From: Brassica napus
Taxonomy: Eukaryota > Streptophyta > Magnoliopsida > Brassicales > Brassicaceae
NCBI RefSeq assembly: GCF_020379485.1
Contig: NC_063452.1
Location: 53,320,439-53,384,438 of the forward strand
DNA: 64,000 nucleotides
Direction of reading: 5' to 3'
In this document: positions 1 to 64,000 of the stretch, one piece after another
Layout of the letters: each line of letters opens with the position of its first letter
Position numbering within the stretch: position 1 is the first letter of the stretch
Made by a program: the position numbers and the translations under genes
Notes under the pieces: model-generated
What the model was told of the DNA's origin: nothing
The model's database searches: none
What the model saw: the letters and a program-made list of their open reading frames with translations, nothing else

Positions 1-137
1 ATAGAGTCTGTGGAAGGAGGACGACGTTGACGACTATGGACTGAAGGATCGCCGCCGTTAGATCTCGCCGACGATGATGTGGCATCTCCATCGACGCCAG
101 AGACGGCGTCGTCTTCTTTGCCGTTCGCATTTCCCAT
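1..137 (-). CDS. KINB1: SnRK1 beta subunit KINbeta1, N-terminal exon (partial, runs off window)
   Basis: On the minus strand an ATG at 137 opens a frame of 45 complete codons that leaves the window at position 1. It begins MGNANGKEDD and continues with an Ala/Ser/Asn-rich stretch and a basic SRQRRP segment. This matches my knowledge of the N-terminus of AKINbeta1, the carbohydrate-binding-module beta subunit of the plant SnRK1 energy-sensing kinase. Gly2 followed by Asn-Ala-Asn is a good N-myristoylation context, which in this family tethers the complex to membranes. The CBM48 and ASC domains would lie outside the window. It is transcribed away from LARP1A, as in Arabidopsis, but the intergenic distance here is about 11 kb because of transposons. 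A GA-dinucleotide run lies in the 5' leader just upstream. Identification rests on 45 residues plus gene order. Confidence 0.85.
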   Translation of the reverse strand, partial: MGNANGKEDDAVSGVDGDATSSSARSNGGDPSVHSRQRRPPSTDS

Positions 138-143
138 CTGAAA

Positions 144-171
144 GCGAGAGAGAGAGAGAGAGAGAGAGAGA
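144..171. repeat. GA microsatellite in KINbeta1 5' leader
   Basis: Uninterrupted GA dinucleotides (CT on the transcribed strand) lie a few bases upstream of the KINbeta1 start codon. CT-rich leaders are common in plant 5' UTRs. Confidence 0.9.
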
Positions 172-676
172 AGCAGACGTGAAGAAAAATGGAGGGAGGA
201 GGAAGAGGAGAAGTTTATTAGCCCTGGAGTTAGGGTTTAATTACGAGGAATGCCATTTTAAGGGCTCTTCTGAGAGATATCATTAAAATCCGTACCATAT
301 GGATGGATAAACGTGTGACGTGGCGTCCCAAAAGTAGATAATGAATGATCCATTTATTTTTATTTTCTTCTTTCTAAAAACAAATTCTCATATCATATTT
401 GCAAATTGCAATCAACGTAGTTAGGCCTAAACTAATAGGATGGTGTATTGAATTGTGGAGTTTAAAGTGTTTTGGTTTTGTTTTAAAATTTTATGTTATT
501 CAATTAAGAATTTCTAATTTTTTAAAATTTTTTTTATGTTATTGAATATGACATTTATCTAAAATCTCCACAAATCACTTACAATTCATTGTTATTCAAT
601 TAACAGTTTATTAAAACTAAATCAAATTCACTGTTATTCAAAGGCAAATAATTTTAAAAAGAAAAAAATTTGTATA

Positions 677-1563
677 TTTATACTATTATTTGCGAAGTAA
701 ATTTTAGCAAAGGAGCTCTCACGTTAAAAGTTAAAGCGGTTAATATCTATACTACCCATAATGAATTTATATATAATTAACTATATAATCAAAAACGAAT
801 TTTTATTTATAATATTAATTGTTTTTTTTTAAGATAATTTTTACATTGTGTTGTTATCTTAAAACATATGTTCAGTTATAAAATTTAAAATAAGATATAA
901 AACTATTTATAATAATTAAGCGGTTAAAGTCATTGTTACCCTTAATGGATTTTATATATAATTAATTATATAACTAAAAATGAATTTTTATTAATAATAT
1001 TAATTTTCTTAAATAGGATAATTCTTAGATATTGTGTTGTAAGATAATTTTTACATTGTGTTGTTATCTTAAAACATATTTTCCAGTTATTAAATTTAAA
1101 ATAAGATATAAAACTATTTATAATAATTAAGCGGTTAAAGTCATTGTTACCTTTAATGAGTTTTATATATAATTAATTATATAACTAAAAACAAATTTTT
1201 ATTAATAATATTAATTTTCTTAAATAAGATAATTCTTATATATTGTGTTGTTATCTTAAAATTTATTTTTCAATTGTGAAATTTATAAAATAACAAATAA
1301 AAAATTTATAATTAAATATTAATCAACTAAATTTGTATAAATATATTTACTAAAATAATTTTAATATGTGAATGTTTTCTTTTAAATTTCAGCATAATAA
1401 TAAACATATATATTTTAATTAAATTTATGTCATATATATATATATAATTTGATGTGTGATTTAATTTTTTTGAAAGCATAAATAATATTTTTGAATTAAT
1501 AAAATATAAACTAATATATATTTGTAAAACGATTAAGCCCGCATGTGCGGACAAAACATCTAG
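677..1563 (+). mobile_element. Non-autonomous Helitron (about 0.9 kb)
   Basis: The 3' end is recognisable: a GC-rich hairpin (CCGCA-TG-TGCGG at 1539-1550) in AT-rich DNA, about 9 bp before a terminal CTAG (1560-1563) that is followed by T. That is the Helitron 3' signature (hairpin then CTRR, host T). The 5' end is inferred at about 677 from TATACTATTATTTGCGAAG, which resembles Brassicaceae Helitron starts, although the expected leading TC is not exact. There is no RepHel coding capacity. The body holds about three tandem units of 185-210 bp starting near 733, 919 and 1129, each opening with AAGCGGTTAA. Confidence 0.6.
733..1330. repeat. Three degenerate tandem units inside the Helitron
   Basis: AAGCGGTTAA recurs at about 734, 919 and 1129. 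Each copy is followed by a shared AT-rich run (AATTAATTATATAACTAAAA type) and by TTGTGTTGTTATCTTAAAA. Period is about 185 and 210 bp. Confidence 0.75.
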
Positions 1564-4019
1564 TTTCATATATAAAAACAAACTTAACCACAATTCAACC
1601 AATAGAAAAATAAATTGTTGAATAAAATTAATAAATTTTGTATTGAAAGTTGAAAACAACATTTATTTTGTAACGAATTTTTTTTTTACAACGACACTTA
1701 ATATGAAAAAGAGTGAGTATTAAACATATATATACTACTGAGTTTTATGTGAGTTAAACATATACACCATGTCACCACACTTTATTGATCTGCCTTAACA
1801 CTATTTAGAATCTTTTGTTTTCGGTTATTTGCTATAGTTACTTTGGTGGTATCACGGTATAAATTCCAAATTCAAGCAGGATACTGACTCAAAGGGAAGC
1901 TTGAGCTTGAACAAAACATTGTTTTAACTTGAAAACCCAAATAAGAACGCTAGACCGTTTTCGAACGTGAAAAGGCAAACGATATTTCCAAGGATTTCTT
2001 GCTCATTATAAGTCCCAACTCCCAAAGATGACTAATCTCTGTGACATGATTATTTTCAGTTCAGGGGAAATAACTATGAACACACTAGCATTTTTAAAAG
2101 CCTACAATGGCCGCAAATGTTTAGCCTCGCACAATTTTGTAAGTCTTTCTCTTTTACAATGGATGATTGGTCTCTTTTCTTCTATTTTTTAAACACTTCA
2201 TTTTGCCTTCTCGATTTGCTTTTCAGCCACTTTCAAGTTGTAAGACTTCTTCATTTGCTTCATCAAGTGAACAATGAATACTTCATAGACTTTGGCTTTT
2301 GACGCAGTGTGAAGTGTCATTTTCAGAGAAGAAAGTATCGATTCTATTTTATACGAGAGAATTAAGATATTAGTTTTTTTTTTCTTCAACCCATATCATT
2401 TGCAACGATTCCAAACAACTCTTCCAAATTCCCATTTATTTATAATCTTATTCAATAGCATTATGTTATTCATCGCCGGCTTCGTTAGGAAAATTCATCT
2501 TTTTAAAGTTTTTGTCACAGAAATAACCATCAATGAGTAAAAATACATTTTTACTCTAGAGTTAACTAATCTACACTTAGGGTTTAGAGTTAAGGAGTGG
2601 AGTTTTGGAGATAGAGTTTCAAATTTTAAAAAATAAAAATGAATATTAAAATTTTCAAAATAAAAAAAAAGACTATTTTAGTCATTTTTTAGAATTATTT
2701 TGTGACGAAAACTTAAAAAAAAACTATTTGAAAGAATTGTCTGTTATCTAAATATTTCATCAATTTCCTTAATATTTCTGCCAACTAGTTCATTCTGATT
2801 TCCGCAAATTCAAAACCAAATGAATTGCATTCGATTTCTCCCACATTTTGAATTTCTCGATCATTTCTGTTTAGCTCAACTCTTTCCTTCTATCACGTGC
2901 TTTTTCTTTCTAATTTGCAGCATTTACTAGTTTATATACTCTTTACTTATAACTATGCAGGCGTGCGTTCCTGCATATTTGAAGACAAATCTTACCCCGA
3001 ATAAATATGACTTACATTACACGAGAAAATAAATAGTCTCATGCTCGCATATCATTTTTTGTGGCAGAAAGTCGTTACACACTTATAGAACTACGTGAAA
3101 CTAAAACCAAGATAAGGACCTCAAAACGTCTGCTAACTAGCAAAATAGTCTACTTCTAAATTAAATGGCCAATTTGCTGAATTTTAAATCATTTTTAATG
3201 AACTATAAAGCATATTTTGGAATCTAATTGACAATCTCCTAAACATGGCCTTGTTCATTAAATCATGCTCAGCTTTATTTGTAGTGCGGAAAGACTTCTA
3301 CAACATCTTTACAATCCGATGATGTCTTGTTACATGCTGTTCATATAATTCAGTCACCATCTTAAGCTTCTTACTCATATCAATTCAAGAAGTATGTATT
3401 TAGCATGTCGGGATTTTGGGGGTTTGGGGTGGGTGGGGGCAGGCAAAGGAGAATTCCAGGGTCATCTCGATGTTAAAGATCTTTTAATTATTCCTCTCAA
3501 AATTTGGTTTATAATTTTTAATTTTCGACTTTAAACAGCCGAGTTTTTTTAATAGCAAAGGACAGAGTTTATGTTTAATCTTTTGTATATATAGTGCAAA
3601 AGTAACATACTTTTTTAGATTTCAATATATCTATTTTAATAAAGAGATGTATTAAGGAAAAAATAACTTAGAAGAATGTTGTTTCCATTATCTATAGTCT
3701 CTGTACATAGGCACTGATCACCTTCTTTTTTCCTTTTAAAGGATGGGATCTATAGTTCAACCATCAAAATCATTAGATGTGAGATTGTGCAACTAAAGCG
3801 TTGGGATTTGAAGTGTTTTTGATAAAATTTTCCAATAAACAACTAACTTTTAAATATAAATAAAATTTATTGCCATAAAATAAGCAATTTGTTTTACAAC
3901 GCAACAAATTTTGAGAAAATTTTTAGAATGATCTTAAAAAGTTTTATCACAAATATAATCCTTCAAAAATCAAAATGCCTAAAATATTTCATTTAAAAGA
4001 TAAATATGCATTTATACAT
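1564..4019. other. Intergenic, no gene seen; contains a G-quadruplex motif
   Basis: AT-rich spacer. Frames are short and without recognisable motifs. The one standout is the G-run cluster at 3410-3439, five G-tracts of 3 to 5 separated by 1 to 5 bases. No terminal repeats were resolved here by eye. Confidence 0.6.
3410..3439 (+). other. Potential G-quadruplex
   Basis: GGG-(5)-GGGGG-(3)-GGGG-T-GGG-T-GGGGG within 30 bp: at least four runs of three or more G with short loops. It is strikingly G-rich within an AT-rich intergenic region. Confidence 0.75.
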
Positions 4020-4350
4020 GGGGGTGTTAGTGGGATATGGATTTGTAGTGATTGTTGAAATTATCAAATTCTATTGTTATTGGTTGGTGAATTCTAAGAT
4101 TCTTAATAAAATCTAGTATTATTGGTTTGATGATTGTTTAATGACTTACAAAATCTCTTGTTATTCAAAAAGTTTGGTTTTTAATGATTCTAAGTTTCCA
4201 TCAAATCTAGAGTTATTGGGAATTGAATTCTAGATAATTTTACTCATAAGACAAAACTTCAAAAATCTTGCATATTTTCTCTAGATTCTTAAAATCTTTG
4301 AATTAGAACATTTTCATAAACTCTTAAAATATGAAATACTCTTTATAACT

Positions 4351-4902
4351 TGTGGGGTATTCATACGCTCTGATACCACTTGTGGGGGTTATGATACCCA
4401 CTTGTTACGGAATACAAGCTCATAATACCCCTGTCCCTTTCACTACACATTCGATTCATCCTTGTTCATGACTCCAGAATTGTTCACCCAGTTCACGGCC
4501 GCAGCGCGCTACATCTGGGGTGGATCCAGGATCCACAACATCCACTATGAAGTATCGGAAAACACCTCCGATGTGGTTTACAAGATCATTACTCTCTCTG
4601 TCCTGGGTATACAAACCCTAGAGAGTATAAAGAGAATACAAGAGAAGTACATGGCTAAGAGCTAAGCCTAGGATTACATAATTATCACTAGCTTACTCTA
4701 TCTCTCCAAGAGAAGCCATGAAAGCTCCTGCCTCCTAGAGGCTCAACTTGAGCTTTGAGATCCATGTCGTGATCTTTCCTTCTTTGTATCAGCACTTGAC
4801 CTAATGGGCTTCAACGATTAGGCCCATATGCTGTCTGCGCCGTAACTTGTGCAAGTCGGCCTAACATTGAACATGTCTGATGGACTTTAACCAAACCTCA
4901 CA
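4351..4902 (-). repeat. LTR (3' LTR of the minus-strand element)
   Basis: 552-bp long terminal repeat paired with 9943-10493. Its outer end contains an internal copy of the primer-binding-site sequence near 4366-4380. Confidence 0.9.
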
Positions 4903-7527
4903 AAACTCCACCTGTTTGGTCCAAGTCCATAACCTTTACTTTGTGCCGACACCTCTTGATGCTTGAGCAAGCCTGCTCATCTTCTGCATATACTAGTCCT
5001 CTCTTATCTTTTCTCACTTCTCTCAGCTCCACCTTGAGCCAAGCTTGAAGTTCCTTCATGATCTCCTATAAACCTGCATAAGCTTCAACTTATACACCAC
5101 AACCGCTCAAGTAGATTAAAACACTTAAATCCACTTAGCCCCATCAATGAACATAGACATCACGCATGATGAAAGGTATGTGACAATCCCATTGCCATTC
5201 TGAATATCCATCACCTTCATCTATTGTCTTGAGTTGCAAACCTAGCTGCTACACTCCAAGTGTCAAGCTCAACTCCTCATTGACGTCGTGTTACTTCATA
5301 TCTTGTTACTCCTCGTGAACTTATCAACAACACAACTTTGCTGTCAAAATCACGAACCTGTTCAAGTGCTTAAACAGAGACCTGAACATCCTCCTGCAAG
5401 TTGATTTCCTCTTTGGCCTTTCGATTCCACCCATGTGCACTGAGCCTTGAATCAAATTCCTTGAATACTGTGCAACAACCTTCGAACCACATATGCTTCA
5501 GACCTGAAACAACCTCTGATTCTCTACTTGTTTAAAACACTCCAGCCTTGAACACGTTTTGTACCGCTGCTACTCTGAACAGGACATGCCATCCCATCAG
5601 CACTACTGGACAGACTTTCGACACAACCTTGGTTCACCCTTCATGTTGTTAACAGAAATTGCTACCACATAATTCTCCTTGAATCAACTGCAAACCCTTG
5701 AACTCATGCTCCATATCTCTGAAACAGTTTTTGACTTACCCTTGATGTTCTTGAAAAAATTACACTTGAGCATCACTTTGTGCCGCTGCACACTTAAGCA
5801 GGACACGCCGCCTAAAACCACATGATTAAGAAGACTATCGACACAAATATCTTTGCTCCACCATCTGATCAAGCTGTTCTGCAATAACAGAACCTCCACT
5901 AACAGATATAGACCCCACTGCTAGTTGAATGAACTGAGACTCATACCATCGAATCAATGATACGCCTTGGCACGAGCTGCCTGTGATATCTTATCTAGAA
6001 TTCCAGATATTCCTCCTTTACTCAGCTTTGAAATCATTATCTCAATACCCTTCTTGTATTAAGATGTCTCCAAACACCGAAACATGTGCATCACCGTCAA
6101 CGACTTGAACACACATGTTACTTGTTGAACTTGCCATTAGCCTGATGAGTACCTGGCCATCGATGAGTATCTGGCCATTAGCTAATGGACTGTCCTGAGG
6201 ACACTGCCTCAACATTCCCCTGTGATGCGACCATATATCCAAAACTCCACATGTTCTGATCCATAAATGCAATCGGATTTTCCTGCACTTATACCTTCAT
6301 GAAACTTCTTTCAGTTCCATGACCTGAGTTTAAGATGAGCCTGCTTGTGGAGAACAAGTCTTACCCTTCCTGAGATGGACAAACTGTAAGACAATTCCCT
6401 GCAATCCCTGCAATGTCTTCTAACAATTTCTTACTTTGCTTCACCTCACCATTCTTCATCTTCACTGCTCAGTATTCCAGTATCTCTTGATACTTACTTC
6501 CCTTCAATTTAACCAAGTACCTCACCACGTGTTATCTTGCATCATACTCGGCTCTGATTTCGTGGTCCTCTGTATCAACCTCACTGCAGTGTACTCATGA
6601 TATATATGCCGATTTACTTGTCTCGCCGACAAGTTTCCTTATGTAAGACTCCTCTTACAAATCTCCTAATGATGCGCCTTGTACTTGTTAACTGATCTTG
6701 ACACTCCTAGCCTTGACACTCTCAACATATCCACGACGCTCTTGTCATGGAATAACCTTTCCTTTCAGCTCTTTCTCCCTTGAGCTGACCATGTTGCTAA
6801 CTGAAACTTTTACCCTTTAGCTGAACCAATCAAGACATCTTCTAACCAGTGACTCACTCCACCAGGAATCAGATTATACATATCCCTGATGCATCAATCC
6901 TTATATAATCTCATTGGCTCCACCTAAATCAAATAATCCTTTAGAAGTACAATGTCTCTGTAACTAAGTTTCTGCAACTGTTCATTGTTCATGTCGGCCT
7001 TTCACTGTATCTCTCATCATCCAACCCTGTGATGCTCCTAAGATACTCCCTTACAGCTTCTCTCGTGTCAAAACTCGAACCCATGACGAGTTTCTCAAGC
7101 TGTAATCATACATGAACCCTGACTTGTTCAAGCATGAAGTTCCGACCCAGTCAAGTCTGAAAATTTCTCTTTTTGCTTATGAGGTTCGATTATTGTCCGA
7201 GAGCTCCACCTTGACACTTATGATCGTGACACCAGACTGGTGTCCCTTACTCCACTTCTGAGTCTATTCATCTTGAATTTCCGACTCAGGCATCCACGAT
7301 GATTCCTCTAAGGTATAACTCACACACGCTTCTACTAGCTGTGGTAGCGACTTTATGCTTCTTGAACAAGTGTTGATGACTGTTGTCTCATACCCTTTAT
7401 CCTCAGGATTACAACCAGTCGTAACAACATGTTCAACCCGATTCCGCCTGCGTATTTTTTCTCTGCCTTTGACCAGAATCTTCAAGCTAAGTCTAACCTT
7501 GAATCGCCTTTTCCCTTTAGGTTCTTC

Positions 7528-7913
7528 ATGTCACTCACACGACCTCACTAAAGCTACTACATGTTGTTACCACAAATAGCCATTTGCTCCAACATACCCT
7601 TGTGTAGGCTTTTACACACTTTGTCCTTGCTCTAGTTGCTTTTTCGTGGAGGTACAACCTATTCCTGCCACACTGACTTGGTGACTATTCTGGCTTTCTT
7701 TTTACAGCCAGAAACTTTCCATGTCACTCTCACGACCTCACTAAAGCTGCTACATGCTGTTACCACAAATAGTCATTTGCTCCAGCATATACTTGTGTAG
7801 GCTTTTACACATTTTTCCATTGCTCTAGTTTCCTCTTCGTGGAGGTACACCATGTTTCAGTCACACTAACTTGGTGACTCCTCTGACTTTCTTCTACCAG
7901 TCAGAAACCATTC
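7528..7913. repeat. Two-copy tandem duplication (193 bp) inside the LTR element
   Basis: ATGTCACTC starts at 7528 and again at 7721. The two units stay alignable through the CACAAATAG, GTGTAGGCTTTTACACA and CGTGGAGGTACA blocks, with scattered substitutions. Confidence 0.85.
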
Positions 7914-9928
7914 CTCTCATGCACCCACGAGCCTGACTTAAACTGACCCAAAACAGATCATCTTTGTATCGTCATATTGTTGTCACACGACAACCAGGCT
8001 GTGCAGCTGCAAGATCTGTTGGTCATCTTTCGCTAAGTTAACCTGCATTCCTTGTGATCTCTAAAAAAAACCTTTAGTTCTTGTGAGATTAATGACCTTT
8101 GATTCCATCTTCCTAAGTCTAGCTTTGACTTAATGTGAGTCTGGCTTCCCTTGAGATATCTTCCATCCCAAACGACTCAAATCAATCTCCAACACTGCTG
8201 ATCACAAACACGCCCACCTGTGCAGCCTTCTTGCTGCAGCTTACGCGAGTCTTCCCTTTCTTGTAAATATCGCTGCATCCCTTGCAAGTCTCTCATCATG
8301 ATTTCACCAACCTGAAACCACCACGTGCTTTGAGATCATCCTCTGTGAACGTTTCTTCCTCTATCTCTGACGCCGTTGTTGTCTACCACAACCGAACGCC
8401 ATCTGCTTTCTCTGACGCTACCTGTTCAACGTCATCTTTGGTTTGTCACACTTAATGCGATTGTGACTACAAATCTACTGATTCTTCTTATCCATAATTT
8501 CCAGCTGATGTCGATGCTAACTTGAAGCTCCTGCAGAACCTGAATCACCACTGTCTGAAACCAGAAGTCCTTTGACTCAATCCTTATCCAATCTCAATAG
8601 CCTGTAGACACCAAACTCATCATCCTGAGAATTTCCTTTGTAATAATCTGAATGAACACCTTGACTTGAACTTCACCCTGAACCGCTGTTGTTGCCAACA
8701 GATCCCGCCACTTGACACAATTTGCTAAGAAGACTTTCGACGCAAAGAATCTCTGCTCAACTTCTGCTCAAACAAATCATTACCTCTGCAACTGTGATAC
8801 CCTGTAGACACATTTGTTTCCCCCTCATATGCCCTGAGAAGCCAAAACAAACTACTACTGAATCCCATGCAAAAAATCCGAAACATACATGTTTTCATCC
8901 TAAATAAATCTCGATTTGACACCGTTACCTGTTCAGCCGAACTCTGCCTTGAACAAGTAACTCCTCGTTCTCGTAGATCCATTCCAGCAGAAAACTATGT
9001 GTTACGCCAAACACATATCTGCTTGGAAAAACCACACTGCATTCCCTCTGAAAATAGCAGCCTTGTAGTATCTTGTTCTCTGAACATCTACCCAATTGTA
9101 GACTCTCATAATCACACATAGACAAATCTGCATGAGTCGATCTCCTTCAACCCTTCTGCAACACCCTTCACGCTGACTAAAGAATACCATCTGAAACAGC
9201 CATGAAACACTCATTTCATTCAAGGTTCTAAGGTGTCCCCTAGTTCCAAGAATTCCATGAGATACCGAGCTGAAATACCCACATAGATTAGAACACCACC
9301 TGCGACTGATATACCATGTAGATTCAATCCAAGAACACCGTGAAAACCCTCACTGAATCTTCAGACAATCCCATAGGAAAACCAATGCGAAAACCCCTTG
9401 TGCTCCACTATGCTTTCAGTTCCAATAACTTGCAGAACATGAAGAAACCCAAGACTCCAATGCATATAGTCACACACGCCTTATGACTGCAGATCGAGGA
9501 CAGCTCCGAAACCTTTCTTTCTTATGCTAGCAGTCTGCCACCATCTTATCTTGTGAGTAACCTGAAGTCCTTCTCACACAGTAGCAAATTTTTGCACCCT
9601 GGAGAACTCTAGAGAAACCCTGATTTCGTAACTAGAAATCATCTCAACCGATTCAACTGACTCGTGAATCCTTCCTCCATAAACTTGTGCAACTGCAGCA
9701 AAGAACGTCCAACAGTTTTTCTTCTTCTCTTGTAAACCGAAAATCTCTTTAACCTGATCTTGTAACTCGGTTTATCCTCTGTTTTTTAACATAATCAGAA
9801 TTCCACGTGTGTAGAACCACGTGACCACCAGCTTTCATTAAACCTTGCGAGTTTCTCTGTCTCGCTTGGAAGCTTCTTCATATGTCTCTCCTCCTCGAGA
9901 CATGGACTCCATGAATCAATGAGCCTAT

Positions 9929-9940
9929 GCTCTGATACCA
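9929..9940 (-). other. Primer binding site (initiator Met tRNA)
   Basis: TGGTATCAGAGC on the minus strand, 2 nt inside the LTR ending at 9943. It is the classic plant LTR-retrotransposon PBS. Confidence 0.85.
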
Positions 9941-9942
9941 CT

Positions 9943-10493
9943 TGTGGGGTATTCATACGCTCTGATACCACTTGTGGGGGTTATGATACCCACTTGTTAC
10001 GAAATACAAGCTCATAATACCCCTGTCCCTTTCACTACACATTCGATTCATCCTTGTTAATGACTCCAGAATTGTTCACCCAGTTCACGGCCGCAGCGCG
10101 CTACATCTGGGGTGGATCCAGGATCCAAAACATCCACTATGAAGTATCGGAAAACACCTCCGATGTGGTTTACAAGATCATTACTCTCTCTGTCCTGGGT
10201 ATACAAACCCTAGAGAGTATAAAGAGAATACAAGAGAAGTACATGGCTAAGAGATAAGCCTAGGATTACATAATTATCACTAGCTTACTCTATATCTCCA
10301 AGAGACGCCATGGAAGCTCCCGTCTCCTAGAGGCTCAGCTTGAGCTTTGAGATTCATGTCGTGATCTTTCCTTCTTTGTATCAGCACTTGATCTAATGGA
10401 CTTCAACGATTAGGCCCATATGTTGTCTGCGCGTAACTTGTGCAAGTCGGCCTAACATTGAACATGTCTGATGGATTTTGACCAAACCTCACA
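9943..10493 (-). repeat. LTR (5' LTR of the minus-strand element)
   Basis: 551-bp repeat paired with 4351-4902. It also carries a PBS-like copy about 30 bp inside its inner edge. Confidence 0.9.
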
Positions 10494-10576
10494 TAGCTCT
10501 TTACAAATTTAACAAATCTCTTGACTTTTAGAATCAACCAACTCTATAAAAATTCAACTCCCACTAACTCTCCCCC

Positions 10577-11109
10577 TTGTGATTTAGATTTGAGAGTGTA
10601 TTTTGGAGAGAGGTTTTTGATTTTTCTTAAAAATTTAAAAAATACCAAAAGTTTTAAATAAAATTTTTTAAAATAGTTTCAAAAAGAATTTTTGGAGTTC
10701 AAAATAAAAAAATTGAATAAAACTAAAGAAAAAATTGAAAAAATAAAAACTTTTAAATACAAAAATGAAATTCAAAATTAGAATTTTTTAATTATTTATT
10801 TAAATAACTATGTGTATTTAAAAATATTTATAAAGTAAGAGTAATGATTTTTTTCTCTTAATTAAACATGTTTTGGTCATTTTTCCCCTTGTAAACTATT
10901 TTGGTTTTAAAAAAATTATTTTAGGAAATTTTGAGATAATCACCCATAAATTTCCATGTCCAACAAAAAATTAAGTTCTAGATATACAAAATTTCCGATT
11001 TTAAATACACAATTAAATTTGTCTCCTTCTCATAAAAGGAGCAATTAAATTGTATGTCTCCGAAAAAAAGGAAAAATAAATATTAATTAAAAAAAAGAAG
11101 AAGGTAAAC
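10577..11109. other. AT-rich spacer, LARP1A upstream region
   Basis: Homopolymer-rich AT sequence without coding signal. It lies between the transposon block and the LARP1A leader and probably contains the LARP1A promoter. Confidence 0.5.
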
Positions 11110-11117
11110 TAGGGTTT
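11110..11117 (+). promoter_or_regulatory. Telo-box (TAGGGTTT) upstream of LARP1A
   Basis: TAGGGTTT about 175 bp before the LARP1A ATG. The telo-box (AAACCCTA in either orientation) is common in plant genes of the translation machinery, which suits a La-related mRNA-binding protein. Position relative to the TSS is not known. Confidence 0.5.
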
Positions 11118-11292
11118 TTGTTAAGTGTTCATCGCTTGCACTTAAAAACCGCCACCAAAACACACACACACGCACATACACTTCCTTCTCCTTGCTCTTC
11201 CTTACTTTCAATCGCATTGCGTCTTCTCCTCCTGATCCCTGCAATCTCTTCTCTGCTTCTGATCCCAGTCAATTCAGGTTTCCTTATCGATT

Positions 11293-14200
11293 ATGGCGGA
11301 GACTGAGGGATCATTCGCCGATGATCGAGAAGTGATCGGCGGTTTCGAGACTAAGTCTCCATGGAAAACAACGGCTTCTCCTGTGGAAACCGTCGACGCT
11401 CCGGTAATGGGTGCTCACTCGTGGCCTGCTCTCGCCGACGCGCAGCAACCGCGTCCTAAGAATCTTCCGACGGCGGCTCCGCCGTGTAAAGCCATTCCGG
11501 CCTCAATCCCAGCTCCTGCTCAGGTTAGTCAATAACCTATTACTGCTAATGTCATTAGATTGTGTTTGCTGGGTGTTAGTGGTGCGTTGAATTGGTAGGT
11601 TTCATGAATTGTCTAGTTGGAGATTAGCTTTGATTCTTGATCGAATTAGGTTTTATCGAATTTGATTGATGATGGTTATGACATGTAGCTGTTTATGTGA
11701 TTTCTCTTTGGAATTAGATTTGTAGCATAGAATTTGCCACTGAGGTGTTTCTATGTTTGTTGTTTAGGGTTTCGCTGGTCAAGGGAAGTCTAAGGGTGGT
11801 GGAAAGGGCAACCCTGCGCACAAGAATCCATCTGGCCGTCATTCAAAGTCAGGCCCGAAGAGCAACCAAAGTGGTCCTCCTCCTCCTTACATGATGCACG
11901 GTGTACCTTATCATCCCTCTCCTTTTCCGCCTATGGTGCCTCCGCCGCATGCTACTGGTCCAGATTTTCCATATGCTGCTTATCCTCCTTACCCGGTTCC
12001 TGGAGCTCCTGTTGCAGAGTCTGGCAATGAGAAGAAAGTTCAGGCTTCCCCTCTTCCACCTGTTTTGCCAGCTCCTCAAGGAGACCAGCCTTGGCAGGAT
12101 CAGAGGGGGTTTGGCCCCAGGAACATGCCACATGGCGCTGCTGGACCGAGGAATTTCGTGAGACCTCCGTATATGGGACAAGCTCCTGGGTTCATGGTTG
12201 GTCCAGGTCCACCAGGATTTCCCGGTAAGATGTTGATTCTTTGTCAAAGTGTTTTGGAAAGTGTTGGCTGATAGAATTCAATTTTCTTATTCTTGATTTA
12301 ACATGATTGCTGTTTTTTTGTTCCTTGTTCTGACACAGGGCCTGTATACTATTTGCCGGTTCCACCCCCTGGAGCTATAAGAGGTTATCCTCTACGTTTT
12401 GCTCCATACCCTGTTAACCAGGGTCCTCCAGCACTGTCTCCAGAAAAACTCGACTTGAAGGATAGAGTCATAAAACAAATTGAATACTATTTCAGGCAAG
12501 TTTCGCTTCTACATCAAGTCATCTATATGTTTTGTGCTTTTATGTTCAGCTGACTCCTCTGGGAATTTCTTGGAATATTTCTATGCGTTGAGTCCATCTT
12601 TGCTAGTTAATAGGGTGGCACCTCATCTTGCTATGCTCACCATATGTGTATTTCTTCCTTTTTTTCAGTGATGAAAACCTTCAGAATGATAAGTACCTCA
12701 TTTCCTTGATGGATAAACAAGAAGGATGGGTTCCCATAAAAATTATAGCTGACTTCAAAAGGGTAAACTCGTAACATGAGCTTGACTTGCTTTCTTTTGC
12801 ATTGGTCTGTTTTTTTTATCTGCGTTTTACCCTAATGTGCTACTTTTAATTTATTTGTTGTTACTCTTGAACTACAGGTTAAGATGATGACGATGGATTT
12901 AGAGTTTATAGTCTATGCGTTGGGATATTCTAGTTCTGTTGAAGTGCAGGTAAGACTACCATAGCCACCTTGTTTCTTTAATCTGACATATCTGTTTGAT
13001 CATAACATGAAGTTCTGGTACTTTTATAGGGTGAGAAGATACGCAGGCGAGACGAGTGGGCTAAGTGGGTTCCTGCATCTAAAAGGTCAGACTCTGAGGA
13101 AAAAGTTGGAGACAATGACGGAGATTCCCCAGAGAGTACAACAAGCAGAGATAACTCTGAAAAACAGTCAAAGGATACTTCAAAGCCTACTGCGTGCTCT
13201 TCAGAGGTAGAGGCTTCTTTCCTTTTGAGTAGAGAGATTCTGTAAAACTGCCAAATTTTGTTCCAGTTCATAGCCTTTTTTTGTGCTAAGGTGCAGGGAG
13301 CTCAGCCATCAAGAACCAATGCTAATGGAAGTTATATCCTGAAATCATCATCAAGCGAACAAAGAAATATGGATGACTTGTCAAGTGATTTTTCAAATAC
13401 TTTCTTGCTTGATGAGGAAATAGATCTGGAGCATAAAAGCCCTAGAAGGAGTGGACTTTCCGTGTGCAAAAGGTAGTGCATGAGTTGATTACTCTTGATA
13501 TTGGTTTCATCCCTCTTTTTCATTATTCCCTTTTTGGATATGAACCTTAAACTGCATATAAAGTATTGGAGTATGTGTTTTAAATAGCGCTCTCTTTAAG
13601 CGCCTTGTGGCGCAATGATGCGCTGCCTAGAACGCCTTAGTCTCTAAGGTGTTGTGCAATCCAAACAGCCCTTTAGACCATATGGCGAGGGTTGTTTCCT
13701 TTTTATTGAGACTTTGATCAACTCTTCGAAACCCTAACAATCTCTTCGAAACTTTTCTAGTATAACTTATAAAAACTAACTTAGAATCATGAAACAGCTA
13801 ATCTAATTCTATCTTCGAAGTTCCCACTTAGGGCCTCGATTACTGAGATTATTCCAAGACCATAAGTACATTCTTTTTTACATATACATAAACTGACCTA
13901 TCTTCGCCTGCATATACATAGTATTTCATTCCACTCATTGACATCTCCTTTGAGAATATTTTCCGAGAAACTCCAAAACTGACTCTTTTTAAATATACAT
14001 AAACTGACCTTTCTTCGCTTATGAGGTCTTGTGCTAATTAAAACACAGATTGGAGTTAACGCCTTGTTAATTTGAAATTCTGTAGAATTGAGGATGAAGA
14101 CGATGATATTGCTGTTGATGATCATGATCATGATATACAGAAACTTGTAATTGTCACCCAGGTATTACATGGAACTTGTTATGTATTTACTAAAACTCTT

Positions 14201-15903
14201 TCTTGGTGGAGTTAAGTATTCATATTACGTTGTATGCTGGACAGAATAGTGGGAGAAGTGATGGAACTGGAATCAGTGGGACAAAAGCAAAAAACATTCC
14301 TAAGGAGCTTGCCTCCACTATAAACGACGGTCTTTATTACTTTGAGCAGGTTAGGTTTTTTTTTTTCCGACAGAATCATATGTTTCTACCCTTTATGGAG
14401 TCTGATATCTATACACCAACGTGGTGAAACAGGAGCTGAAAAATAATCGACCTGGTCGTAAGAAGAACAATTCCCATTTAGATAGCAGAGATGGAAAAGT
14501 GAAAGGCGGAGGACTGAACATTAAACTAGGTGAAAATTCCGCAGCGAATGGAGGTGAAGAGCATAGTATTAGGAGGAAGCAAAATAAGGGAACCCACAAA
14601 AATCAAATGGCCCATGTACGGAGGTTCTTTTCCGGCAACACAAGGAACCATGGGGCTGTTTCTGAAAGTCCACCTAGTAGCTCCATTGGATTTTTCTTTG
14701 GTTCTACACCACCAGACAGTCATGGGTCAGTATCCTAGCAAGTCCATGACATTCCCAACTTATTCTTATTTTGTTGTCTTTTCATGTTCTTAATAATTGT
14801 GTTTGTCCGACGTTTCACAGACACAGGCTTTCAAAATTGAGTTCATCACCACAGTACCCTCTTTCTGGCAGCAGTCCACCTGTGGGGTCTTTACCAAAAT
14901 CATTTCCACATTTTCAACATCCGAGCCACCAACTGCTTGAAGAGAATGGGTTTAAGCAAGAAAAGTGAGTATATTTATTTGGTTATACAACCTGAATTTA
15001 TTGTATGGAGCATTACTTTTGGGAGGATAAGTTTGTAGCTTGAGTTCTTCTAATCTCACCATTTTTAATTCTTACCCATAGGTACTTGAAGTATCGCAAG
15101 CGGTGCTTAAACGAAAGAAAGAAGCTGGGCAGCGGATGCAGTGAGGTAAATTCTATGTCAACCTCCTTTCGATGATCTTTGACTCTGTATCGATTAGATA
15201 TCCTAAGCCTGCTGGAAATGCGTCTGAATCCTGGATGTTCTGTCTTCAGGAAATGAATCATTTGTACCGATTCTGGTCATACTTCCTCAGAGAAACTTTT
15301 GTTCCGTCTATGTACGAAGATTTCCAGAAGTTTGCTACTGAGGATGCAGCTGGCAGTTACAACTATGGGTTGGAGTGTCTCTTTAGGTTCTATAGGTAAT
15401 ACTTGCATCTTTGAATTGAATCCGTTTTCTGTCTATTTCAAAGCGGATAAGCTCTCTAGTTTAAACTCAAGTCTCACCAATATTGTTCTGCCCAATGTCT
15501 ACAGCTATGGCCTGGAGAAGCAATTCAATGAAGACCTTTACAAGGACTTTGAGCAGCTAACACTTGACTTCTACCACAAGGGAAACCTATATGGCTTGGA
15601 GAAATATTGGTAAGCGCTCTCTTCCCTTCTCTGAGATAAAAAAATATAATATGATTCTTGGTGACGTTTCTAGCGATTATTTACTCGTTTTAGTTTATAG
15701 AAAACGTTTGGTCGATTATTGGTGATGTCTCTAAAGATGAAAGTACTCTCTTGTGCAGGGCATTCCACCATTACCGAGGCCAAAAAGAACCGATAAAGAA
15801 GCACCCTGAGCTAGAGAAGCTACTGAAGGAAGAATACCGCAGCTTAGATGATTTCCGAGCCAAGGATTCAGTGACCAGCCAAAAAGAAAACAAGTCTCAC
15901 TGA
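11293..15903 (+). CDS. LARP1A: La-related protein 1A, 15 coding exons, 813 aa
   Basis: Joined exons: 11293-11523, 11768-12224, 12339-12495, 12669-12762, 12878-12949, 13030-13206, 13297-13472, 14086-14161, 14245-14349, 14433-14725, 14821-14964, 15082-15145, 15250-15395, 15505-15609, 15759-15903. They sum to 2442 nt with no internal stop. The N-terminus ([11 protein letters not shown]) is followed by a Gly/Lys then Pro-rich segment. A La motif at about 265-345 has [19 protein letters not shown] and [11 protein letters not shown]. The C-terminal DM15 repeats at about 680-775 contain [21 protein letters not shown] and YGLEKYWAFHHYRG. LARP1 binds mRNA 5' and 3' ends and in Arabidopsis works with XRN4 in heat-induced mRNA decay. 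Intron 3 uses a GC donor (AG|GCAAGT at 12496). Exon 7 has an in-frame alternative acceptor 6 nt upstream. Arabidopsis LARP1A has a similar length. It runs tail to tail with the broken AGO9 copy. Confidence 0.93.
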
Positions 15904-16765
15904 TGACTTGAAAGAGACGGAAAAGCAGAGACATATCATAGGCTACTGCTTATCACTAAGCAAATGATCCTTAAACCTTGACCTACAATTTTTGTGCATC
16001 TCTTCTTCTTGGGGAAGAGACCAACCAAGTGAAGCCATAAACTCTTGAGTTTTCAAGGAAATTTGTCCTTGTTGGTGTAATCTCTTTTTTGTACATATAG
16101 GGATTTCATTTTCTAATTGCTCAATTTTGAAAAAAAAAAAGAACAAGAAAAAAGAGAGGTGGTTGTAGTCTCTGTAGAAACAATAAGAGATGTTTGTTTT
16201 ACTTGAGATTATGGTACATTTTTTTTTGTTTTTGTAAATTTTGTTTTCTTGTAGCTTATTATTGTTGCATATATTACTCCTGCATTATCTCATCTGTTGA
16301 CTACATCTCAAAATGAATCCAAATAAGTGCTTAACTAATTTTATTGGTTTTAGAGCGATACGTTTGAGTAAAGTCCAATGCATCGTGAAAATAGCTCAAA
16401 CCTAAAGTATTTTTTTTTTCCGTGAACACTTTAGTATGAAATTTGTAGATTTTTAACGTTTGACAATGAACACTTTAATACTTTCTGTTGATGGTTTTAA
16501 TTCACTGAAACATTAGTAGTACTAGTTTTAGACGTTCCCAAACATCTTTCTTGTATATAATTGAGTTAGTCCAGAAAATACCGATTTGATTAGAACATAG
16601 ATAAAATATATACACCAACAACGCCAAGAGTATCAGAGATAAAAGGGTCTATGCAAAAAAAAAAACACAGATGAGGTATCGACCGAGAGTATGACTCTTA
16701 AGGGCATTTAAACGTTTTATCAGTCAACCAAAATAAACTAAAATGCCGTGGGCTTGACGTTTCCT
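15904..16765. other. LARP1A 3' UTR and tail-to-tail spacer
   Basis: U-rich LARP1A 3' sequence with an A-run near 16130, then spacer. The last ~150 bp before the AGO9-copy stop is alignable with the same position beside the intact copy (CAAGAGTATCA near 16625 and 47590), so it belongs to the duplicated unit. No gene seen. Confidence 0.6.
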
Positions 16766-19700
16766 TTAGCAGAAGAACATGGAGCTTGCAACATTCACGT
16801 TCAACTTTGGCATTGGTGGCACAGGGACTGCTCCAGGTGTTGTGATCCCGCCATGGGTCGATGATGTCTCAGACAAAGACATGTCCTCAAACTTCATCAC
16901 GGTTCCCATCTGTGCAGCGGCCAAATGAGCATAACAAACAGGTGCAACTGCGAGAAACAAAACGGTATTTGAGATAATGCAACCACCACCATGCATTGAG
17001 ATTATTGCACATACTGAAAAGCAGCAAACTCAGTAGTAGTCAAACATATTTTCAGAAAAAAATAAAATAATGATAGTCACAGCAAACAAGTATAGCGATG
17101 CATCTGAACTAACAGCAGTAGCAATGTTGAAAAGATATGAGAATTTTACCGACTGAGATGGCAGTGGTGCTCCTCTGGTAGCTACGTACAGTTATCAAAT
17201 CAGACAAGTTTAGTAGACATTACTAGCACCATATAATGCTTACACATAGGATAGAGAATGAACAAGTTCTTGGAGGTCATCTGTGGAAAATCCAATCTCA
17301 TCGTAGAGCACATGGTAATGTGTTGGCCTTGTAGTTCCCTAAAACATCAACATCAATAAAAAAAATTCATTCCATACATAAACAAGATTCATAATGGATT
17401 CCAGCCAAACAAGAGGCATTCTCGGGTGGGCGGTAGGAAAATGAGCGGAAACGTTTTCTCCAGATTACTAAGCCATTTAGCAGCAGAAGGATGTGATCTC
17501 TCGTCTCATGTTGACCTAAAAGACTATTGGGCTAGGCACGGCACCAACCGCTACATCACTATCAAGTAACTAGCCTCAACTGTCTTCGGCTCTTAATTCT
17601 TAAGTTTAGGTGTTTTGTCTATGGTAAAACCAAATATGTTTTTATTTGAAAAACAAATCTCAACTGTTTTCAGATTACAAAATCTTAATTTTCATTTTCC
17701 AGTTGGTGATTATATTATAACTTAAACGTTCACTTTACTAGTCTCTCCTCTTATAATAAAATTTTCTAAAAAGGAATGAACAAAGTGCTGGAGTGTAGCG
17801 CTGGAGGAACATTGCCAGGGCCTCCAGCCTGGAAGAACTTGGTGTGGTGGTTCTTCTGGGCAATGATCACTGTGAACTTGGGTTCCCAATTTTCTTCAAC
17901 AAACTTGCATGCCTAACCCCAAGAAAATAAACCAAGTCCATAAATGTCCAACATACACTAAATAAATTTTATCCTAAGAATCCATACCTGCATCATCTGA
18001 TCCAATTCAATGTTAAGAACTTGATTGAACTTAGACTCACTCACACCATCCCTACATGCAAACATTTATAAACCAAGAGTTAACAAAAATGTATTATATT
18101 ATTACTTTCACATGATACCTTAATAAATGTAAATATACCTGAAAATGATATTGTGTTCAGGTCTCCTATTCCCCGAGCTTGTGTAAAAGTCGAACAAGAG
18201 CTCCCTGAAAAGCGCATGAAGTTTCTCATTAATATGACCAAAAGCCTCTGCCACAAGCTATGAACACAACACAAGAATATTCAAACCAGAAAATTCCTTC
18301 ATCAACGGGTTTTCCATTCTCGTCTGTGACAGGTTTGAAGAGATTATCAATCATTTCCACTTTCCGAGATTGTGTGCGTACACATGCCCTATATTTTGAG
18401 ATGAGTGGCCATTCTCTGGATCCCACAACCTATGGTTTAAAAAAAAAACATCAAGTTACCAGAAATAGATAAGAGTTAGACTTGACCTCTCCATATATGG
18501 ATGACATCATAAGAAAAGAGAATCAATATTACAGCAGCAACTGATGGTATGTCAGACTGTCCAGGGGAACCATGGGATACATCCATCCCAACAATGAAGG
18601 TATAAACTTGCGTTACTAAAGGCATCATTGCTCGTGGTGAGCGCTCCATAGCTAACAGGGAGTTCAGTCCACCAAGCTGCGTATAAAAACACAAAGAAAT
18701 CATGAGTTCTTGTAAGGTCCTTTTATAATCAATCTTGAAATTCTTAAGTGACTAAAATGTCAATCTTCGGAGATCACCTTGGCATTTATCTTGAGGAGAA
18801 CATTTGTGAGATACTGATCATTTATTTTGGGGGTAGGAGCAATATACACTGCGTCACAATTCCTTCTTCAACAAGATTTCTCCTCTTCCAAGGCCCTGGA
18901 AAATTCCGAGAAAAAAATTTCACATTTACATTCATTAGTTTATTAAAAAAAAAAGAGAGAGAGACCATATTCAAGAATAGTAGAATACAGTTTACCATAA
19001 ACAAGAGAGTTTTTCTTTTCGGCAAGAATGCAAAGAATGAATTTTGGCTTTCCTTCTTTTCTGAGTTCAGATTGCATCTGCTCGAACATCTTTTGTACTC
19101 TGATGTTGGCTGGTGCACCCCTAAAATCAGGATCTTCTTGAAATACGACTTTGTATGGAGGTTCTACGTTCTGAAAGAAAAACAAAAACAAGGTAAGAAT
19201 TAAAAAGATATTAAGTTTATATAGGCTAGCAATGATCCATTAGAGAGCTTACGATTCCTTTCATCCTTCCACATCCAATCAAGTCAGAAATAAGCCTTTT
19301 TGTATCACACCGAGCAGAGAAGTTCACAAGAACCTATCTAGTAACAGTAGCTGGCTCAACAAGTTTCTGCAAAAAGAAAGATTCAACTAGTATCAAAGGT
19401 TAAAATATCCATCAACTGAGGAAAAGATAATCAACCTATGTACCTTATAATTGAAGTTCCAACGCCCATCGCGAGGTTGAAACTCCTCTCCATTGCCTAC
19501 TTTCAGCTGTTTAGAGACAAGGACAGATAATTAACGTTTAACCTTCAAGATTCAAAAGGAGTTACTCGATCAATGTTTACTTGCAAGAGAAGCAAGGTAA
19601 GCCATACCCTTGGTGTTGGTAAGACGCGGCCTTCCACCTGAGTGAAGTTTGAGCCAATGCTGACACCACAGTCTTGCAACACCAGGTCAGCATTATAGTT

Positions 19701-21594
19701 GCTCTTCTTCAGACCCTTCAAGATGAATAACATAAAACCAAAATTAGACATAAAATATTTAAAGTCTCAAGGATAATAGAAAGAAAACCTACATTGGTTA
19801 GTGAAGCCATTCTTTCTGGAGGCCTCTGCCTAGACTTTTCTACCAGGGAAGCCCTCTGAAGACTACTAAGCGATTTTGTGTAACGCTGTAGACTCACAAG
19901 TTCACAGTGCTGAAGATATAAAAAAAAACTAACTAGTATTAGCATAAATGAAAATCTCCGAAATACAAAAAAGAAGACAACTACAATGCACTAAAGTTAC
20001 CTCAATGGGGATGTAAGTTGGGCGTTTTGGCTTACCAACATTGATGCAAGGAAAGTTCCCTGAATATCGCAGTGGGATACCGCGAAATTCAGTGAAGTAC
20101 TTGTACACCGTAGTCTGAATTTCCTCAACTTCCCCCTTCTCGTTTTTAGAATTCCGAGTAAACCTATATCAATCAAAGAAAGATACGTTTGAAAAAACTC
20201 AAAGAGATGTAAACATGTAATTAAAAAAAAACATCAAATCATTACATACATTTGATCTTTGCAGCGCTCCTCACTTAGTCCAGTTATCTTGTATTCTCTA
20301 TTGAGGGGCAACCTGTACTCTAAGATTCTTGAGAGCACGTCTAGCCTGATGTGAGACAAAAATCAGATTAGTACTTCTCAAAAATGCATACACATCAGTA
20401 CAAAATAAGATGATCATGATGTACCTTATTCCAGTCAAGATACTTTGGGTCTTTCACATTCTGATTTGCAAGAAGGAAATCAATAACAGGGCCTGGTTGA
20501 ACTACCATCGTAGTTGAAGTGTCTAAAAGAAAATCGAAACCGAATAAAAAATCATAGCCAAAATGTTACAAAGAAGAGTCTAATAATACACATTAGTAAC
20601 AGAAAAAGAGAAATTACCGATATTCAAGGACAAGCCTCCCTGAGTAGTTCTGAAGCTTGAGTGGAAGTTTCTGACACCAGTGACGCCTCCACCGATGTGT
20701 ACAAAGTTCTGGACGTCATTGTGAAAAAATGACTGGCGAACAAGTAGGCATCCCTGCCTAGCTGCACTCTGGCGCAGGATAACATCGAGCACTCTTATAG
20801 CATCTTGAAGATAATCTGTTTCCTTTCCTTGAAGAGCGCTTGCAATAGCTTGCATGGGGATCCTTGCAGCATAGCTTATCTCAACCATGAACTTCTTGGA
20901 TCGATTTGGTCGCCTCGATCTTTTCCTGTCCGCGTCATTTGATTCATTCGGGCTAGCATTTCCAGTGTTATTTCTGTAAATAAAGAGTATCAATTTCATA
21001 ATAAATTTTTGAACAAACAAGGTAAAGATATTTTAAAAAACAAGTCGAAAAACTGAAATGTGGCACCTACCTGCTAGAAGGTGTGTCTTCAAGAACGACA
21101 GAGAAATCCATTTTGTTGCTGGGAAGAGCACCAACGGTGAACAGAGTCTTCTCGCCATCATAGGCAAAGTATTTGGATCCCAGATCGGTTCGATACGTCT
21201 CCTGGACCTTTTCGAGAATCTTCCTGCCAATTCCTTTGGCCTCCACTGGACGACCATCTTCATATGTAATCGCAACCTGCATCCGAAACAAAAAAAACAT
21301 TCACACTAAACAAGTATTTAAAGAAATTTATGCTAAAGGATAAGCAGGATACAAATAGGACACAAGCTGAGGAAACAAAGTACATACGCTGCAATGAAAG
21401 AAATGGCCGTTTGAGTTGTTGAAATTGACTCTGAAGTGATTGGTAAGAAGATGTGTCTTTACTCCTTTGGTCCCGCTGCCTCTCCGGGCCATTGGAAGAA
21501 GAGTGTTCTTTTTGATAGGCTCCAGTTCAGGTACAAGGTTCGATGGAACGACAGGTGGAGGAAGTGGTAGCCCTTTTCCTTTATCAAAACCCAT
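16766..21594 (-). pseudogene. AGO9: Broken AGO9-like Argonaute (copy next to LARP1A)
   Basis: Exon by exon it parallels the intact copy at 47688-52334, from MGFDKGKG (ATG at 21594) to the C-terminal SSMFFC and stop at 16766. It cannot encode a full Argonaute. (1) Coding exon 5 (20250-20345) is 96 nt against 98 in the intact copy; two single-base losses shift frame and give TAG after ALKNLRVQVAPQ, about residue 305. (2) In the KLVEP exon (19253-19366) the Trp of TRWV is TAG at 19334-19336. (3) A 2-bp AT gain near 18842 shifts frame after TQC. (4) The donor after NVPP and the next exon ([14 protein letters not shown] in the intact copy) are gone, replaced by unrelated DNA at 17401-17795. Remaining exons keep MID/PIWI sequence including GMDVSHG, FRDGVSE and CYAHLAA. 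A precise intron present in the intact copy is absent here. A truncated N-terminal protein or non-coding transcript remains possible. Confidence 0.9.
17401..17795 (+). other. Foreign segment replacing an AGO9 exon, with a 42-codon frame
   Basis: AGO9 homology to the intact copy stops at about 17400 (ATAATGGATT) and resumes at about 17796 (TGGAGGAACAT). Between them the plus strand has a frame at 17441-17569 starting [17 protein letters not shown] and ending [15 protein letters not shown], with amphipathic, low-repeat composition like real protein. The frame extends upstream of the ATG, so it looks like the last part of a larger gene followed by 3'-UTR-like AT-rich DNA. I do not recognise the protein. 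Capture by a transposon or during double-strand-break repair are both possible. Confidence 0.6.
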
Positions 21595-22470
21595 AATCTG
21601 CAGGGAAGAAAAAACTCAGAAAGATCAGAAAAAGACAGCACCTAATGTACAATTGTTTATGGCCATGATAAAAGAATGAACGCAAGAATGCTCAAGGCAA
21701 AAACATTTTGTTCAGATCAGTTCATTAGAAAGTAAAACCCATTAGCGTTAAAAGATTGGAGAATAATGATATAAACCATCAGAATGTATCAAAACACCTC
21801 ATACAGGCAGAATCAAGACATAAAACATCAAAAGATGGAGAATAATGAAGAGAACTACGTGCACATGAAGATCTATGACATAAGAAAGGCCACTAGTAAA
21901 AAGCGAGTGCGCGTGAAGCGAAAGAGAGAGACCTCTTGAAACCAAAAAGACAAAAATCACAGAGCAGCCAAGGAACAAAAAAAAAAAACAGAAAGTTTTT
22001 CTCGGAAAATACAAATCAAATTTTTCATAGAACAAGAGCACATGACAACGTTTACTTTTCATTTATTTAACAGATAGATCAAATAGTGGTAGAAACAAAC
22101 CAGAGCTGCTAAGAGAAAGACGATGATGGAATCTGCTAAAAACGTTGAGATATAACAGAAAATCACTAGTTCCCAGAAATAAACGAAGAACAAAGACGAT
22201 AGACAAAGCAATATAGTTGAAAGCAAATAAATCGAAGGATTCAACAGTTAATATGCATGGCAGAAAGATAATACGATCATACATTGAGCGATTTTGAGGA
22301 AGAACCTGCTTCTTCACAGAGATGGAAAGAGTAAATCGAGAGCACGGCGAAGCCGTAGAGCAACGCAGAGAGAGCTAGAGAGGAGAGGTGTTTAAGGAAG
22401 AAGAGAAGGGGTTGGTGGTTCACTAAAACCTTGCGCTTCCAGCTTCCTACTCTAAATACTGACGCAGACG
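21595..22470 (-). promoter_or_regulatory. 5' UTR intron, leader exon and promoter remnant of the broken AGO9 copy
   Basis: An acceptor (CTGCAG at 21601-21606) precedes the ATG, and a donor (AAGCAG|GTTCTT, about 22305) ends a leader exon homologous to that of the intact copy, giving a 5'-UTR intron of about 0.7 kb. Where the intact copy has a TATATATAG box, this copy has TATTTAGAG (about 22452-22460), a weaker match. Confidence 0.55.
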
Positions 22471-23330
22471 CAAACTAAGCACTCCCTTTTTTTTATTGCT
22501 CCTATATACATTATTATCGTTCTTTTCGTTTCAGTGTCCTATCATTATTCGTTACATATTTTTGGCCTATATTTAATTATATTGTTAAAGGACAGCTCGG
22601 TTAATGTAATAGATGTATTAATGTATATAATAACGATCAAATATTGCACATTTGCAACGTTACACCTACCACCCTTATAGTTATTTTCTCTCTGTGTGAC
22701 GAATTGGTTTAGCTCCAGTTATTGGATATGAAATCTATGACCTTGGTTCAATTGCAAAGCATGAATATGGTATTAAATGACTGGTATTTAGTGACGGTAT
22801 GAATGATCCTTTTTGAAGAGGTGGTATGAATATTCTTCTCATCTTCCACAATGCATCTGTTGAGAGTCTTCATTGCTCTCATTTATGAAACTACAATTTA
22901 AGCCATGATGCATTTAATAATGACAAAGTCTATAAAAGCATAATTATCCCTGAGACTTTTTCTCATGTCCCCAAGTTTTTTTATTAATATTTGTGAATGG
23001 AGACTTATCTGTGGGACTTTGGTAAATTGTTGGATTATTGATAGGGAAATCGGCCAAAAAAACACTGAACTTTGCGGGAATTGCCAAAAGAAACCTGGAC
23101 ATATGGGCTAGCCAATAAAATCCTGAACTTTTGTTGACTTTTCGGGTTTATTAAGAAACTTACGATTGACTGACCAGATAAACACACCGTTAACCGAGTT
23201 AACTGATAATTAAGCGGACGTTAATTTTGGGTGTTAAAGTATACGACGTCGTTTCATCACTTTGTCTGATTAAAGACAAACGACGTCGTTTATATAGCTG
23301 TGTTATTAAAAATATGTGTTTCCTACGGCT

Positions 23331-23610
23331 CGAACTCGTGTACTCGGGTTTAATGGTAGGGGTTTTTGCCACTGAGCTAGTGGACTTTGCAATGGCTATA
23401 CGAACACAATATCTTTTATTCTTCGAATCCGAGTTAAAGACAAATTAATGAAACGAGGTGTTTTACATTAACATTTTTATTAAAAAGATGGGGTTCCATC
23501 GACTCGAACTCGTGCACTCGGGTATAATGGTAGGGGTTTTTGCCACTGAGCTAGTGGACTTTGCAATGGATATACGAACACAGTTTCTTTTATTCTCTTT
23601 GAATCCGAGT
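23331..23610. repeat. Two-copy duplication with tRNA-like box pairs in the MULE-1 left arm
   Basis: CTCGAACTCGTG..ACTCGGGT, then GGTAGGGGTTTTTGCCACTG and AGCTAGTGGACTTTGCAATG, occurs at about 23330-23400 and again at about 23508-23575. On the minus strand each reads TAGCTCAGTGGC followed about 35 bp later by a GAGTTCGAGT block, resembling pol III A and B boxes. A third copy in opposite orientation lies in the right arm (26618-26690). Confidence 0.7.
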
Positions 23611-23752
23611 TAAATGAATCAAAAAGAGACGACGGTTTTCTCCTCCGATTGGTATAAACCCTAAATGGGCGAAATCATGAATCCAGTTCGCGATTCTCTT
23701 CGATCTCGTCCTTAAGAATCTCGATTCTCATCTCTCCTTCTTCGAGTATCGC

Positions 23753-24305
23753 ATGATGAGTTCGGGTTGTGAGGATTCGTCTGTGAATACGATGGGAATT
23801 CGTGGTATCCCGGAGCAATGCGGTTGTGGTCGAAGAACTGGGATATACACATCAAAAACGAAGGTCAATCCAGGAAGAACTTTCTTTAGATGCCCAACGT
23901 TTCAAAATGTAAGTGTTTAATTTGATTGTGTTTAAGATAAGAACATAAGATTCAATGGCTAGGTAGTAAGTGAGAAATTGTTTGAATATAAAGATTGTGT
24001 TCATGATTTGTGTCTAGGATCACTTGTATAAATGGGTAGATGAAGCTGTCTACGAAGAGGTTCAAGATGCATTGCCAAAAGTTGAATGCTTTGCATCAGA
24101 TTTTATGAAAATTAAAATGGAGATCGAAAGCATGAAAACCGTGGAGGAAGACTTGAAAGAAGATGTCAGGAAGGCGAGCAATGAACTTAAGAAGCTGAAT
24201 GTGATCATGAAAGTGGGTTTTTCGGTGGTTTGTTTAGGCGTTGTGATATGTCTTGTGTTGATCATGTTTGACAAAGCAGATGGGTTGTCTATGAATAGCT
24301 ACTAA
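23753..24305 (+). CDS. Tail-anchored GRF-type zinc-finger protein carried by MULE-1 (147 aa)
   Basis: Exons 23753-23908 and 24018-24305 join in phase (intron GTAAGT..TCTAG) to 147 codons plus stop. The GRF zinc finger at about 20-60 has EQCGCG (C23, C25), the diagnostic NPGRTFFRCP (39-48, C47) and DHLYKWVDE. The usual fourth Cys is His54, so coordination would be CCCH. Residues 60-115 are charged and heptad-like (EIESMKTVEEDLKEDV). Residues about 118-136 (VGFSVVCLGVVICLVLIMF) form one membrane segment with an 11-residue tail, so a C-terminal anchor is likely. GRF domains bind single-stranded nucleic acid in several DNA-repair proteins; this short plant form has no assigned role that I know of. 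It lies inside the TIRs on the strand opposite the transposase remnant. ATG 23756 is an alternative start. Confidence 0.82.
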
Positions 24306-24640
24306 GAGACTGTTTATGTAAGGCTATGTTTATGTAAGAATCATGGTTCATGTAAGGCTATGTTTTAAGACAATGTTTCAGTAATGTTTATGTTTTACTT
24401 CTTGATTGTTTATAGAAGGACAAATGCACCATTGAACAGACCATCAAGATAAACAACATGATGAAAACACAAAGATAATAACCAAGACTATCTTCATTGA
24501 GAGTTTCAAATTAAAACAGCAGGAAAAGAAGAAAGAAAAAGGTAGTTCTTGTTCCAAAAGCATTCAGACAGAGACACCATCATAAACAACAGACAACGAA
24601 AGCATTCAGACAGAGACCATCATAAACAACACACAAGCAT

Positions 24641-26483
24641 CTAAAACAACCATCTTCCCCACGATGCTGTCTGTGATGCTTCAGCTTGTGAGGATTGACC
24701 TTCTGAAGATTGAGGAACTTCCCATGGTGATGCTTGAGCTTGTGAGGATTGATTTTGTGAGGTTTGAGCTTCTGAGGATTGAGCTTGTGACTCGCCAAAG
24801 TGTAGTCCCTGCAACATATAAATGAATTGTTAGACACATTACCGAGAGCTAAAAAACAATGAGATAGAAACTAAGACCCTAACCTGATATTTCCTTGGTC
24901 TGCCTCTTGGTTTCTTAGGTGGGCTCTCAACAAAAGCCTTCCGACATGTATTCTTGTAGTGCCCTTCTTCTTTGCAATTAGAGCATGTCATTACCCTGTT
25001 CGCACGACTCAGCTTGGTAGTAGACACTGTCTCATTGGTTCCCTTCTTTCGATCATGGTTTTTAGGCCTACCAGGCTTGCCATTTCGATTAGGTGGTGGA
25101 ATCACACCTAATCTATTGGTCCGAGGCCACTCTATCATCCCATTTACAGGTCTGATCCCAAAACTGTAGGTTTCACGCCACTTAGAGGTTGTGTAGAAAG
25201 GAGCAACAAATTCAGAGAGTTTTCTTCCCACGCCAAGGATGACCTTAGCAGCATGGATGCATGGAATACCATTCATTTGCCAGCTTCGACATGCACAAGT
25301 CTCATTCTCCAAATTCACCACATATGACTGGTCTCTATCTTCCACTTCAGTCTCTGGCCCAATTGCCCAACGCAGACTACATTCTTTTGACTTCTTCTCA
25401 ACCCTGTCTAACTCTTTATGTGTCTTCGGGGTGAACCTAGTCTTCCTGTCCTTAGCCATCTTAGACCTATTGTAGTTCCTAGTCATACATTGACGCCTTA
25501 TCTCCTCTAACATGTCTAGCAGAGGTTTCTTCCTAGGCTCCCTGATGGTCTTGTTGAAGGACTCACACAAGTTGTTCAGATTATCATTGCAGTAGGAGCC
25601 TATCTTGAAGAAAGCTCTAGACCAAGTCTCATCTCCTCTTGCCTAGCTGAAGGAGCTCCTCTGGATCAGTGTCTTCTCTGTAAGCTTGCGCAGGTCTCAT
25701 CTCCTCTTCATTCTCATCATCTGATGACAGAGGATCAGGGATTTTATCATCATCCCATGCATCATCATCGCCTTCGTCTTCATCAACCTCACAGTCATCA
25801 TTTTTTGCTTTATCACCAAAATAAAGACTCAAATCTGTACAACCAACTTCCTCAATGCCAGCAATACCGTTCTCATCTTCCCTACCATCATCACCTATAT
25901 CCCCAAATTCCTCAATCTGGAGAAATTCTTCTCTGTCATCACCATCATCACCTAGACTCCTCTCCGAGTTTACCTTCTGCTTCTTCGATTGTCTAGGAGA
26001 CACAGGCGACCCGCCAGATGAAGTTCCCCGCCTTGTCTTCTTCGCAACTGTTGATGCCAACATCTCAGTCTCTGGCCATTCTTCTCTGTCATCACCAGAA
26101 GGAGCCACATTTACCTTCTGCTTCTTCGAAACTCTAGGAGACAGAGTTGAACCACGCCTCGTGGCCTTCACCGGAGATGACGCAGGCGACCCATATGAAG
26201 TTCCCCTCCTCGTGGTCTTCTCCGGAGATGACGCAGGCGACCCATATGAAGTTCCCCGCCTAGTCTTCGACGCCTTCGACACCTCTGTAGATGCCAACAT
26301 CGATATCCCTTCAACGCTTTTACGAATCCTCGATCTCTCCAGCGATGGCAAACTCACAGAAGCATCGCGTTCTCCACCCTTCTTCGACTCTTGAACCGCT
26401 TCGTCACTCCCGTAATCGAAATTCCTCATCGCTCCGAAAATCATTACCTCCTTTCCATTCCTTGTGAACTTCGTCTTTACCAT
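24641..26483 (-). pseudogene. MURA-type MULE transposase with catalytic core deleted
   Basis: Read on the minus strand, the N-terminal region (26483 to about 25629) begins MVKTKFTRNGKEV after a likely acceptor. It continues with basic TRRGTSYGSP-type repeats and an acidic stretch ending PEELLQLGK, the usual lead-in to the MuDR domain. Within a few codons the sequence jumps to TWSRAFFKIGSYCNDNLNNL (about 25600), which lies after the DDE catalytic domain. So the MuDR and DDE regions are missing and the junction is out of frame (TGA at once). The downstream part is well kept: CACRSWQMNGIPCIHA SWIM finger, CSNCKEEGHYKNTC zinc knuckle and KKPRGRPRKY AT-hook. It then splices (24884 donor, 24808 acceptor) to a Ser/Gln-rich tail ending GRWLF-stop at 24641. 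It cannot transpose on its own. Confidence 0.88.
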
Positions 26484-26617
26484 CTCTACAAGAGAAATCC
26501 CCAAATCGATTTGAGAAATTAGGGTTACGTTCAAACACGGGTTTCATTTTGTTTGATTGCAATCAAACACATCTTTTGATCAATAAAAATAAACATGTGT
26601 GATAACCTTCCGAAAAG

Positions 26618-26690
26618 TCCACTAGCTCAGTGGCAATACCCCCTTACGACCACGAGTGCACGGGTTCGAGTCCAGGCAGCAACAACAATT
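26618..26690 (+). other. tRNA-like A-box/B-box pair in the MULE-1 right arm
   Basis: TAGCTCAGTGGC (A-box-like) is followed about 35 bp later by GGGTTCGAGTCC (near-perfect B-box). The acceptor and T stems do not pair well, so it is not a functional tRNA. The same module is inverted and duplicated in the left arm. Confidence 0.6.
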
Positions 26691-27069
26691 TTAATTAAGC
26701 AAAACGACGTCGTCTTGAGATTTTGTGTTTAACAAAACAACTGAATGAAACGACGTAGTTTCACTAAACGGCAATAATTAACGGTGAGTTAACACTGTCT
26801 TAACTGTCGGTTAACGGTGTGTTAATTTGGTTAGTCAACCGTAAGTTTGTGAATTAACTAAAAACGTCAACAAAAAATCGGGGTTTTATTGGTCAGGTTC
26901 GAGTACAGGTTTCTTTTGGCAATTCCCGCAAAGTTCAGTGTTTTTTTGGCCGATTTCTCATTATTGATAGGACTTTAAGTTGGTTCTTAAGTTAATTTTT
27001 TAATATAAATAAATAAAATTATAAAATATAAGATAAAACATATTAACTTGTTTAAATAGGATAAAATTA

Positions 27070-28031
27070 GGGAAAATTTGGATAAATGCACTTCAATAAG
27101 AATATAATTTGAAAAATACACCTTTGTTTAAGCTTTTTGAAAAATACACTTATCTATATATAAATTTACCAAATTACCCAATCTTAATAGTTATCATCAA
27201 TTCCTATTAAACAATTTTAAAAAAAATTATTTTAAAAGAAAATCGTTAGAGATAGGGAATTATATGTGAATCCACTGTTCAGAATTTCTTCCAACTCTTT
27301 CATATACACATGAAAGTAATCTTTCGATAAGACTTCAATGCAAGCAACACCATATGTTTTCTGTGACTTTAAACTGTTGGTATGTGTTTGTTCTTCCTCT
27401 GCCTTTCTTTTTCCATTACTTCTTTTTTGAATCTTGTACTCCATCTCTATATAAACAACCTAAATTAAAAAATTTGTAAGATACACGAATCAAATCATTG
27501 GCTCAAACAGATTTATTGGATTTTCATGACACGTGAAAAAAGAAGAACAAACCGATGAATAATAATCAGTGCAATTCTTTTTCATATTCAAAAAAAAAAA
27601 AAACACATATCCGAATACATCATATTAGCTAGAACTTACTTGGCTCCCGTGGAGAAGATGAAAATTTTGTAGAGACAAACGTGACTTGCTTTTCTTTTTT
27701 AACAACGTAACTTGTTTATGTAAGTTGAAGAAAATAAAATAAAGGAAAATCTGTATAAACATCATGATAAAGTCAAAAAAAGTCATAATTCACATGTTTA
27801 TCTTTGTTATTATAAAATTTAAATGGTAAAATAACATATTTATCTCAACACACATATTTATCTAATTTTAATGATATTATTTTATTAATTTCGAATTTAT
27901 ATACTAATTTCGAATTATATCTTGGGTAAAAAGGTCAATTCATAATTAAGGAAGTGTATTTTTCACAAGTTAAAATAGAAAATGCAATTATCAAATTTCA
28001 AATCCTAAATAGGGTATTTTGTAAATTACCC
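27070..28031. mobile_element. Small MULE-type non-autonomous element (MULE-2, 962 bp)
   Basis: A perfect 9-bp direct repeat ATAAAATTA flanks the element at 27061-27069 and 28032-28040, the size expected for Mutator-like elements. Ends are GGGAAAATTTGGATAAATGC (left) and GGGTAATTTACAAAATACCC (right, reverse-complemented): short and weakly inverted. The interior is AT-rich with one unrecognised 70-codon minus-strand frame (27232-27444, Lys/Glu-rich). It interrupts the Harbinger downstream of its transposase. Confidence 0.78.
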
Positions 28032-28254
28032 ATAAAATTATTCATTTATAAGAAAAACATATTATTATTTCAGACAAAAAATACAGACTTAAATAAAAAC
28101 AAACACAAATTTTATTCATTTTAAAGAAATTAAAATATTACATATTATTATTTCGGAGATGTCCAAACTTATCTCATATATGTTCAACCAAATCCCTTTT
28201 TAATTGTTGATGGGTATGTGAATCTCGAACTTCTTTCCGACGGTCAAGTACATT

Positions 28255-29406
28255 TCAGGCCTTTTTAGGCCTTCTTACGGTGAATGAAAACTCTTCATCT
28301 TGAAATTCCTCAATGGTGTTTGCATCGCGTTCATCTTCGACTATCATATTATGGAGGATGATACATGCCTTCATAATATTTCCCATTTTTGCTTTATCCC
28401 ATATTTTTGATGGATTTTTGACAACGGCAAATCTTCCTTGGAGGACTCCAAAGGCACGTTCAACATCTTTTCGAACTCTTTCTTGGGTATTAGCAAACAA
28501 TGACTGTTTTTCGGTTTGTTGTAGTTTTATAGACTGAATAAAAGTCGCCCATTTCGGATATATACCATCTGTTAGGTAATATGCCAGATGGTACTCCGTT
28601 TGGTTGACATAATAGTTTACTGCTGGGGTGATCCCGTTAATAATGTCATCAAAAACAGGAGAACGATCAAGAATATTAAGATCGTTCATAGTACCTGGAG
28701 CTCCAAAAAAAGCGTGCCAAATCCAGAGGTCTTTTGAAGCAACTGCCTCCAACACAATCGTTGGTTTTCCCGTTCCCCGTGAATACATTCCTTTCCAAGC
28801 GGTGGGACAATTCTTCCACTCCCAATGCATACAGTCGATGCTTCCAATCATCCCCGGGAATCCACGTTCTTCGTTGATATATAGTTGTCTTTGCAGATCC
28901 TCCGGTGTGGGATGTCGTAGGTATTCATCGCCAAACAAGGTGATAATACCGGCGGTAAAATTGTGCAAACTAGCTCGGGCCGTTGTTTCAGCAAGACGGA
29001 TATATTCGTCTTGGGCATCGGCCGCACCACCGTATGCCAATAGGCGAATAGCTGCAGTACATTTTTGCAGGGGAGAAAGACTGTCCCGTCCGGTTGCATC
29101 TTCTGATTGTTGAAAATACGGTATTTCTGTGGAGAGACGATGCACAATACGAACGAACAAAGATTTGTTCATTCGAAACCGGCGCCGGAATAAACGGGTA
29201 GAGTAGGTCGGAGTCTCGCTAAAATAATCATTCCAGAGCCTTCTGTGCCCTTCTTCCCGATCTCTCTCTATAAAAATTCTTTTTTTTCTCTCTTTTGGTT
29301 CTGGAATAGGATCATTAAATCCTAAAAACTCATCACTTATCGACGCAAATTCATCATCACCACTATCATTGTTGTATTGATAATGATAATGTGAAGATGA
29401 TGCCAT
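28255..29406 (-). CDS. PIF/Harbinger DDE transposase (383 aa)
   Basis: One uninterrupted exon. I chose ATG 29406 (MASSSHYHYQ) because the 13 codons before it are Phe-rich leader-like sequence. The DDE_Tnp_4 / plant Harbinger nuclease features appear in order: GSIDCMHWEWKN (first Asp), YYLTDGIYPKW (second Asp) and RKDVERAFGVLQGRFAV (Glu). Harbinger landmarks such as CTAAIRLLAYG, RHPTPEDLQRQL, FGAPGTMNDLN and KACIILHNMIVED are also present, and all three catalytic acids are kept. It would excise and integrate the element at TAA/TTA sites, working with the Myb-like ORF1 protein encoded nearby. The same C-terminal sequence recurs as a relic at 34601-34702. Confidence 0.93.
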   Translation of the reverse strand: MASSSHYHYQYNNDSGDDEFASISDEFLGFNDPIPEPKERKKRIFIERDREEGHRRLWNDYFSETPTYSTRLFRRRFRMNKSLFVRIVHRLSTEIPYFQQSEDATGRDSLSPLQKCTAAIRLLAYGGAADAQDEYIRLAETTARASLHNFTAGIITLFGDEYLRHPTPEDLQRQLYINEERGFPGMIGSIDCMHWEWKNCPTAWKGMYSRGTGKPTIVLEAVASKDLWIWHAFFGAPGTMNDLNILDRSPVFDDIINGITPAVNYYVNQTEYHLAYYLTDGIYPKWATFIQSIKLQQTEKQSLFANTQERVRKDVERAFGVLQGRFAVVKNPSKIWDKAKMGNIMKACIILHNMIVEDERDANTIEEFQDEEFSFTVRRPKKA

Positions 29407-29639
29407 TAGAATTTTAAAGAAAAATAAGAAGAATTTGTGATACAACGAGAGGAGAAGTGAATGAATAGGAAATTGTGGTATAAAAAATTTGATGCATTAT
29501 GGCTTATATTTATAGAGGAGCAGACGTGATTCAAACTCTCGTGTGATAATGTCAAAGTGAATGAATGTTTTTAGGATTTATTAGTCACGAGAAGTGTATC
29601 TTGTGATTCTAGACTGTTGTTTCCAAAAACTAATGGTAG

Positions 29640-29733
29640 CCTCTTGTGACTAAAGGCTGTCGTGACTAGTAGCATCTCGTGATACTAGCCTCTTGTGACT
29701 AAAGGCTGTCGTGAGTAGTAGCATCTTATGTAG
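29640..29733. repeat. Tandem direct repeat between transposase and GRF gene
   Basis: CTCTTGTGACTAAAGGCTGT followed by CGTGA(C/G)TAGTAGCATCT occurs twice, about 54 bp apart, in the transposase upstream region. It may be regulatory or a replication slip. Confidence 0.75.
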
Positions 29734-29789
29734 GAGTTATTACAAAAGTCATTACATCCGAAGAGTGAAGCTATTACAAAGCTCTCGAA

Positions 29790-30371
29790 TCACTTAAAGC
29801 AGATTACCACACCTAAGAAAACTAATACAATGATCAGTAGCCCAACAAGCAGTTCAAAACCATTGAAGTAACTTGATCTCTTATTTCCTAACTCACAGAC
29901 AAGGTTCTCAAGCCTAACCAATTTCTGCTCAGTCTCAAAGTCACTAAACAAGGTTAGATTGTCTACCTTTTCACTGAGTTGAAGAACGTGTCTATCCCTT
30001 GCCCTCATCTCCTCCATCACGGCGACGTCCCACCACTTCCATACATGGCATTCTCCATCGTCAGCTTGGTCACAAGTGTAGTAAAGTCTTCCCCCATTGT
30101 TAAGAGTCTTCGCCATTGCTAGTTTTGGTACGCCACCACAGTAGCATATCTGCGGGAAGCTGAACTCAACTTCTGGTTGAGGTGGGTATTGAGGCGGCTC
30201 ACTACGGTTGAGCTCTTCTTGTTCCCTACGGTTGAGTTCTTCTTGCTCCCGACGGCTGAGCTCTTCTTGGTCCTGACGGATGAGCTCTTCTGTAGAGCTG
30301 TAGCCACACTCTGAAGAATCCTCATAATAATCCTCTGACATAGATGGCTGGGTGTAACTATAGCGTCCCAT
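29790..30371 (-). CDS. Tail-anchored GRF-type zinc-finger protein carried by Harbinger (193 aa)
   Basis: ATG 30371 (MGRYSYTQPS) is chosen because a splice acceptor (TATTTCAG) lies just upstream, so the longer frame to 30395 would read through an intron end. An acidic N-terminus leads into a near-perfect charged repeat (REQEELNR, residues 31-57) and a Pro-rich linker. A complete GRF zinc finger at about 75-115 follows: CYCGG (C76, C78), NNGGRLYYTC (C100), DDGECHVWKWWD (C108). A predicted coiled coil (about 120-165) is followed by a final 20-residue hydrophobic helix ending VVICFK, which suggests tail anchoring. It sits between the ORF1 and transposase genes, same strand. Harbingers need only those two genes, so this third gene is cargo or an accessory factor. 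Its architecture parallels the GRF gene of MULE-1 (23753-24305) but the sequence is much diverged. Confidence 0.85.
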   Translation of the reverse strand: MGRYSYTQPSMSEDYYEDSSECGYSSTEELIRQDQEELSRREQEELNRREQEELNRSEPPQYPPQPEVEFSFPQICYCGGVPKLAMAKTLNNGGRLYYTCDQADDGECHVWKWWDVAVMEEMRARDRHVLQLSEKVDNLTLFSDFETEQKLVRLENLVCELGNKRSSYFNGFELLVGLLIIVLVFLGVVICFK

Positions 30372-30607
30372 TATAAAGTTTCCTGAAATAGACACAAGAA
30401 AATAAAAATGTTAACAGCGAACAAAGAGAAGAAAAATTAAATGTTAACAGCGTACAATAACTAAAAACAATGCATAACTTAAAACAGCAAACAACTTTCA
30501 TTCATAGTTAACAGCATACAACGTACACACATAGAGCTTACATAAACATTTAAACTTATTTCTAACAGAGAAACATGGAAAAGGTTGAAACAAAGAAACA
30601 TGGAGAC

Positions 30608-31513
30608 TTAGATCAAAGCCAGCAGCTTATTCTTAGTTGCTTCTTCAGGCTCAGTAAGAGGATCTTTCTTGGCTAGAAGTGTGTCAAGAATCGCAAGCTT
30701 TGTTAGTCTCTCCTTGATCAAGAGATCCTCCTTCCTCATCAAGAGATCCTCCTTCTTCATCTCCCAAACGGTCTGACACTCCGACAGAGACCTCAATGGT
30801 GCGGAATTCTTCTTTTTAGCCTTCGCCGCCTTGATTCCTTCAGGACGGACCTCAGGATCACCAACGGAGCTGCTTGAAGCTTGAGAACATGTCTCTTTTC
30901 GCTTTGAATTCCCAGCAGGCTTAGGAGTGTTAAGGCTGAGCCATTTCTGCTCATAACTCAACACACACCAAGCATGGTCAAGAGTGAATTTTTTCCCGTG
31001 ATCCGCAAAGTAGATGTCTTTGGACAGCTTGAGCAGATCATTGTCATTCTGACCAGAACTCTTCTGTCTCTCAGCTGCAGCGTATGCAGCACAGAATTTG
31101 TTCGTGTAGTCATTGATCTTGTGCCACCTCTGCTTACAGTTGAGATGCTCACGATTATCACCACTAGCTTTAGCATGAGGACTTGACGCATAGAACTCAC
31201 CAACTCGTTTCCAGAATGTCCCCTTATTTTGATCAACGCCAACAACAGCATCATTAGATGTGTTTAGCCATCCACTTATTAACATCTCGTCATCGGCTGG
31301 AGTCCAGCTCCTTCGCTCCCTAGAGGCAACAGGTGGGTTTTCGGGTGCAACTGGAGGATTTGGTGGCTGTTCACTAGAAGCAGGGATGTCTGATGCTCCA
31401 AAGTGATGAGGAGAACCATAACTTTTATAAGGAAAGGTCTGGCTGTTAAGAAAGCCGACGAAACTAGAACAAGGAGACTGACTATAAGGATTCAATGGAT
31501 CCCTTGAATCCAT
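30608..31513 (-). CDS. Harbinger ORF1, Myb/SANT-like DNA-binding protein (301 aa)
   Basis: Single intact frame. Residues 1-65 are Ser/Pro-rich. The trihelix Myb-like domain at about 68-150 has RRSWTPADDEMLISGW, KGTFWKRVGEFY and LNCKQRWHKINDYTNKFCAAY. A DHAWCVLSYEQKWL motif is followed by a basic linker (KAAKAKKKN) and a C-terminal charged helix (MKKEDLLMRKEDLLIKERL). In plant PIF/Harbinger elements this ORF1 product binds subterminal DNA and partners the transposase. The gene is nearest the right terminus, in the same direction as the GRF and transposase genes. Similar proteins are often annotated in Brassicaceae as glutathione S-transferase T3-like or NAM-associated; no GST or NAC domain is present here. 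Confidence 0.9.
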   Translation of the reverse strand: MDSRDPLNPYSQSPCSSFVGFLNSQTFPYKSYGSPHHFGASDIPASSEQPPNPPVAPENPPVASRERRSWTPADDEMLISGWLNTSNDAVVGVDQNKGTFWKRVGEFYASSPHAKASGDNREHLNCKQRWHKINDYTNKFCAAYAAAERQKSSGQNDNDLLKLSKDIYFADHGKKFTLDHAWCVLSYEQKWLSLNTPKPAGNSKRKETCSQASSSSVGDPEVRPEGIKAAKAKKKNSAPLRSLSECQTVWEMKKEDLLMRKEDLLIKERLTKLAILDTLLAKKDPLTEPEEATKNKLLALI

Positions 31514-31929
31514 TACGATTAGAACAGATAGAAGAGAGGAAGAGAGGATGAGAGAAAGAGATGTGTGTAAAACAAAGGTGAGAAGTTGTGTGTTGAAATA
31601 GGTGAGAAAGAGTTGTGAGAAGTTTGGAATAATAAGTTACCTTCTTAATGTCCTAACCATAAACTACCGGGGTCTAATCAAACTTATTACAGTCACAACA
31701 ACAAAAGAGAACAAAGCAGAAACAACGAAACTATAAAGAAGTGATTCCTAACTCGTTCCCATTAACTCATCAAACAACAACAAAGGTTTATGTGACCAAA
31801 CTAATAACATCTCTTCACGCAAACGAGCTTATTATAGTTGAACCAAACTTAAATGTCCACACAGACAGTACGCAACTATGAAAACTTAAACTTAAAAGCT
31901 ACTTACCTAAACAATAAAGAAGACAATCG

Positions 31930-32055
31930 TAATCAAGTCTATGTAAACTACTTCAATGTCAACAGGGGCAATTGTAAACTACTTCAAGTCTATGTAAACT
32001 ACTTCAATGTCAACAGAGACAGTAGCAATCAATGTCAACAAGAAGGCAATACGCT
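31930..32055. repeat. Short tandem repeats upstream of Harbinger ORF1
   Basis: CTATGTAAACTACTTCAATG followed by TCAACAG occurs twice (about 31939 and 31991), with extra partial copies of CTACTTCAAGTC and CAATGTCAACA. It is in the Harbinger subterminal region. Confidence 0.7.
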
Positions 32056-32344
32056 ATCTTAAATGTCACAAACTACTTCAAGTCACAAAGAAGACAGTAG
32101 TAATTCTCTCTATGTAAACTACCACTCTATCACCTTCTTACGTCAGAAATATACAAGTAATTATAACAACATATCAAGTCTTTCTTACTACTAATCAACT
32201 ATACGAAACCCATATCAAGTGATTATCAAGTAGTCAATTCAATGAGAACTAGTAATCAAAATTCAGTTCGTAACCCATTGGTTCTGTTCTTAATTCCCTA
32301 ACCAAAAACAATAACCCTAATCAAGAGATTTGGACAAACCTGGA

Positions 32345-32505
32345 TTCGTTTCGAGGAGAGATCGGTGTGGAGTGATCGGGAGAAATCGGTGTGGAGTGAT
32401 CGAGGAGAGATCGGTGTGGAGTGATCGGGAGAAATCGGTGTGGAGTGATTGAGGAGAGATCGGTGTGGAGAGATCGGTGTGGAGTGATCGGTGAAGATGA
32501 GAAAT
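32345..32505. repeat. Minisatellite near the Harbinger right end
   Basis: About seven units of ATCGGTGTGGAGTGAT alternating with CGAGGAGAG or CGGGAGAA. Period is about 20-21 bp, often arranged as 42-bp higher-order pairs. Confidence 0.85.
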
Positions 32506-32983
32506 GGTGCCGGAACTCTTGTTTCCCCTATAAACAAACATGCAGAAACGAATCAAACACAAATACTCAGATGAATTTCCGATAATATGAACACAAACCC
32601 ATATCAATTATATCGTATATTAAACTCGAAAATCACGAAATTAAGGTACGGGAAGGAACATGAACCTTCTGGGTGTTCGATTCGACGGATTTCGTACTCG
32701 ATTATACGAGAAAACGGTGTGGATTGCGACGATCTATTTCGCCACCGATATCGCCTATGGAGAGAGAGAGAAGAAGGAGACGAAGTGAAATGAATTCAGA
32801 CAAAACTCGACTCTCTCTCTCCCCTTCGGTTTGCCTCTCCCTTGCTGCCACGTAGCCCAAGGACTTCGTTAAAAACTTCTAATTCTGAAAACGTTTCCGC
32901 TATTTTTTGGTATTTTTCATTTTCTTTTTGGCTTATATTGGTTGGGGACTTTTGCTAAGATGTCCCGATAATTATGCTCTAAG

Positions 32984-33234
32984 ACCATCGTCAACGCGGG
33001 GTCCTTAGGGAGTTTTTTAGGTGTGGATCCCGCAAAAAAGTTAAAATTCGGTTTCCAAAACTACGAAATAAAGATCAAACTTAGGAGGAGTTTTTGCACT
33101 GTTCGCGGATTCCACCGACACGTGGCGGCTCACAATTGGTTCGCTTTTAAATTTTTTCTTTCTTTTTTCAGACCAAAAAAAAAAACAAATAAACAGAAAA
33201 ACTTTTTTAAGAAACCGATGTGATAATCGTGCTC
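32984..33234. mobile_element. Harbinger-type MITE A
   Basis: TAA at 32981-32983 and at 33235-33237 flanks a 251-bp non-coding element. Termini are GACCATCGTCAACGC (left) and GAGCACGATTATCAC (right, reverse-complemented): imperfect inverted repeats. It abuts the large Harbinger through a single TAA. Confidence 0.65.
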
Positions 33235-33237
33235 TAA

Positions 33238-33444
33238 GACCATGATTAACCCGGAGTTCTTAGAGTGGAGTTCTTAGCGTAAGTTAAGAAATTGTTTCTT
33301 AACTTTTAACTAAAAAAGCTAAGAACATGTTCTTAAATTCTTTATTTAAGAACCAGTTCTTAGTTTTTTTAGTTAAAAGTTAAGAAACAATTTCTTAACT
33401 TTCGCTAAGAACTCCATCCTAAGAACTTCGGGTTAATCATGCTC
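33238..33444. mobile_element. Harbinger-type foldback MITE B
   Basis: Near-perfect inverted halves. Left GACCATGATTAACCCGGAGT matches right (reverse-complemented) GAGCATGATTAACCCGAAGT, and the complementarity runs about 100 bp per arm with TTAAGAAATTGTTTCTTAAC inside. TAA flanks it (33235-33237, 33445-33447). 207 bp, no coding capacity; a transcript would form a long hairpin. Confidence 0.88.
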
Positions 33445-33713
33445 TAAGGGCATCCTTATTGGGGTCCTGAAAACAAGTCCTACATCTATTTGGGCTTAAA
33501 AGAAAATGAAAAATGATGAAATAGCTAAGATATATGGATCGAAAGTCCTTTGTTAAGAGATTTTGTGGGCTGGTCCTTGGGCACAGGTGGCAGCGTTTGA
33601 TTGGAGTGAAGAAATCAGGGCATCAACTGAACCCATTCATCTCACAACTCTCTCCTCTCTCCGGCATGTCTATCTGAATGGTGATACCAAAGGCGATCGT
33701 TACTCTCCGATCT

Positions 33714-33790
33714 CTCGTCGCGCTCGTCTCACCACTCTCTCGTCGCGCTCGTCTCACCACTCTTTCGTCGCTCTCGTCTCACCACTCTTT
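33714..33790. repeat. 27-bp tandem repeat, three copies
   Basis: Units of TCTCGTCGCGCTCGTCTCAC followed by CACTC, the last copy with a C-to-T change. Located near the 5' end of the deleted Harbinger element. Confidence 0.85.
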
Positions 33791-34600
33791 CGGACCGATC
33801 TATTCTCCGACCCAAACTTCTCCGCCGATCTCAATCAAAAAGGTATGTCGATTTATCTCCTCCGCATGTGATTCTTGTTGATGTTTCTTGTGATTGCTTG
33901 ATTCCGTGTGTAGATTATAAAAATTGGGAACTTGTAGTTTTCATTAATTACAGTAGATTATAAAAATTGGGATCTCCTCCGCATGTGATTCTTGTTGATG
34001 TTTCGTTGAATTGGTGTGATGTAGTAGTACTATTAAACTTGTTATCTTTGATGTGTTATCCCACTTTTTGTGTTTGTTGTGATGAAATGTTTACGGTTTA
34101 CAGATGCGATGCTTGTTTCATTTGCGGATTGTTTCATTTGCCGATTGTATCATTTGTTGTTAAATGTTAATGTTTTATGGCCGATGAACCTCTCTAGCTT
34201 CTTTTCCAGATTAAAGTAGTGGTTAAATGTAAATGTTAATGTTTTATGACGATTGTAGGTTGTGGTTAGTTGTCGTTTCATGTCAGTGTAGTTGTTAATG
34301 CTAAATTAAAACTAGAATGCAACCAGATACTGTTTTTGTTTACAACGATGACGAGAATGGCTGTTCTGATTTGCGTGATGCATTGTGATGTCTGAAAGTA
34401 TAACCAAAGGAAACTTTTAATTAAATGAAAATGTAACCGATTGTTTTAGCTTTGTGGGTGTTAGATGGGTAATAACTCATGATTAGACTTTGGTAGATAA
34501 TTGTTAGGTGATTCTCACTTATTACTTGTTACCGTTTCAACCATAAAATCCCATCGTCTTCTTCCTTTCCTCTTCGCTTAACTCCAAAATATCAAATATT

Positions 34601-34702
34601 ATGAAAGCATGTCTCATACTTCATAATATGATTGTTGAGGATGAACGAGATGCAGACACGGTTGAGGAATTTCGAGACGATGATCTTAGGGCAACCGTCT
34701 AA
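34601..34702 (+). pseudogene. Harbinger transposase C-terminal relic (33 codons)
   Basis: The frame begins MKACLILHNMIVEDERDADT and ends RATV-stop. It aligns with the last 30-odd residues of the intact Harbinger transposase at 28255-29406 (KACIILHNMIVEDERDANT). Everything upstream of this, including the DDE core, is missing, so it is a deletion remnant. Confidence 0.88.
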
Positions 34703-35115
34703 AAGTCTACAAAACACGGCAATATAATCGGTCGTCGCAAAGAAGTTTGCAATCCACAAATCCATCACCAATTAAAAGAAGATTTGGTTGAACATATATG
34801 AGAAAAATTTGGACATTTTCAAAATTAAGTTTTTAAAAATTCAATAAAATGTATGTTTTTTTTCGGATTTTGTAATATTTTTTTTGTTTTGCAAGTTTGT
34901 ACTGTTTAAGGTTTTTATAATTCAATATACTGTTTAATATTTATTTAAAACTAATTAATTATTAAATAAAAATATTACTAAGAAACAACTTTAAGTCCTA
35001 CCAAGTACCAATAAACTCCTCTTTTACCTATGTTTCTTGCCTTTGTATCTTAAGGGAACAATATTAATAAAAAAGCCTTAGGACTTCATAATAAAGACTA
35101 GCAATGGGGTTGCTC

Positions 35116-36605
35116 TAAGAGTACTTTCAACCGAGGTTTTTAGCTAAAGTTCTCTGACACAAAAAAAAAAAAAAAAAAAAAATAGGAAAGAAAAATTGAA
35201 AAAATTCCAAAACACACATCTGCAGTGACCGAATGAGAACAAGTACACTCCACTTGTTTATAAGTTATTGGTCAATTGTTCTTTTTTTTTGAAATTTTAA
35301 ATACATAACAAATTTAAATTAAAAATATTTATACTTTATTAATAAACCTTTCATTAGTATCATTATTGAAGATACTTAGATAATAGGGAGTAATCTTGGA
35401 TGGGGTGTAGCTTTAAATTTTTAATGTAGAATTTTGTTTGAATATTTTTTTTATGTAGCGTAGATAATATAGCTTTAAGAATTAAATGAGAAAAATTTAT
35501 AAAATAGAAAGATATTCCTAGATCAATATTTTTTCTCATATAGCTTACAAATTAGATTTTTGAAGGTTTGACTGTAACTGTAAAAATTTAATTGTCGGTA
35601 AGTCGGTTGTAGATGTAAAGTTCCTTCTGTAAATTTTTTTGCAGAGACTTTTGTTGTAATTAAATTTGTTATAAATATAAGTTATAGGCGGTAGATATTT
35701 TAAAATAAAATATATGACATATACATATAATAATTATTTTAGATCAATTAAAATAATTTATAATAATATTTTTATAAATTATCAAAGTTAATTTTTATTT
35801 AAAATGTGATATGTAAATAATATTTATATTATTTAATATATTTCAATATTTATGTTATTTAATATATTTCAATAATTAAAAACACTCAAAATTAATTAAA
35901 ATATTCATAGATGTTCTTATTATGATTATCTAATTTATTTGTTATTATAGATAGTATTTTTATTTTACAGATTCTACATCCTATATAAAGATGTAGGTTT
36001 TTTGCCTAAAATCCATAAGAAAAAAGTTTATTTTATTTTTCATGTTGTAGCTTTAAAGATAAAGTTAAAGCATGATTGGTAAAAATTAATAAAAATTTGA
36101 TGTGGAATTTAACTTTTAAAAATATAGCTACATCATGATTAGTGAAGTTTGGTGATTTAAAACTAAAAAAGGAGATAAAATTCAACTAATCATCCCAAAA
36201 ATTGTTACAGTCATATTTTTTCTGACTTTAGCTTTTAAAACTAGATAAAACATGTTTGGTATTTTTTATGGTTGTAAATAGAAATTGAAATTAAACTCAC
36301 TTCCTAGAATAAAACCAATCACCCACAATGTTAAGTTACAAGAAAACCAATGGCACTATATCATCATATCGGGTACTGATTAATTACATAGATTATATTA
36401 CCATTTTATTTTAAAATTTGAAATTAATCAAATCAAACACTGAAGTACTGAAACAAAATAACCAATCCAACTACAAATGTGATTGGTAAGCAGTAGAATA
36501 ATTAAAAGTAAATAAAATAAAATAAATGAGAGAAAATATGATAAAGTAACAAAATAGAAATCAGAACAAAACAAATAAGTGGAAAAGAAAGAGAAAATAA
36601 AGTCT
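35116..36605. other. AT-rich spacer with possible truncated Harbinger end
   Basis: It starts TAA then GAGTACTTTCAACCGAGG, which resembles the TIRs of the preceding MITEs and could be the start of a fifth, truncated element. After that come an A-homopolymer (about 35162-35182), short direct repeats (TTATTTAATATATTTCAATA, about 35830-35875) and no coding signal. Confidence 0.45.
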
Positions 36606-36869
36606 AGGAATCTGTAAGTTGTGTGTATTATTATTCAATCATAAGGTGCCCTTATATATGTGAGTTACAAAAAGATAAGAGGAAAGACATAAATATTGAA
36701 AGTGTACAAGAAATAGGGTTTCCTTTTCTCTAAAGCCTTAGCCGCCTCTCTTTTCTCTTCATGCGGCCACCTCTCTCTCTCTCTAGGGTTGGGCCGTCTC
36801 TCTCTCTCTTGGTATTGGGCCGGTTATAGACCGGGCCGGTTATGGACATCCATCATATGGTTTATAACA
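36606..36869 (-). repeat. Copia LTR (3' LTR, outer end eroded)
   Basis: 264 bp alignable with 42264-42533, ending TTTATAACA at 36869. The outer TGTTATAAAC start is not recognisable. Confidence 0.85.
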
Positions 36870-39684
36870 CTTCTCCTTGGATGTCATAAGCATACAGAGT
36901 TCGTAATACGCTTTGGATGTTGCCTCATTAAAACCTTACCAGGAAAACCCAGTGGGACAAAACCATGGTTAACGAAAAAGAGTACAACACGCATTACTCA
37001 CCCTGTTCTGAACATCACTGAAAATCTTTCAGTCTACGTATCCCAATCTCTGTATATGTCCTTCAAGTTGGCGCATCCCAACCTGATGGTTGAGCTTCAT
37101 GGATACCAATGACTAATGGTCTCAATATCAAGGCAAGGCGCCAATAGTATTTAAGGTTAGGGACGTGTATGTCTTTAGTGCCTTATGGTCGAACATGAGC
37201 TAAACATATAGGATATTCTCGGCAAGAACACATGTCCGGCCTAGTATGGCTTGTCTATTACATCAAGGCGCCAATGGTACTTGGGTAATGGACTTTACCG
37301 GACCAAAGACATATTTCTTGTCCTTCTTGGGACCAAAGGATCCGTGTCCAAGTCAGGGATATTCACGACCATGTCCTTCTTGTGGACCAAACAGACCAGT
37401 GTCTAAAACAAGTGATCTCATGCTCATGTACTAGATAATGTGTGAGACTGATCCACATTAAATCCCTTGAGTACCCTTTTCTGTATATACTATTTGATGC
37501 ACCAGGATTTCATTGTTAATGTACTCAAGCTGTAGTCCCAAACAAAACTTTGTTTTCCATGATCTTTCATCTCAAACTCTTTCTTGGGATATTCAATTGT
37601 TTGAGAAATTGTACCCAGAGTTTCCTAGGATATTCAGATCATATACTTTGATGATTATCAATATTGTTCTCGAGAACTTGCTGTACTTTCAGCTCAATAC
37701 CCTCTAGTACTTTCATTATCCAGTGGATCATATAAATATGCATCCATTACATCAATTTGCTGCAAGTCTACTTTTTCTCTCTTATATAGCCAGACTTATG
37801 AGAAATCTAAAAGTAGTTGCATCCACCACATGGGAGTATGTCTCCTCATAATCTATTACTGGTCTTTGTTAGAATCCTTGTGCAACACCAGCTTTATATC
37901 TCACGATTTCTATTCCTCACAAGACCCATTTATATCCAATGGTTTTAACATCATATGGCGTTTTAATCATATGGCCAAATACGCCTTTCTTCTTTAAACT
38001 ATTTAACCCCACGTTTCCATTCAATCCAATTTGTTCTACGAGTGCGCACTCTTATACTAACGTGGGTTCATGAACCTCGCTTATATTCATAAATTCAAGT
38101 GTTATCTTGTATGCAAATAAATCATCTTATGTCGACATTCTTTATTGGTTCCATTATGTTCCAGACATGATATAATCGATTGAGATTCATTATTATCAGG
38201 ATATTTAATACTTTGCAGCTTGGCGTCTCAAGCTACATTGTTTGGTACCTGTACCTTAGAGCCGGCCGGCCTTATCTCCATGTATGGGATGATTTCCTTA
38301 GTAACCTCAGATTTGGATTTTGATTATCATTCTTTTGCACCTTTCTTTTGTTTCTGAGGATTCTTATCTTTTGGAACCTATTGGCCTATCTTGTATAGAC
38401 TCTGTAGCAACTTGACTGTGTCTCTCTTGGACATAAATCTCGTTGGTGCTTTACATGATGGTTTATATATGACTTAGTCATTTTTCGGGTCAGCAAATGT
38501 GTCTGTCATTTGATTAGCTAGCTTTGTAAATGTATAATCTTTGGACGTCTATTTCACATTCTTTAGTCCGAGGATCTTGCCAAGACAATGATGGTCGATG
38601 CCATTCTGTTTCTCTTACCAGCTTATTATTTTCTCCCCCTAATGTTGGATAGTCGGATTCTTTAAACTTGCAATCCGTGTTCTTGGCCACTGAATAGATC
38701 ACCCATATTTGGCTCAAGGTACTTCATTATTTGTGGGAGATTCATATCCAACATATATCCCCATCCTCATCCTTTTCTAAGGATCCATCTTAGACAACAC
38801 ATATATTTGTGGTGGCTTATCCAAATATCTCAAGATGGTATATGTCTGACTCATGACCCGTGATAAATTTGAGATGGGAATACCTATGCTCACTTAAATG
38901 GTCTGATGCTTATTAGTTAAGGTGCATGTAAATTCGTGTGTCCCCAAGCCTTGGACTGAGAGTTTGGACCTATGGGTAATGGCCAATACAGATTTATAAA
39001 AGGATTCAGCCAAGCTATATATAGTATGGACATGTGCGGATTTATCCTCATTGCCCCCTTATGGACATACTATAATCTTTAAGTGCTTTGGGACATCATG
39101 GCCTAATGAGTTTCCCTTGTGTTCATGCTACACACGTGAGATTCTATGGGATAACTCTTTGTGCCTTTTCCAATATCAATTTCGCATCACGTTTTGGACC
39201 AGGATGGCCAATCCGGTCATGCCATAAAGTGTATAATTTTGTGGGTAAACCATTCTGGTTACCATGACTTTTGCTTCTATCATACTGATCTTGGCATAGT
39301 CTAGATCAATAGGGAATGCATGTATAGTCTTTAGGACTTAATATGGTCTTGGGCGGTTTTCATAACTCTGAAGGAACTGTTGTTTCCTTTTGCCTATTGT
39401 ATCATTATGGAAACCATTCTTATATCTCTATATTTTATAATCTCAATGGGTTTCTCTGGGTGAATATAAAGCATCTAAATGCTTGCCCTTATACATATCT
39501 GGCCATAGACCTTAATGTATACCATACCCGCAATTTATAAACTCATATTGGCGTTTTTTAATAAAATCATTCATTCCTTTTATTAAGTTTTGATAAAACA
39601 AGTTCGAAAAAATGAAAACATAGAAATGAAAAACACCAAAACAAAGAACACAGAAATTTAGATTACAAATGTCGAAATCAATCT
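36870..39684 (-). pseudogene. Degenerate Copia pol
   Basis: Read on the minus strand, pieces appear in the usual Copia order. Near 39210-39240 is LYTLWHDRIGHPG (GAG-pre-integrase zinc-binding motif). Around 38745-38790 is RRMRMGIYVGYESP (integrase C-terminal region). Around 37800-37865 is VIDYEETYSHVVDATTFRFL (start of RVT_2). Frames change and stops intervene between pieces, so no polyprotein could be made. Only motif fragments are reported; no reconstruction was attempted. Confidence 0.8.
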
Positions 39685-40692
39685 TCAGTCTTTTAGACAA
39701 TCTGAAGTTTCATAATCCATAAGATCGTCCTTCTCATGATTGAAGTCATTTTCATCATCTTGGTAAGTTATATGGGCTTCAGAATTCTTCCCTTTCAGAC
39801 TCTCTTGATAGAGGTCAACAAGATGCTTGGGAGTCCTACAAGTCTTAGCCCAATGATTGCTCATACCACACCTATGGCACACGGATTCGTCTGGTTTGGT
39901 CGAGTGTTGGGGTTTAAATGAAGATCCATGGCCGCGACCATGACCTCGTCCAAATGAGCCATGGTCTCGACCATTTCCTCGCCCGCGGCCAAAAGATCTT
40001 CGACCGCGTCCATGTCCGTTCGACTTGTCTCGACTACGGCCATACTGGCCGTTTCCTTGGACGTGGTTGAACTCTTTATTTTCCTCTGTCTTGTGTGCTT
40101 CAGGTAGTGGAGCTGATCCAAGAGGTCTCATCTGACTGTTTCTCATCAATAATTCATTGTTCTGCTCAGCGAGCAAGAGACAAGAAATAAGATTATCATA
40201 GGTCTTAAAACCTTTCTCACTGTACTGTTGTTGTAACAGCACATTACTTGCATGGAAAGTGGAAAAGATTTTCTCAAGCATATTATGTTCCGTAATACTT
40301 TCACCACATAGTTTCATTTTAGAAACAATATTAAACAGTGCAGAGTTATACTCGTCCACAGACTTATAGTCTTGGATTCTGAGATTCGTCCAATCAAACC
40401 GAGCTTTTGGTAAGATCACCATTCTCTGGTGATCATATCTCGATTTCAATTCGTTCCAAAGATCTAGTGGATTCTCAATGGTTAGATACTGATCCTTGAG
40501 ACTCTCAGCTAGATGATGACGAATGATCAAGATGGCTATGTAACGATCTTTCTCATTATCATTATTGTTCTCGGTGATACATTCACTGAGACCCTTGGAT
40601 TTCAGGATGATCTTAGCATCGAGCGCCCATTGAAGGTAATTATCTCCAGAGAGATTTAGGGAAGCGAAATCCAGGTTGTTGATTTTCGACAT
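39685..40692 (-). CDS. Copia Gag (335 aa)
   Basis: Intact frame from ATG 40692 (MSKINNLDFASLNL). The N-terminal two-thirds is the UBN2-type gag core, with NYLQWALDAKIILKSKG, LWNELKSRYDHQ and IQDYKSVDEYN. A Gly/Arg-rich RNA-binding stretch at about 218-262 precedes a CCHC zinc knuckle CHRCGMSNHWAKTC and an acidic tail. It would form the virus-like particle shell and bind element RNA. Its openness contrasts with the decayed pol immediately downstream. Gag-like frames can persist by chance in older copies, so expression is not implied. Confidence 0.88.
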   Translation of the reverse strand: MSKINNLDFASLNLSGDNYLQWALDAKIILKSKGLSECITENNNDNEKDRYIAILIIRHHLAESLKDQYLTIENPLDLWNELKSRYDHQRMVILPKARFDWTNLRIQDYKSVDEYNSALFNIVSKMKLCGESITEHNMLEKIFSTFHASNVLLQQQYSEKGFKTYDNLISCLLLAEQNNELLMRNSQMRPLGSAPLPEAHKTEENKEFNHVQGNGQYGRSRDKSNGHGRGRRSFGRGRGNGRDHGSFGRGHGRGHGSSFKPQHSTKPDESVCHRCGMSNHWAKTCRTPKHLVDLYQESLKGKNSEAHITYQDDENDFNHEKDDLMDYETSDCLKD

Positions 40693-42263
40693 CTGAAATC
40701 ATAGATTAATATCTTTAGGTCTTTAGGAATAGGGTTTAAACGAATAGGGTTTTAGGTTTAAACAATCAATCAATGCCTCACGGCCAAGATCTATGCCTCT
40801 CGGCCAATAAGCATGCCGCACGGCCATGAATGCAATCGGTTCAATCTTATGCATTTAGTTTGTCACGTAATTGCAATCCTAATATACATTGTTTCTATAT
40901 GATGCAATCAATACAAACAAACCTCTCGGCCAAACAAAGGAACAAGCCACACTGCTACTTGATTTGATTCAATACCATTCCTAGAAAAGTTCTAAGTGCA
41001 ATTTGCAATCAATCAATTGTGATCAAATTAGGGTATGAATGCAACAAGGCAACACAGCCACAAGGTATGATCAAGAACTATTAACCTAGAATGCAACAAG
41101 GCCACACGGCCACAATTCAGATTCGATTTCAAAATAATCTAGACTAGGTTATTAGGGTTGCAGTGTAAACAATCTAAACAATCTTAATTCATTCAGATTC
41201 AAATTTAAACAATCTTAGCAATAGTTCTAGGTGATCAAATCAATCAAATAATATTCAATTCAAACAATCAAAATCGATTTTCAAAATTAGGATTTTAGGG
41301 TTTCGATTTGATTAACAAGCAATCACAATTTCAGGATGATCAATTCAATCTCAATCAACATTCAATCAATTTTAATTAATTAGTTTTTCGAATTAGGGTT
41401 TAGGTATTTTTGAAAATTTGATTTTAGATCAAAGAGATTTGATTTGAGATTCAAAACCTTTAAGGCTTTGATTTTAATTGATTAATGGATCAATCTCAAT
41501 ATTAGGGTTTGGGATCGAACTTATAGAGCTTCGATTTACTCATTAGGGATTGATCTATTATCCTATGGCTTTTATCTTTAGAGATTATGTTTTATGGTTT
41601 CATTATTTACAAGCAATCCAAATTCGATTTTCATGTTCTTAGAATTTAAATTTACCTTTAGTTTTAGTAGATTGTTGAAACCGGACCACCAAGAGAATGA
41701 ACCTGGAGCTGGACAGGAACGCGAGCTGGACGTGAGCTGAACACGAGCTGGCCTGGACACGAACGGATTGAGGTTGGAGACACGAGCAGCTGATCGTCGA
41801 ACGGGAGCTGTTGCAGTCGGGATCGCGAGCGGCTCTGATGCGAACGGGGCGCTTGCAGTCTGGAACGCGAGCTGTCCTTGATGCATGATGGAGCTGAGTT
41901 TGTCTAGGATCAGGAACGCCTTGGGCCTGGAGCTGATCAGGTGGACACGAGCTGGAATGGAGTCGCGAACGGATTAGGGTTCGTCGGTATCGTCGGATTC
42001 GGATTAGGGTTTTAAAGCAAATCGGCGTGCACTGTATCTGTGCGTGAGGGCGCGTCGGTGGTCAGATCGACAAGAGGTTTGCACTGACTGATTCGTGTCG
42101 GCAAGGGCTTTGATTTGATATCTTGATCGTTTTCTGGGTCCTCACGGTTTGGGAGAACGACCTCTTTGAAGTTCCGAGGCAGATTCCTTTTCGTTTTAGG
42201 GTTTTAGGGTTTTGTTGATTTGGTTTTAGGCTCAGGGTGTTAGAGGCTATCGTGTTGATAACG

Positions 42264-42533
42264 TGTTATAAACTTAAGGTTTAAGAATCTGTAAGTTGTG
42301 TGTATTATTACTCAATCATAAGGTGCCCTTATATATGAGAGTTACAAAGAGATAAAAGGAAAGACATAAATATAGAAAGTGTACAACTACAAGGAAAATA
42401 AAATAGGATTTCTTTTTCTCTAAATCCTAAGCCGCATCTCTCTCCTCTTCATGCGGCCGTCTCTATAGGGTTGGGTCGTCTATCTCTCTTAATATTAGAC
42501 CGGTTATGGACATCTATCTTATGATTTATAACA
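42264..42533 (-). repeat. Copia LTR (5' LTR)
   Basis: 270 bp, TGTTATAAAC to TTTATAACA, with the primer-site-like sequence just inside at 42263 and below. Confidence 0.88.
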
Positions 42534-43355
42534 AAAAGTAATAAATGGCGGCACTCTCGTTAAAACTAGAGTAATAAATAGTGTGTTTTACTCTATTTAA
42601 ACAGCGAGCAGAGTAATCAGGAGAAAATGTTATATCACTTGATTGGCAAAATTTTAAAGTAACTAAGAGTAATAAATTTTCCACCACACCAAATTGCGCT
42701 GACAATACTATTCGGTCAAAGCTAAAATATAAATGCTTACGTAGGCGGGTGCAGCAGGATAAAGGAGAGGGCGTGATGTGCAGTGGTGGTTTTGTTGTCT
42801 TGTTGTTTGTGATTGGTTGACGGTAGATGTTGCTCAAAAAAAAGGTTGACGGTAGATAAAAACATTTTACTATAAAATTTAGTTTGTAATCTTTTTCATT
42901 TAATTGTATTTAATGTAGTTATAAAAGTTAAATGAAAAAAAGATAACAATTTCAATATCAATATTTTTTTCTTTTAGAAAACAAAGCTCTTGCAATGATT
43001 TTTAATATTTTTACTTTATCTTTAAAATAAAATATGATTGATATGTTTTAGAATTAAATGGTGTCTATAGCCATATCAGAGACTTATATTGGCAAAGTAC
43101 TCATATTTTCTGATTAATAATTTCAAGACTATAATACTTCTAGACTCTGCTCTGCGTAGCTAAAAGCGTTGTCAGACTCGTGGACGTGGAACGGTTATTA
43201 ACTCGAATAGAAACGAGTTTTCTGCATTGATGGTGTCCGTTCGGCAAGACGTAATCATATAATCTATATTGTTCTTAGTTTATGTTCCCTAAGTTTAATT
43301 AACTTTTGGGAAGATTATGAATATTTTCAAATTTGATTAATAATTTTCAAATTAT
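42534..43355. other. Spacer, no gene seen
   Basis: AT-rich. A 103-codon minus-strand frame (42526-42837) crosses the Copia boundary and has no recognisable motif. GTTTAATTAACTTTTGGGAAG near 43293 recurs on the other side of the CACTA element near 45815, so the host site held a short tandem repeat before insertion. Confidence 0.5.
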
Positions 43356-45809
43356 CACTACAAGAAAAAGTAGATATTGTGACAATATTTTTAGTCACAA
43401 TATACAAATATTTTGTCACAAATTCTCTATTGTGACGAAGATGTGACTATTTCTTAACGGTCACAATAAAGTCGTCACAAATTTAATTGAGTCACAAAAT
43501 TGTCACAAGTATAGAGACGATTGCAATAGTGTTAGTTTTGTCACAAATTGTTACGCGATAAACGTAGTCACAAAACGACACAAAGAGTTACACAAAATTA
43601 CGTTAGTAAATACGTCACAATTTGTAACATCATTCTTGTCACACATCCGTTGCAATTTATAACTAAATAGTCACTTAAATATTCGTGGTAATTATCAAAT
43701 ACTCACCAAATAATTTGGTTATTGCGTGGCTTTGTATTTTTTTAAAGAATTTTATATTAAAAATCAATTAGAAAAATTAATTTAATTTAATATTAAATAA
43801 ACATGATTCTTTTTATAAATATTAAATTTATAAGAAAAAGAAAATTGTAACTAAAATATATTTTATTGATTATCTGAACCACATATTGGTTAACTGGTTA
43901 CAAAAAATTAAGTTGGTACTAGATAACCAATTATAATACAAACCAAAGCAAAGAAAATTAGGGTAACACTGGTCTCCTTTGTCTCTATCAAACTACAGCA
44001 AACAATCGGCATTTGTAGATTCTTCTTCTGCCCTTGTCCACACCCCCGCTGTCCTTGTATTCTCCTGGCTTTTCATATTTTCCTGATGAAAGCCTCGAAC
44101 AGGGTAGTCGCCAAATCTACGACGATGTATTGGCTCTATCTAGCTACATCGATCTGTATCCGAAATCTAACACCAAATAAAATCAAATCAACCAATCTGG
44201 AATCTGAAAAAATAACAAATCAAAATAGAAAAGAAATGAAACTGAGAGAGAGACATACATGAACTTGTTAATAACATTTGCATTACGTACGGATCAGTAT
44301 AGTCGTCGAGAGGCAGTAGGGTCGTGAGTTTCTACCTTTAATGAGGGAGAAGAGCATGACACTGAATCTGAAACATTATAAATTAAAATCACAGAGAGAT
44401 AAGGGGAAAGAAAGAGATGTTCTAAGGGATAAGAAAATGAGAGAGATAGAATCAAATGGATAACTGAAACAAAAAAAAAAGAATCAAGAGGATTGTTGAT
44501 TTGTTTGGAGAAAGAGAGAAAAGTGTAGGTGGAGGCTACACGAAATTAAAAAGAAAGAGACAGAAGAGTAAAGTAGGGTTATGAGATAGAAGTATATTCT
44601 CAAAACGCAGTTACAAAAAAAAAGGTATATTCTCAAAACGTGGGATAACTAGATTAATGCCTAAAAAAAATGAAGCCAGAACGAGTTGTATATTCTCAAA
44701 ACGTGGGAAAACTAAAATTGTTTTTTTTTTGTTAAAACTAGATTAATTTTGTTTAAGTATATTTAATGGTTATATGTTGGTGTAATGGTTTACGAATTAA
44801 ATTTTATGATAATTTAAAAAAAAATTAAGACATAATTTAGAGTTTAGGGTATATGGTTGCATGAATTTGTTTAAAGTTGAAGGTTTGTTATTAGAGTTCG
44901 TGATTTAATTTCTATGACTAAAAGTCTAAGTTCAAGAGTAGAGTTATCTAGGGTATATGATTTGAAGTTTGTTTTTAGGGTTTGGTGTCAAGATTTATAA
45001 AAGATTAACATGCTGGTTTTTAAAAAGTGTATGTAAATTTAATTTATTTTAAAAAATAAAATTTATTAAGTTTTATATGTAAATGTTTAAAGTATTTGTA
45101 TATAATTAGTGATTATATTTTTTGTTAAAAATTAGTGATTACGTTTTGTTTATTATTTATGATTTTAACTACAATGATTTAAAGTGTCGAAGGTTATCTT
45201 TTATTATTTAGGGTTTGGAGTTTGGGGATTACAATTTGAGGTTTAGCTTTAAAGTACGAGGTTATGTCTTTTTTCAAAAAAAAAAAGAAGTACGAGGTTA
45301 AGGTTTTTAAATTAGAATTGAAAATTAAAAAAGTTGTATGAGTGTAAAATATTAGTTAAGTTTATAGTAATTATAATTTATTACTTTATGTGTAAGGTTT
45401 AATCTTTATAACTTAAAGTTAGGAGTTTACGGTATGGTGTTTGGAGTTTTGATTATAGATTTAAGATTAATGTTTGAATAAGATTAAATTTTGAGTGAAT
45501 TGAGATGATATATGATTACAAACTTCAGTCATAGTGGGTGACATAATGGAAGTCGCGAAATTGTATCTAGTAGGGACGAGTTTTAGTCTCGATTCCGTAA
45601 CATCATCTGTGACTAACCACTTCGTCACATATTTGTAACTTTTTGTAACGTTTTTTTGTTACTTATACATTCATCGCAATATTGTGACAAAATATTTACG
45701 ATTTTGCGACAAAAAAATTTAGTCACTATCTAGTAAGTAAATAGTCACAATATTGTGACAAAACTTTTTGTCATAAAATTTAGTCACAATGTTCCCCTTT
45801 TTTGTAGTG
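43356..45809. mobile_element. Non-autonomous CACTA (En/Spm) element, 2454 bp
   Basis: Starts CACTACAAGAAAAA and ends TTTTTTGTAGTG: perfect CACTA inverted termini, flanked by the 3-bp duplication TAT (43353-43355 and 45810-45812). Both subterminal regions are crowded with TTGTGAC / GTCACAAT motifs in both orientations (about 43376-43690 and 45535-45795), like transposase-binding repeats. The interior has no TNP1/TNP2-like frame. Confidence 0.92.
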
Positions 45810-45812
45810 TAT

Positions 45813-46940
45813 GAATTTAATTAACTTTTGGGAAGATCATAGGTATTTAATTAATTGGTAAATGTTTTGGTAAATAGTTTGTCGACTTATACATTGTTTC
45901 AAACATGGTTTCTTATTTAATAAATTGGTAGATATATGGTTTGCGAGTTGATACATTTTTTGATAAATTGGTTGTTATCTGATAAATTAGTTTGTTACAT
46001 TGTATGATAAATTAGTTTGTTACATTGTACATGTTATTTTAACTTATACATAGTTGATATCAAATTATTAATAAATGGTTGGTATGCTACATAGACTTGT
46101 TATCTGATAAAATATTTGTTACATGGTACATGTTCTGTTACCTAATATATAATTTGATATAAAAAATTGATAGATGATTTTGTTACCTAGTACATGTTAT
46201 GTTTGCTAATATATAATTTATTATCTGGTACATGTTATGTTAGATCATATATAACACTATGTCCTAGCGGTTACAAATTACATAAGCTGAAACTTTTACG
46301 TGTTGTCATTGTTGTTAGACGGATTGGAAAATCTCCAAATATATTCCTTTTCATATGCTTGTAGTTTTTCTAAATTGAGACTAATGAAGAGCAATTTGCA
46401 GGACATATATCTTTTTAGCGAAACTATAAATATCATATAAAAATGAGTTACCCATATTTTTGTATCGTGGTAAAGAGATAGTTTGTTTGGTTGTTGTGTA
46501 GAGAGATAGTTTGTCTTATCTTTTTTATATTGTTATAACCATATTGTTAATTAGTTTCCTCCATTAGTTTTTCTTCGTATATTACATTTATCTAAATAAT
46601 ATACCTGTAAATATGGATAGAAATCACGTGGTTAGAAATGCTCCAGTTGTAAATTTATGGCTTCAAACACCACATTATTCAGCTGTCACATTTTTGCTTT
46701 CTGCAGAGTCAGAATTGGCAGCCAAAGCTTTCATCGTTACAGAAGCCAAAATCGTCTACTCATAGCTTAAATGTTATATACCAGACCATTAACATCAATC
46801 AGTATGTAATTAGTAAATATAGGTTCATCTTGGATATATTTAGCTAATTGTCTCTAAGTTTATAGCCGTAGATAGAAAATAATTTTAAGACATTTCGTAC
46901 ATCCGAATCAATCACTATCATTATCTCTGCTTTTTTGATG
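45813..46940. repeat. AT-rich degenerate short repeats
   Basis: Recurring TTGTTACATTGTACATGTTA, TAAATTAGTTTGTTACATTG and TAATATATAATTT-type words from about 45860 to 46260, then unstructured AT-rich DNA. No gene seen. Confidence 0.55.
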
Positions 46941-47062
46941 AAAAGTGAAGCCATCATTTTCATGCATAACGTCTTCTGCTCTAAATGTTCGTTTTTAATT
47001 TAAAATTTACACTGGCCTTATTATTCAAAACCCCACCATACCAAAACTGATTTTACGTTTGT
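46941..47062. repeat. Block shared with the upstream region of the intact AGO9 (duplication trace)
   Basis: CCATCATTTTCATGCATAAC, CTAAATGTTCGTTTTTAA and TATTATTCAAAACCCCACCA align with CCATCATTTTCATGTATAAC, TTAATGTTTGTTTTTA and TATTATTCAAACCCACTATA at 54207-54300. The same block lies upstream of each AGO9 copy, marking the far end of the duplicated unit. Confidence 0.75.
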
Positions 47063-47687
47063 AATTTGACTAGATTGGTATGGTAGAAATTCTTTTATCA
47101 ACGAAAACAAATATTGAAAGTAGTGAAATTTTGATGACAACTCATATTTTGTTTGTGAATAAAATATTTTAAGCTCTGCACAGAAAAACAGTAAAGCAAT
47201 TTTTATTGATTTACTGGGTCACAACGGACCAGCCTAGTTGGCCCACTAGTCTCATTGAAGGAGGGTGGGGATCGAGCCCCATATGCCAGGAGGCGTGGTA
47301 TGTAAAGAACTGCACTACAAGGCTCTCGGAAACTTAAGCATAATGTGAAAATGCTCTAGCACTGCTTCCTAAGAGTAGTGTGTCTACCAATTTCACCATA
47401 GCTGCAACTTATTTGTTTAATTATTTTAAATTAATTGTTAGTCCAGAATAATTTCTATCGCTGAGGGGATAGTACCAAAAACAAAGTTAAATAGTAGAAT
47501 AGATGAAACAACACTAATAATGTCTCAAAATACCGCTTTGATCAAAGCATTCACTCCAACAAAGCCCAGCAAAACTCTCAAAGAAGCGTCAAGAGTATCA
47601 TATAATAAAAGAAGAGTCTAAGGGGAATTTAAAGTTTTGTTGTTCATAAGCAAAGAAAATTTAAAAGCGGTGGGCTGCATGTTTCCT
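47063..47687. other. Duplication junction region and AGO9 3' flank
   Basis: Contains the junction between the two AGO9 units. A tRNA-like or SINE-like patch lies at 47225-47275: CAGCCTAGTTGG, then GGATCGAGCCCC about 30 bp on, resembling A and B boxes. From about 47560 it aligns with the flank beyond the stop codon of the broken copy. No gene seen. Confidence 0.5.
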
Positions 47688-50600
47688 TTAGCAGAAGAAC
47701 ATGGAGCTTGCAACATACGAGTTCAACATTGGCATGGGTGGCACAGGGGCTTCTCCAGATCTCGTGATCCCATCATGGATCGATGATCTCTCAGACAGAG
47801 ACATATCCTCAAATTTCATCACAGTTCCCATCTGTGCAGCCGCCAAATGAGCATAACAAATAGGTGCAACTGCAACAACAACAAAAAAACATTAACGAAA
47901 CTTGAGATATTTGCACATATTGCAACCATCATGCATTAAGATTATTGCACATAGTGGAAGCAGCGAAGTCAGTAGTAATCCACCATATGTTAAGAAGAAA
48001 ACAATATTAGTCAAAACAACAAGTAACGTTAAAAAGATGTGAGAATTTACCGACAGAGATGGCAGTGGTGCTCCTCTGGTAGCTACAATTACCAAAGCAG
48101 ACAAGTTTAGTAGACATTACATAAACAAATGTTTCACATAAAGAACACAAAAAGTGATGTAATCCTTACACATATGATAGAGAATGCACAAGTTCTTGGA
48201 GGTCATCTGTCGAAAATCTAATCTCATCATAAAGCACATGGTAATGCGTTGGCCTGGTAGTTCCCTAAAACATCAAAATCAATAGAATTTTTTTCATTCC
48301 ATTCATAATGGATTTGAGCAGACGACTTCCACTAGAAGGAACTATTTACTTACGATCAATCCAGCATGGGCACAGAGATAGAAGTCATTGTTGTGTGGGT
48401 GACAGATCCTGCTGTCAACTATTGTTCCTGCAACATGTTTCAACTCATTTTAAACCACAATGGCCAAAAGAAAATCATGCTCAGGTCAAATGTATTCTTA
48501 CCTGGAAGAACATTTTCAGTGCCTCTATCCTGGAAGAACTTGGTGTGATGGTTCTTCTGGGCAATGATCACTGTGAACTTTGGTTCCCAATTTTCTTCAA
48601 CAAACTTGCATGCCTAATAATGTAACCCAAGAAAATAAATCAAGTCCATAAATGTCGATCATACACTAAATAAACAAACCATAATAACCATACCTGCATC
48701 ATTTGATCCAATTCAATGTTGAGAACTTGATTGAACTGTGAATCACTTACACCATCCCTACATGTAACATTAATAACCAAAAGTTAACCAAAATGTATTA
48801 TATATACTACTTTCAAAAAATCACCTTAATAAGTATATACCTGAAAATGATAATGTGTTCAGGTCTCCTCTTCCCCGAGCTTATGTAAAAGTCGAACAAG
48901 AGCTCCCTGAAAAGTGCATAAAGTTTCCCATTAATATGACAAAAGCCTCTGCCACATATGAACACAGCACAAAGAGTAGTCCAAGAAGTCAAACCAGAAA
49001 ATTCCTTCATCTACTAGTTTTCCCTTTTCGTTGGGGACAAGTTTGAAGAGATTATCAATCATTTCCGTTTTCCGAGATTGTGTGCGCACACATGCCCTAT
49101 ATTTCGAGATGAGTGGCCATTCTCTGGAGCCCACAACCTATGGTTTCAAAACACACAAACATATACAAGACTTTAGACTTAAACTCTCTATATATGGTTG
49201 ACATCATAAGAAACGAGAAACAATGTTACCGCAGCAATTGATGGTATGTCAGACTGGTTAGGGGAACCATGGGATACATCTATCCCAACAATGAAAGTAG
49301 GAACTTGCGTTACTAAAGGCATCATTGCTCGTGAGCGTTCCATAGCTAACAGGGAGTTCAGTCCACCAAGCTGTGCATATACGAAATAGAGTTTGTAAAG
49401 TCTTTATAACCAATCTTGAAATTTTAAATGACTGAAACTTCAATGTTCAGAAACTACCTTGGCATTTATCTTGAGAAGAACATTGGTGATATACTGATCT
49501 CTTACGTTTTTTGGAGGAGCAATACACTGAGTAACAATTCCATGTTCAATAAGATTCTTCTTCTTCCAAGGCCCTGGAACATTCAGAGACAAGTTTCACA
49601 TTTACATTCATTAGTTTTTACAAAAAAAGAAAAAAAAGAGAGAGACCATATTCAAGAATAGTAAGTAGAATACAGTTATACCATAAACAAGAGAGTTTTT
49701 CTTTTCTGCGAGAACGCAAAGAATGAATTTTGGCTTTCCTTCTTTTCTGAGTTCAGATTGGATCTGCTCAAACATCTTTTCTACTCTGATATTGGCTGGT
49801 GCACCCCTATAGTTAGGATTTTCTTGAAATACGACTTTGTATGGAGGTTCTACATTCTGAAAGAAAAAAAACAAATAATAAGGGAAGGACGATAAAGAGT
49901 AGTAGTGCATATGATTGAGTTTCTGAATAGTCAAGTAATGATTCAAAAGAAAGCCTACCATTCCTTTCATCTTTCCACATCTAATCAAGTCAGAAATTAG
50001 CCTATCTGTATCACATCCAGCAGAGAAGTTCACAACAACCCATCTAGTAACCGTGACTGGCTCAACAAGTTTCTGAAAAAAGAAATACAATTAGTATCAT
50101 AGCTTGAAATAGTAATTAGAAAATATGAATTATCTATGCACCTTTTTATTGAAGTTCCAACGCCCATTGCGAGGTTGAAACTCCTCTCCATTGCCTATTC
50201 TCAGCTGTTTGAAAACAAGAACAAATAATTAACATTTAACCTTCAAGACTCAAAAAGGAAATGATACTTGCAAGAGAAGCAAGGTAAGCCCTACCCTTGG
50301 TGCTGGTAAAACGCGACCCTCCACTTGGATGAAGCTAGAGCCAATGCTGACACCACTTTCTTGCAACACAAGGTCAGCGTTATAATTGCTCTTCTTCATA
50401 CTCTTCAAGATGAATAACATAAAACCAAATTAAATTAGACAGAAAAATTCAAAGTCTCATGGATAATGGAAAAAAAGAAGACCTACATTGGTTAGTGAAG
50501 CCATTCTGTCAGGTGGACTCTGCCTAGAATTTTCTACCAGAGAAGCCTTCTGAAAACTACTAAGCGATTTGGTGTAACGCTGTAGACTCACAAGTTCACA

Positions 50601-52334
50601 GTGCTAAAAATATTTTTTTTTTTTAAAAAGCATAAGACTGACTGTGCATGAAAATTTCATGAGTACAAAAAGAAGAAAACAACAATGCACTAAAGTTACC
50701 TCAATGGGGATGTAATTTGGGCGATTTGGCTTACCAACATTGATGCAAGGAAAGTCACCTGAATATCGCAGTTTGAGACCGCGAATCTCGGTGAAGTACT
50801 TGTACACGGTAATCTGAACTTCCCCCATCTCTTTTTTAGAATTCATAGTAAACCTATATCAATTAAAGAAAGATATGTTGGAAAGAACTCAAAGAGATGT
50901 AAACATGTAAACTACACACATTTGATCTTTGCAGCGTTCTTCACTTAGTCCAGTTATCTTGCATTCTCTATTTGAGGGGACAACCTTAACTCTAAGATTT
51001 TTGAGAGCACGCCTAGCCTGATGAGATAAAACCAGATAATTAAGTACACTTCCCAAAGATAGTAAAACGTCTGTGATATTATGCAGCACATATAAGATGG
51101 TGTACCTTATTCCAGTCAAGATACTTTGGGTCATTCACATTCTGATTTGCAAGAAGAAAATCAATAACAGGGCCTGGTTGTACTACCATTGTAGTTGAAG
51201 TGTCTAAAGAAAAGAAAAATCGAAAAAAACAAGTGTTAATTAATAGCCAAAATGTTACAAAGAAGAGTCTAATTACACATTAAGTTTAAAAAACGAATTA
51301 CCGATGTTCAAGGATAAGCCTCTTTGAGTAGTTTTGAAGCTTGTGTGGAACCCTCTAGCACCAAATACACCTCCGCCAATGTTTATATAGTTCCGAGCAT
51401 CGTTATGAAAAAATGATTGGCGAACAAGTAGGCAACCTCTGCAGAGAGAAGTTAGAACATGTATAAAAGACCAGACAGAGAATGAATGTTTCTGAAAGAC
51501 ATTCCACAAATCAGCTTACTGCCTAGCTGCATTCTGACGCAAAATGACATCCAACACTCTTGTAGCATCTTGAAGATTATCTGTTTCCTTTCCTCGAATA
51601 GCGCTTGCAATAGCTTGCATGGGGATCCTTGCAGCATAGCTTATCTCAACCATGAACTTCTTGGATCGGTGTGGCAGCCTTGATCTTTTCCTGTCCGCAT
51701 CATTTGTTTCATTTGGGCTAGCATTTCCAGTGTTGTTTCTGTAGATAAAGAGAATATTATCAACTCATCTTAAACTTGATAACAACATGGTAAATATGTT
51801 TTAAAACCAAACTGGACCTGCTAGAAGGTGTGTTTTCAAGAACGACTAAGAAATCCATTTTGTTGCTAGGAAGAACACCAATGGTGAACAGATTCTTCTG
51901 GCCATCATAAGCAAAGTATTTGGATCCTAAATCTGTTCGATACGTTTCCTGAACCTTTTCAAGAATCTTCCTAAAAACACCTTTAGCCTCCATTGGACTC
52001 CCATCTTCATATGTAATAGTAACCTGTATCCAAGGATCATACCAAGCAAGTACTTTAAAGCAATGAACATTTATAAGCAGAAAAAAACAGTGATACAATA
52101 GAATACTAGAGGAAAACGTGCACATACACTGTAACGATAGAAGTGGCCATTTGCGTTGTTGAAGTTGACTCTGAAGTGATTGGTAAGAAGAGGTGTCCTC
52201 ACTCCTTCGGACCCGATGCCACGCCGAGCCATTGGAAGAAGGGTGGTCTTTTTGATAGGCTCTCGTTCAGGCACAAGGTTTGGTGGAACTACCGGTGGGG
52301 GAGGTGGTAGCCGTTTTGCTTCATGAGAATCCAT
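47688..52334 (-). CDS. AGO9: AGO9-like Argonaute, intact, 22 coding exons, 906 aa
   Basis: Coding exons in transcript order: 52334-52128, 52023-51818, 51738-51520, 51438-51302, 51203-51106, 51017-50920, 50853-50700, 50603-50487, 50402-50295, 50204-50142, 50072-49959, 49856-49682, 49573-49458, 49370-49230, 49137-48995, 48906-48841, 48757-48694, 48613-48502, 48427-48354, 48264-48170, 48082-48051, 47869-47688. They sum to 2721 nt with no stop and all GT-AG junctions. The order is N domain, PAZ, MID, PIWI. The slicer tetrad is complete: D635 (GMDVSHG), E676 (SRKTEM), D722 (FRDGVSD), H854 (CYAHLAA). The start (MDSHEAKR) and end (SSMFFC) fit the AGO4/6/8/9 clade, which loads 24-nt siRNAs for RNA-directed DNA methylation; Arabidopsis AGO9 acts in ovules to restrict gamete-lineage fate. 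Position beside NSE1 supports AGO9 over AGO4. It has a 5'-UTR intron of about 1.4 kb. Confidence 0.93.
51439..51519 (-). other. 81-bp intron present only in the intact AGO9 copy
   Basis: GTAAGC donor and TCTGCAG acceptor interrupt AGGCA|AGGTTGCC. The broken copy has the same coding sequence continuous (356 nt in one exon; 219+137=356 here). Confidence 0.9.
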
Positions 52335-52536
52335 ATCTGCAGGAAGACAATCAGAAGTTCAGAAGAAATGACGACAGAATCAAAGTACATTTTTTATGGT
52401 AATGGTAAAAGCATGAACACAACATGTACTTTTAGGAGTTCGGTATCAGCTCAGCTGTTCAGGTTCGGTTCAGATTTATATTCATATTCATGTTTTAGAT
52501 TTTCAATGATTATAAATTTAAGCCTTTTTAGGTATC

Positions 52537-52730
52537 TACAGTATAACCTCTTTAAATTAATACTCTATAAATTAATATACACTAAAAATCTCTATAAAAT
52601 AATATAATTTTATAAATTGAACTTTTGGTTCAATTAGTATATCAATAAATTAATATCTCTATAAATTAATAAAAAAATTATAGTTTTGGTATAGTCCCAA
52701 CATTATTAATTTATAGAGTTTTCACTATAC
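52537..52730. mobile_element. Small MITE in the AGO9 5'-UTR intron
   Basis: Inverted ends: CAGTATAACCTCTTTAAATT with TAATA on the left, against (reverse-complemented) GTATAGTGAAAACTCTATAA with ATTAATA on the right. Inner TCTATAAATTAATA motifs are repeated. About 194 bp; target duplication not resolved. Confidence 0.6.
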
Positions 52731-53294
52731 GTTAATTCGGGTTCGGTTTGTATTCATTCTAACTTTTGCGTGTTTGGTTCAGGTTCAGGTATCCATTAAA
52801 ATCATGTAACTAAAAACAAATCAAATGTACGTCGAATCTTTAAAATCCAAAAATAAAGTAATATACAACAAGTAAGTTTGTATATGTATTACTAAATACC
52901 TAAATTGACATGAAAATTGGTTTGATTTGGATATTTCACCGGAGAGCTCTCCGGTAGGTATTTAGAGTGTTTTAAGTATTTTTTTTTATTTTTGAATATT
53001 TATTGTTGCTATTTTGAATAATTTTGGATATTTTCCAGATTTGTTGGATAACTCCAAGTATTTTAGATATTTTGAATATTTATGCATATTAGATTTAAAA
53101 TAATTAATATATTTAAGCATGTATATTTTTGGATGTCAAATATTTTGGTTCGGATCGGATTTTGTTATGTTTCTTTAGATATTAGAATTTTGGATTCATT
53201 CTGAACATTATACCATTTTGGTTTGCTATAAATTTTTTAGATTGAATTCCGTTAAATTCTTCAGATATAGATATTTTACCACTCTAATAACATA

Positions 53295-53529
53295 CTTTCT
53301 CTGTTTCACAAAGATAGATTTTTTAGTGATTTCACACCTATTAAAAAAATATATTAAATCACTATAATACATATATCGTTTTTTTAATTTTTAATTTTTA
53401 ATAATTTTTAATCAATAATAATTCAATAAAGTCAATTAATTTTCTTAAATATCACAATTTTTCATAGAAAATACAAAAAAAAATTATCTTTGTGAAACAA
53501 TTTTTTTTTCTAAAACCTAACGGAGGGAG
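53295..53529. mobile_element. Stowaway-like MITE in the AGO9 5'-UTR intron
   Basis: Left CTTTCTCTGTTTCACAAAGA and right (reverse-complemented) CTCCCTCCGTTAGG, with an inner ATCTTTGTGAAACA complement, bounded by TA dinucleotides (53293-53294, 53530-53531). CTCCCTCCGT is the common Stowaway terminus. Confidence 0.75.
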
Positions 53530-53744
53530 TATGTCATTCCCATAAGCCAGACAATTTGTTCAGACAAATTTACTTTCCTAGAACTAAACCTCTTTTTTCT
53601 TGGAAAATTTAAATATTTTTTTGTTATCATTTAAATATTTTTTTATAATTGAAAAAAAAACACGCCAACATTAATTTATTTATGCATGGAATCATACTAA
53701 ATAGTTGGCATGCGTTGAACGATTTAAAGGGAGAAAAGTATACC

Positions 53745-53876
53745 TGCTTCACTGAGATTAAGAGAGGAAATGACGACGAAGAAACCCCTAGAGCAACGGA
53801 TAGAGAGGGAGGTGTTTGAGGAGACGAAAGATTTATGGGCGGTGCAGTCTCTCACGCTCCCTACCCTATATATACG
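53745..53876 (-). promoter_or_regulatory. Leader exon and TATA box of intact AGO9
   Basis: The minus strand has GTATATATAGGG at 53865-53876, a strong TATA box. About 30 bp downstream begins a leader that ends at a donor (GTGAAGCAG|GTATAC, about 53744). It splices to the acceptor CTGCAG just before the ATG (52338-52342), leaving an intron of about 1.4 kb that hosts two MITEs. Confidence 0.7.
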
Positions 53877-54194
53877 CAGATTCAAATAGAAGAAAATAAT
53901 GTGTTCTTAATCAAAAAATAAAATAAAAAATAAAAATTAGGTGTTTCCTCCTTTGGATTTCCTTTTTTATTTGTGCCACATATATTACTATTACTTTATT
54001 TTGAAAATGGTCAAATCAAAACGTTGAAAAAAGTTCACAAATCCGTAATTTCTATATTCTGCTGCAAATGACATATCTGTATATATATAAAGAAAACAAA
54101 ATAATGATTGTGATTGGATAACAACTTTAGAGTTTAGAGTAATTTTTTTACAAGCCATCATATTATTGTTTGCCTTTCCTACGATCTTCTCTAT

Positions 54195-54305
54195 ATGAAC
54201 AGCAATCCATCATTTTCATGTATAACTTCTGTTCTTAATGTTTGTTTTTACATATAAAACTGACAATCACTATTATTATTCAAACCCACTATACCCAAAC
54301 AGTTT
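54195..54305. repeat. Upstream duplication block partner of 46941-47062
   Basis: See the paired entry. Same orientation and about 80% identity by eye, 5' of the intact AGO9. Confidence 0.75.
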
Positions 54306-56580
54306 GTAAATGCAAAAAGAAAAAAATCCATAAATATTTAAATTATTATAAATATGCAAATTCTATTTATTTATTTTTATGATATTTCTGCAAAGTCATG
54401 TTCCAAAAATGCATAATGCTATTTTTCGATGTAAATCTAGCAAGTTATTTTAAAACTTGTAGTTTGCATTTAGTTTCAATTTATGGTGTTTGTACACACT
54501 CTTTTATTAGAAAAATGCAACCCCAAAATCCATAAATTTTAACTATTATAAAATTTATAACTTGTATTTAGTTTTTTTTTTTAATAATATTTGTGAAAAA
54601 TCGCTTTCCAAAAATGTATAATGAAACTTTCCATGTAAATCTTAAAGACCAGGTAAGTAAGTTATTTTCGAATTTGTCGTTTATATTTAATTTCTATCTT
54701 TAGCGTTTATGCGGACTCTTTTATTAGACATATGCAACAAAAAATTTTCCCATAAATTTTAAAGCTACTATAAAATTCATAAATTTTATTTATTTTTGTT
54801 ATATAATATTTTTCCTAAGTCACTTTCCAAAAATGTAAAACAAAATTAAGCCATGTAAATCTTATAAGCTCAGGTAAGTAAGTCGTTTGCATTTAGTTTC
54901 TATCTTCAATGTACGGACTCTATTATTATAGATATGCAACACAAAATCTTCCATAAATTTTAAAACTATTATAAAATTTGAAACATGTACTCCCTCCGTT
55001 TCGTAATATAAGTAGTTTTGGCTAAACGCGCGAAGATTAAGAAAATTATTATATTTTTAAAAAATATTTTATAATAAATAGGTTAAATATAATTTAACCA
55101 ATAAAAAATAAGTTTATTTAATTTGATTGGTCATATTGTATTCAATAAATGTAAAAGTTACCTAGAAATACGAAAACTACTTATATTTTGAAACAAAAAC
55201 ATTTCCCTAAAACTACTTACAATATGAAACGGAGGGAGTATTTATTTTTGTTTGATAAAATTTTGCAAAATTGCATTCCAAAAATGCAATAATGATTTTT
55301 TTCATGTAAATCTTAAAGACCCATATAATTAAGCTATTTAAAACATGTCGTGGGCATTTAATTTCTATCTTTGGTGTTTATACAGACTTTTTAAAATAGA
55401 CACAAGAAATAACATTTTCCATAAATTTCAAACTATTAAAAATGTCTAACTTGTGATTTAATTATTATTTTTGTTTTATAATAGTCATGTAAATTTACTT
55501 TTCAAAAAATTCATACTGAGATATTTTTCTTGTAAATCTTAAAAGCTCAGTAAGTAAGTCGTTTGAATTTACTTTCTATCTTTAATGTTTGTACAGACAG
55601 TTTTATTAGAAACATGCAACAACGATTTTTTTCATAAATTTTAAAACTATTAGAAAATTTCTACCTTGTATTTATATTTGGTTTTATAATATTTGTGCGG
55701 TATCACATTCCAAAAATGTATAATGAGAATTTTTCTATGCAGGTCTTAAAAGATTAGGTAAGTAAGTAATTTTAGAACATGTCGGTGCATTTAATTTCTA
55801 ACTTTAGTGTTTTTGCGGACTCTTTTATTAGAAACCTGCAACATTTTTTTTCATAAATTTAAAACTAATATGAAGTTTGTAATTTGTATTCTATTTTTGT
55901 TTGTAATATTCATGTGAAGTTGATTTCCATAAAAATGCATAAATGATATTTTTCCCGGTAAAGTTTAAAAGCTCATGTAAGTAAGTCGTTTTCATTCAAT
56001 TTCTATTTTGATGTTTTATGGACTCTTTTTATTAGAAACATGCAGAAAATTTTTTGTTACGTAAATTTTAAAAGTTTCAACTTGTATGTTTTTGTTTGTA
56101 CTGACTCTTTTATTAGAAACATGCAATGATAATATTTCCAAAAAAACTATTATAAAATTTTAATTTTAATTTTAATTTATTTTTGTTTTATAATATTCGT
56201 ACGAAATCTCTTTCCAAAAATGTATAATCTAAACTTTTCCAATAAATCTTAAAATCTCATGTAAGTATATATGTTGTTTACATTTAATTTCCATATTTAA
56301 TGTTTGTACAGACTCATTTATTAAAAACATGTAACGATAATTTTTCATAAATTTTTTTAATTAGTCTAAATCTATAGCTTCTACTTTTTTTATAATATTC
56401 ATGCGAAATCACTTTCTGAAAATGTACAATTAAAATTTTTCAACGTAATGTTAAATGCTCAGATAAGTAAGCTACTTTAAAATTTATTGCTTGTATTAAA
56501 TTATATTTTTAGTATTTTAAAATTACTACAAATTTGAAACTTGTATAAATTTAAAACTTACCGTTTGCAGTAAATCTGGT
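54306..56580. repeat. Degenerate tandem array of about 205-bp units (about 10 copies)
   Basis: The word TTCCAAAAATG and variants recurs at about 54400, 54604, 54822, 55274, 55499, 55705, 55922, 56210 and 56411. Spacing is 201-225 bp, except one gap of 452 that is explained by a 249-bp MITE and one of about 288. Each unit also carries TGTAAATCTTAAA, GGTAAGTAAG, TTTAATTTCTATCTTTA, ACTCTTTTATTAGAAACATG and a CATAAATTTTAAAACTATTA block in the same order. No coding potential. It is a local satellite-like array upstream of AGO9. Confidence 0.87.
54990..55238. mobile_element. Stowaway MITE (249 bp) inside one unit of the tandem array
   Basis: CTCCCTCCGTTTCGTAATAT at the left and its near inverse at the right (CTCCCTCCGTTTCATATTGT), flanked by TA (54988-54989, 55239-55240). 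Classic plant Stowaway structure. Confidence 0.93.
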
Positions 56581-57600
56581 TTTATTAATAAGATGAAAAA
56601 AGATACATTATGAGATATTTAACTGTTGAACAGTATACTATTTCCGGTGACTAAAACAAGAAATTATTGGAAACTAAATCTATATAAGGGACACAGACAT
56701 AAACAAAACATTAACAAAGATAAAGCAGACTGAATTGGAACACCGAGAAAAATCCAAGGATAATGTTGTTTTTCATGTTTTAAAATGTATAACCAAACTT
56801 CCTTTTTCATATAAACCGTACCAAATCAATAAAAGTTATTTATCTGAATAATTTTTTTTATTCGATTAAAATATAAAGTATTGAATCTTAAGCAGATTCT
56901 TTTTACTCCTTTGTTCTCGTTCTCGGGCAACCGTGCCATGAAGTTATATATTTATGCAATTTTAATAGTATGTTTGTTTATGTGTGTGCTTCCCTTAAAT
57001 AGTGACCGAAATTAAAACTACCAATAGTTCTGACGTAGGTTGCATGGAAACTTAATTCAATCTCCTTTTCTCGTTTCGGAAACGTTTCAGAATATAAATC
57101 TTTTGGAAATTTATGGGAACGCATTGGAAACGTTATTTTTGAAAATTTTCATTTTAGAAAAAGAAATTTGGCGACATAACTATAAGACAACGCAAAATTA
57201 AGTATGTAACCATAACATCTAAGAGACTATGATATTTATACAATATATACTATTTTGTCCTTCTTCACCTTCACCTTTCTTTTTCAAGTAATTTTATAAG
57301 TTTAAGAATAACTAATTCGGATTTTTTATATATCTATAAAAAACATTTAAAAAAATTTGTATATGAAATGTTTTGAATTTTGTAAAACTAACATATATTT
57401 ATAAAATTGAATATTTACAGTTATACTAAGGTTATGTTCTATTCTATTTTGTAATGTAGAATAGATTTATAATTATACAATCTCATTTTCTTCCATTTCT
57501 CCATTTTTCTCTTTTCTATCTTCTTCCCTATGTTCTTCCCTCTCCCCTTGCCTCCTCTCTCTCTATATTTCTCTTTTTTTTCTTTCTCTATAACAGGTAA
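56581..57600. other. AT-rich spacer, no gene seen
   Basis: Low-complexity DNA. A polypyrimidine TTCTATTCTA..CTCTCTCCC module near 57435-57595 recurs at about 58205-58335, suggesting another small repeat family. Confidence 0.45.
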
Positions 57601-57632
57601 CTAGAACTTGATCCGCACACCCGTGCGGATAT
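57601..57632 (-). mobile_element. Helitron 3' terminus, minus strand
   Basis: Minus strand reads ATCCGCACGGGTGTGCGGAT (hairpin) and then, 7 bases on, terminal CTAG followed by T (57600). That is the Helitron 3' end. The element would extend rightward from here; its 5' end was not found, so only the terminus is annotated. Confidence 0.6.
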
Positions 57633-59308
57633 ATTTTTCCATTTATATAATTTTCATTTTGTTTATATAACAAACTAATTTTAAAAGTTATGTATAACTG
57701 GATATTGTATATTGTAGGTACGGACATAAAAATCGAGAACCGAAAACTGAACCGGAACTGAACCAAAAAACGAACCCGAAAAATCAAACGGGAACTTAAA
57801 ATTTGATTAAAATTTGGACTGTGTTGTACGTACATATTATAATTATATACATAGAACCATATATTAATTTCACATAAGATGCATCTTGGTTTAGTATAAT
57901 CTGGTATGGATTGGATTTATTAATCGGTGCTTTCCACATGCTTGTGATAATGTTTGTTTCCTGTATTACATGAAATTATTGTTGCCAAATTCTTTATTAT
58001 TTATAACTAATTTAGGAAATGATATAATAAAAAGAAAAGACATAGAAATCATTAAATTAGAGAATTTATTACTTTAGTGACACTGATATGTAAATAATTT
58101 ATAAGTTTTAGGGTAAATTTATATTTGTACTTATGTTTTAATAATATAGATATTTGTACTTTTGTTTTAATAATATAGATTTTCAAATAATATATTATTG
58201 TATTCTATTCTATTTCCAAAAAATGGAATAGAATTATAATTATTATATTTTCTATTTTGCTCTCTCTCCCTCCACCTGTTTCTCTCTCCCTTGTCTCCTT
58301 CCCTCCCTACTTCCCTTTTGCTCTCTCTCTCGTATAGATTTTCACATACTATATACTATATGGTCATCAAATATAGAATAACAAATTTTACTAGTTTGTA
58401 TTATATCTATCAAATATGTTTTTCATATGCTATAACATACACTTAAGCATCTATTTTACAACAATTATGTTTTTTTATATTAGGCATCATGTTTACTTCA
58501 CTGAACATTATAAATAAATAATACCCAGAAAACTAAATTCTTTTCTATAGTTATATTTTTCTTTCAAATGATCTATTCTATATTGACATTGTAAATAGAA
58601 TAGTATCTAATTGTTATGTGACATATAAACGTTTACGCACTACAGAGGACTCTAACGTCTATTTATTACATAAATAGATATATTTCCCAAGCAATGTGTA
58701 TATTATTAATTTTTTTCTCAATATGGTTATACCATAAATTTTTCATTTTAGAAACATAATAAAAACTCGCAATTCCATTTTAGAACTTGCGATTCCGATT
58801 TAGAAACAACAAAAAAAAAATACTATTTGTCATCTGATGTTCATGATTTCTTGTTTAGTTTCATTTGTGTATATTATCTTTCGATATCTGTTGTCATTTT
58901 ATATAATGATGATTTGATCCAAAATGAGATTGGCTCCGTTGTTTTATCTAATAATAACAAGTTTTAGTTTTAAAATTTTGATACTTTTTTTATGAAACGT
59001 ACAAAGAACAACAACATTTCTATTATTTGGTTTTCTCTGTTAGATAAATTAAACAAAGAAAAATAAATTAAGCTTACATTGATCATTGATCAATCATATA
59101 TACGTAAATATTACAGATGTTTCTACAAGGTTTTCATTTTTAATTTTTTTTAGAAATCATGTTTTCCACGGAATGTTTAGTTTTCTGCCGATTCCCCCTT
59201 CCCGCCATCTCTCTCCCATTCGCCGTCGTCTCTTTTTCCCCCCAAATAAAAACCCTAGGGTTCACGCGATTCTAAACCCAGAAACTTTATGCCAAGTTTC
59301 AATTGAAG
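57633..59308. other. Spacer and NSE1 upstream region
   Basis: AT-rich, no long frame. A tandem TTTGTACTTTTGTTTTAATA duplication lies near 58120-58190. A telo-box pair (AAACCCTAGGGTT, 59250-59262) sits in the probable NSE1 leader. Confidence 0.5.
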
Positions 59309-61038
59309 ATGGTATCTCTAAGCTGGAAGCACCACACGCTAATTCAAGCTTTGATTTCGCGAGGCCCTCTCAAGGAGAAAGAGTTTCAATCCATCTTCAC
59401 CGCCGTCACCGGCAGAAACCCAGGTCGGCTCTCTCCGCTATGACTTTCGTTGGGTTTTTCTCCGAATGTATATTCGTCGAATCAAAATCTGTAATTTACG
59501 GCAATGTTTAAATGTTAAAAGGAACTGTTTTTTTTTTTCTCTTAATTGATGAAAAAGTTTCTTCCTTTTGTTGTGTTGTTGTTGCAGGAGCTGCTAAGAA
59601 GATATTTGATAAGTACCTTCTTGAGATCAACAAAGAGCTCTCTTATGTTCACTTTGAGCTGAGGGCTTGTAGGGATCAGTATGATGGTCAAGTTTGTTAC
59701 GGAGTTGTTAACACTGTCTCCGATGATCAGTCCAAACTCGGGACTAAGTATTCTGTTCCGCAGATTGCCTTCTTTAAAGGCATTGTAAGTCTGGCTTGTC
59801 TTTTGTTCAACAAATGTCTTTGTCATCACTGTAATGAATTTAGCCTTCATCTCATTACAAAGATTCGAGTCTCCTATGTCATTCTCTTGTCTTACTAAAT
59901 TTGCCGTGAGGTGGTGATTATGTGTTGTGTGTAGAGTGAAATAGTTGTACTACGGAATTGATGATTTTTTTAACTTGTGGCAGATAAAAGCAATTGCACA
60001 GGATGAAGCTGCTCAAGGTTGCATATCTGGCTTTGATGCCCTCAATATCCGATTGGAGAATCAGGTTAATCATCATAGTCCCTGACTTCTGTATCCCTTC
60101 ATCTAGTGACAAAAGGAACCATTCAATCAACTGATCATTGTGACTTTAAAACTGCTACTATCTTACTGAGTCACTTGAAAGCAATTGCGCGTCTCAAAAG
60201 GAACCACTCAATCAAATTTTTATTACTGCTGTTCGTATGGCTTTGCTATATAGTTTTAGTCTCTTTTTCACGGTTGACAGATCTTGTGTTGTTGATATCT
60301 CAGTTACCAAGTGAAGCCAGCAGCAGTCAACAGCAGCAAGCCCCAGCTGCATTCAAGAACTTCTCAATGTCGCAAAAGGACAAAACTCTCGATGAGCTTG
60401 TAAGGGACAAATGGCTGTGCCGCACAAGTGAGGGTAACATCGGACTTGGTATACGATCTCTTCTTGACCTGCGCAGTTGGTTCAGGAACAATGATGTTCC
60501 CTCTTGTGAGGTTTGCAATGAAGCTGGTGTTAAGGTCTGCCTTCTGAAGAAAATTTATAGGATTCACATTGTGATATGACATTTTTGCTACTGATCTCAT
60601 GATTCTTTGTTTTCAGGCGGATTTGTGTCCAAATGAAGGTTGTACAGTCCGGATACACAAGTACTGCCTCAAAAACTTGTTATCTCAAAGGGTATACACA
60701 CAGCTTCTTTACATTTTCACCCAAACTCCTCGCATTTGAGTTTGACATCATTAGTATTTAACTTTCTGATCACATAAAATTTGCAGGATGATAAAGTTTG
60801 CTCAGGCTGCGGGAAGCCATGGCCTTTGGGTAAAGTTACAAAAGAAGAAGCTGTTGAAGCAGCAGTGGATGATGAGGAGGAAAACGAGACTCAAGCAACA
60901 ACAGCTTTAAGGTCCAAGAAAAGAAAACAAAGGAGCCAAAGAGACTCAGCTGAAAACTTTTCTTCTCAGGCTTCTTTAGCCTCTAGTGGTGCTGCCACTA
61001 GGAGAAGAGTAACTCGTAGCGCTGCACACTTAAATTAG
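59309..61038 (+). CDS. NSE1: SMC5/6 complex RING subunit NSE1 (EMB1379), 6 exons, 316 aa
   Basis: Exons 59309-59423, 59588-59784, 59984-60064, 60304-60534, 60617-60691 and 60787-61038 total 951 nt, in frame, all GT-AG. The start MVSLSWKHHTLIQALISRG opens the NSE1 winged-helix region, with ELSYVHFELRACRDQYDG following. WLCRTSEGNIGLGIRSLLDL precedes the variant RING at about 205-255: CEVC, LCPNEGC, IHKYC, CSGCGKPWP. The C-terminal ~60 residues are charged and Ser-rich. NSE1 is the ubiquitin-ligase-like subunit pairing with NSE3 in the SMC5/6 DNA-repair complex; Arabidopsis EMB1379 is embryo-essential. ATG 59309 is chosen because conserved sequence begins there; longer upstream frame is leader. 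It converges on EIL2 with about 200 bp between stops. Confidence 0.93.
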
Positions 61039-61237
61039 AAAAGAAAATGTATACTTTGATGCATGTTTCTGTGTCCAAACATCACTTGAGAGATGAAAAA
61101 TCTTGTTTAATATGGTTAGTTTTATATATTTATGGTTCAATGAAGAGAGATCCAAAATGAGGTTCAATGACAAAAAAAAAAAGAAGAAGCAAGAAACAAA
61201 GCTAGAAAGGAAAGCAAGATAAACTAAAGCTTTATCT
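61039..61237. other. Tail-to-tail spacer between NSE1 and EIL2
   Basis: Short AT-rich 3' UTR sequence of both genes, with an A-run near 61171. Confidence 0.7.
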
Positions 61238-62932
61238 TCACTGAATCCAAGGCATGGACAAGTCTTGATCTTGATTCTGATGATAGTTCTCCATCCCAAC
61301 TGTTTGCGCATAGCCATTGTTGGTATTCTGATGATAGTTCTCCATCCCAACTGTTTGCGCATAGCCATTGTTGGTATTCTTATGATAGTTCTCCATCCCT
61401 ACTGTTTGCGCATAGCCATTGTTGGTATTCTTATGATAGTTCTCCATCCCTACTGTTTGCGCATAGCCATTGTTGGTATTATGATTCATCACCGAAGTAT
61501 TACCTCCTCTTTCTGCTGCTTTTGGTCTGTAGAGATTGTTGGATTGAGTAAAATTGTCTGGAATGCTCTGAACTTGCTGCTGCTGCTGCTGCTGCTGCAT
61601 TCCCACTTGGCTCTCCGGTCTGTTTCCATAAAAACTCCGGTTATAATCCGGATAAGGCATACCAAAGGGTTCAGCGGGTTGGTAAAAGGGTTCAGTGGGT
61701 TGTTTATAAGGACAAGTCATTTGGTGATTCTCTCTTAAGACCCTGTCATTGAATCCCATCTCTGGTCTGCTATAAGGACAGGGACTGTTCTCACAAGTTA
61801 GGTTCGTTCCTGGATGAAGTGACTCTCCTTCAAACCTCCTCTTGTTGTTATAAACACTATTGAAGTTGTTGTTGTCAAATCCATGAAACTGCCGATTGAG
61901 ACGATGACGAGGCCCAACACTTCCTTCAACATCATAATCTGCTGGTTCAGGGAATAGAGTATCCGTCTCGCCACCAGTTCCATCTTCTTCTGAGAAGGTT
62001 AAAGGCTGCTCCTGACTCTGACTAGCAATAGCCTTCTCTCTGTTCAAAGCAGCTAGCCATAAAGAGCCTTCTCTTGAAGTCATCTTCTCCTGCAGAGTCG
62101 TAGACCGTCCCACCAGCTTCGCTATGTCGTTAATGTCTGAAGCCATCATATGTCTGATCACACCAATCAAAATACCAACCTTCCACATCTTCTTGAGGCC
62201 ATGAGGCTTCCTGTAAGCAGGAGGATGTCCTCTACAACCATCGGGTAAAGGCAGATCACCCCACCAGTCTTCTTTCCCCGTCGGCCACCAAGGCGGCGGC
62301 ACGCCTTTCTCCAAGGGATAACGTCTCTGAGGAGGCTTGCAGTTAGGCATCAGAGCAGATAAAAGAGCTCCTAGAGTTGTATCTTGCAGCTCAAGCAACT
62401 TATGTGCAGTACATTCTCCTCCATCCTCAGAGTATCCTAACTCATTTCCATCAGTGGCGGAGAGATTGATCTCTCTCTGGTGCTTCAGTATAGCAGCTGG
62501 TCCGTTCCTATCAAACCTCACTTGGTCTCTCCACCATCCACGGAGATTGTCAGAAGACCCCGTTACTGTTTTCCCGTTCTGGAAAACGACGCCGTACACG
62601 AAGCCTTGAGCTTTGCAACGCTCCATTGTCTTGGACATGTACTTTAAGATCCCATCCTGTGCCTGGTACATCATTCTCTTTCTCGAATGTTCATCGTCAG
62701 GAGGCTGCTTCAACGATGCTCTACCTAGCCCGTTCTTGGACATCTCCTTGAGCTGCTTCAAACGCTGCTTGTCTTTCCAGATCTTCTTCTCAAGCTCCTC
62801 TATCTCCATTTCTTCTTCGGTCGGGTCGTTGCACGTAGTGTTAAGCGATGCGAAACACGTCTCTCCTTCGGGGAAACGAGGCACAGGGCTTGTTACTAAA
62901 GTGGGGAACATCCCTATATTGGTGTTATACAT
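61238..62932 (-). CDS. EIL2: EIN3-like transcription factor EIL2 (564 aa)
   Basis: A single coding exon from ATG 62932 ([12 protein letters not shown]) to stop 61238. Residues about 38-300 form the EIN3 DNA-binding domain: [71 protein letters not shown] and [22 protein letters not shown]3/EIL factors bind ethylene-response promoters and are controlled by EBF1/2-dependent degradation. The C-terminus is low complexity: a Gln run near 450-458, then four 17-residue repeats ([18 protein letters not shown]) before the last 12 residues. Arabidopsis EIL2 is somewhat shorter (about 518 aa from memory), and the repeats may account for part of that. Upstream, an acceptor near 62960 and donor at about 63305 indicate a 5'-UTR intron of about 345 bp. 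Confidence 0.92.
61277..61480. repeat. 51-bp coding minisatellite, four units, in EIL2
   Basis: Units are nearly identical at DNA level (CCATCCC(A/T)ACTGTTTGCGC, ATAGCCATTGTTGGTATT). Each encodes 17 residues, so copy-number change would keep frame. Confidence 0.93.
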
Positions 62933-63388
62933 TTTTCAGAGGAGAGAAGATGATCTCACCCTACAAAACAAAATGACGTCAGCATTGTTTCATTTCAAGA
63001 ATAAAAATTACATAATCCATCAAATAACGCCATACGAACTCATTGAAATATGAAGATATCGATCATGTGAAATAAGATTTATATGAATTCAAAGGTCAAA
63101 GGATCAGTTTCAATTAGTTATTAGGATTTATGAAGCAATATAAAACCTTTTTTGGATAGATTCTTAAAGTGAGTAACGCAAGCTAGAACAAAAGAGGCAG
63201 ACAAACTTCTTTTTTTTTTTGATAAAAAGCAGACAAACTATACTAAAGGCATCAAGGAAAATTAAAAAAGAAAAAACAGAATTGAATGGAAGAACATGAG
63301 TTACCTAGAAATCTCTTGAGACCTTTTGGTTGTTGTTGTTGCTTCAGCCTCTTAATTCAAAACAAAGAAGCCACTTGACCCAGGAGAC

Positions 63389-63427
<39 letters not shown>

Positions 63428-63480
63428 GACGAGAGATATATATATATAGATGTGTATCTCTATAAATAATGAGCATTAAT
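62933..63480 (-). promoter_or_regulatory. EIL2 5' UTR intron, leader exon and GA/CT repeat
   Basis: The minus-strand acceptor TTTGTAG near 62960 and the donor TTTCTAG|GTAACT at about 63305 bound the leader intron. The leader exon carries a (CT)n run at 63395-63424. A TATATATA stretch at 63436-63446 may be the TATA box. Confidence 0.55.
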
Positions 63481-64000
63481 TTAGACTATGAATGGGTACT
63501 AATAGAACCTTAAGAGTCATGATAAGAGTTTAAGAGGCACAAACCTTGTGTGAAGGATATTTATAAAGTTTTCAATATCTTCTTTGAGTTTCATTCCATT
63601 TATAATTTAGATTTTTTTTTAACTAAAATTAATTTGTTTTTAATAAAAAAAAAACAAGTCCATAAAATGATAATTTCACCAGAACTTATTGTACTAAAAT
63701 TTAGATAATTTTATGTCAACTATAAGAAAATCATTTAGCTAATCAAAGATATATATCATTTTCAAAGCGAAAATAACTGACGGTTTTTCATTACTAATTT
63801 ATCTATATTTAACGGACACTTTATGAAAATAAATATAGCAGTTTTTTGAAAATAAAATTGCAACAATTTTACGCGGGAAAAGATTTTAAACGGTATTTTT
63901 ATAAATATGCACATGTATTTTAGATTTTTTGTGTTAAATGTTGATATTGTCTTAAAACTGCAAAAACTAAAAACAATTATCACTGTAAAATTGTAGTGTC
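63481..64000. other. AT-rich intergenic DNA, no gene seen
   Basis: Only short low-complexity frames. Probable EIL2 upstream region. Confidence 0.5.

What the first reader, a model, noticed from the sequence alone, without database searches (positions are those of the whole stretch)
23753..30371. Two different transposon superfamilies in one nest each carry a tail-anchored GRF zinc-finger gene
MULE-1 (23753-24305) and the Harbinger around it (29790-30371) each encode an intact small protein with the same plan: GRF finger, charged/coiled-coil linker, single C-terminal membrane helix. Sequence outside the finger differs strongly, so this is not a recent copy. Known MULEs and Harbingers do not need this gene. 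Independent capture suggests it helps the element, perhaps by binding ssDNA or RNA intermediates, acting at the nuclear envelope or ER, or countering silencing. The function is speculation; the shared architecture is directly visible.
Basis: partly seen in the sequence, partly recalled or inferred. Interest (0 to 1): 0.9.

Follow-up and report, generated by a model that had tools for sequence, protein, structure and literature searches.

The report
Membrane-anchored zinc-finger gene in two transposons
Two unrelated kinds of plant jumping gene, one sitting inside the other, each carry a small gene for a probably membrane-anchored, probably nucleic-acid-binding protein, and relatives in other cabbage-family plants suggest that it is a lasting part of both elements rather than accidental baggage.

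Summary
A Harbinger (22936-32979, TSD TAA) contains a MULE (23044-26959, TSD ATTATTGATA). Each encodes an open GRF-finger, coil, C-terminal-TM protein (Harbinger: 29790-30371, minus; MULE: 23753-23908 plus 24018-24305, plus, one intron).

Neither gene is private to this nest. The Harbinger gene had 260 protein hits; the best 120 were listed, and every named source among them is Brassica, Raphanus, Sinapis or Eruca. In 15 of these 120 the gene model is fused to ORF1 of the same Harbinger lineage. GRF and ORF1 segments co-diverge (12 fused models plus the window: r 0.71, 0 of 5000 permutations). Of 44 MULE-type proteins, 8 carry other sequence of this MULE. The TM stretch is the least conserved in sequence (46%) yet hydrophobic in all 36 aligned members.

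Both look like resident accessory genes of their element lineages. The shared plan is best read as homology within one Brassicaceae GRF-coil-TM family (At1g43920/At4g04775-like), not convergent design. Two acquisitions or a transfer remain open. Benefit to the element is inferred: dN/dS, expression, localisation and binding were not tested. New variant of a known kind.

The parts
22936..32979 (-). PIF/Harbinger element (TSD TAA at 22933-22935 and 32980-32982; terminal 13 bp, 12 identical); its three genes read on the minus strand
   Evidence: only end pair meeting the criterion in the stretch scanned
30608..31513 (-). Harbinger ORF1, Myb/SANT-like protein with NAM-associated C-terminal region (301 aa)
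   Evidence: Myb_DNA-bind_6 E 1.9e-4, 22.0 bits against a cut-off of 22.9; NAM-associated E 0.0022, below its cut-off
29790..30371 (-). Harbinger GRF gene: variable charged N-terminus, GRF finger (residues 75-115), helical linker, C-terminal hydrophobic helix (174-192); 193 aa, one ORF; possible 3' splice site (TTTCAG) 11 bases upstream of the ATG
28255..29406 (-). Harbinger DDE transposase (383 aa; Plant_tran domain matched over its whole length; homologous tail continues past the stop)
   Evidence: Plant_tran E 7.9e-106, DDE_Tnp_4 E 7.9e-14
23044..26959 (.). TIR-type Mutator-like element inside the Harbinger (TSD ATTATTGATA at 23034-23043 and 26960-26969; TIRs 23046-23420 and 26582-26957)
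23753..23908 (+). MULE GRF gene, exon 1 (start codons at 23753 and 23756; first three Cys of the finger)
24018..24305 (+). MULE GRF gene, exon 2 (end of the finger, helical linker, hydrophobic helix, short tail)
24839..26483 (-). remnant of the MULE transposase gene (N-terminal ORF 25629-26483 without Pfam match; SWIM ORF 24839-25513 with weak CCHC), convergent to the GRF gene; catalytic domain not found
   Evidence: SWIM E 1.1e-8; the 115 bp between the two ORFs were not scanned

Best explanation
The GRF-coil-TM gene is a resident accessory gene, not passenger DNA, in two unrelated transposon lineages of cabbage relatives: the third gene of a PIF/Harbinger lineage (between Myb-like ORF1 and DDE transposase) and the second, convergent gene of a TIR-MULE lineage. 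Both belong to one Brassicaceae GRF-coil-TM family and were probably acquired separately. Shown: presence, order, recurrence beside the same element sequences in other species' gene models, co-divergence with ORF1, retained finger and hydrophobic C-end. Inferred mechanism: the protein is inserted by its C-terminal helix into ER or nuclear-envelope membrane, dimerises through the coil, and holds the GRF finger in the cytosol or nucleoplasm, where it binds single-stranded nucleic acid of the element (its RNA, or exposed ends during transposition). The likeliest benefit is protecting element RNA from silencing or favouring its translation, or tethering transposition intermediates; I cannot rank these with confidence.
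For: Harbinger: 260 homologues, the best 120 listed and examined; 15 of 120 gene models include ORF1 of the same lineage, 14 in the window's order (ORF1 then GRF) and P0028 reversed, from B. cretica, B. carinata, B. rapa and Raphanus; one more (P0115) runs into sequence matching the transposase tail. GRF and ORF1 segments of 12 fused models plus the window co-diverge (three of the 15, P0086, P0097 and P0112, lack the ORF1 C-terminal piece and were left out): r 0.71, 0 of 5000 permutations; r 0.66-0.67, 0 of 5000 each, in three reduced sets. Mean pairwise distance 0.37 (GRF) and 0.30 (ORF1). By region in 36 sequences: finger 76% identity; TM stretch 46% identity but mean hydropathy 1.30-3.22 in every member. 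Hydrophobic helix within 30 residues of the C end in 98 of the 115 Harbinger-type proteins (window included) that have the finger and at least 60 residues after it. MULE: 8 of 44 proteins contain other sequence of this MULE: antisense transposase gene in P0126, P0128, P0133, P0136, P0158, P0164; 5' flank with TIR-like repeat in P0152, P0159; also P0227 from the third search. The best 14 MULE-type proteins are 77-95% identical over 83-100% of the query, from Brassica, Raphanus and Hirschfeldia. AlphaFold: hairpin, then one helix from 112 to 192. The GRF finger of APE2 binds ssDNA (PMC6122073, passages).
Against: Fused gene models are automatic annotations; they show adjacency, not expression, and one of the 15 has the reverse order. 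104 of 120 and 36 of 44 listed proteins show no other element sequence by this test, and their surroundings could not be read. Three Harbinger-type models (P0103, P0106, P0109) start with a stretch that is not from this Harbinger. No plant DNA beyond the window was available, so dN/dS, TIR enrichment and copy intactness were not measured; protein databases favour intact ORFs. 17 of 115 Harbinger-type, 2 of 18 MULE-type and 16 of 41 wider-family proteins fall under my hydropathy cut-off, and 2 of 18 MULE-type have the helix further than 30 residues from the end. Many MULE-type models are truncated or oddly joined. The fold search gave no significant match; matches to real GRF structures by profile are weak (NEIL3 E 0.08, ZCCHC4 E 0.93). 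The MULE-type model is poor (pLDDT 59).
Confidence: 0.6

Rival explanations
1. Passive cargo: transduplicated host GRF-coil-TM genes that spread with the elements and decay neutrally, as in Pack-type elements.
For: Capture of host sequence by MULEs and other elements is well known (PMC13317346, passages). The MULE itself is defective, and many truncated or oddly joined MULE-type models exist (P0135, P0144, P0147, P0151, P0157).
Against: The gene sits beside ORF1 in 15 diverged models and co-diverges with it. The finger and the hydrophobic C-end are kept while coil and TM stretch have fallen to 60% and 46% mean pairwise identity. The best 14 MULE-type proteins stay 77-95% identical over most of their length in three genera.
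Confidence: 0.2
2. One acquisition, then transfer between elements: a single transposon lineage took up the gene, and nesting or recombination moved it to the other superfamily.
For: The nest shows that the two elements meet physically. Three Harbinger-type GRF models of the HVHKWW subgroup (P0103, P0106, P0109) begin with a basic, proline-rich stretch that I recall as like the C-terminal linker of MuDR-type transposases (no family model tested it; its best match in the window, 35% over 17 residues, E 0.30, lies in the MULE transposase remnant).
Against: In the tree the two types are separated by long, well-supported branches, and the MULE type groups with At1g43920-like proteins (100/97), not with the Harbinger type; the midpoint root and the program's long-branch warning make this tentative.
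Confidence: 0.2
3. Not element genes at all: ordinary host genes of a multicopy family that happen to lie next to, or were enclosed by, insertions.
For: At4g04775 is annotated in A. thaliana as a zinc ion binding protein (P0195). GRF-coil-TM genes are multicopy, so some would lie near elements by chance.
Against: Both genes lie inside TIR/TSD boundaries, and the same element neighbours recur in several species.
Confidence: 0.05

Closest known systems
PIF/Harbinger two-gene elements (Myb-like protein plus DDE transposase)
   Same: TSD TAA, Myb/SANT-like ORF1, Plant_tran/DDE_Tnp_4 transposase; the two-ORF plan is as described in PMC9179366 (passages)
   Different: A third gene, GRF-coil-TM, between ORF1 and transposase; a MULE has inserted about 100 bp from its left end
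Kaonashi (KIU) / VANC genes of Arabidopsis non-TIR MULEs
   Same: A captured domain kept as an extra gene of a transposon; VANC is reported to cause hypomethylation of related elements (PMC13317346, passages)
   Different: Ulp1 or VANC, not GRF; non-TIR MULEs, not a TIR-MULE; no membrane anchor named in the passages seen
MuDR mudrA/mudrB of maize (recalled, no call)
   Same: Second gene convergent to the transposase gene between long TIRs
   Different: MURB is not known to me as a GRF or membrane protein; homology not tested
At4g04775 and At1g43920-like GRF proteins of Brassicaceae
   Same: GRF finger with a conserved His before the K-W motif, helical linker, C-terminal hydrophobic helix in many
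   Different: Not shown here to lie in transposons; At4g04775-like proteins form a separate branch
GRF fingers of APE2, NEIL3, ZCCHC4
   Same: GRF-type finger; ssDNA binding by that of APE2 (PMC6122073, passages)
   Different: Those lie in enzymes without this coil-TM tail (recalled); sequence similarity to solved NEIL3 and ZCCHC4 chains is weak

Membership tests
PIF/Harbinger superfamily | 3-bp TSD (TAA/TTA) and matching TIRs | tested here: met
   TAA both sides, 12 of 13 terminal bases
PIF/Harbinger superfamily | DDE transposase of the Plant_tran/DDE_Tnp_4 kind | tested here: met
   E 7.9e-106 and 7.9e-14, both above cut-off
PIF/Harbinger superfamily | Myb/SANT-like second protein | tested here: inconclusive
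   Myb_DNA-bind_6 E 1.9e-4, 22.0 bits, under the curated cut-off of 22.9; NAM-associated E 0.0022, under cut-off; position fits
Mutator-like element (TIR-MULE) | long TIRs and a TSD of about 8-11 bp (recalled range) | tested here: met
   about 375-bp TIRs, 299 identities; 10-bp perfect TSD
Mutator-like element (TIR-MULE) | MURA-type transposase with catalytic (MULE) domain and SWIM/CCHC | tested here: inconclusive
   SWIM E 1.1e-8, weak CCHC; catalytic domain not found in the two ORFs scanned; this copy is defective
GRF zinc finger (PF06839) | match to the GRF finger model | tested here: met
   MULE protein 31.5 bits, above the 25.9 cut-off; Harbinger protein 25.7, just under; relatives P0100, P0101, P0107, P0109 above
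tail-anchored membrane protein | single hydrophobic helix within about 30 residues of the C end | tested here: met
   both window proteins; 98 of 115 Harbinger-type and 14 of 18 MULE-type proteins with finger and at least 60 residues after it, by hydropathy only
tail-anchored membrane protein | membrane insertion with N-terminus in cytosol or nucleoplasm | not testable with these tools
   needs localisation and protease protection
transposon anti-silencing factor (VANC-like) | loss of DNA methylation at cognate elements on expression | not testable with these tools
   none

The most novel reading that the evidence does not exclude
Two unrelated DNA-transposon superfamilies in one plant tribe have each made a membrane-tethered, dimeric single-strand-binding protein a fixed part of their gene set, working as a factor for escape from silencing or for tethering transposition intermediates at the ER or nuclear envelope. 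That would be a membrane-linked step in cut-and-paste transposition that the models known to me do not include, with the gene perhaps also passed between superfamilies (HVHKWW subgroup).
Probability: 0.3. Interest if true: 0.85.

Novelty: new variant of a known kind. Interest (0 to 1): 0.6.

Why it matters
Brassica protein sets hold many uncharacterised 'At4g04775-like' and 'At1g43920-like' proteins; the subset studied here can be reassigned to transposons. A conserved, membrane-anchored, probably nucleic-acid-binding protein in cut-and-paste elements would make a new question testable: does a membrane take part in transposition, or in the escape of transposon RNA from silencing?

Tried and rejected
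Searched for element-level DNA of relatives: the search for related loci in viral contigs and genome contigs (2 of 2 scans) gave pattern matches but no relative by tblastn; plasmids by tblastn gave none. So no dN/dS and no test of enrichment within TIRs.

The genome search for the window's own assembly did not complete.

Structural route: the model of the Harbinger protein (mean pLDDT 70, pTM 0.26) gave no significant PDB match. The MULE-type model (P0121 first) is too poor to use (mean pLDDT 59) and was not searched.

tRNA-like look of the MULE TIR repeats: ARAGORN found none in the window, and Rfam at E up to 1 none in the two stretches given; dropped. A bacterial-type promoter and terminator scan was at chance level and is not informative for a plant.

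Considered and rejected: that the two genes are recent copies of each other (23-28% identity); that the Harbinger gene is unique to this nest.

The N-terminal stretch of P0103, P0106 and P0109 was suspected to be a MuDR-type transposase end; support is recall and a 35% match, E 0.30, so it is kept only as a lead.

Literature: 10 searches. Some lists were capped (30 of 409 papers shown; 8 of 14). By title and start of abstract none of the listed papers describes a GRF gene in Harbinger or MULE elements. Papers opened, passages only: PMC13317346 (no occurrence of 'GRF' or 'Harbinger'), PMC9179366, PMC6122073. Most subscription papers and preprints are not covered, so absence from print is not established.

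Corrections made on checking: Myb test set to inconclusive (below curated cut-off); full-length claim for MULE-type proteins narrowed to 83-100% of the query; only P0101 of the second-finger models has that finger complete.
Full report
What is there. The window contains a nest. A PIF/Harbinger element runs from 22936 to 32979, with TAA on both sides and 12 of 13 matching terminal bases; it was the only end pair meeting that criterion in the stretch scanned. Its genes read on the minus strand: Myb-like ORF1 (30608-31513), GRF gene (29790-30371) and DDE transposase (28255-29406, Plant_tran E 7.9e-106). The Myb match of ORF1 is just under its curated cut-off. About 100 bp inside the left end sits a TIR-type MULE, 23044-26959, with a perfect 10-bp duplication (ATTATTGATA) and terminal repeats of about 375 bp (299 identities, 50 mismatches, 53 gap positions). 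The MULE carries the second GRF gene on the plus strand and, convergent to it, the remnant of a transposase gene (SWIM and a weak CCHC remain; the catalytic domain was not found in the two ORFs scanned). No third GRF locus in the window was hit by any of the 164 GRF-family proteins then in hand, apart from short TIR-, flank-, transposase- and tail-derived matches.

The two proteins. The Harbinger protein is a single 193-aa ORF. The MULE protein needs one intron (23909-24017) that falls inside the finger; database proteins are joined at the same residue. Both have a GRF finger (25.7 bits against a cut-off of 25.9, and 31.5 bits), a helical linker and one strongly hydrophobic C-terminal stretch, 1 and 11 residues from the end. 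The AlphaFold model of the Harbinger protein shows a beta hairpin followed by one helix from residue 112 to 192 (mean pLDDT 70, pTM 0.26). A profile of the family matches coiled-coil structures over the linker (a myosin-7/GCN4 fusion E 8.8e-4, GCN4 E 0.0046), which fits a coiled-coil dimer but does not prove it. Profile comparison aligns the two families over 64 columns, finger and just beyond (E 6e-13, 36% identity). Four Harbinger-type relatives (P0110, P0111, P0116, P0118) also match the MULE protein through coil and TM at 23-24% identity, so whole-length homology is likely though weakly shown.

Recurrence of the Harbinger gene. The Harbinger protein had 260 homologues with E up to 0.001; the 120 that the tool listed were examined. 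The named sources among them are Brassica, Raphanus, Sinapis or Eruca. In 15 of these 120 the predicted protein is a fusion with pieces of this Harbinger's own ORF1: 14 in the window's order and one (P0028) reversed. One more (P0115) ends in sequence matching the transposase tail region. Of 34 models with an extension of 30 or more residues or a fusion, 19 do not match ORF1 or the transposase ORF by blastp; P0115 is one of the 19. Four of the others belong to a subgroup with the word HVHKWW and lose the TM: P0101 runs into a complete second GRF-like finger and coil, P0100 and P0107 into the later part of the same stretch, P0109 into a short piece of it.

Co-inheritance. In 12 fused models with an ORF1 C-terminal piece plus the window (three of the 15 lack that piece and were dropped), pairwise distances of the GRF part and of the ORF1 part correlate (r 0.71; 0 of 5000 permutations as high). 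Dropping near copies or the window leaves r 0.66-0.67, 0 of 5000 each. Mean pairwise distances are 0.37 (GRF) and 0.30 (ORF1). The GRF gene therefore travelled with ORF1 through the diversification of this Harbinger lineage and changes at a similar pace. Across 36 aligned Harbinger-type proteins the finger is 76% identical, the coil 60% and the TM stretch 46%, but the TM stretch is hydrophobic in every member (mean hydropathy 1.30 to 3.22): its character, not its letters, is kept. These 36 were chosen as full-length members, so they do not show how often the TM is lost; in the wider count 98 of 115 keep it.

Recurrence of the MULE gene. The MULE protein had 44 homologues. 8 of 44 include other sequence of this MULE: antisense transposase gene in three Raphanus models and one each of B. 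cretica, B. campestris and B. napus; 5' flank with the TIR-like repeat in B. oleracea and B. napus. P0227, a weak hit (E 0.16) of the third search, joins GRF exon 1 to the far end of the MULE. Many others are truncated or oddly joined. The remaining 36 of 44, and 104 of 120 on the Harbinger side, show no other element sequence by this test; their surroundings could not be read.

Wider family. A profile of the MULE type found 109 proteins with E up to 1 (only the 7987 candidates sharing most words were scored), among them Cardamine, Capsella, Camelina, Eutrema and Arabidopsis proteins, several named At1g43920-like or At4g04775. Of the 65 proteins new in that search, 43 show the finger pattern, 41 of these have 60 or more residues after it, and 25 of 41 pass a strict hydropathy cut-off near the C end. 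In a 51-row tree the Harbinger type lies on one side of a 100/99 branch, the MULE type groups with At1g43920-like proteins (100/97; these nest among the MULE rows at the midpoint root), and the At4g04775 type is separate. The program warns of long branches. The common plan is thus best read as inherited from one family. Two acquisitions fit the tree best, but transfer is open.

How it may work (inference). A C-terminal anchor with a short tail places the finger in the cytosol or, if the protein reaches the inner nuclear membrane, in the nucleoplasm (general knowledge of tail-anchored proteins). The GRF finger of APE2 binds ssDNA (PMC6122073, passages). The element makes RNA that must leave the nucleus and be translated, and it exposes DNA ends when it moves, so either RNA protection and translation or tethering of intermediates is possible. 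Accessory proteins that cause hypomethylation are known in MULEs (VANC; PMC13317346, passages). In the usual Harbinger plan only a Myb-like protein and a transposase are described (PMC9179366, passages). No result here separates these mechanisms.

Limits. No plant genomic DNA beyond the window could be read, so selection was judged from proteins only. Protein databases favour intact ORFs, and fused gene models are annotations that prove only adjacency. No expression or localisation data were available. The ten paper searches cover open-licence PMC texts only.

Verdict. New variant of a known kind; interest 0.6.

Noticed in passing
window 33279-33403: Rfam MIR9563 match on both strands (110 and 103 bits). 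It is an inverted repeat just beyond the Harbinger, and the bases around it (TAAGACCATGATTAACCC ... GGGTTAATCATGCTCTAA, read) resemble the Harbinger ends, so this 'microRNA' family may be a Harbinger-type MITE.
   Followed up: no
window 20580-20999 and 61238-62932: Argonaute fragment (ArgoN, ArgoL1) and an EIN3-type gene (EIN3_DNA-bd E 1.6e-104) lie on either side of the nest; from memory AGO9 and an EIN3-like gene are near each other in Arabidopsis, so the nest may sit beside a silencing gene.
   Followed up: partly
P0100, P0101, P0107, P0109 and P0103, P0106: HVHKWW-subgroup models: four lose the TM and run into all (P0101) or part (the others) of a second GRF-like finger plus coil; three (P0103, P0106, P0109) start with a basic proline-rich stretch that recalls a MuDR-type transposase C-terminus.
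   Followed up: partly
window 23326-23421, 23488-23580, 26615-26680: The MULE ends carry a segment with words like the tRNA A box and B box (TAGCTCAGTGG, GGTTCGAGTCC), doubled on the left; no tRNA by ARAGORN or Rfam.
   Followed up: partly
window 28156-28320 and 34718-34825: Transposase-tail homology continues past the Harbinger transposase stop, and a second Harbinger transposase tail remnant lies at 34.7 kb.
   Followed up: partly
P0162 (B. cretica): MULE-type GRF exon 2 fused in a gene model to a replication protein A domain (PF02721), perhaps a Helitron-type neighbour.
   Followed up: no
window 27053-28048: Another possible inverted-repeat insertion (arms about 130 bp, 91 identities, 33 mismatches) between MULE and transposase, inside the Harbinger.
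   Followed up: no
window 39685-40692: Copia-type gag ORF (Retrotran_gag_2 E 7.9e-9).
   Followed up: no
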